Of a DNA stretch of 64,000 nt, positions 1 to 64,000 are shown piece by piece. The notes beneath the pieces are model-generated. The model did no database searches. It saw only the letters and a list, made by a program, of their open reading frames with translations, and was not told the DNA's origin. Source of the stretch: Lepraria neglecta (lineage: Eukaryota > Ascomycota > Lecanoromycetes > Lecanorales > Stereocaulaceae); NCBI GenBank assembly GCA_033220425.1, contig CM065647.1:4092001-4156000 (forward strand). The letters are read 5' to 3'. A program made the position numbers and the translations under genes. Position 1 is the stretch's first letter; each line of letters opens with the position of its first letter.

Positions 1-176
1 GTCCAGTCCAGCATCAGCACCGCCAGTAGCATCAGCTCCACCAGCAGCACTAGCTCCGCCAGCAGTACCAGCTCCGCCAGTACCAGTTCCAGCAGCTCCG
101 CCAGCACTAGCAGCAGCTCCGCCAGCAACAGCACCGCCAGCAAAATCAGCTCCACCAGCAGCACCAGCCCCGCCAG

Positions 177-252
<76 letters not shown>

Positions 253-402
253 AGCAGCAGCATCCGCCCTGCCAGCACCAGCTCCCCAACGCAGCCGCCG
301 TGGCAGATACATCAGGAAACCATCCAAGCTGTTGGATTGACCAATCAGCTTGAGCAACCTGATGTAGCCATATCCGCAGATCCTCAATACTTATCGGCGT
401 AA
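1..402 (+). CDS. C-terminal part of a Ser/Thr-rich protein (cut by window edge)
   Basis: Frame 1 is open from the first base to a TAA at 400-402, giving 133 residues. The first 90 or so are almost only Ser, Thr and Ala, including a run of Thr-Ser-Ser repeats at 180-250. The last 40 residues are ordinary sequence ending Tyr-Leu-Ser-Ala. Such tracts are usual in O-glycosylated fungal wall or secreted proteins. The reverse strand is also open here but would encode Trp/Cys repeats, which is implausible. The start lies outside the window and no function can be assigned. Confidence 0.45.
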
Positions 403-1254
403 GCCAATCAGGATTGAGAGCTCTCAACACCTCGTGAATCGAATTCGAATTGACAGTTAAAATCCCTATCTATCTTCGCCATTAATCACAATTTCTGTGC
501 TTCTTTTTAGTTTAATTGGTCAATTAAGGGTCCGCCCTGGCTGGGGGGGTATAGGGTAACGTTCACTGAAGCTCTAAATCAATGTATAGCTTAGTATAAT
601 AGATGTAGAGTAATAGATAATGTGGAGAGAAATGCATATGGTTCCTAATCGGGTTTAGCGTGCCGAGCCATGGGTATTGCCGAGCCATAGGTCAATACTT
701 CTATTCCTCATGCAAACAATCTGGGCTTGTTTCTAGATCTTTTGCAGTACCAGCAGCTTTCTAACGTGTCTAACATTCTTGCGGTTCTCGTGAGCAATGG
801 AAAAGTCTGCGTGTCTAATCTACCTGATCTCTCACTCTTATACAAGCTTGCACTTCTATCCACCCGCGCTGTCCAAAGTCCCATGTCACAGCTGCATCGT
901 TCCTCATTCTGCTCAAGTGTCAGTATGGTCCTAGGCGCTCAAATACATGTACGTGTTTGGAATGAGTGGATGGAAATAGTAGTCGCAATTAAACGCGACT
1001 GCCAAGAATGTGGTTAATGTTTTGGCAAAAATCGCCACATGTGGGCTGATTTGGCATTCCACACTACCTCAACAATCTCGTCTCGCTTTTAACAGCTCCA
1101 TCTATCTTTGCCGCTTTCCCGACTGCATCTTCTTGCTATCCACACTCATTTGGCATTGCTGTAAGATTTGTTCTTGTCTACGCCGTGCTCTCGGCATCAT
1201 TTTCGACCTATAGTCTCTACCTGCCTAACTTCTCACTGCCGTCACGTTCACAAT
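403..1254. other. Intergenic, no gene seen
   Basis: Only short ORFs of unlikely composition are present. A pyrimidine-rich stretch (about 1080-1250) just before the next ATG is probably its promoter and leader. Confidence 0.5.
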
Positions 1255-3543
1255 ATGACGTACCCTACCTGGGTGCTTGCTTTGTGCCTGCTCTCACCAC
1301 TCGGTGCATTCGCTCAGGAGACAGTTAGCATAGGAACTTGCGACCCTAAATTTTCCCCGGCGCCGAAGGGTGTCACCTTGGAACCCGCTCCCTCAGCGTC
1401 CGGCTTGCTCTCCGGCAGCATACCACCGGGTGGTACATCGTCTGAGCCGGCACCATCCAGCGGCCCTAGCGCTACTTCAGGAGAGTCAAGCACATCTACG
1501 TAAGCCCCTCACTGATATGTGCTGAGCCACACATTCTAATCGAGGTTAGAACTACGCTCACGGCAGCTCAATCAACTGCTGTATTAGCCTCATTCGTTCT
1601 CAGCTTCAACCCACCACCCAGCACCAATGGGGACAGAAACAGTCGTCGCCGCCTCTTCTCGCGTCAAAGCGGGGTTTATCCTAACGTAGACGGTGGGGTT
1701 TCTATGTCATGTGGAGAATCAGTGCCGTATTCTCTACTCGGAGATGGCACCCTGTCCACGCCAAATGGAATCTTTGTTGCTCGAGCAGGTGCCAATTCAT
1801 TTCCCTTCAAGCCTACGGCAAGTCCTGGTCCGAATGATGTCGCTGGAGTTTGGCGACAAGTGGGCGCCACGGTTGAATGGACTAGCCCAACATTCGACAA
1901 CAATGCAGCTGTTATCTGCATCGATTCTTCGGCCGGCACCAGCGGGGGTATTACCGTCTACGTTCATGGAACACCACCCAGTACTTGTACTCCACTAACG
2001 TTCGGCGCGGCGCCAGGTAAGCCAAAATTTCCACCATAGGGGGTGACAAGACTAATGGACATCAGCCGCTAGTTGCCCAGACCTCGGATCGGTGGATCCC
2101 ATAACCGGTGTCAAGTATGCTGTGGAGTCGTCCAACAACATTGCGTCTGCTTTGTCGGCAAGTTCAGCTTCCTTGGCTAGCACTGTGAAATTCTACGGCA
2201 ATTCTAGCGCTATGATCACGCCTACTCCCGCCCCAAGCACCCCTGCCAGCACCACCCCAGCGTCGATTGCTCCCACGTCGCCTAATACTTCTTTACATGC
2301 TGCCCAGTCTAATGGCATTGCTGCTGGAAGTGGTGCTGCCACCTCGATTCCCCCATCCGGCTCCTCATCCATCTCATCATCCGGCCCAGCATCTGGCCCA
2401 ACGTCCAGTCCCAGTGCTCCATCAACTACTGGCACAATTGTGTCTTCAACCACTGGCACGGGTACGACAGGAAGTTCAACCGTCAGTTCCACCGACAGTT
2501 CCACTGGGAGCTCAACTGGAAGCTCAACTGGAAGCTCAACCGGAAGCTCAGTTGGCAGTTCAAGCGGAGGTTCAAGTGTAAGCTCAAGTGGAAGCTCAAG
2601 TGGAAGTTCAACCGGAAGCTCCACAGGAATCACTACTACCGTCATGACAATCATCACCTCCGGGGCCGTACCAGCATATACTACAGTCTTAAACACGTTA
2701 GGCGGTATCGAAACCATCGAAATTGTCGACCCACAGGTTCCTTCAACTACCATCACGACGATTGTGACTACCGGCGTCTCACCGGTTTTAACCACGGTTC
2801 TGAACACATTAGGCGCTGTCGAAACAGTCGAGATAGTCGCCCCGCAGGCCCCTACAACTTCTGTCACAACGGTCATCACTACTGGGGCCGTACCAGTCTA
2901 CACCACCGTTTTGAATACCTTAGGCGGAATAGAAACCGTTGAGATAGTCGACCCATATACCCCTACAGCCACTGTCACAGGGACGACCATCACCTCCGGG
3001 CAAGCACCAATTTATAATACAGCTCTAAACACATTAGGCCTTGTTGAAACACTCGAAGCTATCACCCCTCAAATCTCTTTCGCAACCACCGTTTACTCAG
3101 GCCTGTCCCCCTCGTACGTAACCACTCTTGGCTTAGGGGTCGGCCCCACAGAGACATTTGAAGTTGTTCTCCCAACGCCTAATTGCGCTGCCGGTGGGAG
3201 TTTCAATGCTTACTACGCCAACACCGGTTTCATAGAGAACCAAGTCTACTCGGGTGCAGGCGCAAACCCAGCCGCCAGTGGTGTCGCGCCGGTATCAGCT
3301 ACAGTGGCTGGATCATTGCCGTCTAGCTCAAGCTGTGCAGCGATACAAGCATGCGCTGGAACCGCCACTAGTGCTACAGACAAATCGTTCAATGTGTACT
3401 ACCTGACCGATACAACAACATCAGCTAATTCTGGGTGGAAATGCGTCATATTTAAACTAATAGGTACAGATCCTTCCCAATTCAACGTGGCGCCACCAGC
3501 AGCAACCCAGTCCTTTACCTTTTCATATGGATATTCCCAATGA
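1255..3543 (+). CDS. Secreted Ser/Thr-rich repeat protein, cell-wall type
   Basis: Three exons fit in phase: 1255-1499, 1550-2016 and 2066-3543, giving 729 aa. The introns are 50 and 49 bp, with GTAAGC donors and CTAAT or CTAATG branch sites. The chosen ATG gives a clean signal peptide (hydrophobic residues 5-18, cleavage near Ala-Phe-Ala-Gln). A Cys-containing domain follows (about 125-235), then a Ser/Thr/Gly tract with Ser-Thr-Gly-Ser repeats (about 280-415). Next come about five repeats of roughly 33 aa around a Thr-x-Leu-Asn-Thr-Leu-Gly-Gly-Ile-Glu-Thr core. A Cys-containing C-terminal domain ends in Tyr-Gly-Tyr-Ser-Gln, with no GPI-anchor tail. It is likely an extracellular or wall-associated glycoprotein. 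No enzymatic motif is visible and the exact family is not recognised. Confidence 0.8.
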
Positions 3544-4426
3544 TTGATAAGCTCGGTATTCACGATGAGGTAGTGTTGGGGTTTTGCAGAGGCGTTTTCT
3601 TCGTGAAGTTTACTATTTGGACCGTGGATGGCTTTGTATCCCATTTCTTCTACCATGAGGCGCACTCAAGTCTGTTCGATAGGCGGTTCTCTATGAGCTC
3701 ATTAATCCATGTATCTCGGTGATGCGTACAGGGCGGGGCCATGGATGATGAGCCTTTGGGGTATTTCCAGTAATGGTTTCGAGGATACAAGTAATAGAAT
3801 ACAAATCTAATCTTTATGACTGCCAATTCCGGTTCGAAAAAAACGAAACCTTCCACGCTCATCTGCATTCATCATCTTATATTCTGGCCATCGGGGTGGC
3901 GGATATCGCGATCAGACCTCCTTTACCGCAGGAACATGAGCATGAACCTTTGATCAAACATACTATCTTTACAACCCTTTTGGATGCTTCACCAATTATG
4001 ATCTCAACCGCCGCTGCAAAGACTAGGCACTCGACATGATCGAAGGCACGGAGGTAGTGAACCATACTATCTCCTTAACGGAAGTACACATCAATGCCTT
4101 CGAGAAAAAAGTAGTGGTGGCGCTTAAGGTCAGGGCACTACCTCAAGGGTCATGAACGCCAGCATTCGTAAATCGTTGTACGTCTAAGCAAACAACATGC
4201 TCCTTCTACAGAGATGCACTCGAGAAGGGTTCCCAGTTGCGCAGTCCTGGTGGGTCCTTTCGGCGTCATGACATGACTGTCATGAAACCCTCCTTCTCTG
4301 AAGGCCTGACACTAGAATATACGATAGCACCCTCGTCGCACTCTCTCATTGCAGTTAGGTCTAAAAAGTTTGGCGGCATGAACCTACGCACTTCTCGCTC
4401 TATGGGTGTCCTTGGATGACATATGT
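3544..4426. other. Intergenic, no gene seen
   Basis: Only short ORFs on both strands with no recognisable motif or splice-consistent chain. Confidence 0.5.
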
Positions 4427-6545
4427 TCAGTTGGGCCGCTGTAGAGAAATCATGGGATTAAGCATACATACATTGGCTCCAGCGCAATTGCCTTGTCTCT
4501 CTCGAACTTTCTGGGACATTGCCTGGCCTTCTCTATCCTCTTTCATCATCGTTTTCGGATTCCTGTCGTCCCATAGCATTCTGAACATTTGTTTGGGCAG
4601 GTCGCTCTTTGTCAGCCCTTCCAAAACATCTTCAAACATGGTATAACCTTGCTCTTGGTACAAATTTGGTCCCTCTCCCCAAGGCGCACGACAAATGCAT
4701 CGTCATAGAAGAATCGACGATCGAAAGATGTTTCACTGAGTCCAAGCATCTTTATGATTGTTGCAATTTCGGGCAAAGCGTCGTTGTGATCCCAGTAGAC
4801 TCGGTACAGTCCGTCCAAAGGCTGAGGCTCATCATTTCTAAAAGGAAATTGAATAAATGCCGGTCAAGATTACAACCTTCACCCCAGTACTGACAAAGGC
4901 CAACGATATGACCATCGCTGGAGTCTATGTTAGTAGCTTTGTCTTCAAAAAGCCTTGGTTCCAAACGAACTATTCTAGAGGAATGCGGCAATCTGCAGGT
5001 ACACGGAGGCCCATGAGGGATCTTCGAAGTTTCCCCAGTCACACTTCTGGAGAATCCTTGTACAGAACGATTCGATTGGAATCTTGCTCGGTCCTAGTTT
5101 GTAGCTCTAGTCTTCTGAGGTATGCAAGGTGTTGTGACGATTCAGAGTGCTCGGAGAAGCCTAGCGATGACTCTGCCACCTCGTCCAAACTTGGGCTGGT
5201 CAGAAAGCCGCCGACCATGCCGTACTCGAGCTCGAAGATTCTAGACTTCAATTTGAACACCAAGCTCAGTGGGAGGTCCTTCGTCGTCCATGAGCTGTAT
5301 AACTTGGCATGGGTAGGCCGTGTTCGGAAGCTATTGAATGCTTTGAACATCCTACTACAGAGAGAACAGGTTTTCTTGCTGCAACCCAAGTAGTCGTGAA
5401 TACTGCACCCATTGGTTCGTTGGGTCCGCATCTGTTCAAAGAGCACGAGCAACTGGATTTCGGCGTGGACAAATAAGGGCTTCGCATGCGATTTCCGAAA
5501 TTGCTTCTTTTGACGGTTGTTTAAGCGCTGAAGTCTGGGAGAACACTCGTCGGAAGGTTGGAGGATGAATGCTTTCCTGAAAAGGTGGGTCCCAAAGTCA
5601 GAGAGTCGCGCGTGTTGTAAATCTTCATATCCTTAAAGACGCTGAAATGAAGTGCGCTTTCAATGAAAGTGTCATATGCGACTCGGAGACGTCCGAGAAG
5701 GACAAGACCTTGCCAAACCTTCTTTGAAGTCTTCAAATCAATATTCCGGAGAAGGCGTCTGGTATTACAGTCATAGCGCAATTCATATGCCTCGGATACG
5801 ACCCCCCATGCGTTGTGCAGTCTAAAGTGACCAATCTGCATGCATCGGCCAGCCGCAACAGTTTTGGACCACGGATTTCAATTTTAGCCGACTTTCGATC
5901 CCGTTCAAACTGATCGAAGCTGTCCAAGAAGGCCTTACGAAAGCTCTCCGGGCGCTGGGAGTAGTATATCACCAATTCTTTTCACATATGGTCTGACTTA
6001 ACATTCGGACGACATCCCGAATTTGCCATAGCTCTGATCTAGATTTGCAGAAGTCTTAACATGTCAACGTCCACTTTATCAAGGCCCCCGTTCTTTGCGA
6101 CGTATATGGTTGCACCAGCGCCTTGCTCCGTCAAGCCAGTTGCAGCGATGTGAACAGCCCTCGCACCTGGGGCGGTCTTCTGCCGTGATAACAGTTCCGC
6201 AAGCCTATCTAGGAGCTTCTCCTTCAACTTGGATCGTCCATGAATCTCAGCAAGTTTCCTGTGAACGACCGTTTCTGCCTCCGAGTCTGTGTCACTATCT
6301 TCGGCGAGCTTGACACCATTGGAAACTTTTTTGGGCGTCGCAGGCGCTGATGCCGACATTGACATTTTGCTGTTTACCCACAGTAGTGAGAGTAGGCAAG
6401 CGCGAGCGTGAAATCGGTTCTCATCTAGGGGACTTTCGGTCCAATCGAACTGAGCACTGACATCCGCGCTGATATCCGCAATCTTTCGGCCTGAGGAGGG
6501 TTCGCTTCTACAATCTCGCTCTGTAGCATCATAACGACTCGTCAA
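4427..6545 (-). pseudogene. Relic of a fungal deaminase-fold protein (OTT_1508-like)
   Basis: A coherent protein can be followed on the minus strand, but only by changing frame several times. The N-terminal piece (6545-6039) contains Tyr-Val-Ala-Lys-Asn-Gly-Gly. Further pieces lie in 5990-5733 and 5841-5521. The deaminase core around 5500-5340 has His-Ala-Glu-Ile-Gln followed by Gly-Cys-Ser-Lys-Lys-Thr-Cys-Ser-Leu-Cys and a Thr-x-x-Thr-His-x-Lys-Leu-Tyr motif. These are the zinc ligands and flanks of the fungal OTT_1508-like deaminase family. Slips near 5530, 5060 and 4660 have no room for an intron between the two frames. The change near 5830 could be a 41-bp intron. I read it as a pseudogene; a run of assembly indels is the alternative. 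Confidence 0.55.
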
Positions 6546-7995
6546 TCATGACTAAGATTGTGGAGCAAGTCTGCGTACGGAAATCCTAAAGCAGCATGAG
6601 GAATCATCCCCTACATGACTAGCGCAGGATTCGACGGCTTTGTACTGTTACATGCTACACCCTACTTACCATGGCCAGCAATGCACATCACAGACCCACG
6701 ATGACAGCCGTTGAAAATCTTATAGCTGTCGGAAGGGGATGTTGATTCTGAATCGTGGGCCAGTGGGCTGCAGATCCATCAGAGGGAATGACAATGGCAG
6801 AAGGAAACCTACATACCCCAAGGGCAGGAAGTGCAAACAGACCCAGACGCATCGTCTGGCGAGTTGATCTTGCTGGCTACCAAATGCCAAAAACAAATAT
6901 AATAGCAGCCAATTCTGGCTAAGCAACAAGCCGACTCGGCCGAGCAACTCGCACGAGTACCGGTGCGTGATAAGCAGAACTATGAGCTGAATGATCCTAT
7001 ACCTATACTTGCAAGACGCATGCGTTGAGGAGTACTGCTAAGGTACCTTCTGCGCCGGGTGGATAGTTGGTTTCCCTGGTGCTTCCGTCCAAGACAATCT
7101 ATCCAATCACATTGACCTGTTTCGTGCTTATTAGAAAAGTGTCTCAACAAGTACCGCCCCCAAAAGAATTCACTCCTGCAATCCGGATAGATCATCGAAC
7201 GGCGCTGAAGGTAGCTGTAGGCGAGACGATTCTCCAGTCGTAATGGAGGTCATTCGCCTTCTGCGGTGGTCTCCAGGACACAAGGCATGGCACGTTATGC
7301 CAGTAGCATTCACACTTGCTCTTGTATGCGCAGCGGAGCGACCTCGGCAAATCGGCGGATGGGGCTGAAAATGAGATCCACCATTCTTGGCTAAACCGGG
7401 AAAATTCTCGGATGATGAGGTCAACATCTCAATTTGGAGGAATAATCCAATCGTGCTAGATCTTTCCTGACGCCATCATTTCGAGCTACCCATGCTAAGA
7501 TTGGGTAGCTCTCATCTGCCGTGCTGTCCCCTCCACTTACCCGTCCCTCTAGCCAATGACTTTTGTGTTGAAATAAATCGCTGGATTCCCATTCGCTTTC
7601 TGGAGAACGATTACGACTACCCGTTGACCGGGTAAGCTGCAGAAACTTTTCGATAGTGCTGTTAGCTACGTCACCCTAGTCCGAATGAATCCAAAAGCTC
7701 TTCCTCAGGGCTTCAACCACCCCCCAATTGCCCTTGCAAGAGCCGCGTAAACACATATGTTTTACGAGATGGGCCTTACCGGCCATTCCTCGTTCGACCA
7801 ATCTATGACTTCAGACTCCTGCACTTGCCGGCAGCTCCTACCCTCGGCAAGCTGTCAGCAGCATGACGCGCTGCATGGATCGCCTGTGACGGAAGCTTCA
7901 TCCTTCGCCACCAAAGCTATATATCCCCCATTTGACTACTGCTCCGAGCTTTCTCTCCTCATCTCTCGATCTAATCATACTCATCAAACTTCAAG
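6546..7995. other. Intergenic; promoter region of the Rds1-like gene at its right end
   Basis: No supported gene. The last 80 bases hold a TATA-like element and a pyrimidine-rich leader before the ATG at 7996. Confidence 0.5.
7915..7926 (+). promoter_or_regulatory. Putative TATA box of the Rds1-like gene
   Basis: The sequence GCTATATATCC lies about 75 bp before the ATG at 7996 and is followed by a CT-rich leader. This is a common arrangement for strongly or stress-regulated fungal genes. The role is inferred from position only. Confidence 0.35.
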
Positions 7996-9736
7996 ATGTT
8001 TACTCGCTCAAATATCGCCGCCCTTCTGGCAGCGGCGCCAGCTATCCTAGCTGCACCAGCACCACAAGTCACACAGGCTCCAACCTCTTTCGGACCAGAC
8101 TCCCAGGTCTCATACCAGCCTCAGAGCACAGCTGGTCCCGACTACCCTGTGATCGTTGAAGAGAATGGCTACACCAGCGCCACATACCATGGCCCATATA
8201 CCGGCACACCAACAACCACTGGTGCGATTGATGGCCCAACCACTCTCGCCGCATCAATCCCTACACTGCCATTGAACCCAACGGCGACATACTACAACGC
8301 CAATGGCGTACCTAAGAACCCTTTCCCAGCTCCATACACGCCTGCCGGCGGTTTGGGCACGAATGGCTCGCTGCCACGGTATATGGTTGAGAGTGACTTC
8401 GATTTCGAGTCAATCGCCCTCGGCTTGTACCAGGAATGGATTGAGCTGGACCTCTTCCATGACGGTCTTGCCCGTTTCTCTGAGGCTGAGTTCGTGGCTG
8501 CCGGTCTCAACGCCGAATATATGTCACTGATTGAGTTCATGGCTGACCAGGAAACTGGCCACGCCACCCTTCTGACCAACATGCTCGGCGAGGCTGCACC
8601 TAAGGAGTGTGTCTATGACTACCCATACACTACCGTCCGTGAATGGCTTGACTTCATGCAGCGCGTCACCCGCTTCGGCGAGTCGGGCGTCTGGGGTTTC
8701 ATCAACCATCTTGATTCCCGTGAAGTTGGCCAACTTTTAGCTCAGTCAATTGCCACTGAGGCTCGTCAGCAACAGATCTTCCGCCAGATGAGCGGTCTTA
8801 CCCCAATGGATGTCTGGTTCGAGAACGGTTGGCCCCAGAGGTAGTTATTCCCTCAGCTGTTACTCCCATATTGATGCCCTCGTTTGAACCGGGAATCTTT
8901 CTCGGGCCATGAGACATGTCTCTTGACTCAAAATACGTCTTAATAAGGAAATGCTGACTCCAAAATCTTTTAGTTGGGCGTGGTCTATGCTAGCTCCTTA
9001 TATCTCCTATTGCCCAGCGAACCAGACTCGCTTAGCGTGGCAGAAGTAAATTCACCCCTCCCATGTCTCACCAGAGCAATGCTGACAGAAGCACTTCAAG
9101 CTTCCCCGTCCTTCACATCTTGAACAACCCCAACATAAACCGCTACTCGCCAAATGACACCAAGCCGGATGGCAGTGAGCAGGTCGGCCCTCGTGTGGCT
9201 GATCCTTCGATCTCCAACATCACTGCAAGCTGCGAGAACTTGAACGTGACAGGCTACGGTTGTGGGCCATCAGTGGTGGGTTCAGGTCAATTTTCATCTT
9301 ACAAGGGACATGCTGATTTCGATTTGAGGCCCATAACAAGTCGGAACCATTGAGCTTCCCAGGCAAGCAGGTCCTCTTCAAATGGGATGCCCCAGGCCAA
9401 GCCGTCGGCCCCAATAACTCCTATGTCACCTCGACCTCTGCCGGCGCTCCCAAGTTCGTTGCTTGGAGCCAGCAGCTTAACCTTACGTATGCTTCCTTCT
9501 AAATTTGCAAAGCGATCATCAATACTGACTCCGAAATCAGATACACACCTCTAGTCACAACGGGGAGCGGCAGTGGCTACAGCTTCCAGCCAGAGGGCTT
9601 TGTGTATGGCAATGATGGCATCATTAATGGTACCATGGCCGTCCTGCTCACCGATCTTGACCTCTTCGTCACACCCTTCAATGCTTCGATGATCAACCCG
9701 CATGTTGTAGCACTTGGGCTCTATGCCGCAGGCTAG
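7996..9736 (+). CDS. Rds1-like secreted protein with ferritin-like domain
   Basis: Five exons fit exactly in phase: 7996-8840, 8974-9045, 9101-9275, 9329-9486 and 9541-9736, giving 481 aa. A signal peptide (residues 1-19, Ala-rich) precedes a Pro/Thr-rich linker. The ferritin-like helical core (about 125-290) carries Glu-rich helices, including a Gln-Glu-Thr-Gly-His motif. The C-terminal half contains Ser-Phe-Pro-Gly-Lys and Gly-Pro-Asn-Asn-Ser-Tyr, as known in the Rds1 family (named from fission yeast rds1, a stress-regulated gene). The last residues, His-Val-Val-Ala-Leu-Gly-Leu-Tyr, are also typical. Whether it binds metal is not known. The donor at 9276 (GTGGGT) is the weakest call but gives the right phase. 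Expected outside the cell or in the wall. Confidence 0.85.
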
Positions 9737-10932
9737 ATACCTCGATGGGGCTATGCCTTTCGATGGAGCTGGAATGTAATGATGATGGCGGAGAAATGAG
9801 AAGAATGAAGCCTTGGCATCAGGATAATATCATGTCATTACAACTGTATCGTACATATACAAAAGCGCATGTTGTGTCTAGCGGCTAATAAAGAATGATG
9901 TTAATCCAAACCATTCATGATATCCGCTTCAGGGCAAAGTCGTTGTTCACTTGCATACCTATCATCATTGTTGGAAAACGTGCTTCTATGTGATAACACC
10001 TACAAGTCTGTCATCGAATCTAGCTACAACTGCAGATTTCGGAGTCAACATCGCCCTTTGAGGATGTCTATTTGAGCCAAAAGACGAAAATCACGGTGGA
10101 ACAGGTGCCTGAGAGCAGAGTACACACCCATGAATAAGTCTCAAGAGCACAGTTCGCGCTAAAACACAAAGCCCTTCGAGTAAAGCATCAGGCATTAACA
10201 CCCATCTAGGAGCAACGTCCATGCCCAGAGGCTCCTATCGGGAGCTTTGAATGTACCGACAAAGAGTCAAACGTCCCGAAAAGCCCACTACAACTGCTAG
10301 TGAAACCGACCTGTTGGGAAATAAGCGTGCATAAAAGTCCTGATGAGAAACTAGAAGCGTGGTTCCTCCATGGATTCAGAGTGGCTGCTGCAAATGGTAA
10401 AAAATTCCCAAGTTGCAATGGTTATCGAGCTTCCTCGCAAGTACACGGAGTAAGGGGGTATCTTTCCGCAAATGGATGCTTGTGCTCCTCGAGGCTACGT
10501 TATTAGACTTGAGGATGGTACGCAGCCTTCTGGTTGTCTTACTTATGATTTTAGTTTGACAAATTCAGAGATCTTTGGACAAAATCGCAATAAATTTCAA
10601 TGGCGGTTTAGGCCAATGATATCATTTGTAGGAAAAAGGTAGGACCAAATACTGCTGATGTTAGGTGCAGAGCGTAACCACGAGTAATCCTACTGCACTA
10701 GAGTTGGAAAGGTATTTAATTATTTAATGAACTCGCTAAATATTACATGAGAGAATTTGGAAGACCGGTAAGTGATTAACCGCCCTTCCAATATCAGCTG
10801 CAAGGCAACCCATTGCAAGCTCCCTACTAAGATTAAATACAAGAAAGAAGTACCCATCTAAACCTTTTCATGAAGTCTCGTCACTCTATCAAGCAACAGT
10901 ATCGCAAGCACATGGCACTCCTCCGCCAGACA
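9737..10932. other. Intergenic, nothing recognised
   Basis: AT-leaning sequence with short ORFs only. It contains the 3' ends of two convergent genes. Confidence 0.5.
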
Positions 10933-12567
10933 TCAGCTCGCATAGTAGCGTGTCGAACTTGGGGTGTCATCACTTGTCAGGTCAATAGGTTCCTGAGGTC
11001 GTACTTGTTGTGCCAGAGGCGGTGATACTGGCGGTGCCTGTCCCCAGGGGAAGAGCATAGTAACCTACATCAAGTCAGCATCTTGTCGAGAGTGAATGAC
11101 AGGCGAGACTACATACCCATTTCCCTCCGCCTCCTGCACTCAACATATAGCTAACATCTCCACGCCAGATGAGCGCGTCACCAGAATTCAGTGCGATATC
11201 CTTCTGCTCCCACTCACTCACGGGCGTAATGCGTGGGTTCTTGTCGTGGTGGGACTTTCTCAGTAAGGAGTACATCCCTGTGGCCCGGTTGCACGTTGAC
11301 AGAGCTATGGTGACATAGACCTTGTTTTTTGCGCCGGTGTGGAGCAAGGTATGCCTCGCGTCGTTGAGAGGTGTGGCGAGGAACTGGCCGCTGACTAGGG
11401 TCGCAGGCATTGAGGGAATCTGTTTGTTGTATGGGAGGTAGTACGGTTCAAGGGCCGCACGCATTACCTGTGAAACAACATAAGTGTCAGTCATGTTGAC
11501 AGGCTGCGCAATTAGAGATGGAGAAGTGGGTGACGGGAGCAACGATGGGCTCATTTGCATAGATGGAAAGAGGGAAACAGGTCAAGCTGGCGAGTGCACA
11601 ATCGGCGAGGTCAAGGACGAATGCTGAGGAGAGCGAACAAGGGTAGATGAGAACTCACCTTTGTGAATTCATCGCGCACTTCATAAGTCGCGACAGAAGT
11701 TTCATAAGTCACATGTGTATCATGCTTGCTATGCACCGGTAAGCCCTGGTCCATCATATCCGCGGCTCTCTGCGCTGTTTCCAAAGGAATCGCGTTCCGC
11801 CAGATCCTAAAGCCATTGACATTGTGGGCATTTTCTGTTGAGTGCGAGGGCTGCTGTGACGACAGCATATTCGGATGCAGTAAAAGGGGCGCCTTGTGGT
11901 GTTGTGACTGGAACACAGAGTGGTAAGGAGTATCAGGGTGAGGCGATGGGTATGGACTGAATCGAGGTGTGCGTGGAGAAGGATTTATATGTGCGCGTAG
12001 GGCAGATACCGGATGGCCGTTCGGAGAGGAGGCATTTCTCTGTGCCAGAGCGGAGGATTGGGCATACGTGCCTTCAACACCAGGGCCTGGGACACCCGAA
12101 GGGTACGGAGCATGAACAAACATGCCGGAAGCTCTCGAGCCTCGTGCAGTCAGAGGTGGTGAAGCATACCTGCCTCCATCATTCACGGCGGTTTTAATTG
12201 AAGGTAGGGGAGGTGGGTGGCCTCTAGAGAAGCCATTTGCGTGCGTGGAGTTGAAGGTAGGTGAGGCACGCGGCTTTAGTTTGGGTTGCTCAGAGGTGGT
12301 ACCCAGGTCTTGGAGAGCGTGAGCTGCAGACTCTTCGGGAGAGTAGCGAGAGTTGATTAAAAGTGTTGAAATATCGGGAACACTGGAAGTATGATGTTGG
12401 CGAGGAGAGTGTTCCAGTCGAGGCTTTGATGCTACTGGGGAGCCCTTGGCTGGCGTGTTGTTTGGAGCTTGATGTGCGGGGGTTCGCGGGGAAGGTGCAG
12501 CCGACGCGGAAGATGCCGCCGATGGCATTTGATGATCGTCCATTGTCGTCATCGTTGTTGTTGTCAT
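10933..12567 (-). CDS. Conserved-looking protein of unknown function with Pro/Ser-rich N-terminus
   Basis: Three exons on the minus strand, all phase 0: 12567-11659, 11467-11117 and 11064-10933, giving 463 aa. Residues 1-240 are low-complexity, rich in Ser, Pro, Ala and His. The structured part (about 245-425) contains Trp-Arg-Asn-Ala-Ile-Pro, a Leu-His-Thr-Gly stretch, and near the end Ser-Gly-Asp-Ala-Leu-Ile-Trp-Arg-Gly-Asp plus Gly-Gly-Lys-Trp-Val-Thr-Met-Leu-Phe. The spacing of beta-strand-like segments suggests a double-stranded beta-helix, as in 2-oxoglutarate oxygenases. I do not see an unambiguous iron triad, so no enzyme name is given. The first intron is 191 bp, longer than most here, and could hide a small exon. 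Confidence 0.7.
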
Positions 12568-12907
12568 AGTGTGATGAGATATTTAGATGTGGGACTTGAA
12601 AGTTCTGATCTTGTTTCGTGTTGATTGCAAGATCTGAACAAGCGGTTAAGACTTCCTGTCAGAATTAATATATTCGAGACAAGAAATCTTTTGGCAGAAA
12701 GAACCGCCTTTTATACTTGAGTCACCAGCTTCTTCGTCGAATTCTTGTACCACCACTTTCGCACTTCACTTATATCTCCAGATCGAACTTGCCTACGCTC
12801 GTAACGTCGAGTGCCACAGACCGTCACCCGATCTTCACTTGCACAACTACATAGCCGAATACACCGCCCCCAGTGCACAAGTGGAGAAGACGAACATAAC
12901 ACCCAAG
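12568..12907. other. Divergent promoter region
   Basis: 340 bp between two divergently read genes (the unknown protein and the CsbD-like gene), rich in CT tracts. Shared regulation is possible but not shown. Confidence 0.4.
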
Positions 12908-13611
12908 ATGACTTCCAACGACGCCTCCGACTCATCTAACCCCTCTATGGTTCACGGCCACGCCGCCTATGTAGCAGCTGCCGCCAAGGTAGGCATGCCC
13001 CCTCGCGTTCTTGTTCTCGTTGCTATATGAAATTGCCACTCATGCAATCTCGTTCATGTCCGAGGAGCATGAGCTTCTTTTGCTTCATCTCAACAAATTC
13101 CGTGCTGCCAAACACAATCGTATGATTGTGCAACTGCGAGCCAGACAGACCAATCTCTGCAGGAGGCCGTGCTCTATGGATGCGGCGAGCTTCATATCCA
13201 ATTTCTAAGCATATTTTCATTATGAGTTCCGAGTCTCCATTATCATATATCCAAAGGGTCCATTCAGGCTATATGACCATTATCCTATTACTTTTATTTA
13301 GAACTTCATTCCATGTGTCACACGTCGGCGGATTGCTCTAGCCTTGTTTGTTGTCTAATCCGATAAAACTTTTTCGGCTGATCATTGTGACATAGGAAAC
13401 CATCGGATCATACACCTCAACCGATATGCAAAATGCTGGAGCTTCTGATAAAGACGCTGCAGTGGAAGAGATGAGGGCGGCGAAACAGGCGTCTGACCAG
13501 CAAGGCGGAGAAGTCAACAAGAATGAGACACTGGGGAAGGTCGAACAGACAATGGGGAGCGTAACCGGGTGCGAGGGCATGGAGGAAGAGGGGGCAAAAA
13601 GACAGGCCTGA
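12908..13611 (+). CDS. CsbD-like small protein (mismatched/cruciform DNA recognition type)
   Basis: Two exons in phase 0, 12908-12988 and 13396-13611, give 98 aa. The joined protein has Ala-Lys-Glu-Thr-Ile-Gly-Ser across the splice and ends with a second Gly-Lys-Val-Glu-Gln-Thr-Met-Gly-Ser-Val-Thr-Gly-Cys-Glu-Gly-Met block. This doubled Gly-Ser-x-Thr-Gly pattern is characteristic of fungal CsbD-like proteins, some annotated as mismatched base-pair and cruciform DNA recognition proteins (Hmp1). Charged, small and without membrane segments, it is probably cytosolic or nuclear and stress-related. The intron is about 407 bp, several times the usual length here. The acceptor (GACATAG at 13389-13395) is plausible, but an additional small exon cannot be excluded. 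Confidence 0.75.
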
Positions 13612-14312
13612 GGCGGTGGAGGCGATATCGGATAGGAGACCCCAAGGAGCATAGCCGGGGCGTGGTTATGGAAAAGATGAGGGCATGTGATATATGATGA
13701 CGAGCCAATGATGTTTCAAGATTTCTGCGTGACTGGAAGCCAACGTGGACACATTGTGACACACAACAGGTGTTATCTTCTATGCCAGGCCAAAGAACAC
13801 GTCGACAATTTGTTTAGCCCTTATGAAATTGAGGGGAAATGTCTTCCCTCGGTGGCGTATTTGTCAAGTCCGATTGTCATTTCGTGTCACACAAACATCG
13901 GGCTTCTATGAATTTATGTATCCCCATTGGCAGCTCTGTCCTTCTCCCAACTTCCCACCGCCACCCAATAGGGACACAACACCTCGGCTAGATTCATTGC
14001 ATGTGGCCTCACTGTGATACGGGGCCCACAAATGCTCCAGTGATTGCGGGTAAACCGCAGCGATACTCTACTCTAAGAATTTCCAGTAGAAGTTGAAGAG
14101 ACGCGCAATTGTGAAAGTGTCTGATATTGTCCTTCTAGATAATTTGTAAACAGTCGAGAAGCATAGCTTAGAGCAGTAGGATTGTAATCTCGAGTTGACA
14201 GACAACTACACAAAAAAAGTTTCAATGTTGATAGACGCTAGAACTACGTCACATCAGCATCGATTTTCTGATACTCGCGCCGGCAGCTCAACCCTTTCTT
14301 CGAACAGCCATT
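13612..14312. other. Intergenic, no gene seen
   Basis: Only short unsupported ORFs; includes the promoter of the ETR1-like gene. Confidence 0.5.
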
Positions 14313-15579
14313 ATGCCACCTAAAGTACCCAGAGCAGCATCACCACTATCGTCATGCCATTGTATGAGGTCCCAATGCCTCGCCAAACCACTTCATAAGC
14401 GCGCAATTGACCGCCGACGGCCCATCTCAACCTATGGCTACGTCCAAGCCAAATCTCTTGTCTACTCCAAACATGGCTCTCCTCAAGATGTCCTCGAGTA
14501 AGCACACCATGTCCCTTGCCATGTTTTGCCCTTTTCAATTAATCACGTGGACTCTGCAGCCTCCACACACACTCAATCTCCCCGCCGCACTCCACCCTCC
14601 TGACCCTCCGCACCCTCTCCTCCCCCCTAAACCCAGCCGACATAAACCAAATCCAAGGAACCTACGCGACCCTTCCACCCTTCACCACCTCCCTCGGCAC
14701 GCCCACTCCCAGCGCTGTCCCAGGAAACGAAGCATGTTTCGAAGTCCTCTCCGCGGGCTCAGGCGCCAAGAGCGTCCAAAAAGGCGAGTGGGTCATCGCT
14801 AGGCAAACGGGACTAGGTACATGGCGAACGCATTTACAAGTCGCAGAGGATGAAGTTACGAAAGTTGAGAAGGAGGGGTTGAAAGCCGAGCAGGTAGGCA
14901 CTGTGTCTGTGAACCCTGTGACGGCGTATCGGATGTTGAAGGATTTCAAAGAGCTGAAAGAGGGGGAATGGTTTATACAGAATGGAGCCAATAGTGGGGT
15001 TGGGAGAGCGGCTATACAATTAGGGAAGAGGTGGGGGTATAAGAGTATTGCTATTGTGAGGGGTAGGCCGGGGGAGGAGGGGGGAAGGTGAAGAGGGAGT
15101 TGGAGGAGTTAGGGGCTACGAGGGTTGTTACGGATGAGGAGATGATGGGGAAGGGGTTTAGAGAGCAGGTTAAGGAGTGGACGAATGGCGGGAGAGAAGA
15201 TGTCAAGCTCGCTCTTAATTGCGTGGGGGGTGATGCGGCTATGGCTATGGCGAAGGTTATGAGTCAGGGAGCGTGCATGGTCACGTATGGTGCTATGAGT
15301 AAGAGTCCTATGAGGGTCGGGGCTAGTATGTTGATATTCAAGGATCTGAGGTTTGAGGGGTTTTGGGTCTCAAGGTGGAGTGATCAGCACCCTGAGGAGA
15401 AGAAGAAGACTGTGGATGAGATTTTGGATCTGATCAGGAGAGGAGAGTTTAAGGATGTGCCGATGGTTAAAGTACCGTGGAACTGGGATACGAAAAAAGA
15501 GGAGCTGGTGGATGCGGTCCAAGGGACGCTGGAAGGCTTTAGGAAGGGAAAGGGAGTTTTCGTCTTTGGTGATACCTAA
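14313..15579 (+). CDS. ETR1: Mitochondrial 2-enoyl thioester reductase (ETR1/MECR type), with a one-base frame slip
   Basis: Exon 1 (14313-14497) encodes an Arg-rich, acid-free leader suited to mitochondrial import, then Tyr-Gly-Tyr-Val-Gln-Ala-Lys. A 62-bp intron (14498-14559, GTAAGC to CTCTGCAG) joins in phase 2. Exon 2 runs to 15579 and contains Leu-Asn-Pro-Ala-Asp-Ile-Asn-Gln-Ile-Gln-Gly-Thr-Tyr, Pro-Gly-Asn-Glu, and the nucleotide-binding Gln-Asn-Gly-Ala-Asn-Ser-Gly-Val-Gly-Arg. These are hallmarks of the NADPH-dependent reductase of mitochondrial fatty acid synthesis (medium-chain dehydrogenase/reductase superfamily). At a run of six G (about 15078-15083) the frame changes: upstream reads into TGA at 15089-15091, while the matching protein continues one frame over. 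Either one G is missing from the assembly or the gene is broken. Both halves otherwise look fully conserved. Confidence 0.8.
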
Positions 15580-16454
15580 TGGTAACCCATCTCCTTTCTA
15601 GGTGGACGCTGTTTATTCTCCAGACTCATGTCGTTCACCGCTCCTTGAGTCCTTTCCACTACCATCATGAAATTTTCTTCTTGACCTGATATCTTGGAGC
15701 TGACTTCGAACGAGGCCGGAATTTTGCCTAACTTCGCTAGCACCACTCGCCCATTATTTTGGCTTCTGAAGGGGACAAAAATATGCCCCCAGCGCACCCA
15801 GAGCTCGCTTAAAGTCCTTCTTTGACCGCGGAATCGAGGTCGGGTCCGCCTGGGCGGGCCGGTAGATTGAAGTTTGGGTTCCCTTGTTGTCTGCAATGAT
15901 TGAGCCAATATGTGCCTAGAAATCCCAAATAAGGTGATCCACAACGTCAGCAAAGATTTGACTGTCTACTTTTATTGCCGCGTCTACAACTTTTGCCTCG
16001 CGTGGTCCTTCGCGTTGAATGGAGATTCAAATACGACAAAGAATCTATTAGGCATTTCGATAAAAGAAAAGGACAGCGGTCATAGGACGTACCAGCGGCG
16101 ATCCAAGCGCAAGTATCCGCGTTCAACGTTACCTCGTTAGATGGGATCCGTGGAATAGACCTTGGGCAAGTTGAGAACACGCAAGGATATTGTACGCAAC
16201 AAATGTATTCTGTTGTTGGTCCGTAAATTCAACGTTGATCCGGCTGTTGGAACAATATGGTCAGCTTATTTATCAAAAGATGGAACAAGAAAACAGAGAA
16301 TTCCATACTGCTTAAGCGGCTCGATGTTGAAGTGTGATTTCATGAACATGGGTTAATGCTGTTTAACTTGTATCAGCCGTGTGCCAGGTTGTCTGGCTAA
16401 TATTCAAAAACGGAAGAAGAGTAGGAATGTCTATAAAGAAATACCTTTGGAATA
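15580..16454. other. Intergenic, no gene seen
   Basis: Short ORFs only; no motif recognised. Confidence 0.5.
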
Positions 16455-17028
16455 TTAATTCGCCAGGTGCTTTCCGTTGACACATGGGATCTTCACGGAA
16501 TTGGCCTGCTGAAGCCAGCCCTCGCACAGATTAATCGTCTTCGTGTTGGGATCGGTATGCGCGCGAACGATGTCAACCCCTTTGTGTGGGCCTTTGTAAG
16601 TTTCCTCTTGGACACAAATTACACGAATAGGGTCAATATCTCCCCATTGACCACGATCCTTATCACTTAGCGCACGGAATACGCACAAGAAAAACTTTTT
16701 GGCTTTCTCCAACCAGTCCGGTGCGGTATAGTTCCCCCACTCCGAGGCTGGAGTATTGGGCCAGAAGGCTCGAACGTATTGGTTTTCGGCTCTGAAGTTG
16801 GCCGCTGCACTATTGGCCATCTTGAAAGCGATGTTCAGCTCAGTTTCGACAATGGCATTGTCACATTCGTTGGGTATTCTGGCAACTGTTACGGGCGGCC
16901 CGTCAATAGAAGTGGGCTGGTGAAAGACCTGTTGAGCCGGGGCTTTGAGGTCCATAAAGATAGAGCCAAGTCCAATTTGAGCTCCAGTTATGAGCGCTTA
17001 GAGTAAGCCAAAAAAATTTCAGACGCAT
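16455..17028 (-). CDS. Small hypothetical protein, possibly secreted (signal peptide out of frame)
   Basis: A 166-codon ORF (16955-16455) contains Trp-Gly-Asn-Tyr-Thr-Ala-Pro-Asp-Trp, several Cys in its second half, and no transmembrane segment. Upstream, an ATG at 17028 begins a short hydrophobic peptide (Met-Arg-Leu-Lys-Phe-Phe-Trp-Leu-Thr-Leu-Ser) that would make a natural signal peptide. It is one base out of frame, and the main frame meets TAA just before. Either translation starts at 16955, or the gene carries a frame slip near 17000. The family is not recognised. Confidence 0.4.
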
Positions 17029-18456
17029 ATTGATAGAAGATGGTAAAAGACTAAACGTTGGACTAGGCTATTCTACTAAATAATTTGCAAGTCAGCTTTG
17101 TTAGGTGGGAAGCGCGGAGTGCAAGAGAAATTCACATTTTACAGAGCGCCCTTCTATTATAAGTCAGTCTCGTCTCTTCAAGCCAGCCACAGACCTGAAG
17201 GCTTACTGGACGCCCGCTGTTTTTCGGGGCTCCGTTTGATTCATGATTATTGCAGCAGACTATTTGCAAGCCACTCGCTAACCCTGGGCGATAATTGGCA
17301 GAAATACGGAGCTGAGACCATATTTGATAATAATGAAGATGTCCAGCTTAGTACTTGACGCCTTTGGCTGTCAATTTGATGTTGTCGTTAGCGGTCCGCT
17401 CCATACAGAGTAGGGCGCTGCTTATTGCATCACTACGGGCTTAAAAAGTCGCTCCTATCAAGAACTATGTTCTTGTGCCCACATCGAGTCTCTTAGCTTA
17501 GCACAGGTATATATATATATATGTGTGTATGTGTGTGTGTGTGTGTGTGTGTGCATTCCTTAATCGGAGGGGTCCTTGCGTCTTTTCTGCATCTTATCAG
17601 TCCTATCCGGTAGTACTCCCAGGTGGACTTGGTACAAGAATGGAAAAGTCAAGAGCAGATTTGTCAGAAACAATGAGGTGAGGATCGAGTAATGAAGCGT
17701 CAGAGCTTGTTGACTGGACTGACACTCTACAGCGTAAACTCATTCCTGTTCTAGCTAGTATTCGTTACGAATACCACAATTAGACTAAGCTGACGTGTTT
17801 GGCGCTCTATTCAGACATGCTTGTTTCCAGAGAGTTCCGTGTTCCTCCTGTTCTTCATCTCCTGTGCCAAATCTCAAGAGGATGTCATTAGCACAATCTC
17901 GTTGGAACATTCCCTGTATGCTTCGCAAATCATGTATCTATAGGTAGTTGGTTTGTGTCTAGACCTGTTTACATAAAAAGAATACTAGCTCAGCAAGCGT
18001 TCCCTCGCCGTTTTCCCTCTTTAGTAACAATCAGTTCTTATCTATTCCATCGAAGCACGTGTTATGCTCGACGCTCCTGATGCACAACTGATCTCGTCAC
18101 ATCATCATACGCATCATGCAGCATTCTCTCCCTCGCATTGATCACTGCACCTTTTGCACCGATCTCTACCCACGGCTCTGCCTCTACGTCAGGAACCCTA
18201 TCCTCGACAATGTGTTCGATTGCGCCAGAGCACGACGTAGTCCTTGGAAGCTGCGGATAGACGAGTCCCCTGAAAGCAGAATTTTGTTCACCTCGGACAA
18301 GAGAGGCTTGCAGGGCGATCCATCGTTGGGTCCGATGGCGTTCGTGTGATTGGTAACGAACTCCTCAAGAGCGATGACAATACTTGAAAAGTTCTTGTGC
18401 TCAACCACATCACTCCCAGCTAGTTTCGAGGGATCGATGTTCTCCGCCTCGAAGGC
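17029..18456. other. Gene-poor stretch with a TA/TG microsatellite
   Basis: No supported gene. Contains the dinucleotide repeat listed separately. Confidence 0.5.
17509..17553. repeat. (TA)n-(TG)n microsatellite
   Basis: About 14 bases of TA repeats followed by about 30 bases of mostly TG repeats. Confidence 0.9.
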
Positions 18457-19074
18457 CTAGAAATCCGAGAAATCCAGAGGTGGTATATCAGCGTCGTTCG
18501 GATCCGCTCCGCTTTCTAATGGTTCACTCAGACGAACATTGACTTGTGTCGTTATCGCCTTCAATGAAGAATGGTCAGACCGGCCTATAGCGCCATCGAA
18601 TACCAAGCCTGCTATCTTGAGGTTCAACGTATCTTCACCGAGCTCAAAGTGCGAAGAATATGCCAAAACGTCATTAGGTCCGTGGGAAGTGGTGAAGATG
18701 GTCATATCCAGGGAGGCATGGTTGAAGTCGACTACGAGCAAGGTATATTGATTTGAGCGCCGCCCTGGATGATGGAATCCGAACTTCGAGGATATCAAGG
18801 GTTCAATTGCGAACACTGTAAATCCTCCTTGTTCGAGTTCTATCTGTATTTCGCGCCGTGATTCCTTGCTGAAGTAGATTGAGACTCCAACAACAATGTC
18901 CGTTGCCTCTCTTTCCAGCGCTTTTGTGATCTCCGACCTGAGGCTGGCAAACGAGTCTTGTAGCTTTTGGACTGCTTGTTTCACGTAACTAGTCCTTGCT
19001 TGCAGCAGTGATTGCATATGGTCTTCCAGGGTTGATAGGTCAACCTCCTCTGGTGGAGCTAGCACTTTTCGCAA
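18457..19074 (-). CDS. Fragment of an Hsp70/actin-like ATPase-type protein
   Basis: A 205-codon ORF. The first 50 residues look helical and charged. Then come Val-Gly-Val-Ser-Ile-Tyr-Phe-Ser-Lys-Glu-Ser-Arg, Ile-Glu-Pro-Leu-Ile-Ser-Ser and Leu-Leu-Val-Val-Asp-Phe-Asn-His-Ala-Ser-Leu-Asp-Met-Thr-Ile-Phe. These resemble, in order and spacing, the strands around the second phosphate loop of Hsp70-like nucleotide-binding domains, but with the glycines replaced. Fungi have many diverged Hsp70-like proteins of unknown role. The N-terminal phosphate-1 loop is not seen upstream, so this is probably a partial or decayed copy. Confidence 0.35.
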   Translation of the reverse strand: MRKVLAPPEEVDLSTLEDHMQSLLQARTSYVKQAVQKLQDSFASLRSEITKALEREATDIVVGVSIYFSKESRREIQIELEQGGFTVFAIEPLISSKFGFHHPGRRSNQYTLLVVDFNHASLDMTIFTTSHGPNDVLAYSSHFELGEDTLNLKIAGLVFDGAIGRSDHSSLKAITTQVNVRLSEPLESGADPNDADIPPLDFSDF

Positions 19075-20787
19075 GTATCCCCTCGCATGTACGATTTGTA
19101 GTAGGTGTCACCCTCGATCTTGGCCAAGGGTCGGGTGGAGTCCACATCTTCTGACACGGCTACCGTTCTACAAATTAGCCGCATTTCAGGGCGATGTCAG
19201 GACTATCATTACTCCAAACAGAGGATGCTGGGTGCCAAAATACTAGTTGATCAGGTAGGTAAACTATTGCCAGAGCCTTCCTCCTCGATCTGGGACAAAA
19301 GATTTTCCATCTGCGTTACCAAAAGATATCTTCTCACGAATCTGCTTCGTCTCCAATGGTCTGGACGGCATGTTTCGGCAGAAATTATTGTGGAATGCTG
19401 CAGAACTTGTGTCAAGCAGCAAGAAAGAAAGGGAGTGGACGTACAAATAGTCTGGACCAAGATTTATGCCAAGTACTAGCGAGGCATCAGTTCTGTGAAC
19501 AAAGAACAGGTTGGATCTTGGAACTAACGATATTGATTATAATTCTTGCTTAGGGCAAGATTTGGCCGGGCCATGATAGTCAGTATGCAAAACAACGTGG
19601 AGAGAGAACGGACTCTCATCTTAGATGTAATTCCACGACAACATTTCCAATGGGACAGGGATTCAAGGTCGTCGCACTGGCCAACGAGCCTTTACTGAAA
19701 CAACATACTCCGCTATTAAGCAAAGACTGTTAGGAGTTGCAGTGTCTAGAGCAGATTCAATCGCAAGACCTGAGTAAGCATTGCAACAATTTGCTCAGTA
19801 GGAAATTCGCCTGTCAATATCACAAGCGAAAGCGAGGTTCAGACGATGACATAAAAGAATATGCCGCCAACAACGTAGTGCAATGGTTTTGTTCTGCATC
19901 TATCACAGCACACGGTAATTACTGTTCAAGACAGTCTATCTTCTCACTTAACGCTGAAGACACAAGGAGCTAAGTTACCCAAGGCCAAGCCGGTAAAGTT
20001 CACGGTATTGCTGAACGATTACAACGACCCGCATCCTGCATCGAAAGGCACTGCTTGAATAAATAAGAATCGTGCACCTCGAGGAAACGAGCTCATCCTG
20101 CGATCGCAAATTGTCTACAGCATCCCATAATCGGACTATTTTCTCATAGCATCATTTCCAATTACAACTTCTGTTGTACCAAAAATGTCTGTTCCTGGTC
20201 GATAAGGTATTAATAATCTTTTTTGTTTGCAGCACCTTTCGGCTCGGCTGATCAAGGATTGAGACCAAATTTCCGATTTTCAAAGCTACGCCTAAGCAGC
20301 TAGATTGAGTATCACTGGCTCATGAAGGATTCTCTTGAACAATACTTGCAAAATACTCCGTCAAGACTGAACTACTTGAGAATTTGCTTGAGCATGGCTT
20401 GTAAGTTACTGTTTGACTCCGCACGTCTGGACTGATGAGTTGTGGGTCAGGCTTGAAGGCTTTGAATATATAAATAAGTAGAATCATCCTAGCAAAGACA
20501 GAATTCAATCTGAATGCTTATATCTGTAGAGGCGTTCTAAACTGTTCGTCAGGTACTGCCAGGCTTCCTGCGTCAAATTGTAGGATGAAAACGTAAGGTG
20601 TTTTTCGTTTCGGCACAGTGAGCAGCCAATCTCAGTTTTATGTATTGAACCTTGTTGAATTATAAGCTTATCTATAGCTTTATGTAATGGCAACGGTTTT
20701 GGTATATATGAGAGCTGGCTATATAGACAGCTCTAGGATGCAGAAATAATCTTTGAAGCTTTACATGGTTCGGATGGTTCCAGGATA
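19075..20787. other. Gene-poor stretch
   Basis: Several short ORFs in 19100-19560 on both strands without convincing domains; may be remnants of the ORF to the left. Nothing recognised from 19560 to the minisatellite. Confidence 0.4.
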
Positions 20788-21640
20788 CTCGTCGCCATAT
20801 CGCCATGTGCGAAGAGGTAATCTACCGCCATATCGCCATGTGCGAATAGGCAATCCATCACCATATCGCCATCTGCGAATAAGCAATCCAGCGCCATATC
20901 GCCATCTGCGAATAGGCAATCCGGTGCCATATCGCCATGTGTCGAATAGGCAATCCAGCGCCATGTCGCCATGTGCGAATGAGCCATCCGGTGCCATATC
21001 ACCATGTGCGAATAGGCAACCTACCGCCATATCGCCATGTGCGAATGAGCCATCCGGTGCCATATCACCATGTGCGAATAGGCAACCTGCCGCCATATCG
21101 CCATCTGCGAATGAGCCATCCGGTGCCATATCACCATGTGCGAATAGGCAACCTGCCGCCATATCGCCATGTGCGAATGAGCCATCCGGTGCCATATCGC
21201 CATGTGTCGAATAGGCAATCCAGCGCCATATCGCCATGTGTCGAATAGGCAACCTATCGCCATATCGAATAGGCAATCCGGTGCCATATCGCCATGTGTC
21301 GAATAGGCAATCCGGTGCCATATCGCCATGTGTCGAATAGGCAACCTATCGCCATATCGAATAGGCAATCCGGTGCCATATCGCCATGTGTCGAATAGGC
21401 AATCCAGTGCCATATCGCCATGTGTCGAATAGGCAACCAGACCGCCAGATCGCCATCTGCGAATAGGCAATCCGCCGCCATATCGCCATCTGCAAATAAT
21501 AATCCGGTGCCATATCGCCATGTGCATCATAGGCAGTGTATGCTATATCGCCATCTGCGAATGAGCAATCCGGTGCCATATCGCTATGTGCGAATAGGCA
21601 ATCCGGTGCCATGTCGCCATGAGCAGAATGGGCAATCATG
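20788..21640. repeat. 33-34 bp minisatellite with 66-bp higher-order unit
   Basis: About 25 units of the type CCATATCGCCATGTGCGAAT plus AGGCAATCCGGTG, 33 bp long, with a 34-bp variant that has an extra T (TGTGTCGAAT). Some units are shortened to about 24 bp. Between about 20981 and 21190 the units alternate in a 66-bp pair: GAGCCATCCGG recurs at 20981, 21047, 21113 and 21179. Because 33 is a multiple of three and the unit lacks stops, long ORFs run through it on both strands. These are probably a by-product and not genes. Confidence 0.9.
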
Positions 21641-22033
21641 TAGACCGTGCGGTACGCCTGTCTCATGCCTCATGCGATACGCCTTGTATCATGTTTTATG
21701 CGATACGCTTGTTTCATACGGAAAGCTTATTCTATGTAAAGGCTTGGCTCTGGGGCATATATAGAAGGCTCTACACCTAGGAGAGCTCACCAAGTTAAAT
21801 ATTAATCTTCAGGGTATTTCAATTGATCGATATTGGATATCCTACTATTTGCTTCGCTCTGATGTATCGGTTCTTGGTGTCCTTATCCACCTATTACCTT
21901 TCTAGCTCTACTTTATCAGTATACCCTAAGGTGGCCTGCGTTTTTGAAATCTTTCCAACAAACCTATTCACTCCACACTTGCATAGCTACGCCGATGCAG
22001 AGTCGCTCAACCACTCCTTATCTCCAAAAATCT
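21641..22033. other. Intergenic, no gene seen
   Basis: Sequence between the minisatellite and the 3' end of the zinc-cluster gene; nothing recognised. Confidence 0.4.
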
Positions 22034-24396
22034 TTACGCACGGGACTCCCTACCGGGTTCACCGTATTGAGCAGTGTCCATGGAAATGACACTTCTAGTT
22101 GCTCGGCTTCTCGTTGCATACCCAGAATCGGATTGCGCTTCTCTCACTAACGCATCTGTGCTCCCTATATATGGGTCTGCCCTTCCGGCTGAAAGGGGGT
22201 TCCAAGGCCCGTCGAATCTAACGCGATGAGTGGATTCGCCCGGTAATGGTTTGAGCTCGGCTATTTGATCGAATTCGAACCCGGAGGACCATGATTCTTG
22301 ATTATAAAGGGGGGCCGCCAAGGGGGGGCCCATCTTGTTTGTCAAGATACCTTGTCTAGAAGTAGCGCCTGGTTGTATTGCTATTCGCTCTGACGATTCC
22401 TCGTTGCTAAAGTGGAGCGGCAGGGTATCTTCCAAGCCGAAGCTTCGCTGGTAGAAATTACCGGGCTTGTCCGAAAATGTGGCTCTAAGAAGCTGCTTCG
22501 TAAAGAACAATGTGTTGACTGATTTGTAGAGGCTCTTCTCTTGTTGAGTACTAGTGCTTTGTTTAGAAGGACTGGCTTCTCGATTTTGTTCTGTGGATGT
22601 CTTAGTCATGAGTTATGAGGTATTTGAATCGGTGCTCTTACCTGGAGTGACTTTCCCTTCTGCCGCTTTGTATATCTGGAGAAGGCAATCTTCTCTACCT
22701 GTAGCTTTGACTAGACTGAACAAGGCCTCAATTGCGAGTTCTCTCTCTCGCATCACGCCCTGTGTGGCCTCAAAATCAATTTTTTGCGTTACTACAGAGA
22801 GTTGTGGGCGCCACCTGGGACCTTCGGCAAAGGCCCTAGAAATGAAAGCCACAAGACATAGGCTGAATGTCAATCCATCAGATAATTTTTGTTTGTTCTT
22901 GAAAAGTGCTGTTTCGAGTGCGTCCAAGACTTTGTGCAAGTTCTTTGCGCATCCACTTGACGCTGCTGTGTAGTAGGATCGAAGGGCAAGATCAACGGTA
23001 GTCTTATCGTTACTTTGGAAGCCTTGAACAAATTCTAGGAATTTCCTGCCACTGTCTGTGAGTACCTCTTCGAATTCTTTGCGTCTTGTGAGTCCATTTG
23101 TGATAGGGACCTCTCCGAAGCCTCCTGTAAGCAAAGATTAGGTCGTCGAACGCATTATGGAGGGCAAAAAACAATCTTACCGGGAAATAGTTTTGGCATC
23201 AAGTCTGGTAGCGAACCCCGGATGCAGCGTAATTCCGATTTCTTGACTTTTCTGCATAGCGTACAAATGTCATCGGTACTGCACTGTATAGCACAAGCAA
23301 TCATGAGCCTGTGATAAAATATGGCCCTCTATATATGTTACGCACCTGGTTTTTCTGCAGCCTACATCTCCAGCAGGCTCCTATTGAACGAACCCTACTC
23401 GCTTTAGCGCGGGTTTCTTCACTCAAAGGGCGCTTTCTCATAGGTTTTCTCGCTTCCGAATCGGATGAGGGTCCAGTGCCGGACTCAAGAACGAAGCCGT
23501 GCGTCTTGGCTGTTCTTGGGGAGTCTGCTCTAGGTGGCATTGATTGATAGAAAGGAGAGAGAATTTGCCATGACGGTGTCCAATGAGGGTCCGAGCGAGG
23601 ATCCGACTGCGGTGGCCATGGTTCGACGCTCACGTATGCAGGGTGGCAATCCAGATAGGGCTCCCAGGAATGTGCCGCACTCCCTTCAACAGAAGTGGTG
23701 CCAAATCCCTGGGCCTGAAACCTCGAAGAACTTTCATATCCAGGACTACTGAGACTCCTGGGTATGGGGCTACCAGGGGGGATAAACGTGCGGGCGCCAA
23801 AGGGGGTGTATGATTTTGAGCTCGCGGAATGAGGCTCTTGCGTATTGCCAGATGGTGCTGTCCACCCGTGCTGGAGGAAACCATCTGCGCCGACTCGACT
23901 GCACATGAAAGCATTATATTCTGGTCTCCAGACTGGCGTGCTCCAAATGCCGGCTTGGGGTTCCTTGGAAGCAAGTTCGCCATGCACTGGGGTATCTGCA
24001 GGATCGATGTGAAAATTAACCAAAGTGTTTGTTGAAGCAATATGGATCTGATCTTACCTTGGGGTTGCTCTTTTACGGGTATTCTAGCCCTTAAAGGCTT
24101 CAGTTCGCAACTTGCAATTTTGGGCTTCAGACTCGTTGAGCCCCCACTTACTGCACTGGTGTTTCGGACTGCTCATAATCATTTTTCTCAACCAACTGCT
24201 CCCATGTGAATTCCGTCCTGAACGCTGTGCGTTTCACCGTTCTAGTAAATATACAACGCTCCTCAGTAGAACTACAGACTAGGCATCCCTTCTCAAGATC
24301 TTGTCGAATCCAGCATTTCCGATCGTGTTTGACGCATGCTTCGCAGCGCGAGGCACCTAGGAATTCTGTTGTTTCGGCGTCTCGAGATTCCATCAT
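22034..24396 (-). CDS. Zn2Cys6-type transcription factor with two cysteine clusters
   Basis: Six minus-strand exons fit in phase: 24396-24152, 24083-24058, 23995-23346, 23283-23181, 23124-22642 and 22590-22034. They total 687 aa, with introns of 51-68 bp. Exon 1 holds a first cluster, Cys-x2-Cys-x6-Cys-x9-Cys-x2-Cys-x6-Cys (residues about 19-50). Exons 3 and 4 together build a second, GAL4-like cluster, Cys-x2-Cys-x6-Cys-x5-Cys-x2-Cys-x9-Cys (about 297-325), preceded by a basic stretch (Arg-Lys-Arg-Pro-Leu-Ser-Glu-Glu-Thr-Arg). An intron splits this cluster after its Lys-Asn-Gln. The C-terminal 350 residues are helical, then Ser-rich, with no recognised domain. It is likely a nuclear DNA-binding regulator; targets are unknown. 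Finding the second cluster mid-protein is unusual, since zinc clusters are normally N-terminal and single. Confidence 0.8.
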
Positions 24397-24814
24397 CTGT
24401 AGTCTTGATTCAAGTACAGAGGGTATCCGAAGTAACCGCCGATGATCTCAGCCTCATCAGGACCGCTGGAGGTACAGCCTTGTGTCTTCAGAGACAAGAT
24501 CATAACAAAGCTCACACCGCGCGGATGCGCCCCATTTCTGAGGGAATGGGAACGGTCTAGCCTAATATGCTCACCGGTTCGACCCCCCAATAGGCTCACC
24601 GGAATGAGCTAGCGCTGTCGGCTCCGGCGCCCAATAACACAAATGCCTCGGTGAGGGTTAGCGTGACCTCGATGATCAGAGATTTTTAATGCGCTTTACC
24701 CAATTTGGTCCCCGGTGGAGGAGGCAAAACCTTGACCGGCCTCCTATACCCTTCACCGTGATCTGTACCACCGGTGACACAACGGCGATTAGTAACGATT
24801 GGACTAGGAACAGC
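24397..24814. other. Divergent promoter region
   Basis: Lies between the zinc-cluster gene (minus) and the membrane-protein gene (plus). Two direct copies of GCTCACCGG occur near 24570 and 24594. Confidence 0.4.
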
Positions 24815-25870
24815 ATGGTGCCAAATCAGGCATCTCCGAGTTCGTATGACCTTGTCGCTGATTTACTAAACACAAACAACAAACTCAACATCGTCACCAT
24901 CGTGGGTGCGTTCGTCTTTGGTTTTTTGGCTGTCTACGGATGCTATCTCACCGTTCGCCATCAGCGATGGGAACGTCTTCATCATCGGAGCCTGAGACAC
25001 CTTGGTTTGTCTCATATCCCTGATTACGTTTCGTGGGAGCAAAAAACTTACCATCCTGCCCCCCACCAGCTCGGGCGGTGCGTGGCACAAGGCGCTCCCA
25101 CCGTCAAGCAGGCCATCAACATGCAGGTACGTTCTTAAACAGCTACTGCTAATGTTTCTGCCAGGCTGACTCTCTTTGCTTTACTTTTAGACGATCCCGA
25201 GCTCGGCAATGATGAAGAACCTCATGCAATGCAAGACCTAGAACCCCAATCGGACGATGAAACGGCCGTCGGAAGCGTGCATGCATCTTCGGGTGGCAGT
25301 CTCAGTAGCCAACCTCCTTCAATAGCTGGGAATCATACCCTTGGTGACGTGGAATCTGTCAGCGATACGTCCCATAGCGACGAGGCAGACGAGGACACTG
25401 GTGATGCCAGTGGAGTTCGCTACAATTTGGGTGGCAACTCTGGTAACGGTAACACCAGCGAGGCCACCACTTACGCCGGTATTACTGTCCAAGCTGGGTC
25501 CCACAACAGTGGACCACACGACAACCCAGAGGACAATAGCAGTGGCCCCCACAATGTCGTCATTGGTAGTCTGGAACACAATACCATCAGAGAGACTCCG
25601 TCTGGTGAGCCTATTACTAGCGACCGTGTAGCTCGCCTAAATGAAACATTCGTGGGCACGCAGACCGTCGAAAATCCGGTCGATCTTGGTACAGATGGAA
25701 TCCCTAGCGGGCAGGCGTCTTCTGCTATTGCTAGTGATCGTGTTGGTCCAGCTACTATGGATTACTCCATCACCAGCCTTCCGACCAGTGGGCCTGATAT
25801 TGCGGATGGCTCGGTGGGACCAATGGGTGAGGGTGATGAGATCCCAGGTATGGCTACCTCAAGATATTGA
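24815..25870 (+). CDS. Putative single-pass membrane protein with acidic Ser/Gly/Asn-rich tail
   Basis: From the ATG at 24815, residues 25-47 form one hydrophobic helix, followed by an Arg/His-rich segment. An upstream in-frame ATG at 24689 is possible. A strong donor (GTACGT at 25126) follows the Met-Gln codons. The second part (25229-25870 and a little upstream) is a long ORF of Ser, Gly, Asp, Asn and Thr, like a disordered cytoplasmic tail. The best acceptor (TTTTAG at about 25190) does not join the two in phase. A weak donor a few bases downstream does, so the exact splice, or a frame slip, is unresolved. No family recognised. Confidence 0.45.
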
Positions 25871-26225
25871 TGACCATATTCTCATACTTCATAGGGACAA
25901 TCAGATGATCTCCTCAAACCCGTACGACGTGACGAAAGGCGCAAGGTGGATCTTGGGCATTCAATGATGCTGAGACGGTGTCTGGTTTCACACAAAGCAA
26001 CAAAGAGCAAGGGGTTTTTGTGTATTTGCCGTGATCGATTTGGTAGTATTGGTCTATCTTCGACATTTATTTCCTCGGGTATATTTCTGAACCATCGCTT
26101 GGTACATAGATATATTTCTATGTACCTATCCCACTAATGAGATCTGGTTTTGGATAGTCACATAGGATGTCTCGATGGCTAAAATTACGTTCTTAGCCAC
26201 GCCTCCGCTATCTTTCCAACTATGT
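25871..26225. other. Convergent intergenic region
   Basis: 3' ends of two convergent genes. An ORF segment ending at 25967 may be part of the membrane-protein gene. Confidence 0.4.
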
Positions 26226-28484
26226 TCATTGATCCCCCTTAGCGCGATTCATAGGTCCCCAATCCGGCCGTGGGTTAGGTTGATATCTAACCATACGCTT
26301 CCCTTGCGGCTCCTTACCTAGCTCTTCATCAAAGACGACTTTCAACTTGTTCGGATAGACTTCCGCACGTCCCTTTCCACCAAAATGTTGCCCATGCTTC
26401 TCACCGCCGTCGTGCAGACCCACGCCTCCATCAACATCAGCAGCCTCAGATACCATGTCTTCCCCGGTGCCTTCCTCTGCCTTCGATATTTGATAGAGCG
26501 TGGCTTCTACCTCTCTCCGCAGTCCTTCTAACCCCTCGAAACCCGGATTTTCTATCGTTTCCCTCAGCAGCCTTTGTGCCTCCATGATTTTCGTTCTCGA
26601 CCTGTCTTTCTGCATGATAACCCAACCTGCCGTGCCTTCGCTGATAGCATCCTCCTTGATCGGCGACTTTTGCCTGACCCACTCTCTCATTATCTCCCAG
26701 ACCACGGTCCAAGGTGCATCAGTGGCTATACTACCAGCTTTAGTATGCGAGCGCGTAACACGGTAGCCGAGGTTTAGCAGAGCGCCACGAAGGGCGGCAT
26801 CCGAGGGGGAGACGCAGTGGAGAATTCGGGAGAGAGCAGGTGGGAGGAAGAAGAACGGGTGGTGTGATCGAGCCGCAGCATTGGTCTTGGGAACGGGCCG
26901 GTCGAGCGTTGAAGCGGGGCGAGCGTCGGATGAATTGGGGTCATCGAGAGTTTCGTGGAGGGCAATGGAGAGCATGCCCTCGATTCGGGGAATAGTGCCG
27001 TAGATGTTCTTGTCGAGTGAAGGGAGCATGTCAAGGATGCGCTGGATGAAATGGGAATTGTGAAGGGGACCTCCCCACATAGGTCCCGCATGATGCGTCT
27101 TGAACCCGCAATGCTCGCAATGAGTGTTTGTGGAGGGGGCAAGGGCAGACGTGAAGTTGTAGAACGTGTCGCCATTCTTCGCCTTTTTCTCCTTCGTCCG
27201 CGCAAGGTATTGGGTCGACCATGCTCCACAACCTGCGTCACAATTGTATACTATCATTGTCTTGCTTACTAGGAATTTCACCTCGGCAGGCGATCGATGG
27301 ACGCGGACGAAAACCCTAGCGTAGAAGTCTATGGAGAGGGAGAGTAGGGGTTCGATGGCAATGCCGTAGCGTGCAGCGGATGTAGCAATGGCGTGGAGGA
27401 TAAGACGAAGGCCTCCTTCGTGAGCGTGGGCTCCCTTGAGAGGTAACCCTCCGTACTGGGAATATGTTTTCTCGAGATAGCCCAGAGATGCGAAGACTCC
27501 CGCATCAGTGCATGTGACACAGAGTAGGCCTCCATCGGCGATAGCTTGTACTGCTGCATCGAGGAATGGAGCAGCTGTTCCGTAAGGGTCGAGGTCGATC
27601 ACGTGGTATTGGCCTGGACCACCTGGGGCTTTAGAAGCTGCACGATGCATGTGCTCGACAGCACCACCAGTAGTTGGGCTGATCTTATCTGCGAGCTTGT
27701 TGTGCTCGACGTTGAACTTGATAGATGCTGTTGCTGAAGGGGAAAGATCATTTGCTGTAATCGAAGTAGCCATTGGGATTTCCTTGGCATAGCGAAGAGC
27801 TCGTAAGCCCGTGGCCGACAGGGCGTCGAGTATGCGAAAAGAAGGCTGGCCCGCTGATATCCTGCCATTCTTCGCCTCGTAATCGCCGAGTAGCGGTCTG
27901 TCATCGAATTCTTTTGTCCCTGATGCTCCGGCTTCTGTAGGGTCCAGAGCCTTTGAAGAGCCTTCCTGAGCCTGTGCTTCCGTATGTGTCTCGCCATTTT
28001 CAACTAGCCGAGCTTTCTGCGCGGGCCTCTCCTCATCTGCATTTGTCTTTGTTGCCGGCAATGCAGCATTGGCAACCGATGCCGCTAGCTGGCTCTTCTC
28101 ATTCTTGCCTGCCGCATCCTCTAAACCCTTTGTGCCCTCTGCTTGTACTCTCCTCCGCTTCTTGCCCCGTTGTTCGCCCTTGGCCAATTGCTCTAGCCTT
28201 CTTTGATGCCTTGCTTTCCATAGAGCAGCAAGGTCTTCACCAAATGCTTTGATTGCTAGCACGCTAATGTCGCGGTTGTATTGCTGTATGGGATTGTAGA
28301 AGACCGATTGTGATTTAGAGGAGGTTTTGCTGGAAGTGGTATCTTCTGGGCGTTGGAGGTTGAGGATCTCTGCAGTCCCTTCCCGGACAACCTTGTAGCG
28401 CTTGCCATTGTAATCGACTTCTGAGGGAGCTTGTGCTGGAGATTTAGAGGGGTCAATGCCATCTGAAGACGGTAAGGAGCCCAT
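26226..28484 (-). CDS. TRM1: tRNA (guanine26-N2)-dimethyltransferase
   Basis: Intronless, 752 aa from the ATG at 28484, or 795 aa from an in-frame ATG at 28613. It makes N2,N2-dimethylguanosine at position 26 of tRNAs. Visible signatures, in order: Asn-Pro-Ile-Gln-Gln-Tyr-Asn-Arg-Asp; the SAM site Asp-Ala-Leu-Ser-Ala-Thr-Gly-Leu-Arg-Ala-Leu-Arg; Asp-Leu-Asp-Pro-Tyr-Gly-Thr; and paired cysteines with Cys-Glu-His-Cys-Gly and Gly-Pro-Met-Trp-Gly-Gly-Pro-Leu-His. A Lys/Arg-rich insert (about 100-190) could carry a nuclear signal. The extra 43 residues of the longer form lack acidic residues and include Arg, Lys and His, as a mitochondrial presequence would. Yeast Trm1 is known to use alternative starts for mitochondria and nucleus, so both starts may be used. 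Confidence 0.93.
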   Translation of the reverse strand: MGSLPSSDGIDPSKSPAQAPSEVDYNGKRYKVVREGTAEILNLQRPEDTTSSKTSSKSQSVFYNPIQQYNRDISVLAIKAFGEDLAALWKARHQRRLEQLAKGEQRGKKRRRVQAEGTKGLEDAAGKNEKSQLAASVANAALPATKTNADEERPAQKARLVENGETHTEAQAQEGSSKALDPTEAGASGTKEFDDRPLLGDYEAKNGRISAGQPSFRILDALSATGLRALRYAKEIPMATSITANDLSPSATASIKFNVEHNKLADKISPTTGGAVEHMHRAASKAPGGPGQYHVIDLDPYGTAAPFLDAAVQAIADGGLLCVTCTDAGVFASLGYLEKTYSQYGGLPLKGAHAHEGGLRLILHAIATSAARYGIAIEPLLSLSIDFYARVFVRVHRSPAEVKFLVSKTMIVYNCDAGCGAWSTQYLARTKEKKAKNGDTFYNFTSALAPSTNTHCEHCGFKTHHAGPMWGGPLHNSHFIQRILDMLPSLDKNIYGTIPRIEGMLSIALHETLDDPNSSDARPASTLDRPVPKTNAAARSHHPFFFLPPALSRILHCVSPSDAALRGALLNLGYRVTRSHTKAGSIATDAPWTVVWEIMREWVRQKSPIKEDAISEGTAGWVIMQKDRSRTKIMEAQRLLRETIENPGFEGLEGLRREVEATLYQISKAEEGTGEDMVSEAADVDGGVGLHDGGEKHGQHFGGKGRAEVYPNKLKVVFDEELGKEPQGKRMVRYQPNPRPDWGPMNRAKGDQ

Positions 28485-28613
28485 ATTGATGTGTCTGAAG
28501 GTGCATATTGTTAGCTTAATGTAAGCGGTAGCAAGTAGATTTCGAGTATGGGTAGCTACTAGATTATGAGATCGAGTACATTTGCTAATATATGAAAATA
28601 TTCCTGGCATCAA

Positions 28614-28915
28614 AGATAATACTCGGCTGATATTGGGAATTCAAGCATTTGAAAGTGAGAGATTGCCAAGACTTTTTGATCCGAGTCAGTCTCTTACAAA
28701 GCATGGAGTCGAGTGTCTGCTCATAACTAAGCACACAGCACGGATGGTGGAAAGACATTGGCGTACTGAATGTAGAGAGGCTTGAATAATATAGCTTTGG
28801 CTGAGGATTTCTTATCGTAACTATCCAATTACGTGAGATTTCTCCGTTTCAACTGTTTTAAATATCTTTATTTGATGATTCAATACTTAGAATAACTGAG
28901 TTTTGTTCATTCGAA
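28614..28915. other. Intergenic before the tRNA-like sequence
   Basis: AT-rich; nothing recognised. Confidence 0.4.
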
Positions 28916-29125
28916 GACACTTTGGCCGAGTGGTTAAGGCGACGTACGTCCGCTTTCTGATCCGTCTTCCAATCAAATGTGTTGACTCTTCCTAGGGCCT
29001 GCTATTCTTAGCGGGACCATGTGTGATAGCCGTTGTGTTCGCACGCGTCAGTTCTCATTATCCTCTTGTGATATTTACGCATATTCTAATCTCCTCTCAG
29101 GCAGGTTCGAATCCTGCAGGTGTCG
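28916..29125 (+). tRNA. tRNA-like gene (Ser/Leu class features) interrupted by a 157-bp segment
   Basis: The 5' end has a 7-base acceptor strand (GACACTT) that pairs fully, with one G-T, to AGGTGTC at 29118-29124. It is followed by a perfect class II D-arm (GGCCGAGTGGTTAAGGC, box A). The 3' end has a 5-bp T-arm with a TTCGAAT loop (box B) at 29101-29117. The anticodon arm and variable arm cannot be placed. Between the halves, 28944-29100 begins GTACGT and ends TTCTAATCTCCTCTCAG, exactly like a spliceosomal intron with its branch site. Either this is a tRNA with an unusual intron whose anticodon I cannot locate, or a tRNA pseudogene or derivative. Confidence 0.55.
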
Positions 29126-29533
29126 ATAATATTTTTTTGGCGGTGTTATCTATTACTTGTTTCCAGCAGTATTCTTAGCTTAGGGCTAGGGTCTGATAGG
29201 GATGAAAGCTTAAGCATCTCACCCACCTAGGCTAGGGTCTTTCAGAATCCAACCACGGCTCAGCTTCGTAGAATATCGACTCATATTTACTCCCATCCGA
29301 CCCACAGCACAATGACCATATCCTCCAACAAGGCCCACGTGCCTTCGCCATTCGAGTTTAGTATGTGCATCGAACATCTTCAGGAGCTGGCGCGCATCTG
29401 GGTGGGCGTAGGAGATGGCAGTTCGCCTCATGTAAACCATCCCCAAACTCAAAGTCGCTTATAGCGCTTCAAATTTATGCCTAGTACAAAACCCCGTTCT
29501 CGCTTTGCATGACCTTATGGGAATCCTAACTTT
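29126..29533. other. Intergenic, nothing recognised
   Basis: Short ORFs only; contains the promoter of the first small secreted protein. Confidence 0.4.
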
Positions 29534-30109
29534 ATGATGACCGCAAGTGAGGCTCGTGGCCTAACAGTTCTGCTTTTCTTCAGCTTCGCATTTAACGCAT
29601 CCATACCGAGCCTTGTTCAGAGAATTGACATCGCTTCGACGACAGGCCTTACCATAGCGGACTCAGACTCGTATGAATGTATCAAACCCACGCTGTTTAT
29701 GGACAAGCGTCCACCATTTCTCGACTGCCGCCGCGCCATACAACTTCTCCCACAGAGCAACACTATTGGCACCTTCCACATCAGTGGCGAGCCTGACGTA
29801 TTCGAGCTTCCAGTCTATGCAATCAACGGTGGCTGCAAACTCACAGTCGACATCAACAAGTATTACTTGTCGGATGTGGATAGCTGGTTTGGTATCCGAT
29901 CGGCTGCGTCTGAACTGAATTACGCTTGCCGAAATACGAGAGTTGACCCTTGGCGCACAGGAGGGTGGCTCATGACGGGGGAATATGGGAAGATTAAGAT
30001 ATCGTTGACTGAAATTGCCGAAGAAAATGCCATGGGCAAGGACACAGTTGCAATTCAAAAGCTGAACATGAGTGGGACTGCTATTGAGGGGATGGCTCGA
30101 AGTAGTTGA
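29534..30109 (+). CDS. Small secreted protein A (paralogue of the gene at 30582)
   Basis: Single exon, 191 aa. An N-terminal hydrophobic segment (Leu-Thr-Val-Leu-Leu-Phe-Phe-Ser-Phe-Ala-Phe) acts as a signal peptide. The mature part has four Cys and the blocks Gly-Thr-Phe-His-Ile-Ser-Gly-Glu-Pro-Asp, Gly-Gly-Cys-Lys-Leu-Thr-Val-Asp-Ile and Gly-Gly-Trp-Leu-Met-Thr-Gly-Glu-Tyr-Gly. The same blocks recur in the next gene, so the two derive from one duplication. No known domain recognised. Size, secretion and cysteines fit a candidate effector or extracellular protein, but no function is shown. Confidence 0.7.
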   Translation: MMTASEARGLTVLLFFSFAFNASIPSLVQRIDIASTTGLTIADSDSYECIKPTLFMDKRPPFLDCRRAIQLLPQSNTIGTFHISGEPDVFELPVYAINGGCKLTVDINKYYLSDVDSWFGIRSAASELNYACRNTRVDPWRTGGWLMTGEYGKIKISLTEIAEENAMGKDTVAIQKLNMSGTAIEGMARSS

Positions 30110-30581
30110 AGTATACCGAAAGCTGGATCCAATATCATCTATGTTTAATTTAAGCTTCATTCGAGAAGGGGCATAGTCTTAAAGAAAAATGAAGAAAGAA
30201 ATTTCCTATATCAGGCCGATGGGATATCGTACTAACAGTCAAAACATGGTAATGAATGCAGCTCAGCCGCGCTTTGATCCAGAAGTGATCGAACCAGGTA
30301 TATTTGGGGTTTAGAAGCCCGTGCATTCATGATCCCTTCTCGTTACTTACAAGTAGGCTGAACAAAAGGCGTGGACTAGCAAAACAGTTGACGGGGTTTC
30401 CTCCGCGCGATTCACAATAGGCGTGCCAAAGCCGTAGAGGCGGCGAGGCCGCTATTTGCGACAGGTTAAAACATTCTTAAGGTCGCTTGTAGAACTCAAC
30501 GGTTGTACATAATAATGTGAAGTCTCCTCTTTTTAATTGACGGATTCGCTTCATGTAACATCACCGAAAAGGGTTCACCTA
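30110..30581. other. Intergenic between the two paralogues
   Basis: About 470 bp; no gene or repeat seen. Confidence 0.4.
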
Positions 30582-31151
30582 ATGCCTCTTGGTCTGCTTG
30601 CCCTTCTCTTCATTGGTCTCGCGTCCGGCGCGTCCGGCGCGTCCATCATAAACAGCATCCAGATAACGAATGCCACATCCAACGCTACCCTGGCTGATGG
30701 GAGCCCTCTTGACATCCTAGAATGCACCCCAAAGCCCCCGACTCCTAAAGACACGCGACCGCTACTTGCCTGGTGTCGTAGTACTGTGGAAGTCTACCCT
30801 TTTCCCAAGTCCGAGACGATGGGGATCTTCCACGTCAGCGGCGAACCCGACGAATTCAAGCTTCCATTCACAGCGTTCATCGAGGACAAAACTTCTGGTG
30901 GCTGCGAGGTCACGGTGGATATACCATATCATGTGTCCGACAGTTGTAGCTGGTTCAAGATATGGCAGGATACGAAGAATTTGATGGAGACTTGTAGAGA
31001 AGAACACACCAACTATCCCCATACAGGAGGCTATACGATGACTGGGAATCTTGGAAGCATCAAGATAACCATTACTACAAAGCATTTGGGAGAGATTGTG
31101 GAGGTTGGAACGCTGGGTATGAATCGATCTGCCATTGAGTGGACGAGCTAG
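30582..31151 (+). CDS. Small secreted protein B (paralogue of the gene at 29534)
   Basis: Single exon, 189 aa from the ATG at 30582, which gives a proper signal peptide (Leu-Gly-Leu-Leu-Ala-Leu-Leu-Phe-Ile-Gly). The peptide ends in a Gly-Ala-Ser triplet repeated three times (GCGTCCGGC repeat at DNA level). The mature protein shares Gly-Ile-Phe-His-Val-Ser-Gly-Glu-Pro-Asp, Gly-Gly-Cys-Glu-Val-Thr-Val-Asp-Ile and Thr-Gly-Gly-Tyr-Thr-Met-Thr-Gly with the upstream neighbour. Cys positions are partly conserved and an extra Cys pair is present. Identity looks moderate, so the duplication is not recent. Confidence 0.7.
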   Translation: MPLGLLALLFIGLASGASGASIINSIQITNATSNATLADGSPLDILECTPKPPTPKDTRPLLAWCRSTVEVYPFPKSETMGIFHVSGEPDEFKLPFTAFIEDKTSGGCEVTVDIPYHVSDSCSWFKIWQDTKNLMETCREEHTNYPHTGGYTMTGNLGSIKITITTKHLGEIVEVGTLGMNRSAIEWTS

Positions 31152-31751
31152 AATGGTCTCGGTTGTAGCAAATGAAAGAATGAGATAGGACAGGGCGCAC
31201 GGAGACTTGTGGAAGTTCCTGAGCATTAGTGCTTGATCTGAGATAAAGTGCTCGCATTTCTATATAGTAACAGTACCATGTGAGACTAGTGGTGTGGAAA
31301 AACAGAAAATTGCGTTGACTCAATTAAATGGCGTGGTAATTTCTTGGCAAGCTATCACAGAGCCAGCTTAGTCGATGCTGCTTTTGATGTCGTTTGTAAT
31401 AAAAATTAGCCGTCCTACAAGAATCAACTTGTCAAAAGGTTGCGTAAAATCACCTCTAATCCTTATTTATCCTACTCCTTCGATGGCAGCACCTCCCCGG
31501 AGATGCTCTCTGCCCCGTGGACGTTCAGCTCTTGCAATGACAGCTCGCTAACAACAAAACGACGGAAGTTTGCTCCGCAGATTGCCGTTGGTGGCATATG
31601 TCATGGTGGTGACGTAGAGGCAGGAATCGGGTGACGAGATGCCCCCATTGTTATTATTCGAAAAGCATAATCGCTGAATCCTAGACCTTACGATCATACT
31701 ATCACCAACTCAAGAAAACACCACAAGCACAACAGTTTACACTCTTTCAAC
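31152..31751. other. Intergenic; promoter of the alcohol dehydrogenase gene
   Basis: No gene seen. An A/C-rich leader precedes the ATG at 31752. Confidence 0.4.
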
Positions 31752-33165
31752 ATGGCGATGTCACAGAGTGCCAACCTGGCGGAGAAGGCTATGGGCCACG
31801 GCGACAATGCCGTCACAGAGCAGGACATGACCAATCCAGCCCGTGACCGTGCGAAGTATGGAGACCCCTCCGAGACAATGAAGGCATTGGCCTGGATGGG
31901 CAAGAATGATGTGCAAATGGGTCAGTCAATTCCCACTTCCTTCAGAAGCATCCCCGACTAACGTCTTCCTGCCACCAGTCGAAACCAATAAGCCGAAAAT
32001 CATCGAAGACCGCGATGTCATCCTTAAAGTAACCGGTTCCACAATCTGCGGCTCCGATCTCCATCTCCTCCACGGCGCTGTCGTCGAGCTACAAAAAGGC
32101 GATATCCTAGGCCATGAGTTCTGTGGTCGCGTTGACAGCATGGGTGCTGGCGTCAAAGGCCTCAAAGAAGGAGACCGCGTTGTTGCCTCTTTCCAGATCG
32201 CTTGCGGAGAGTGCATGTACTGCAAGAAGAAGCTCTCAAGCCAATGCGAACGTACGAACAGCAATACCATTGAGAATGCCATGTATGGAGGACGCACAGC
32301 CGGGATGTTCGGGTACAGCCACTTCACCGGTGGCTTTGCCGGCGGACAGGCAGAGTATGTCAGGGTACCAATGGGAGACGTCAATTTGTTGAAGTTGCCT
32401 GATGATGTGCCTGATGAGAAGGGTCTGTATCTATCGGACGTTTTGGCTACCAGCTGGAATTGTGTGGTTGATACGGGTGTCAAAGAGGGTGATGTCGTTG
32501 CTATCTGGGGTGCCGGACCTATTGGCGAGATGGCGGCAGAGATGAGCTTCACAAACGGCGCTTCAAGGGTTATCATGATCGATGGAGGAGCCGCTTCATG
32601 GCGCCTGGACTTCTGCAAAGAGAAATTGCCCAAGATCGAGGTGATCAACTACACCGACCTACCTCGCGGCACAACTGTCACCTCAAGGTTGAAGGAGATG
32701 GAACATGGTGGCCCAGACGTTGCTCTTGAGTGTGTAGCTGGTGAGTATGCCAAGGGCTGGGCCCACTACTTCGAGATGCTCCTCGGCGCTGAAACAGACA
32801 CCTCTGAAATCATCAACGAGATGATCACCTCTGTCAAGAACTTTGGCCGCTGCGGTATCACCGGTGTCTACGTCGGCTTCACCAACCACTTCAACATCGG
32901 CTCCTTGATGGAACGCGGTATCCGTCTCATCGGCAACGGACAAGCGCCTGTTCATCTCTATTGGGAACAGCTCCTGCAGATGATCAGGGAGGGCAAGACA
33001 GACCCCTACAAGATGTTGACTCATCGTGTCAAGGTTGAGGAGATGGATATCATTTATAAGAAGTTCGATGCCAGGGAGGATCATATGCAGAAGATCTTCG
33101 TGCAGACGAGGTTCTCCGATCCACCTGCGAAGGGATCGCCTGCTTTGACTACGTACAAGTCTTAG
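31752..33165 (+). CDS. Zinc-dependent alcohol dehydrogenase, formaldehyde-dehydrogenase-like (MDR family)
   Basis: Exons 31752-31920 and 31979-33165 join in phase 1 (58-bp intron, CTAAC branch), giving 451 aa. Catalytic zinc ligands are seen in Thr-Ile-Cys-Gly-Ser-Asp-Leu-His and Gly-His-Glu-Phe-Cys-Gly. The structural zinc loop is Cys-Gly-Glu-Cys-x2-Cys-x7-Cys. The Rossmann motif Gly-Ala-Gly-Pro-Ile-Gly is followed by an acidic strand end (Ile-Asp-Gly), which suggests NAD. The extended middle region with Gly-Gly-Gln-Ala-Glu-Tyr-Val-Arg-Val-Pro is typical of the formaldehyde-dehydrogenase-like branch of fungal and bacterial MDR enzymes. The N-terminal 55 residues are an extra hydrophilic extension. 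Cytosolic; the substrate is unknown. Confidence 0.88.
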
Positions 33166-33811
33166 ATCTCTAGCTTTAGGTAGCGACTAGCGATGTGAAA
33201 AGCTCATGAGTAACGCATTATCATTCTCGCACTCATCCTCTAGACCCACCTACACTATCAAACTTCCCAATCTAATGTTTCCCATCTCTTGGTCTAAACC
33301 GTATCTGGGATGATTTATTGGACTGATCGTGCAGTGTCTTGGTACTAGACGTATTAGTGTAATCTCTGTTAGAATGTAAAATGAAATTCGTGAGCATATG
33401 CAAAGCAATGTTCTCGACGTCTACGTCTGTATTCAGTACCATGGCTAGAGTATCCACTAGTTTCTAAACCCCAACACAGAGACCTTGGTCTGACTAAGAG
33501 CGCCAGAGAGTATGAATACACCATTCCAAGCTTCCCTCAAACCTGCGGCGACCTAATGAGCATTGCTACTACGAAAAAGACCTAAAAGCTTTTCTGTCAG
33601 CAAAAGACAGCGAGCAAGAACGAAACAGTCTGCTTGAGGAGCATTCGTCTGCGAGGTAGAATTTTTCTCTTAATGTATGGACTACCTCTAGCTAACTAGC
33701 GACACTTTATCTCCCTCTGCCTCCAACTCTTCTTCGCACTTTCATTTGACCCGAATTGTTACTCTCATGGTCAGGACCGCCAGGGGGCTTTGACCGGCTT
33801 TCCAACATGAA
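33166..33811. other. Intergenic, convergent 3' ends
   Basis: Nothing recognised. Confidence 0.4.
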
Positions 33812-34828
33812 CTAGTCACGACCTCCACCAGTAGCCGCCTGCCACACCTGCTCGAGAGCCGGAAAGTCGGATGGATCGTGCAGCTGGGCGATCCAAGCAG
33901 GGTCTGTGCGACTTTTGAATTCCAAGCTTTTCCTTTGGACGACGAGATAGAGTCCTCTTGCGCGAAGAGCCGGACGGTGTATGTCAAAGTGCACCGAGGT
34001 TCCACAATGTTGGCAGTACTTCCGGAAGACCCATCCTTGATCTGCGAATGCGAAGTAAAGATCTGTAATGAAAGGGTCACAAAAACGCCAGTGGGGGCAG
34101 ACCGGGACCGCAAGTGAGCGAAGAGCGTCAGTTACAAGTTGCGCAGATGGAGGCCTGTCGTCGATTACAGGCATTACTAGCCAATTGTAATAAGGTGCTG
34201 TTTGACCTCTCCACGTCGTCATCTCAAAGAACCCATTGTTTCCGCAACGGTGGCTGTCCTGGGTACGAGTTTGAGCATGGGAGTAATCGATGATCCAGTG
34301 CGGACAGATCCATACTCGTCCAGCGCTACCCAAACACTGCCGGTGACTGTTCTCAAATTTGAGAGACTTTTCAGAGAAACACGCACGATGGTGTGTTGTC
34401 GCACAAGAAGAGCAGATAATTTTGTTTTGGGGGAGTTGTCCGTCAAGGTCGAGCATACAAAGTAGCTTCAGTCGTTCCACTCGTTTGAGAGATAGACCAC
34501 GCTCAGGCGGAGATGCTCTAGGTTGCGGCCTCCGCTCCTGCGATGATTTTACTGCGTAGGTGGGAATTTGAGGCGCAGAAATTGGCTCACCCAGCACGTT
34601 TTGAATAGATACACCCATCTTATTACAGAGTGTTCGACATGTGTAACTGAGCGCCATGATACCGCTTAATGAGAGAAAATCTAAGATCATGAGGAGTATC
34701 TCAGTGGGCAGCTGTTGAAAAGTCGTAGGCGGGCTCGAGCAGGTATCCTCTGGAGAAGGATTTGGGGAGCCACTGTCTTTCCCGGCAGCTGCTCTGCTGT
34801 TCATAAGCAACGAATGTTTTTGACCCAT
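33812..34828 (-). CDS. F-box protein
   Basis: Single-exon ORF of 338 aa. The F-box lies at about residues 36-75 (Phe-Gln-Gln-Leu-Pro-Thr-Glu-Ile-Leu-Leu-Met-Ile-Leu-Asp-Phe-Leu, then Leu-Ser-Tyr-Thr-Cys-Arg). It would bind Skp1 in an SCF ubiquitin ligase. The rest has two Cys pairs (Cys-Ser-Ser-Cys and Cys-Gln-His-Cys) and a His/Cys-rich stretch, possibly metal-binding, but no WD or LRR repeats. Fungal F-box proteins of this build are numerous and mostly uncharacterised. Confidence 0.75.
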   Translation of the reverse strand: MGQKHSLLMNSRAAAGKDSGSPNPSPEDTCSSPPTTFQQLPTEILLMILDFLSLSGIMALSYTCRTLCNKMGVSIQNVLGEPISAPQIPTYAVKSSQERRPQPRASPPERGLSLKRVERLKLLCMLDLDGQLPQNKIICSSCATTHHRACFSEKSLKFENSHRQCLGSAGRVWICPHWIIDYSHAQTRTQDSHRCGNNGFFEMTTWRGQTAPYYNWLVMPVIDDRPPSAQLVTDALRSLAVPVCPHWRFCDPFITDLYFAFADQGWVFRKYCQHCGTSVHFDIHRPALRARGLYLVVQRKSLEFKSRTDPAWIAQLHDPSDFPALEQVWQAATGGGRD

Positions 34829-36910
34829 GACCAGAGACGTTCACTTGGAATCCACAGATTTGTTTCGTACTTGTGGTCTGCACTTTCGGTAGTTGAATGA
34901 TTTAAGAGGCAGCATTCGCATTTGTGGTTTCGTCTCCATGATGAATAATTTGAGACGGTTGAAAAAGAGTATATGAGCGTATTAAAGGTCACGTGTCATC
35001 GCTAAGCTTTTCAAAGGCCTCCCGCTAGCCGAAATTTTCTCTGCCGCTCAGACACCTCTCCTTTTGAGAATTGCATGCTTCCATTGTGACAATAATGTAA
35101 GCATCGAAGGCGATGTTGATCACGGATCCATCACTCGGACTGGCTACGAATGCCGGGGTAGGCTCGCCCGATGAACTCTATGTGGAGGTCTCTCGCCTGG
35201 GAATTGGCGTATGGCTGAGGGCCGATTTCGAGGAAACGGAGCGCTCAGCAGCAGAGCTCTCATCGCGAGGGCACGCAATGGATGTGGTCGAGTTTTTAGG
35301 TCAGATTGAAGGGTTTGCGAAGAAACGCCAGCAGGTACCGATCTAAGATCTAGAATTCCATTGACTTCAGGGGAGGAATGTTCTCCGGTTCCCTCGTGGA
35401 TGTTGTTCGAGCTAGTGACGAAACTTGTATCTTGTCATAGAGTGAGAGGCTCCTGATGAATAGCATCGAAGTCGTAGCTTTGGAGAGTTGACTGCTTGCA
35501 GATCCTTATTCGATTCGGATAGTGGGTTTAGCTAATATTCATGCGTTCGACCAGCAGTTGCAGAGATGGCTAACAGATGGCAGGCCGGACAGGGAGTCTG
35601 TAAAGTTCCTTGGTAGATGACCGTATTGGAGAGTGGCGGGATCATATGCGAACAAAGATGCGTTGAAATTGGCTTCGACGATTTTGGCATGAAAGGAACT
35701 GAAGTTGGCAATCATCCAAGCCCTCGCTCGAATATTCCGATCTAGGACTGAAGGCTGAGAGATCCGGGCACAAGATCATCTTGTGGTGAGACATGTCTAA
35801 CGGGACATGTTGTAAGTCACAGGCATGTCGCGGTATAGTGAGTCGGGATGCGGCAGTGCCCTCACGTTTGTGCTCGTGAGACTCCATAATGGCTGGCACC
35901 ATTGGATATATGAGGCTGTAGGAGATTTGCGGGATGGGCGGGTTATCGATCCAAGGCACCAACATTCGATCCACGAAAGATAGTGTGAGGAATGGATGCT
36001 GACTGATGGCGGAGAAAAGACTCTGAGATCCTGAAGAACGGAGGAGGGGGCAAAGGGCTTTGGAGTTCACATGGAGATATTGGCAGTGGGAACTTCGCTG
36101 GGGCCAAGGCGTCTTCATGAGCGTCGACCATGGTGTGTGGATGGTAAAGTCCAGCATCTCCGAGAGACCGAGAAGAAGGATGAGGCTTGAGCGAAGATTA
36201 TGCAGAAAAAGGGAGCGGAGGTCACAGGAAGGATCACGGCTGTTTTTAGAAACCGTCTCGGATTGTTTGGGGGCTGAGTCTGCCGGAAGTGGATGGGCGA
36301 GGGTCTGGAGGCGTTTGGACTGTTGGGCTTGGAAATTTGTGCGGCTTCGCAGTTTGTGCGCTGTTGAAGTTGAAACGAATCGTGGTTAGTTCAGATGGGG
36401 CATAATAGTGGTGGTGGTGGTGGTGGTGGTGGTGTTGTTGTTGTTGTTGTATGCGATAGTGGATCAAGCCATGATGCTATGGCCTTCCTTCTGTGGTATG
36501 GGGCGGTACGATGTTGTCGGAGGAGCATACTGGGCATGAACTCTGAATCAGAGATCCCACGATGGAGCCAGCGGTTACCGTGGACTAGCATGTATCATTC
36601 TTGAACGAAGTACCATGGGAGTGGTGTAAGTTGCAGCAGCCAGCGTATTCGGAGGTGTTTGAAGGTTCGGTATGAAGGCGGATTGGATTGTCTACGGCAT
36701 ATGTAAGTAAAGGTGAATGTGTGTACGGACCGTAACGTTACTTACTCGGTTTCTTTGATAGGAAGACTTATGAGCTTGTCTTAGCTTCTCCTGGATTGCA
36801 GGTTAATAATCATCAGCACCACGTAGAGGTGCAAGCTCGTCGCTGATGGGAGAGGGCGCCGCCCCTCCCCCCCATAATTAAGGACTATGGGGATGCCCGT
36901 ATATGTCGTC
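34829..36910. other. Gene-poor stretch with one doubtful ORF and a triplet repeat
   Basis: A 171-codon minus-strand ORF (36157-35642) has no recognisable domain and unconvincing composition, so it is not called. A GGT/GTT microsatellite sits at 36408-36450. Confidence 0.45.
36408..36450. repeat. (GGT)n-(GTT)n trinucleotide repeat
   Basis: About nine GGT followed by about six GTT units; it produces a spurious poly-His/Gln ORF on the reverse strand. Confidence 0.9.
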
Positions 36911-37618
36911 CTAAGGCGGATGCCATCCTGGTCGACTCCATCGCTGGGCTGCTGGTACCCGCCCAGCAGCGGAGTTCTGTCGTATCCAATCCGGAATTCT
37001 ATACTTCGCGACCGATGCCTGTCCCAAGCTACCTGGTGCCTCTATCTTATCCTTGAGCTCCTTGACTGTGTCCTCTAGGTCTATGATTGCCTTGTCGTGA
37101 TCTCCTCCGTTCTCCCTGAGCCCTTTAATACGGTCCTCGGCTAGACTCAGTGCTGTAGAATGTCGATTCATTCGAATATCGTGATAGCTGCGGTCTCGCT
37201 GGAGTTGTTCGATGAATTCCTGCTGCCCAGTAATCTTCCCCTCGGCAAGTTTCAAGCGGTCGGTGACATTCTGCAGATCTGCTCTGGCCTGATTCAGGTC
37301 GTCGGTAAGATTCTTAAAATTGTTGGAAGCCCACTTTCTTCTCTGCTCATCCTTCTCATCCTCCAAGTTTCTTCTCTGCTCATTCTTCTTATCCTCCAAG
37401 TTTCTTCTCTGCTCATCCTTCTCATCCTCCAAGTTTCTTCTCGCCTCGTCTGCCTTTGACTCCGAAGCCCACTTGCACCACGCGAGAATGAAGCCCGCAA
37501 CCGCGACTGTCGCACTTACAATTCCAGGCCATGCAATAGCATGAAGGGTTAACACGTCGACATGCATCTTTGGTAGCTGGTCGAAAAACAAAGAAGCGCA
37601 AAGAGCGAGACTCTGCAT
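36911..37618 (-). CDS. Membrane-anchored coiled-coil protein with 11-residue repeats
   Basis: 235 aa, single exon. A hydrophobic segment at about 26-47 (Trp-Pro-Gly-Ile-Val-Ser-Ala-Thr-Val-Ala-Val-Ala) is followed by three tandem copies of Arg-Arg-Asn-Leu-Glu-Asp-Glu-Lys-Asp-Glu-Gln (33 bp each, 37345-37442). A long charged heptad region follows to about residue 200. The C-terminus is Pro/Trp/Arg-rich. The repeats extend the coiled coil by three 11-residue turns. The alternative start (Met at residue 18) would retain the membrane segment. No function recognised. It resembles fungal hypothetical proteins with one TM and a coiled coil. Confidence 0.55.
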   Translation of the reverse strand: MQSLALCASLFFDQLPKMHVDVLTLHAIAWPGIVSATVAVAGFILAWCKWASESKADEARRNLEDEKDEQRRNLEDKKNEQRRNLEDEKDEQRRKWASNNFKNLTDDLNQARADLQNVTDRLKLAEGKITGQQEFIEQLQRDRSYHDIRMNRHSTALSLAEDRIKGLRENGGDHDKAIIDLEDTVKELKDKIEAPGSLGQASVAKYRIPDWIRQNSAAGRVPAAQRWSRPGWHPP

Positions 37619-39117
37619 AACTCGAGTGATTCATTCGCCCTTTCCATACGGGCTTCGTGCTCTGAAAGCGCCTTCCTCCCCAGTAAATGCCGGTCCAAGA
37701 GCAACATCCATGACTTCCAAAAAGCGATGATATGCATTGCTTCGTTGTAAATCAAGCAGCTACGATGGTCACTTTTTCAAAGTCAAAAGGCCTGACTCTG
37801 GCTGAAGTGTTCTCTAGGTCGTCGCTGTAAGGGAGAGCTTGGACTTTAAGAGTTACACAGACCCTGCCTGGAATGCTTAAATATATGATCCATCAGAATT
37901 TTAAGACGTCGAACAGGCATTGCAAGCCACTGCTCAATATTGTACCTAGAATACGCTGTAAATTTGATCAACCCTCACTGGCGGCTGTAACTATTAGTGT
38001 AGGAATTCGGCGAACAGAAGTACGAGATAGTGCTAGAGGAATGCGAGATTGGACGTGTTGCTATTCAGCTAGACTTTTAAGAGAAACGAATGGAAAGACC
38101 CATTCGATCTCGAAGACGAATCCTCTCTAAGCTAACCCTTTATTCCTTGCTCACTTTCTTTTACGCACATCGCGGGTAGCTAAAAAGCCCGGGCAAGCAT
38201 CCCATCAAGTTGCCTTTGGCAGTTCTAGCCACAGATATTGACTGCATAAAGAACGGGCCAATAAGTCATAATCGGTCGATTTCCTGGGATTATAACCAAA
38301 AAAAAAAAACAAAGCTATTCCGTGCTTCTTATGTGCTACTCTAGGCTTCGAACCAGGGAGACATCCGAATTGATTCGACAATTACGAGCGGACTAACAAA
38401 ATTTACAGCATGTTCTCCTAGTAACAACCCCCTTCAGGCCACAGCAGTAACAGAAGAAGCTTGTAAGGATATATCCATTGTGTCTAGCGCTTCGAGTGGA
38501 TGATTACCGACGCCACCTCGAAGCCTAAACAGGTATCTCCGCCCTGGTGTGAGGGTGTGGACTGCGCAGTATCACTGGCTCAAAGCGAACTACTTCGATG
38601 TCCATGATGGAACAGCGCCATCATTGAAGAGACTGAAGCTGATATATAAAAACCAAATCCCCGCTCATCTTGAGCGGAATTTAACTCAAATTTTTTTTTT
38701 TTTTTGCTATCTGAGCAGAAAACAGCACACACTCATTTTGACAGGAGCGAAACACTTGCAACTTTTCAAGGTTCTGAGCTGAAATGGCCTAAGATTTGCC
38801 TAAGCTAGAGGGCATGTTGCCCCAACTTCCATCAGCTTGAGCAAGATCAAGCGCATATTTGCCAGGTCTTGAGTAGAGAGTGCCGCTACCCTTGCTCTAT
38901 CAATGACGAGAGATCCCACTTTTTGCTCTATTTTGTGGGAGTAGGCCGATCGTTGGCATAGTAATGAAGGTATGAATTCCTTCCAGATCGCAAATTTGGG
39001 AAGGCCATCAAAACTCAAAACTCTAAGCTCTAAAGGGTGCTAGTGTTACGACAATCACAAGCGTGTCAGGTGAATATAATGCAGAATTATTGATTCTTCT
39101 CATTGACTTCTATCTGA
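37619..39117. other. Gene-poor stretch
   Basis: Short ORFs only, plus A-tract (about 38299-38310) and T-tract (about 38692-38706) runs. No gene recognised. Confidence 0.45.
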
Positions 39118-40016
39118 CTATCTGTGGGTCACTAGACCCAGCGACCGCACCACATAACCCCGGACCAAAGCCCCCAACGCGTACCCTTGGTGGCGTAGAA
39201 ACTTGAACTGGTATGGCTTCCAGCGAGTATCACCCCCCTGAGTGAGGGGAGAGGGGGACTGGAGCCCAAGAGGCGGTTGGGAGGATGAGAGAGTGTATCG
39301 AATGCCGATTGGCGAGGGTGGAGAGCCGGTAAGCGCAATGAAAAGGGTGCCGGTTGGCATAGGAGGAAGAACGTTTGGTAGACGGGTTGGAAAGCCGGTT
39401 GGCTGCTATAACTCTCTAGTTAGCAATTACTTCTGAGACATGTCTTTGGACTCTGAGATGCGTGGGAACTAGCAACTCTGGGGCTGGAGAAGACGTACCT
39501 GAGGACGAGAAGGGGGAACAGGAGGGCCATTGTAAAAGCCGGATGGCTTGCGATTGCTGGATTGACGATTGGCGTAGAGCTCGCGCCGGTTGGCGTCTAA
39601 CTCATCACTTCAGCAGGTATTTATGACTATAGTAATGAGGGAGCCGGCTCACCGTTCTCTATAATCTGAGCCCTGGGTTTCCCCATCTTCTTGCCATTGC
39701 ACGTCTCCTCGGTATGCCCGCGGTTGCAGCACCAAGCACAGACTGCCTTGCACTCGGGTCTGTATCCAAATTAGACTGCATTTCGCTTGTGGTAGTCTGG
39801 GGATCTAGCTTACTGAAGATGGTAGGTGCCATTGCACCCAGTGCAGAGCAGGGGCCCATAATATTCATCCGCCTAATGATCTTGCTGGGTTTCCTTGTCT
39901 GGACACCGAGGATTGCTACAAGGCCTCGCCTTGCCGTAGTGGTGCGAAGGACGTAGACGACCGAATTGTACGCCCGCCCTGAGACGACGTCGCTGACCAG
40001 ATGTGTAATTCGACAT
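39118..40016 (-). pseudogene. Zinc-knuckle protein gene with an in-frame TAG in exon 1
   Basis: Four minus-strand exons fit in phase: 40016-39814, 39759-39653, 39596-39499 and 39405-39118, with introns of 54, 56 and 93 bp. Exon 1 starts Met-Ser-Asn-Tyr-Thr-Ser-Gly-Gln-Arg-Arg and has Cys-x4-Cys and Cys-x2-Cys-x4-Tyr-His motifs. Exon 2 has a classic CCHC knuckle (Cys-x2-Cys-x4-His-x4-Cys), suggesting RNA or DNA binding. Exons 3-4 are Pro/Arg-rich. Codon 48 (39875-39873) is TAG, in frame with everything before and after it. Alternatively, an intron from GTACAA in exon 1 to ATTAG at 39873 would remove the stop in phase, at the cost of a Cys-rich segment. The total is 230 sense codons if read through. 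Confidence 0.6.
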
Positions 40017-40361
40017 AGTAAATCTACATGAAGTTAGCGAGATCTGTACGAAGCCAGACAAGCCAATGGTGGTAGTCAAAGTGCACATGCATTGAGATAT
40101 TGATGATGATGTTAAGGAGGAAGATGTTGTGCGGCGAAGGGAACCCGAGTGGCGCTAAGCGATTATCTATCCCAACCGCGCTGCGATGATTGACCAAGCG
40201 CATGGGACATTTATATATATATATATCTGTACATATTCCAAGTCCAAAGTGCTTCCCCCAATATCAAAGATCTCCATTTTGGTGAGACTCGCTGTCCCCC
40301 CTAAATCCCGTCAGAACGAAGGCTAACTTTGGAATAGTATATGTATCCATGTGTATAGCTC

Positions 40362-42295
40362 TCATCTCTCTCCCAAGCTGGGTCCCATGGAAGTTCGCTC
40401 AGTGTCCAACAATCGCCCATCGGCATCCACTGGATCTTCTAACCCCAATGTGAGACGACCTGGCGGGGCCGCAATATCTATAAGACTATAGCTGCCACGA
40501 CTAGCACATCCCTCACAATAGTTTGCTGACATAATTTTCTCAGCTTAGTCGCAAAGTTTAGGCATAACAGGCTGGCTTACCTTTTGGTTTTTTGCGAATC
40601 AAAACGGCAGTCGTAATAAAATTGAAAACCTTCCACAGCATCTGTATAAACACAAGATCCGCTACCAAGATCGAAACGAGCAGCATACCCGTAGACTTCT
40701 GTTGGGGCACCTGGCACAGGTATTTAGTAAAAACCACCGAAGACGTAGTCCCCAAGCTTCCCGTCTGGTCCTTGCCGTCCGCGTAGCTCTGGATCCCCGG
40801 GCCTGGGATCGCATTCGCGATATGAGTAAACATGTCGGTGAAGTTGTGTGTGTAAAATTCCAGTGCTGTCTCATTCAAAAGAGTATTGGGGCCAGGCGCG
40901 GTTTGGCCGAGATCGGTCATGATAGTCGAGTAGAAGGATTTGACGAGCCCGTCAGTGGAGAGCCAGACGTTAGGGCGGCATTCCTGTGCGGCGAGATCTG
41001 AGATCGAAAGGGGTTCGTCGCCTTTCTTGGCGGACTCGCAGCTGAATATGAGGCCGTTGGAGGAGACCTCATTGGTGAGGAATCGAAAGTCGACGTCCCA
41101 GAAATGGTGGTCTGTGATGTCTTGTACAGGATCTGCCGGGTTGTGCCTCTTGAAGTCTAAGGTCATTGTTAGTATACCGCAGGTGCTGGAGGTGTCAAGA
41201 TAGCTTGTACATATTGTACCCTTCCTCAAGACTCTATCGTTCGTGTGTCCGTCACTTCGAATATCCTGCATCTGGCGTGACACATTTGCCTAGTACATAG
41301 ACCTAAACACCAGTGAGATAGTTTCGAAAATTGGAAAGCTAGCCTACATCAATGATTCTCCCCACCACAGACTTGCTTTCGCATGGGGATCGGTGCTCAA
41401 GAAAGAGAATGTTTGGTTTGGCGCATAGTTTCGCGACGTCGGCATACTAGCAGTTGGTGGCACGAAGTCGTAGCTGGAGGTGAGATTGAAAGAGAGGAGT
41501 CCTGAATCACTCTCAATGTCGCAAGTAATGAATGCCTTCGTCAATTAGCGTCTTCTGAGTTGACTGTAGAGAATAGCCTACGAGAACATTCTGACCCCAC
41601 ATGGCAAAGGCGTATTGAGATCCGGAACGATCTTCTGATTCTAGGTCGACCTGTATAGTATTGATCACACAACTCTGAATTGGATTATTTAGATACGTTA
41701 AAGACGACGAGGGAGCTCCTATAGTCCCGTTTCCAGGCCGCTGCCAGACATTGGTGAGAGTGTATATTAGTCCCGTCTGGTTGGTGAAAATCTCTGTGGA
41801 GCATGAATATATGGCTGGCAGGCGTCTCACAACTATACCGGACGCACCTGTACTTATATCAATCCCTAGAGGTTGACACGAAGGCTTTATCTACATTTCA
41901 GAGGTTTGGTCAGAAAGAATATTGGGGTAATCGTACTTAATATTCTCTTGCTGCTGCCTCTGCGTCCTACTTACCTGTCCGGTGAAATACGATGGCCATT
42001 TGCTCACCCATTGATGATCCGAAATAGTTTTGTTCGGGTCTGTGACATACTGAACTCTGTACATTCGCGCTCGTCAGGGACAGAAGGGTGCTTTGGTATC
42101 AGTGGTAAGCATAACGTACGTTTGCTGGAATCCGTTGGAAACGTAATTCAGGAGCGAAAAGAGAACCAGAGCAACGATGCCTCCAACAAATACCACCGGC
42201 GTGAACCATCGATAAGGATATGGTCGAGAGAGACTGTAGCTGAAAAGCGACGGACCCACGGGGGTCACCGCCGCGAGACCGCCCCGCTTGGCCAT
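40362..42295 (-). pseudogene. Two-TM fungal membrane protein gene with one in-frame TAG
   Basis: Seven exons fit in phase: 42295-42120, 42056-41975, 41890-41848, 41793-41582, 41535-41348, 41302-40581 and 40525-40362. They give 528 codons, with introns of 46-84 bp. An upstream in-frame ATG at 42424 is possible. One TM helix lies at residues 32-53 after Arg-Trp-Phe-Thr-Pro. A long lumenal or extracellular part follows, with several N-glycosylation sites and Cys. A second TM near the C-terminus precedes Arg-Lys-Lys-Pro-Lys and a cytosolic tail with Cys-Glu-Gly-Cys. This architecture is common among unnamed ascomycete membrane proteins. Codon 238 (41292-41290), right after Ser-Met-Tyr, is TAG. 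A Trp would fit, and TGG-to-TAG is a CpA-to-TpA change on the other strand. Everything else is open, so the lesion is recent or read through. Confidence 0.65.
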
Positions 42296-42574
42296 CGCAG
42301 CGCTAAGCCAGACCGACTTCTTATGCTCGAGACGACTTGTTAAGGCTGGCAACAATAGCAGCGGGAGCGGAGGATAGATCGGTCGTACGGTTAGGGTACT
42401 GAAGCATGATCCCTCCAAAAGCAAGAAGGATCGGGAACCATGATATACCTACCTAGACCCCCGAAGGAGCTGAATGCTATACCGAAACCCCCCGCTTAAA
42501 TAACCGTTCTGAAAGCCGATGAGATGAAGGTGGGTTTTTGCCTGCAAGACCAAGTACTATAAACGCCTTTAACG

Positions 42575-42970
42575 CTACTGTCAGCAGAGGCTCTTACGTC
42601 GCTGTATAATCTGATTAAACAGGATGCTTATACGCTTAATGAAACGAGTATATAGCGCCTACAGAGGCATATACAGAAGCTTGCTAATACCGCCCAAATA
42701 TCCTTTGCCGAACGTGCCCTCCTCTATGATCAAAATCATTTCTTGACCAGAATGAACAACGAAGCCAAAGTTCGCCGATTGGCCAAGTCAGTAGTACTAG
42801 GGAAAGCGAAGGTGATGAGCTATAAGGACATCGAGGAGGTACGAGCAAAGCGTGCTGCGAAAGAGGTCATAAAGGGTAAGGGAAAACGTGGTCGGAAGCG
42901 TAAGAGTGCTGCGCTAGAGGTAGGTGAGCCAGAGCCAGAGCCAGAAGCAGAAGTGGCGCGGATGATCTAA
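42575..42970 (+). pseudogene. C-terminal relic of a pogo/Fot1-type (DDE) transposase
   Basis: The frame ending at the TAA at 42968-42970 gives a Lys/Arg-rich tail: Arg-Met-Asn-Asn-Glu-Ala-Lys-Val-Arg-Arg, Tyr-Lys-Asp-Ile-Glu-Glu, Lys-Gly-Lys-Gly-Lys-Arg-Gly-Arg-Lys-Arg-Lys, Glu-Pro-Glu-Pro-Glu. Such a tail follows the DDE domain in many fungal pogo-like elements. A TAG interrupts the frame upstream (near 42651). The catalytic domain is absent, so this is a dead fragment. Confidence 0.6.
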
Positions 42971-43190
42971 AGCGCAGGTTGCGGAGGATTGGATTGCTGC
43001 AAGAGGAATAGAAAATCATTGCTCTATTCTTCAGTTCGAATGGGTTTCTTGAGGCAGGCTCGCGCAGGCATCGTGACTAGTTACTGTACATTAGAGTTAG
43101 TCTTCGTCGTATTCTCGGCGCAATGGAAGGGATGAACCACCGCTTGCTAGTTATCAGCGAGTAGCCTTCGTGCGCATCCAGGACGAGCAT
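42971..43190. other. Spacer between transposase relic and F-box-like relic
   Basis: Nothing recognised. Confidence 0.3.
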
Positions 43191-43818
43191 TCAGTCCCCC
43201 GCTCTTCTCCAAAAGTCACCATCATTGTCAATGTCATAATCATCATCCCCAAGATCATCAAAGCCATAATCATGATCCCAATCATCTTCGATATCACTGA
43301 AAGACCTGTCAGTGCCCCACTCTTCCACATATTCTGTTGCACTGATTGTCCATCCGTGACTCCATTTTCCTTCTTATATAACCACTCGGGCCGTCCTTAT
43401 ACACCCTAACAATGATCCCTTGTAGGGAAGAAATGGCTCTAAAGCGAATATCAACCAGCTTTAACGCCTCAGTAACGATCTTGGGGTTGTCTAGTGCGTC
43501 GAGCTTAAGCTCCATGGCATTTGTGCTATACAGGGACGTCGTGAGCATTCTCAAATTGGCGCAGCCGCTCTAGATGTTCGCGAGGATGCTGATACTACCC
43601 TCCTCGAGGGTGACATCTCCCGGTTCTAAATAGAGGAATTTCGGAAAGTTGACACAGACATGTCGGATACAGTCTGCGTTGTTACGGCTGATTGTCCCGA
43701 GAAACGAGGCTACGTCAGAGGTGGCCATGGTAAAATCGAAGCGATTCTGGACGTAGAAAAGCGAGCTGGCTTCGCGGTGGACGGTCTTGTTCGTGCGGAG
43801 GAGCCCAGGTGTGAGCTC
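43191..43818 (-). pseudogene. Relic of an F-box/2EXR-like fungal protein
   Basis: From an acceptor (ATGACAG, just above 43818) the frame reads Pro-Gly-Leu-Leu-Arg-Thr-Asn-Lys-Thr-Val-His-Arg-Glu-Ala-Ser-Ser-Leu-Phe-Tyr. This is a motif common in fungal F-box/2EXR-type proteins, where it follows the N-terminal domain. The frame continues to a TAG at 43572-43570 (a Gln codon is likely lost), resumes for about 75 codons, then shifts one frame near 43370. It ends in an acidic tail (Asp-Asp-Tyr-Asp-Ile-Asp-Asn-Asp) at 43191. One nonsense and one frame change make it a pseudogene. The 5' exon is not identified but may lie in 43830-43940. Confidence 0.55.
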
Positions 43819-44330
43819 CTGTCATTTGGTATGAAACTGTCGAAGATGGACGGAAGGATGAGATGTAGGATAAGATAGGGCGAGGGGTGATTGATATAAG
43901 TGTTGAACGATAGGGATGCTATCGATGTGATTGATTCCATTAGGGAGTGCTAATCTACTCTACCAGAGTGACTATTAGAAGTTTTCACTCCGGTATTCTA
44001 CATATGCGCTAGTAGCCAGTTTCCCTGTCTTAGCACCTCAATCATCGAGATTTGGTGCCAAGACGTTGATATCTTGTCTTATCAGCTGATAATCAGTGTC
44101 AAGCTATCACACTATAGTGAGGCCTTGGCGACGTCTCGGGAAACATACAACAATAAGTGCGCTAAAATAACGCAGCAGCAACCATTCCTATTTTAGTCTT
44201 TCAAGACTTGCTTGCCCTGATAGCCTGAGGCACAAGCCGAGGACCATCATCTCCCACGCGAGGTCACCTCCCTCAACACTAAATAATCTAACAACCAAAC
44301 TCAGACGAACGAAGCATACCAGCCTCAGCC

Positions 44331-45728
44331 ATGGCATGCGCTGACCCCTTCCTCCAACTCGACGACCAGAGCTTTGCTCTGCAGCTTCAACTCGAGGAGA
44401 TCGAAGCTCAGCGCGAGCTTCAATCCGGCAAATGGACTGAAGATAGTCCTCCGGATTTTGCATTAGCATTCGATGACTTCGAGGCCGAGCTGAAGAAGGC
44501 GATTGTTCTGGTCGAGGATCAGAAGTTCGCTCACAGCATTGCTAAAGCAGTTGATTCCGATGCCGTGGTCATCGAAGAATCAAGGGTCGAGGAGACACAG
44601 TCTGTTCAAGATCGAGACTTCGCCCTAAGCTTGAATGAAGATGAAAATCTGCCATCCCAGGATGTCACCGATTTGCCGGAGATGTCTCGCCTCGGAGCGG
44701 AGTGGGTTGACTGGGATCATGTCCTGCGAGCTATAGAAGCTTCGACTTTCAGCAACGAGTCCTGTAGCACCGTTGCAGGCCCTTCGACCCATTACACTCT
44801 CCGCCAGAAAGCTGTCTTTGAGCATTTGCCCCAACTCAAAGTTGAATGCAGTGTCTGTGGAGAGTCCGTTCATCCTCATTTCACTGTGCGTTTGGTATGC
44901 AGTGATGTATATTGTAAGCCGTGCCTCAAGTCCTTCTTCCTGCGTGTTGCCAAGGACGAAAGCCTTTTCCCACCAAAATGTCACCGCCAACCGATTGACA
45001 TCTCGACCATCGAAGCAGACTTCTCAGTCGAAGAGTTGACTGCCTATCGAAGTGCTGAGCTGGAATTTACCAGCACCGATAGAGTCTACTGCGCTGACCC
45101 GGAGTGCGCCAAGTTTATTCCCATGCCGCAACGAACCCCCGATTATGCTTCCTGTGAGGCCTGTAGTGCTGGAACTTGTATGCACTGCAAAGCACTAGCA
45201 CATGATGGGGGTTGTCCAGCAGATGAAGCAAGGCAGAGCCTCATCAATTTCGCGGATGAGCAAGGATGGAAACCTTGTTTTGGATGCGGTGAAATGGTGT
45301 TTCGGTATGAGGGCTGTGACCACATGACGTGAGTGATACGTACTGCTACCCGTTGTGCAAGTAAGAACTGATCAAATTACAGTTGTAGATGCAGTGCCGA
45401 GTTCTGCTACAGATGTGGTGTAAAGTGGAAGGAATGCCTGTGTGGCGACTGGGTGCCGGAACTACTCAATCGAAGAGCTCAGCTGATTGTTGACAGAGAG
45501 GCACCATGGCCCTTGGCACCTGCTATTCGCCAACAGCGCGTGGTGGCTATGGAACAGGAGCTGCAAACAAACCATGAGTGCAACCACAGTGGCAAGTTCA
45601 CTAAACTTGAAGGATCGCGCCGCGGCAAGGTCTGCGAGATGTGTGGCACGAGACATCGCAAGTACATCTTGTCTTGCAAACGTTGCCATATGCTGGCCTG
45701 CGAAGACTGTCGACGCCACAGACTGTAG
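44331..45728 (+). CDS. RBR-type E3 ubiquitin ligase (RING-IBR-RING)
   Basis: Exons 44331-45328 and 45383-45728 join in phase 2 (54-bp intron), giving 447 aa. RING1 starts at about residue 172 (Cys-Ser-Val-Cys-Gly). The IBR includes Cys-Ala-Asp-Pro-Glu-Cys and Cys-x2-Cys-x4-Cys-x2-Cys. RING2 is Cys-Phe-Gly-Cys followed by Gly-Cys-Asp-His-Met-Thr-Cys-Arg-Cys, where the Cys after Met-Thr is the expected thioester-forming residue; the intron falls at this Thr codon. The N-terminal half is acidic with a predicted helix. After RING2 an additional Cys-rich cluster (about 400-445: Cys-x2-Cys, Cys-x2-Cys, Cys-x2-Cys) extends the protein. It takes ubiquitin from an E2 onto its own Cys and then to a substrate, which is unknown. 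It is intact, in contrast to the decayed genes on either side. Confidence 0.88.
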
Positions 45729-46198
45729 GCCCTCGAATCTGTTGTTATCGAGGAAACGGCCCCATCAAATCAGGCATCCTCCAGACAAAGCATTCTCCGC
45801 ATGATCTCTACATGACATTGAGGCCTGAAAGAATGCTATAAACGGTTATACAGCGGGCAAATTTGGGAACGATAATGGATGTTTTGACCGAAGTCTTTGG
45901 ACATCAAGAATCACGAGTTATTGTAACGTCATAGGACAAAGCAGGCGTTTTTTTCAATCTTTTCTTCATAAAGCCAATTGCAACGGGGCGGGTGAGCTCG
46001 TACGTCTGGTTGCCTTCTTCCCATCTTAGTTGCTACATCTTCAACCTCTGATTCCTGAAATGTACCCTCTTAAATCTCAAGAGCACATCACATTTGAATG
46101 CTTCCACACTCCTGGTTTCTGAGGGGCCAATGCTCTTTCTCCAACTCCCTTTCGAAATTCCTATCTGATTCTAGCTTCTTCTCGAGGCTCTCATTTTC
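45729..46198. other. Intergenic, convergent 3' ends
   Basis: Nothing recognised. Confidence 0.4.
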
Positions 46199-46672
46199 TT
46201 ACATCTTTTTGATAACCTTCGCAGTGATATCCACCATAGCCTGCGGCGTGTCAATGTACTCATGGCCCATACCCAAACTACCCTTGTGCTTTACCAGAAA
46301 GACGTCTCCCCTAAAAAAGAGTCGTTCCGTTAGTAGGTCAGATTTGATAACGTCTTTGCAGGCCTGATTGACTGGCAGCTTGGAGGAAGTGGTATAGTAA
46401 AGACAATAGTTCCCCCAAGTATCCGGGTTCTCAGATTGTAACCATTCATTGCTTTGGGTATTGTCAACGTGGAAGTCGGCGAAATCTCGTTCTAAGAATG
46501 CGGGCTCCAGCCATGGCCTTAAGTCTGGGAGGTAGTCATAGAAGTCGACCGAGCCATCTCCTTCAGATCTTTGTTTGATACTGTATGATACAAGCCGAGC
46601 TGAGGTACCATCGGCAGGAAAAATAAGAGCGCTTCGCTGAACGGCACTATCTGAGTTGCCAACTTCCATCAT
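46199..46672 (-). CDS. Small hypothetical protein
   Basis: An uninterrupted 157-codon ORF starting Met-Met-Glu-Val-Gly and ending Lys-Val-Ile-Lys-Lys-Met. Composition is protein-like, with no signal peptide or membrane segment, and mixed alpha/beta in character (Trp-Leu-Glu-Pro-Ala-Phe-Leu-Glu-Arg-Asp-Phe-Ala-Asp-Phe). I do not recognise it. It could be a small enzyme-fold or helper protein, or a fragment. No intron signals are needed. Confidence 0.45.
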   Translation of the reverse strand: MMEVGNSDSAVQRSALIFPADGTSARLVSYSIKQRSEGDGSVDFYDYLPDLRPWLEPAFLERDFADFHVDNTQSNEWLQSENPDTWGNYCLYYTTSSKLPVNQACKDVIKSDLLTERLFFRGDVFLVKHKGSLGMGHEYIDTPQAMVDITAKVIKKM

Positions 46673-47285
46673 TCGTGACTTCTATTGTACTGTATCGTAC
46701 TGTACTGTGGTTGGTAGGAAAGGGGTAGGTTATCGATGAATAACACCGTGAGTCTACCGGAAACTGTGAGCAGGATTCTAATAAGAGAAATGTAGTGTGC
46801 AGGCGTACGTAGAAAGGAGCAGAAAATCAGGATCAATGCTGTGCTGTCAATGCTAGGTGGATATACGGAGTTGAGCGTAGCAAGTGCAAGCTAATCCAGA
46901 GTAGTATTGAGCTGATGCATGACGTGATAGTAGTGAGCTTCTGCCTAAGGATTGCATGATGCAGGCTTTAGTCGCAAATAGTACTAGCATATCTTGCAAA
47001 ATGTGGATAACAGATAATTATTCAGTGTTCAAGCCTGAAACTAATTTCGCAGTTTACTGTACAAGGTTAACGCTCTCTTTGTAAATTGTACGTTGCAGCC
47101 ATAAGAGTCAGAAGATCAATGATAGTTAGGTAAAATCCTTTCGATTAGCTTTCGGTAGCATTAGACGTTGACGTTGGCGCTGATCTGGTGTTCGCTCGCT
47201 GACGGCCAAGGCCGCACTTAGTGCAGTTTAGCCTCGCGTCAGCCACAGTCCTGAACAGCCAGAAGCTTGGCAAATAATTACATAA
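46673..47285. other. Intergenic, no gene seen
   Basis: AT-leaning. An imperfect inverted pair CTGACG/CGTCAG near 47200-47240 may belong to the neighbouring transposon relic. Confidence 0.35.
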
Positions 47286-47473
47286 GTGAAATTACATCGT
47301 AACCAGAAACCACGGGTTCTCATATGCGACGGCTTTGGGACACACGAGATGCTCGAGATCCTGGAGTATTGCTTTGAAAATAACATAATCCTATGTCGTC
47401 TCCCCTCTCACACCTCCCACAAGCTCCAGCCCTGTGACGTCGGAGTCTTTGCCCCCTTAAAGGCAGCCTATTG
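47286..47473 (+). pseudogene. Core fragment of a pogo/Fot1-type (DDE_1) transposase
   Basis: 62 codons read Arg-Val-Leu-Ile-Cys-Asp-Gly-Phe-Gly-Thr-His, Cys-Phe-Glu-Asn-Asn-Ile-Ile-Leu-Cys-Arg-Leu-Pro-Ser-His-Thr-Ser-His, Leu-Gln-Pro-Cys-Asp-Val-Gly-Val-Phe and Pro-Leu-Lys. This is the central DDE_1 segment, with the second catalytic Asp and the Leu-Gln-Pro-x-Asp motif. It is cut off abruptly: the sequence changes to the GTP cyclohydrolase copy about 20 bases later. It is a different piece of the protein from the C-terminal relic at 42.6 kb. Confidence 0.75.
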
Positions 47474-47496
47474 AAATCGGGGTCGCCAGCTCGTGA

Positions 47497-48417
47497 ACTT
47501 CGATGGGCCGAACGGATACTTCCCGAAATCGTTCACAAGGGCGAATATGGATGGCAGCAACGGCTGTGAGAGACATCAGATAGTACACAGCGGGATCGAC
47601 GTGGAAGGGTACAACGAGGGTGGTCCTACAGGACACCATTGGCTACAAGCCGCGTACAGAGCCTCTACACCCAGCACCCAACGATCGACTTTGACGACTT
47701 GAGTTGGCCAAGTAGGTAGATCTGCTGGCATGAGATTACAGGCTAACTAACAGATCCAAGGTCGAGGAACACTCCAGAGGAAGGAGGCGACCGAGAAGGA
47801 AAAGAAAGAACGCCTGGCCAAGCTGTCGGGCGCTGTAAGGACGATCCTGGAATGCGTGGGCGAGGACCCCGACCGAGAGGGCCTGCTTGATACCCCAGAG
47901 CGATATGCGAAGGCCATGCTCTTCTTCCCAAAGGGCTACGAAGAGAACCTGCGCGCCATCGTAAACGGCGCTGTGTTTCACGAAGACCACGATGAGATGG
48001 TAATCGTGAAAGACATTGAGGTCTGTTCGCTTTGCGAGCACCACCTCGTGCTATTCTCTGGGAAGGTATGATTAGCGACCCTGTTCCTAGTCTATTGCAG
48101 GCTAACAACGCCAGACGCACATCGGATACATCCCCAACCGCCGAGTAATTGGCCTCTCCAAGATCGCTAGAATAGTCGAAATGTTCTCGCGGCGACTTCA
48201 AGTCCAGGAACGGCTCACAAAGCAGGTCGCCCTTGCCCTCTCCGAAATGCTCCAGCCGCAAGGCGTCGCCGTCGTTGTAGAGTCTAGCCATCTCTGCATG
48301 GTGATGCGTGGGGTGTAGAAGACTAGAGCAATTACCACCACCAGTTGCATGCTCGGCCGCTTGCGGTCGACCGCTAAAACGAGGGAGGAATTTTTGAACC
48401 TCATCAGCCGAAAGTAA
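47497..48417 (+). pseudogene. Degraded copy of GTP cyclohydrolase I
   Basis: GTP cyclohydrolase I makes dihydroneopterin triphosphate, the first step to folate and tetrahydrobiopterin. The copy covers nearly the whole gene. The N-terminal part (from 47497) contains Glu-Arg-His-Gln-Ile-Val-His-Ser-Gly-Ile-Asp. The core has Thr-Pro-Glu-Arg-Tyr-Ala-Lys-Ala-Met, zinc ligands in Cys-Ser-Leu-Cys-Glu-His-His, and [10 protein letters not shown]. A 48-bp intron (48067-48114) is still recognisable. The frame changes at about 47640 and 47785, and TAG at 48316-48318 replaces the expected Gln just after the Met-Arg-Gly-Val block. The C-terminus, Ser-Arg-Lys-stop, ends at 48417. Fungi need one working copy, so this is presumably a second, dead one. 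Confidence 0.8.
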
Positions 48418-48976
48418 AACTGCGCATTTGTACTATCATGAGCTACGAGCTAGTTTAGCAGACTGGTCAACAATCAAGTCAATCTGCTCGTTGAAAACAG
48501 ACGCTACCCCAATAAGGTAGGGCTAAACCTTTGTAGGAAACTCTAGCCTGAATAGGTAATCAATCAATTCAATCTTCACCTTGCGAGCCCCACTTAATTG
48601 ATTTTTGAAAAGTCGGTAGTTTAGTGGCTATTGGAACGGCGTTGGTAGCGGTGTTCATCCACTCAGGTAGGCGGTTATGGGTCGTCTTGTTTAGATTAGA
48701 TGCATAGCCTTCAACAGGCGCCCAGTCATGACATTCACCATCACGGTTATCGATCTGTGTCGTGTCGGCCGAGCAGTTGTCGACTCGTAGAAGGTCTGCT
48801 CAACCAAGCTATCTTGCTTTCACTCATCTTCACGTTCTTTCCACTTCTGTCCGCTCTACCTCGCGGCGTTACTTTGACAACACAGCCGCATATCCACGAG
48901 CATAAAAACTTCTCTCTCCTCTCACCTTCCTCACCCTACCCACAATGTGCGCATGATCTTCCATGCTTACAATTTC
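48418..48976. other. Intergenic, no gene seen
   Basis: Pyrimidine-rich from 48690 on, as in a promoter for the following relic. Confidence 0.4.
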
Positions 48977-50321
48977 ATGGATAACGAATGGCAAGACGAG
49001 TTCATGAAGGACGTTGCTGCTAGCGAAGCTTTGACCTCCTACCCTTCAACCTACTTCGAAAAGGCCTTCCAACTCCCGTGACGGCGACCGCACCAAATTT
49101 TCCGACCACTTTCGCAGACCCATCTCCATCGCCACCTCCGAGCCCGATGGCGGACGAGTCGTGGCCGGCAAAGGGTAAGAGCAAGCGCCTTGCGGAGAAC
49201 CTAGGCGTCGACGACAGAGATGAAGCCAGCAAATCAAGAGCTTCCGGCCTCATCCGCGCCTCAGATTGTTCACCGCCACCGCCATCGCCACCGAAACGTC
49301 GCAGCGACAGTATAGGGACCACACCTCCCAGGAGAGACTTCAGTCCGGCCAAACGAGCGCTTCAACATCTACAAAGCTATTCTCCGCCACCCGAATCACT
49401 TTTTCCAGTTCGCGATTCGCCTCCCATCCGCCACTGTAGTCGACCTGTACGCCATCGACAAGGAATTCCACTACCGATTCAATAATTATAGTACCTCCAT
49501 CGTCTCCGACTATGCGTATTATCCTGCCCCGCACGCGGCTTTCATATTCTCTTGGATCATATTTCCGGAGCTGTGTATCAGCGACCCCTTGCTCAAGTCG
49601 ATGGATGGGCGATCTCTTCTGGCGCGCGATATTCCCAGCTTGCGCTGGACCAAGATGGTAATATACAGGGACAGAGTGACGCGAGGAATCTTAACTTGTC
49701 TCGGGCTGGAAGGCCATCGCTTCCATCGAGGGACTCACGTCACACTCATGAAATTCTGGCTGCTAATGGAGATGCAAATCACTGCCATGCGCGAAGCATT
49801 CCTCCGCGATGACAAGGTCTGGACGGACATGGATATCGTCTTCTTCCACCTGTTCCTCGTCAAGCTCGACATGCGCCTCCCGGATCCCATTCTTGGAAAC
49901 GGCATGTGCGAACTCTCGCACATGCTGTTGACGCAAAAGTCTCTCAGCTTGCTTTACAAAGTTGTCGCTATGGTGCAAGCGTTGCAAGATATCAATGAGA
50001 TCTATGAATGTGAACAGCCTGAGGAGCCAGAATCTATGGAATGAGGCTCCTAATATACATGATGGAGTGTCAAACAGTAGAAGACGCTAGAATGTTGACA
50101 AAGAAATGGTGATAAAGGAAAATGGCAAATAGCATACAACAAAAGTGCTCACTAAAAAGGTAGTCCTCGGCTATGGCGAAGCGACCGACATGCTAGTCCG
50201 CACTTACCTCAGCGAAGATCTCGACACAGACACTCACACATGGTTAGAGGATGAAATCGAGAATGGGGTTCCAGAGGAGGAATGGTGTATCCTGTTCGTA
50301 CGACCCGCCTCTTACAGGTGA
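48977..50321 (+). pseudogene. Frameshifted conserved hypothetical gene
   Basis: Pieces in three frames form one plausible protein. The first is Met-Asp-Asn-Glu-Trp to Phe-Gln-Leu-Pro (48977-49080). A Pro/Ser-rich linker follows (49078 to about 49330). The largest part, about 49340-50044, contains Arg-Phe-Asn-Ile-Tyr-Lys-Ala-Ile-Leu-Arg-His-Pro, Val-Val-Asp-Leu-Tyr-Ala-Ile-Asp-Lys-Glu-Phe-His, Trp-Thr-Lys-Met-Val and Leu-Leu-Thr-Gln-Lys-Ser-Leu. A further block after 50160 reads Val-Arg-Thr-Tyr-Leu-Ser-Glu-Asp-Leu-Asp-Thr. Slips at 49078 and about 49330 leave no room for introns. The family is not identified. It looks like a nuclear or cytosolic alpha-helical protein with a disordered N-terminal third. 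Confidence 0.5.
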
Positions 50322-51012
50322 GAGGTCTTCACCACCTCGCCTAGGAGTGCTTATAACCGGATACGGCTCGAATGGTTCAGTTTCGGATGCATTTCGAGGG
50401 AGGCAGTCGTACGATTGGTGACGGCCGTCGGGAGGAATGCGGCTGGATGGTTCGGCGGTGCGTTGTTGGTGGCGCTGCTGGGTTCTATAGGGAGTGAGGT
50501 CGGGCCTACGTTGATTCTTACTGGGTCTATGAGAGGGTATCTTTTCATATCCACCCTGATCCCGCTGCTGCAGAGCTGATCTACCACGGTACTGTACTGT
50601 AGTGTCCTACTAGACAACTGGTCTGCATAATGTAGATGGCCCGTGCGCGTGTCTTGGCGGGTCGGAGATGGTCACCCCCATCATGCCGAGATCCCCTCTG
50701 GATCATAGTCGGCCCGCCCATGTTCCTGTGCCGGGCTGATGTTGCCCTGTTCCAGGATTAAGCTTTAAGGGTTCATGTCAAACCGAAGCAATAAGAATCT
50801 CTAACGTATGGCGTATGATACGGCATACAGCGTATCCAAATTGGGTATAGCGCTGCTGCGCAGATGTTTCATCTCTCGTAGTTAATTCCTCTTTTCGCTG
50901 CTTCATCATTATCTTCAATACGCTTAATTTACGGCTGTTGACCTCAATAAGGCCCACATCAACCATCGTCGCCATCACTAGTGCGGGATACTCGCACACA
51001 TGCCGAACTGAA
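50322..51012. other. Upstream region of the four-module gene
   Basis: No supported gene. A short stretch around 50370-50580 has a hydrophobic plus-strand frame that I could not place in any family. The region from about 50760 on is the likely promoter. Confidence 0.4.
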
Positions 51013-54000
51013 ATGGCCACCCTCGACTCCCTAAAGCAGGCCCTTAAGCAGAAAGCCAAGGCAACGGCGTCGTCCCCGAAGCAGCCGTTGTCCGACACAC
51101 AGTACAGCGCCGGCTTCGATATCTTGGTGCGGGGCTCAGGATGGATGACGTACCAAGACTTCATTATCCCTCAACTATTTCAGCTGCTAGCCCCTCTCTT
51201 CAACTCGCGTATCCATATCTCGGCACTAGAAATCGGACCCGGCCCGAAGAGCCTACTTGGATATCTTCCCGGCCGTCTGAGACGGAAGGTTAGGAAGTAC
51301 ACTGCATTCGAGCCTAACGGCTTGTTTGCTACAAGGTTGGAAGAATGGCTTTGCTCTACCTCCGAGACGGAGTCCCCGCTGCTCTATCTGGAAAACCCGC
51401 CCGACATCCATCGAATTCCATTCGTTCTGCAGGACAACATAGGGAGTGGTACCAGTACCGGTACGAGTGATGACGACGAAAAATACGACATCATCCTATT
51501 CTGCCACAGCATGTACGGCATGAAGCCCAAACACAGGTTCATCGAACGGGCGCTGGAAATGCTTGTTGAGCGGCCACAAGGCGGAATGGTGGCGGTTTTC
51601 CATCGCGACGGGGCCCTGCACCTCGACGGCTTGGTGTGCCATCGAACGGCTTCTTTCCCTACTGGAGTCGTTAGCGTGGCAAATGACGATGAAGTACTGG
51701 ACTGTTTTGCTTCTTTCGTCGCGGGGTTTATCATGCAGGATGTGGACGTGGACAAGGCTATCCGAGTCGATTGGCGTAAGGTGTGCCGTGCCTTGGGCCG
51801 TCGCGAGGAAGCCCACCCAGACCATCTCTTGTTCAGCTCGCCCAACGTCATGGCGGCCTTTACCCAACATGCGACCACGTTGCCAGAGCTGACGGCGCAG
51901 GTGCCATTGGTGAAGGGGAACAAGACGATCAAAAACCGGGAGGCTCGCCTCCACCGCCCCGCCTCGATTATTAGACCGACAGAGGTCCGACACGTCCAGC
52001 AGTGCGTTCGATGGGCTCTGAAGCACGGGGTTGGCCTGACCGTCGTCGGCGGGGGTCACAGCGGCCACTGTCTCTGGCCCAACGTTGTCTCGGTCGACAT
52101 GGGCGCCTTTGACCAAGTACACATTCTCACGGCGGGGGAGGATGGAGGAGATTCTGGTTCCGATTCCGGTTCCTTGGTCGTCGCCGAGGCCGGCTGCAAG
52201 ACGGGGGATATCGTCCGCAAGACCATGGCGGCGGGCGTGACAGTACCCCTGGGGGCTCGCCCAAGCGTAGGTGCGGGGCTGTGGCTACAAGGCGGCATTG
52301 GGCACCTGGCTAGGTTGCACGGGCTCGCGTGCGACGCCATTGTCGGTGCCGTTATGGTCAGCGTCGACTCTAGCCAGGTCCTCTGCGTCGGCTGTGTACC
52401 AAGCCAACACCGGCCGGCCGGTGCCGTTCGCCCGGAAAACGAATCCGATCTGTTATGGGCGATGAAAGGCGCCGGGACCAACTTTGGTATCGTGGTCAGC
52501 GTGACTTTCAAGTCTTACGCGGCTCCGACCTTCTTGACTCGAAACTGGGTTGTCCCGCTGAGTGACAACCTCGAGGCGCGGCTCAGGCTCAGCGACTTTG
52601 ATAAACTCGTCGCTAGGAAGCTCCACTGGAACTGTTCTGCAGACGCGTATCTGTACTGGGACGCCGGCCAGCTGCATCTTGGCGTGACCATGTTCGAATC
52701 TTCCACGACTAGGCTCACCTTTGCAACACCCACGCCCACGCCCGCAGGTGCAATTTGGGGGGCTGGAAGACGATTTCAAGGCCGTAGACGGCGTCAGTTT
52801 GTTCGAGACCGAGATGTACGTGTCTGGGATGCACGGCGGGCACGGCGGCGGCAAGACCTCCTCGTTCAAGCGATGTTTATTCTTAAAACGCATCGGAGAA
52901 GCGAACGTCGCCGACCGCTTGGTGGCGGCCGTTGAGACTCGTCCCTCGCCACTCTGCTATCTCCATCTGCTGCAAGGTGGCGGAGCGGTCGGCGAAGTTG
53001 CGGCCGATGCCACTGCTTGTGGCTGTCGAGACTGGGACTTTGCCTGCGTGATAACCGGTGTCTGGCCCCGCGATCAAGATGGCACCGAAGCCGCACAATC
53101 TGCCGTGCGGTGGGTTTACGACGTCGCCGGGGACTTGTTGTCCTTGAGTAGCGGAGCTTACGGCGCCGACCTTGGGCCGGACCCTAGAGACGCCGCGCTG
53201 GCGGCCAAGGCTTTTGGACCGAACCGGCCGCGCCTAGCCCGTCTCAAACACAGCTTGGACCCGCGTAATGTGCTGGCTTACGCCTGCCCGCTCCCGAAAG
53301 CACCGGTGGAACAGAAGCTTATCATTCTTATCACGGGCGAAAGCTGCGCCGGCAAGGACTATTGTGCCGACGTCTGGGTCTCTGTGTTCATCAGATGTAT
53401 CCACAAAAGCCTCACGGCGCGTGCAGTCAGCATTAGCGATGCGATCAAGCGAGAATACGCGGCGGCTACCGGTGCCGACCTGAGCCGCCTGCTTTGGGAC
53501 CGTGCCTACAAGGAGCAACACCGGCCAGCGTTGACGACATTTTTCCAGGGACAGGCGCGGCAACGACCTCGGCTGCCAGAGGAGCATTTTCTGAATGTGG
53601 TGTACGGCGCCGTAGATGTGGACGTGCTGCTAATCACCGGGATGAGAGACGAGGCACCGGTCGCAGCCTTGTCGCATTTGGTGCTAGACAGCAGGCTACT
53701 CGAGGTTCACGTCCAAGCTAGTGAACAGACGCGGCGGATTCGTCGAGGGTGCCACGGCGGTGACGGCGATGGTGACCACAACAAGGACAGCAACAATAGC
53801 GGGTCGAATTTGACGGCCTTGGACTACCGCCCCAGTCTCATCTTCGACAATGACACGACCGGAAACGAGGCGGCAAAAAGGTTTGCCGAACATTACCTGC
53901 TTCCCTTCGTCCACGAGGACCTACAGCGACTGGCCAATATGGTGCGCCAGGTAGCCGACTTCCCACGCCCGGGCATTGAGTTCCGCCACGTGCTCGGCAT

Positions 54001-54499
54001 CTCCCAGCAGCCGGGTGGGCTGGCCCTGTGCACGTCTCTGCTGCAAACCCACTTCACCGGTGACTGGGCCAAAGTCAATGCGGTGGCGTGTTGCGAGGTC
54101 GGCGGCTTTGTCTATGCGTCGGCGTTGGCCTCGCGGGTCGATTTGCCATTAGTGCTGATTCGCGAAGCTGGCAAGCTCCCCCCACCCACCGTTTCTGTCA
54201 TCAAGCCCCCGTCGCATATCTCGTCTTTGGCATTCAATAATTCGAAAGAGAAGCGGATCGAGATGGAGCGAGATGTGGTCCCGAGGGGCGCGTCAGTGGT
54301 GGTGGTAGACGATGTGCTTTCCACGGGGGAGACACTTTGTGCGGTGCTACAGCTATTAGATGAAGCTAGCATCGGCGCCGAGGATGTCAGCATCATGGTC
54401 GTGGCCGAGTTCCCGGTTCACCATGGCCGGGAACTATTGCGCCAACGTGGGTTTGGCAGAATCAATATTCAAAGCCTTTTGGTCTTTGACGGTGCTTAG
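51013..54499 (+). CDS. Four-module protein: methyltransferase-like, FAD oxidase, PMVK-like kinase, APRT-like
   Basis: Start at the ATG at 51013. The first frame runs to about 52735, the second from about 52721 to 54499. A 64-bp phase-0 intron 52684-52747 (weak GTGACC donor, good CCCGCAG acceptor) joins them into 1140 aa. The alternative is one extra base near 52747, giving about 1161 aa. Module 1 (about 35-260) is a class I methyltransferase-like fold with Leu-Glu-Ile-Gly-Pro-Gly-Pro. Module 2 (about 315-750) is a PCMH FAD-binding oxidase with Val-Val-Gly-Gly-Gly-His-Ser-Gly and a C-terminal Leu-Asp-Pro-Arg-Asn-Val. Module 3 (about 760-900) is a P-loop kinase, Ile-Thr-Gly-Glu-Ser-Cys-Ala-Gly-Lys-Asp, then Ile-Lys-Arg-Glu-Tyr and Tyr-Lys-Glu-Gln-His-Arg, like animal-type phosphomevalonate kinase. 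Module 4 (about 955-1140) is a type I phosphoribosyltransferase of adenine type, Val-Val-Asp-Asp-Val-Leu-Ser-Thr-Gly-Glu-Thr. No signal peptide; probably cytosolic. The product is unknown. Confidence 0.8.
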
Positions 54500-55998
54500 G
54501 AAAGGAAGGAAAGGATCTCAGAATCTTGGATTTGTGATAGGGATACCTTGTGATATGTGTGATTCGAACAATTTGGAACTTCTGCCCTATCGTTTATCTT
54601 AGTGGGTGATCAATCTCGCTTTCACGACCAGGGTCGAGGAGTAGGCCGCCAAGGGCCGGCCCAAGAGGGGAAAGACTGCGCACAGCCACAAACATGCTGG
54701 GCTAACCTGATTGACATAAATTACACCGTATTGATTATGTGAGACGTGCGGGGTCGTTTTGCACTAGCCGGGATTGGTAATTGCTTTGATCGGAGATACT
54801 AACCCGCGTGGCGACCTTGCATAAATTTGCGCGCCACAGCAGACACGAGGCTGATGATGACTTCCAGCACTGTAGTCAGGCTCTGAGGCTCGGATAAGAT
54901 CCTTTTATGAGTATCGTACGTGGTAAGAGCTTGATAGTAGTGCTGTAGTGGAGGAACACTATTATGCTATAAAAGGAGGCTCTTTAAAAATTAGGCGTGA
55001 AGGCGATGATACGAATGTAATTTTTAGGTGGGAGAAGTTTTAGATGTTCGGGGTAGCCACAGTACACAACTTATCTAGAACTATAGCAAATACTAACGTG
55101 TGCACAGATTTTGAGTTGCTTGAAGTCAAGGTACCTATGAGTTTTCTCGGCACGGTGGGTTTCTCGCCACCTAGGGACGGATAGTACGAAGTTATTCAGA
55201 ATATTCCCATCTCAGAGAAAGCGGATTGGGGAGCCAGAAATGGAGGGGGGGTGCCAGAAGTGGAGCGGGGGATACATTGTTTTCGGGAAGTCACTTTCTA
55301 GTGATGTAGTTGTCTTAGTAGAGCCTGCACTGGAGTTAGTGAGCCTAGTGCTTCTGACCGTGCCTTAGCCTTGATGTTGTAGACGTCGGAGGGCTTAAGC
55401 ATGGGGTTTTCTTCGTCCAGACCGAGACGTAGGGATGAGAGGACCTTAGACGGCTTGGATCCTGTTCGTGATTGGTTGATAACAGTATCTTCAACGTCTG
55501 TTGTCCTCGCAATCTTCCGTAGAGATGTATGGGACCCCTCTATAGTAGGACCGTGATTATGTTACCCACGAATAATCTCCTAAGTCTATAGATCTGACTC
55601 GGTGGGACGTGCAGCGATAACCAGGAAAGGACAGTCCATAAGCCTACTATCAGTTATTCGTTTTCCCTTGCTTTTACTGTTCTTCTCTAGCTTGCCCCCG
55701 CGGTTACATCGTATCCAAGCACGGCGGTCCAGTTTAGTCTTCTTGAATTTTTTGGTGCGGGCTTTGAGGACAGCGTAGCCCTACGGGCCCGTATACTGTT
55801 GCATCCGTAGTACAAGGCTATCGAGGAGAGCTGCTTGCCAGCCTTCTGGCGGTAGTTGTAGGGGTATAGTAGTGGTGGCGGTGGTGGCGGTGGGGGAGGA
55901 GTATTTTGCAAATAGTAGTGTTTTTGCTTATGAGATCTTTTGAAATTTTTACTCATGCGTCGATTGGTTCGGATAATACGGAAGCTAGTACTCCCACA
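54500..55998. other. Gene-poor stretch between the four-module gene and repetitive DNA
   Basis: No supported gene. A GGT/GGC-rich triplet tract at about 55870-55898 creates a poly-Pro ORF on the minus strand, which is not called. Confidence 0.45.
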
Positions 55999-56919
55999 AG
56001 GTGTACGCCTAGTTGGATAGGGTGTACGCGGAGTGAGTTAGGGTGTACGCGCAGTGGAAGCCTATAATTAAAGCAATTATAAAAGATAAGCGCTATAATT
56101 ATAGTACGATCAAAGTAATTATAGAATACTTAGTAGGATTTCCTATTACTATATATACGGAGTACTACTTACTAATTAGAGTATTGTACTTAACTTTATA
56201 CTTTCTATTCAATTGTTTACTATATACGATAGATCTCTTAAGCTAGATACTAAATATATACTATCTTGTTATATACTAGACCGCTTAGTATTACTTGAAG
56301 CCTGCTTCAATCTTTTGTATATCTAGTACCTCTATCTCTATTGAGAACAATCTATATACGATATCGATACGTATAGTTCGTAACATCTTATTAGAGACCC
56401 TAAATCCTAGATCGATTATATAAATACGAATTTTATTCGCGACTTCATTTACTTAGTTCTATATTATTTTCTATAATTCTAATAGCGTTAGATAGTATAT
56501 AGTCTAGTCTATAGAGAGTAAGCTCGAGATTTATATACGACCTATATTTATAAAGTAATTAGTTATAAAAAAGTCTGTAAAGATATAAACTCTAAATTTT
56601 AGAGTTAGGATTAATATACTTCCTATACCGAGTCTTGGTAGAGGCGTATAGATAGAATTATAGTTTAGCGTATAACTTTTATATAAAAAGACCAATTTAA
56701 TTTTTTTTGACGGCGTTAGAGTATACTTAGCTAGTTTCAAAACTTGTAAAATTATCTTGATATTATATAACGTATATAGCGCAAGGCATTACTGCGAAGA
56801 AGTTACGGTATATATTTAACTTTTGATATTCTAGGGTCCGGGGGCGCCAAGCTTAATGCTTAGTATTTACTACTAACTGTAACGGGGTCTAGGCATGCGT
56901 GACTGAGCAACTGGTGGAT
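55999..56919. repeat. AT-rich, RIP-like degraded repetitive DNA
   Basis: It starts with GTGTACGC at 56001, 56022 and 56043 (21-bp spacing). Base composition then turns strongly AT-rich, with many TA dinucleotides, and every frame is full of stops. The minus strand retains short blocks that look like eroded coding sequence. Probably an older transposon remnant next to the LTR element. Confidence 0.55.
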
Positions 56920-57352
56920 TGTTAGAACCAGAAGGTTCTGACAGGACTGTCGCGAAGGACAAATGACTTCGGACAGGACAGGCAGGTAAAGCGATGATCG
57001 CAGTGATCGTAGTGCGAGCAATACTATCAAGAATAATGATCGCAATGATCGCAGTGCGAGCAATACTATCGAGAGTGCTTGGCAGGATTTCCTATATCTA
57101 CATATACGGGGCTTTGCCCGTTATTTGGAACAGCGTGTTCAACTTGGTAAACCATTACTTGGTTAATCTTCCTGGTATCCCTTACACTATACTTTACTAG
57201 TTATCAACATAGAACGCATTGATTACCTACAACCACAAAGACTGCCATTCTACCTAAGTAACTCCTCTCCCATAGAAGTATAAGACATCTACACCCCTAT
57301 ACGTTCGGTTATCGCACCGTTAGGTAAACGACTGAACGTAAGGGTCGTAACA
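56920..57352 (+). repeat. 5' LTR
   Basis: Begins TGTTAGAACC and ends GTAACA. It matches 63071-63502 with scattered, mostly transition differences. It contains an internal duplication of about 38 bp (ATGATCGCAATGATCGCAGT core). Confidence 0.9.
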
Positions 57353-57370
57353 CTTTGAACACCCTAAGGG

Positions 57371-60300
57371 ATGAGTTCTTCAACAACTTCAGGCAGAAAC
57401 CCTACCCTAAGCACCTTAACGGTTACTAGCTAGAGACGCCAAACTATAGACGAAGGATCTAGAAAAAGGATCAAGGTTATAGTACCAGACCTATACTACG
57501 GAGACAGGGACAAGCTTGAGCCATAGCTTATACAAGTATAACTGTACCTTTTATTCCAGGGGGACTTACTCCCAGTAACCAGATATACTACCTTCGCTAT
57601 ATCATACCTACGAGGACAGGCCTAAAAGTGGGTCGAACCTTTCCTAAAGAAGTATATGGAAGACGACGACGAAGACAGCGACGTTAAATCTTGGATAGAG
57701 AGTATACCAAAGTTCATAGTCGAAATCCGCCGTATGTTCGGACCTTCCAATAAGGCAAACGCAGCAACACGCATCATCCAGCACATAAAGCAGAAGAAGT
57801 CAGCGTCAGAGTTCTCAACTCAGTTTCAAACGTACGCGACTAAAACAGGCTAGGATGATGATGCGCTGATAACGATATATCGTCAGGGCCTTAAAGATAA
57901 TGTTAAAGACGAGCTTATAAGATTCGGAGGAGTAATCGACACTCTAGACAGACTTATAGAGAATACGATCGAAATCGATGATAAACTATTTAAACGATCC
58001 ATAGAGAAACAGTATGACGGAGGAGTCAGCGGAACCCGATATAAGGGATTCTTTTCAAAAACAAGGAATTACCGACAAGATTACAGAGAACGTAATACTT
58101 ACCGTAGTACAGTGCTAATAGAGATTAACTTTATTTAGATAGGAAAGAAGAAAGGAAACTTTAAAGGGAAAAAGCAGTACGGGGGAAAGAAAGCAATTAC
58201 TTGCTATAGCTATAGCAAGCTAGGCTATATAGCTAGAGACTGCAGGTCGAAGAATATGGTATACCGACCGCAGATTAACGCAATAGAAGGAGGACCTCTA
58301 GATAACAAGGAAAACTCCGAAGAAACATGGCCACTCTACAATATAGATGAATTAGATTAGGATTCGGAAGACGATACCTTCGAATCAGAATTCAATAAAG
58401 AAGTATAGAGATATTACTATAGGGATAGTAACAAATCTTAATAATATAAGACGGATCAGGAATAGCGGAAAACCAGTCCGGAGAGACCAGCATCAACACC
58501 CGAACCTGGATCTACCACATCCCAAGCAGAAGAGAAATTGCCAGAAATTAACGAACCTTAATCGGACAAAGACGAATACAAACTCTTCGACGAAATCGAA
58601 AGCAAAGTACGAGGTATATTAAATGAGCAATTATCTATAAAACCCAAATGGGACGAACCTATACGAGACTATCGATACGATAGGGAACATTAGTAATATG
58701 GCGAGATTCCATATACTAAATACGTATTACCCGACTATTCAGTATATAGAGAAGAAAGGGGCCGTCTAGCGAAAGAGTGTACGGTACCTTTACTTAAGAA
58801 AGCTTACTATAGAGAAATATAGTAGTATAAGTATAAGGAAGACAGGTACCAGTAGCATCTTGCGAGCAAAAGGAAGTATTACCACTTCCTATACTTTATA
58901 GAAAAGTAGGAAAAGGAAAGAAACAACTCACTTAAAGTCTTCAAGAGAGGAGCTTATAACCAAGTACTATAGTATAGCTACCTACACGATAAGTATATTC
59001 CGTATCAGGGTATAAAGGAAGTATATAGCTTCCTACTATTACAGGGAAAAGAATGATCTCTTATGCTACGGGGAAGCATAAGGAGATTAATACGTTATTC
59101 CCCAAACAACAATTATATTCCGCCCAGTATCACACTCACATTATTATACCAGTGAATATCGACGGATAGCGGACTATAGCGATAATAGACAGCGGAGCTA
59201 CAGGAAATTTCATCTCAAGGAACTTGGTAGACTCAAGTAGCCTACCAACCCGGAAGAAGAAATTGTCTTACGAGTTACGCCTGGCTAACAGGTTAGTATT
59301 CTCAACAGGAAAAGTAGAGGAGGAGATACACTCCCTACTAGTAATAATTCAGTAATACTATAAGGAGATTACATTCGACATAGTTGGGATAGCCACTTAC
59401 TATATCATTTTAGGAATGCCTTAGTTAAATAAACACAACCTAGAAATCAACTAGAAGACGAAAGTACTTAAATTCGGACGATCTAGAAACGTCACCAGCA
59501 TTAGACCTATTAGTCAATAGTAGATAATAATAGATAAGAGAAAGAACCGAAGACTAGTCGAAGTATATATTACTTTATTCTTAAATAATAAGAGCGACTT
59601 CCAAGAGAGAAGGCTCGACTCCTTAGTTACTAGTAAAGGTTAGTAGGATACTAAAGAGAGAGCTATTAAAGGAAAAGACGAACCTTCTACGATCCCTCGG
59701 GAATATAAATAGTAGGCATACCTATTCAAGGAAGAGATAAGCGTAAAAGCGTTGCCTAAGCACCAGCCATAGGATTATAAGATCGAACTCGAACCTGGCA
59801 AGGCGCCGATATTTAGACCTATCTATACATTATTAGAAAAGGAACTTACTATACTTCGCGGGTATATCGAGGAGAACCTTAAAAAGGGATTTATTCGGGA
59901 ATCCAAATTACCAGCAGGTTATCCAATCCTCTTCGCGCCGAAGAAGGACAGAAGCTTACGGCTATACGTCAACTATTAAAAGTTGAACGACATTATAATC
60001 AAAAACAGGTATCCTTTACCAAACATCAGCGAGCTATAGGATCGGCTCAGCAAGGCAAAGATATTTACGAAACTAGACCTTAGAGGCGTATATAACCTAA
60101 TTCGGATAAAAGAAGGCGAAGAATAGAAAACTGCCTTCCGAACCAGATATGGCTATTATAAGTATCTAGTAATACCGTTTAGACTCACCAACGTACTAGT
60201 AACCTGCCAAGTACTTATTAATAACGTTATACAAGTATACTTAGATCGAATAGCAATAGCGTACCTCGACGATATCTTGATTTACTCTGAGAAAAAGGAA

Positions 60301-62530
60301 GAATATATCAAGTATATATAGGACGTTATCGAATGCCTATTATAAGCTAGACTACTCCTTAAACCGGAAAAGTGCGAATTTCACAGGGACTCTATTAAGT
60401 TCCTAGGATTTGTGGTCAGCACGAAAGGTATTAGTATAAGCCTAGAAAAGATCAAAGCTATAGCGGAATAGCCTATACCACAGGACGTTAAAGCAGTATA
60501 AAGTTTCTTGGGATTTACTAACTTTAACAGGAAGTTTATCAAGGGCTACTTAAAGAAAGTACTTCTACTTACAGATATCACTAAGAAAGATATCGGATTT
60601 ATATAGGGACAAGAATAATAAAAGTCGTTTGACACGTTAAAAAAAGCATATACAGATCCACTAGTACTCTGTACCTTTTAAGCTAACGAACCGGCTCGTA
60701 TCGAAATAGATACTTCGGATCTTGTAATAGGAGTATACCTTTATTAAATGAAAGACTAAAAGTAGTATCCAGTTGCCTACTTTTCACGAAAAATGTTAGT
60801 AGTAGAACAAAACTACGATATACACGACAAAGAACTACTTACTATAGTATGTATACTTTAGAATTAGAGAGTGTACGCAGAAAGCTACTCGGACCTAACT
60901 ATCTTTACGGATTATAAGAATCTTCTTAACTTTACAATAACAAAGGAGTTAAATAGACAACAAGTCAGATAGTTAGAACTACTCAGACAATATAAGTTCA
61001 AAATAACCTATACCCCAGGGAAAGATAATGGTCGAGTAGATGCGCTTAGTAGGCGATCAGACCATATAGAGGAGAAGAATATTACAGAACGACCAATCCT
61101 AAAACGAGAAGCCGATGGATCATTAGTACCATATCAGGCATTGGCAATGACCCTTCATATATCAGGACCTGATATAACTAACAGGATCGTAAAGGCCTAT
61201 AATAACGATGTATTCGCAATAAAGCTACGACAGGATTAACTAGATTCAGTGTTACTTAGATATCAGGAGAGAACTTACTTACCTGGTATATACGTTAAAG
61301 AAGTGATCAGGGATCACTATAACGACCTATTGCAAGGTTACCCTGGAGTTTCTAAGACTATGGAACTCCTAGGACGAGGATACGCAGCGCCGAAACTTCG
61401 GACTCGCGTTAAACAATATATTAAAGAATGTATCCAGTATTAGCAGAACAAGTCTATACAATACGCCAAGTACGGGCAAATTCAGTTTGCGCCTGTACCA
61501 GAGTCACTATAGGATGATGTCATAATAGACTTTATAGTCAAACTACTACCTTCGAAGGATCCGGCTACACAGGATACCTTCAATTCAATTATGGTCATTA
61601 TGGATAAACTAACGAAGTATACAATCATAATACCTTTCAAAGAAATATATAAGGTAGACTAGCTAGCCTTTATACTGCTTGACAAGCTGATAAGAGATTA
61701 CAGTATACCTAAGTCGATAATATCCGATAGAGACAAGTTGTTTACTTCTAACTACTAGAGGACGCTTATAGCAGCGATTAGAACCAAACTTCGGATGTTA
61801 ATAGTATACCATCTATAGACTAATAGATAAACAGAACGTGCGAATCAAATAATGGAAGCATACTTAAGGCACTATATGAACCTAAAACAAGATAACTGGG
61901 TTTTACTGCTTCCAATAGTATAACTAGCGTATAACGATAAGAGGTCAGATATAATAGGTCTAATACCATTCTTTGCCAATTACGGAAAGAATATAAACAT
62001 ATTTCTGCAAGCTAGGGACAGACCTAACACAGAAAAAGCCTTAGTTAAGGTAGAGGAGCTAAAGAATTTGTATAAGGATATATAAAGGACGATTAAGAGC
62101 TCAAACAATAAGTTAAAGGAGTAGGTTAACAGTAAAAGAAAGAATATTCCTCAGCTTAAAGAGGGGGATAAAGTATACCTCTTAATAAAAAATATAAAGA
62201 CGACGAGACCAAGTAAGAAACTAGATTATATTAAGGTCGGACCATTCTTAATTAAGAAGGTAAAGGGGGCCGTTAACTATAAACTCGAGCTTCTACCTAA
62301 CGCTAAGGTATATCCGGTATTCCATATCTCACTTCTAGAGCCAGCAGACTCTAATATACCACTCCAAGAAACATTTCATTATAACGTTAAGGAAGAAACA
62401 GAGTATAAGGTCGAGAGGATCCTAGATAGAAGGAATCAGTTCTATCTAGTTAAATAGAAAGGGTATGACGAAACGGAAAGTACCTAGGAACCTCTTAGGA
62501 ACCTTGCGGGGAACTATAGGGAACGTCTAC
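57371..62530 (+). pseudogene. Gag-Pol remnant of the LTR retrotransposon
   Basis: Gag starts at the ATG at 57371 and includes a recognisable capsid-like part (57650-57850). A zinc knuckle at 58202-58243 reads Cys-x2-Tyr-x4-Tyr-x4-Cys, where Cys and His have become Tyr by G-to-A or C-to-T change. Protease: Ile-Asp-Ser-Gly-Ala-Thr at 59183-59203. Reverse transcriptase: about 59800-60400 with Tyr-Leu-Asp-Asp-Ile-Leu near 60262. RNase H: about 60700-61050, with Glu-Ile-Asp-Thr-Ser-Asp. Integrase: about 61250-62100. Chromodomain: about 62400-62515, Val-Glu-Arg-Ile-Leu-Asp to Trp-Glu-Pro-Leu, with a TAG for a Trp inside. Stops occur throughout, so no product is expected. Confidence 0.88.
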
Positions 62531-62623
62531 GAGAGTTCTATCAGAGAGAAGAGAAGACTAGTCGAGGCTCTCGGGGATTTCTATCCCGTCAGGGAGATCG
62601 AACTACTCGGACGAGACGTTGAA

Positions 62624-63223
62624 CATTAAGTCGTTAGGAGACTTGGGAGCGACGCGTTAGTCCTCCTCCAATTCCCTTATGTTCTACAACTCTCGGTCCA
62701 CCATATTCTTCTTCTCCTTCTCGACTAAATTCAATTGCGCCTAGAGGCGTACCAGTTTCGCGAGCGCATCAGTAACTTCTTCACGTAACTCGTTACGCCG
62801 TTTTTCGACACGACGTATTTCAAGGGGCGACACCACAAGGTCGCACTTCCGACCACCAGAAACGCAGCTCGAACATCTATCGGAATCAGCACCCATAAGG
62901 CACTGCTTGCCATTAGCAACACATCGAGAACAGGGCCGCATAACGAAGTCAGAAAGTTCACTAGCCAGCTCCTTTAATCGGATGGCTGGGTTGGACGATC
63001 TCTTAGTACAGATAGGTAGCATGAAGGATGGATGGTTTCTCGGGACGAGAAATCTGGAGGGGGGAGCTAGTATTAGAACCAGAGGGTTCTGACAGGACTG
63101 TCGCGAAGGACGAATGACTTCGGACAGGACAGGCAGGTAAAGCGATAATCGCAATGATCGCAGTACGAGCAATGCTATCAGGAATGATGATCGCAATGGT
63201 CGCAGTGCGAGCAATACTATCAA
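62624..63223 (-). pseudogene. Antisense ORF of the retrotransposon with Cys6-like cluster and coiled coil
   Basis: Between the end of pol and the 3' LTR, reading against the element and starting inside the LTR. The open part (63223-62741) contains Cys-x2-Cys-x6-Cys-x8-Cys-x2-Cys-x6-Cys followed by a charged helix. After TAG codons that look like mutated Gln, the same frame continues as a Lys/Glu-rich coiled coil to about 62624. It could be an accessory gene of the element driven antisense from the LTR. The Cys cluster resembles the zinc-cluster fold of fungal regulators. Function unknown. Confidence 0.5.
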
Positions 63224-63502
63224 GAGTGCTTGGCAGGATTTCTTATGTCTACATATACGGGGCCTTGCCCACTGTTTGGAACAGCGTGTTCAACTTGGCA
63301 AACCATTCTTGGTTAATCTTCCTGGTACTCCTTGCACTATACTTTACTAGTTATCAACATAGAACGCATTGACTACCTTCAACCACAAAGACTGCCATTC
63401 TACCTGAGTGACTCCTCTCCCACAGAAGCATAAGACATCTACACCCCCATACGTTCGGTTATCGCACCGTTAGGTAAACGATCGGACGTGAGGGTCGTAA
63501 CA
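63071..63502 (+). repeat. 3' LTR
   Basis: Begins TATTAGAACC (TG changed to TA relative to the 5' copy) and ends GTAACA. Co-linear with 56920-57352. Confidence 0.9.
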
Positions 63503-64000
63503 TCCAGGAAGCCTATAGCGTAAGCGACTTTCTTCTTTATTTCCTCTATTTAATATACTTAGCCCGCTAGTATCTCGCCTTCGGGGTCTTCTTACTTAAA
63601 GCCCTTAGTATCGAACTAACGCTCGTATTCGTATAGAAAGTCGTCCAGTTCCTCTAGGGTATTACCCTTATATAGCTTTGGGTCTTTTATCTTCAAGCTT
63701 AGAATCGATCTCTTTGCCGTCCCTTACGTCTTAAAACTTAACAAGACCTGTCGACAGTATATCTAATAGGCCTAAAACGCCGTATACTCCTCGGTATTTA
63801 CCTGTATTATACTGGTACCGGCTTCTTCGCCCGCGTCGGCTCCTCTAAGCGTACTGTCGCTAGGATCCGATCTAAGTTATTATCTTGCTCCCGCTGAGGA
63901 AGCTATTACGACTTATAGTTAACTGTTCGATTCGATATTCGATTCGAATTTTAACTAACTGGCTCGACGCCGGCGTTAATCGGTAGGTAGGTAGCGGTGA
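63503..64000 (-). pseudogene. Gag-like fragment of a second retroelement
   Basis: On the minus strand, right next to the 3' LTR, one frame with several TAA/TAG codons reads Leu-Lys-Ile-Lys-Asp-Pro-Lys-Leu-Tyr-Lys-Gly, Glu-Glu-Leu-Asp-Asp-Phe-Leu and Ala-Tyr-Ala-Ile-Gly-Phe-Leu. This resembles the start of the capsid region in fungal Gag proteins. It differs from the Gag at 57.4 kb and runs the opposite way, so it belongs to another element, probably interrupted by the LTR retrotransposon. It extends beyond the window. Confidence 0.45.

Follow-up and report, generated by a model that had tools for sequence, protein, structure and literature searches.

The gene read on the forward strand at positions 51013..54499 of the window, a 64,000-nucleotide stretch from contig C2 of the genome of the Lecanoromycete Lepraria neglecta (42.0 Mb, 11 contigs), belongs to a family whose proteins consist, in order, of a methyltransferase-like module, an FAD oxidase, a phosphomevalonate-kinase-type kinase and an APRT-fold phosphoribosyltransferase (PRT). 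This four-module family is present in many Pezizomycotina, with proteins typically of about 1160 amino acids. With a probability of roughly 0.4, it is read here as a compact pathway in two halves that would lead to a modified purine-like nucleotide and that has probably spread horizontally. We infer from sequence that all four modules are active and serve one shared pathway, and infer likewise what kind of product results and that transfer took place.

The gene and its reading frame

The gene lies at 4.143 Mb of its contig, ends in a stop codon at 54497..54499 and comprises two open frames; all parts of it given below are on the same strand. A Pfam scan of the two frames bears out the module order and outer coordinates proposed in an earlier note on this DNA. 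Of the four modules named there, FAD_binding_4, P-mevalo_kinase and Pribosyltran lie over their Pfam cut-offs, and the methyltransferase is matched below threshold only. The public L. neglecta protein P0121 (OEA41_003802) is 100% identical to the first 330 residues of the query, and the second frame of the window matches its last 583 residues exactly. It is annotated with 22 extra residues ahead of MATLDS, with which the full-length relatives that were retrieved, such as P0122, begin.

The fusion recurs widely. A search with the first query, which favours long proteins, returned 939 proteins at E 0.001 or better with lengths 0.55-1.75 times that of the query, and a search with the second frame returned 405, the best 120 of which were examined. 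The earlier note had proposed looking for the same domain order elsewhere, and held that homologues in which the modules are always separate genes would count against a fusion; all three Pfam-recognised modules occur in one protein in 112 of the 120 relatives among the matches listed (of 939). The eight listed matches without all three domains are P0088, P0139, P0155, P0170, P0205, P0212, P0217 and P0219. Two of these, P0205 and P0217, are methyltransferase-FAD proteins that end near the FAD/kinase boundary, while P0098 and P0109 (both Elaphomyces), P0103, P0105 and P0119 are kinase-PRT proteins that start at it. Other short forms are cut elsewhere: P0170 stops before the boundary, P0155 and P0212 extend into the kinase, and P0102 and P0111 start upstream of the boundary. 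Such short forms may reflect gene fission, broken genes or cuts in the gene models, and some of those split at the FAD/kinase boundary are consistent with a protein of two halves. Fusion in more than 100 relatives among the matches listed, together with conserved motifs, argues for joint action of the modules. The four-module proteins themselves are already in public databases, where the names given are often “hypothetical protein” or “adenine phosphoribosyltransferase”, labels that hide a conserved four-enzyme fusion.

Within the window, the oxidase is interrupted by a change of frame. Both the public annotation and the earlier note placed an in-phase intron at 52684..52747, a GT-AG stretch of 64 nt that keeps the frame if spliced and is used in the P0121 model. 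In-phase splicing alone is weak evidence, because 208 GT-AG or GC-AG pairs in the searched region leave the frame open. The junction was therefore judged from alignment A1, of 135 proteins (112 three-domain rows, P0121 included, and 23 chosen from the second-frame search). Counted from one fixed anchor to the next, the segment is 17 residues long in P0121 and 26 in P0057, whereas the other 133 of the 135 rows have at least 30; the commonest count is 38, found in 64 rows. Frame 1 of the window reads VTMFESSTTRLTFATPTPTPAGAIWG here, and the alignment majority is VTMFESSTTRLTFATPTPTPVGAIWG. Frame-1 alignments extend to 52746 or beyond in 116 of 134 relatives, and to 52758 or beyond in 112 of them. 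Since relatives thus keep coding residues across 52684-52747, the intron is rejected as the cause of the frame change and the stretch is read as coding, with the change right after it at 52748..52764, about where the similarity to relatives passes from frame 1 to frame 2. An assembly error or a genuine, recent frameshift at 52748-52764 is possible for the Lepraria copy. Intact relatives of the four-module gene exist.

The frame change within the oxidase raises the question of whether a formerly useful gene is now decaying as a pseudogene in Lepraria. In keeping with decay, only one copy is present, the other matches of the genome being 22-40% identical, and it has a solo LTR (49963-50141) on one side and, on the other, diverged, RIP-marked repeats that begin at about 54.7 kb. 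Against this stand the conserved positions of the protein: of the 723 columns on which 90% or more of 111 full-length rows agree, the Lepraria copy departs at only seven, three of 353 before the break and four of 370 after it, compared with medians of 11 and 11 (45 post-junction columns omitted). With no excess of departures after the break, there is no sign of decay. Additionally, the gene bears no sign of RIP (TA/AT 0.69), and a lone frame change can be an assembly error. A pseudogene is considered doubtful. GC content is higher in the gene than around it, with 0.54-0.64 in 500-base windows inside it and, outside, 0.47-0.56 at 49.0-51.0 kb, 0.46-0.48 at 54.5-56.0 kb and 0.28-0.35 at 56.0-57.0 kb. 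No convincing repeats framing the gene as one element were found from 48.5 to 57 kb, and no RNA genes were found within the window. Carriage as Starship cargo was rejected, as no DUF3435 captain lies near the gene; the genome has 36 DUF3435 matches in six frames, and on contig C2 they occur at 3.228 Mb only, some 0.9 Mb away.

The four modules

The first module (51013..51942) carries the motif I LEIGPGPKS, the acidic AFEPN and FCHSMYGM. Motif I and an acidic residue after strand 2, as in class I SAM methyltransferases, are both present and conserved: among rows with a residue at the column, the motif I Leu is kept in 114/114, Glu in 114/115, the first Gly in 116/116 and the second in 114/114, and the Glu of AFEPN in 113/113. 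In the window, PF13489 stays below threshold, with 16.6 of the 27 bits required (0.0068). Among five relatives scanned, two gave 17.9 and 19.6 bits and three, one of them full length, gave no match. No solved relative was found by sequence search, and the predicted structure is a Rossmann fold of low confidence (pLDDT 58) whose top PDB match is human histamine N-methyltransferase. The first module may be described as class I methyltransferase-like, an assignment that is weak by sequence and comes with a poor model.

The oxidase is of the PCMH/berberine type. Its FAD-binding part (51958..52368) matches PF01565 (FAD_binding_4) at 6.5e-13, with 49 bits against a cut-off of 26.4, and contains the conserved GGGHSGHC at 52048-52071. 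The GGH histidine of this FAD loop, which we take to be the flavin-binding residue, is kept in 134 of 135 rows. The substrate-side and C-terminal part (52765..53290) holds the conserved MHGGHGGGKTSSFKRC, a KRC kept in 135/135 rows and, at 53204-53281, a berberine-like tail (PF08031) just below its cut-off (0.0015; 18.9 of 20.6 bits); among five relatives, P0118 alone exceeds that cut-off (21.7). The best PDB sequence match of the oxidase is 6-hydroxy-D-nicotine oxidase (5.6e-17). The family has Arg, in 133 of 134 rows, at the position of the GTCPGVG Cys of chitooligosaccharide oxidase, presumably the second flavin link of that enzyme. Because Arg replaces the second-link Cys, the enzyme would not be of the bicovalent type, and it is predicted to be monocovalent.

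The kinase (53330..53677) shows TGESCAGKD, IKREYA, YKEQHR and TGMRD, and matches PF04275 (P-mevalo_kinase) at 8.7e-22, with 77.7 bits against 33.8. The P-loop Gly and Lys are kept in 135/135 rows and its Asp in 134/135, the Lys of IKREYA in 135/135, the Tyr, Lys and Glu of YKE in 134/135, 134/135 and 135/135, and the Arg of TGMRD in 135/135. Although the lone kinase sequence found no solved relative, an 11-row profile matches solved phosphomevalonate kinases (PMVKs; 7xnd at 2.7e-5 and 3ch4 at 0.0023). The known substrate of PMVK is a phosphomonoester, and the fungal enzyme is normally of the GHMP type. The Pfam score, the conserved P-loop, Lys, YKE-x-x-R and Arg, and the profile match would all suit a real phosphomevalonate-type kinase in a protein that makes an isoprenoid- or cytokinin-like compound. 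However, three relatives score just 22.8, 32.1 and 29 bits against the 188.15 of the animal PMVK equivalog TIGR01223, and an Asp (131 of 135 rows) stands at the site of the second Arg of 7xnd. Moreover, Pfam scans of the two frames and of five relatives gave no isoprenoid-handling domain, and the Lepraria genome has five GHMP-kinase matches elsewhere. An isoprenoid product is regarded as very unlikely. The Lepraria genome has no second PF04275 match.

The last module (53906..54496) has the type I PRT fold and the PRPP loop VVDDVLSTGETL, whose Asp, Asp, Gly and Thr are kept in 134, 135, 135 and 135 of 135 rows; Pribosyltran (PF00156) matches at 53999-54406 (1.4e-18). The kinase-PRT part is predicted with a pLDDT of 86, and in structure comparison of this didomain all the matches shown are phosphoribosyltransferases, the PRT matching APRTs. 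The window has VGGF and REAGKLPP where human APRT has SRGF and RKRGKLPG, so that Gly, Glu and Ala replace Arg, Lys and Arg, and these changes are kept family-wide. The basic residues of the human segments presumably have a role in pyrophosphate binding, and the substitutions make PRT catalysis uncertain. The earlier note had named loss of catalytic residues in most modules as a ground for abandoning its reading; the motifs proved to be conserved, but the PRT lacks these basic residues. Curated models likewise set the module apart, as three relatives reach at best 103.9 of 125 bits with NF002636 and at most 89.2 of 185.85 bits with TIGR01090 (APRT). The three relatives scanned are thus equivalogs of neither APRT nor animal PMVK.

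The altered site is the main doubt about the pathway reading, and it allows another role for the PRT: like PurR, the purine repressor, the domain would sense PRPP or nucleotides and thereby control a protein with three tailoring enzymes whose product is not a nucleotide. The sensor is rated as quite unlikely. Seven other Pribosyltran matches occur in the Lepraria genome, including one on contig C6 that is 29% identical to the fusion PRT and is presumed to be the ordinary APRT of Lepraria. Given this separate presumed APRT and the five GHMP-kinase matches, housekeeping APRT and PMVK activity probably comes from elsewhere than the fusion gene. A defence-protein reading was set aside: the sole match, a weak one of the PRT part to ShosT (17.3 and 16.8 bits in two relatives), was taken to reflect similarity among PRTs in general.

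Distribution and descent

The fusion relatives come from six classes, the class labels of the tree rows, other than that of Lepraria, being presumed. Over 31 named full-length rows, identity is nearly as high between classes (median 81.0%, 72.8-90.9, 379 pairs) as within them (median 83.3%, 75.0-93.3, 86 pairs). On trees built by a “quick” method, with each AU test a comparison of two trees, a single clade is rejected for the 10 rows of Lecanoromycetes (p = 1.3e-38) and for the 6 rows of Leotiomycetes (p = 1.4e-7), whereas it is not for Dothideomycetes (6 rows, p = 0.12) and Sordariomycetes (5 rows, p = 0.33). Since bins can be contaminated, the tree was repeated with 19 rows, after removal of eight rows labelled MAG and of four more from lichens; the rejection of Leotiomycetes persists (p = 2.0e-8), and Dothideomycetes (0.48) and Sordariomycetes (0.20) are again not rejected.

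An exceptionally slow gene of vertical descent, with losses and a weak phylogenetic signal but no horizontal transfer, has to be weighed against these rejections. It would account for inner branches that are short and often left open (34 of 67 in the 70-row kinase-PRT tree), for the two classes that are not rejected as clades in either set, and for class labels that cluster well above chance. The 31-row tree needs 11 class changes, where 6 is the minimum and shuffled labels average 18.7, a count as low being reached in 0 of 200 shuffles, and the kinase-PRT tree needs 21, against 7 for clean classes and a shuffled mean of 41.5. The two rows nearest to Lepraria are other Lecanoromycetes. In contrast, the control gene TRM1 (26229-28640, minus strand) is far less alike in four lichens than the fusion, although the figures are BLAST local identity for this single control gene and alignment-pair identity for the fusion: Umbilicaria vellea 54% against 92.4%, Psora crenata 53% against 90.7%, Puttea exsequens 59% against 88.8%, and Lecanoromycetidae sp. 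Uapishka_2 63% against 87% (second-frame part). With this gap, and with Lecanoromycetes rejected in the 31-row set and Leotiomycetes in both, purely vertical descent is held to be unlikely, and horizontal spread of the four-module gene among fungal classes appears likely rather than proven. Four of 18 organisms named among the TRM1 matches, most rows being unnamed, also occur among the fusion matches listed, and the data suggest a patchy occurrence of the fusion among fungi. A bacterial or viral source was also considered and rejected: one scan of genome_contigs gave eight pattern matches and one of viral_contigs gave six, with no confirmed bacterial or viral relative in either.

Proposed role and comparison with known systems

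In the pathway reading, the N-terminal half, with its methyltransferase and FAD oxidase, would take a small precursor, heterocyclic or an amine, and methylate and oxidise it. In the C-terminal half, the PRT would attach or handle a ribose-5-phosphate group using PRPP, and the kinase would phosphorylate a phosphomonoester with ATP, such that the product would be a modified purine-like nucleotide. The boldest form of this proposal, in which one horizontally travelling gene holds a whole short pathway that methylates and oxidises a base, joins it to ribose-5-phosphate and phosphorylates it into an undescribed modified nucleotide, is itself unlikely. If true, a modified nucleotide serving as a signal, an antimicrobial or a cofactor-like compound would have been gained across the Pezizomycotina in one acquisition. 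If active, the fusion would represent a one-gene pathway that can pass from one fungal class to another, and also an unusual context in which fungi carry a PMVK-type kinase.

The earlier note knew of no described system with this order of domains, and no description of the four-module fusion, its names or its transfer was found in the open-access literature searched. Each module has known counterparts. The oxidase shares the PF01565 segment and GGH histidine with 6-hydroxy-D-nicotine oxidase and berberine-bridge-type FAD oxidases, and differs from them in its conserved MHGGHGGGKTSSFKRC and in being fused; from chitooligosaccharide oxidase it differs in the Arg in place of the GTCPGVG Cys. With animal-type PMVK the kinase shares the P-loop GKD, the Lys, YKE-x-x-R, one Arg of the pattern and a PF04275 score over the cut-off, but it falls far under the equivalog cut-off and has Asp for the second Arg. 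The PRT departs from APRT in the sub-threshold equivalog scores of three relatives, the missing human basic residues and its fusion to three modules.

A functional parallel is Cns3 of Cordyceps militaris, described as a nucleoside kinase fused to a HisG-type phosphoribosyltransferase and encoded among the cordycepin/pentostatin genes, with a role in heterologous cordycepin production that, according to the same source, is not confirmed (PMC8719641). By that description, both are fungal kinase-phosphoribosyltransferase fusions tied, for Cns3, to purine nucleosides; Cns3 is set apart by its HisG type and its two domains only (PMC8719641), whereas the PRT of the four-module fusion matches APRTs.

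Gene neighbourhood of the fusion gene

The TRM1 tRNA dimethyltransferase gene, which served as the control for sequence divergence against the fusion gene, occupies a single open frame of 804 aa on the minus strand (26229-28640). Among the 20 open frames scanned, the other matches, which lie within 1470-45329 of the window, are to DUF7908, ferritin-like, F-box and IBR domains and two alcohol dehydrogenases, along with a weak match to HSP70, and no biosynthetic cluster around the fusion gene is evident from them.

Mobile elements and repeats

Upstream of the fusion gene lies a solo LTR of 179 bp (49963-50141; TGTCGC...ACAACA), which is flanked at both ends by the 5-bp target duplication AAAGT and overlaps the end of an open frame at 49316-50044. 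With 40 of the 52 candidates scored, the LTR has at least 42 other genomic matches, which are 91-100% identical to it. The same LTR occurs in two pairs, on contigs C1 (5622771/5623665) and C3 (5309752/5310647), and the spacing of about 895 bp between their members suggests a short, non-autonomous (TRIM-like) element.

Downstream, two blocks of diverged, dispersed repeats (54700-56000) have 25 further matches in the genome. These are followed by an AT-rich stretch (56000-64000) with a dinucleotide shift of the RIP type (TA/AT 1.32-1.44), which, judged by eye, looks like a decayed gypsy-type retrotransposon. Elsewhere in the genome, 36 matches to DUF3435, the Starship captain type, were recorded, many of them with internal stops.

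Relatives of the fusion gene

The protein P0041, from a Sphingomonadales MAG, shares 84% identity over 82% of the second-frame query (C-terminal oxidase, kinase and phosphoribosyltransferase). Because the database scan confirmed no relative in genome_contigs, P0041 perhaps derives from a fungal contaminant contig. In P0216, from Rutstroemia, the N-terminus of the four-module protein carries GTP cyclohydrolase I (PF01227), reflecting either a real fusion or a neighbouring gene merged into the model. The kinase-phosphoribosyltransferase protein P0102 bears an N-terminal extension of a different kind, perhaps representing another gene context.
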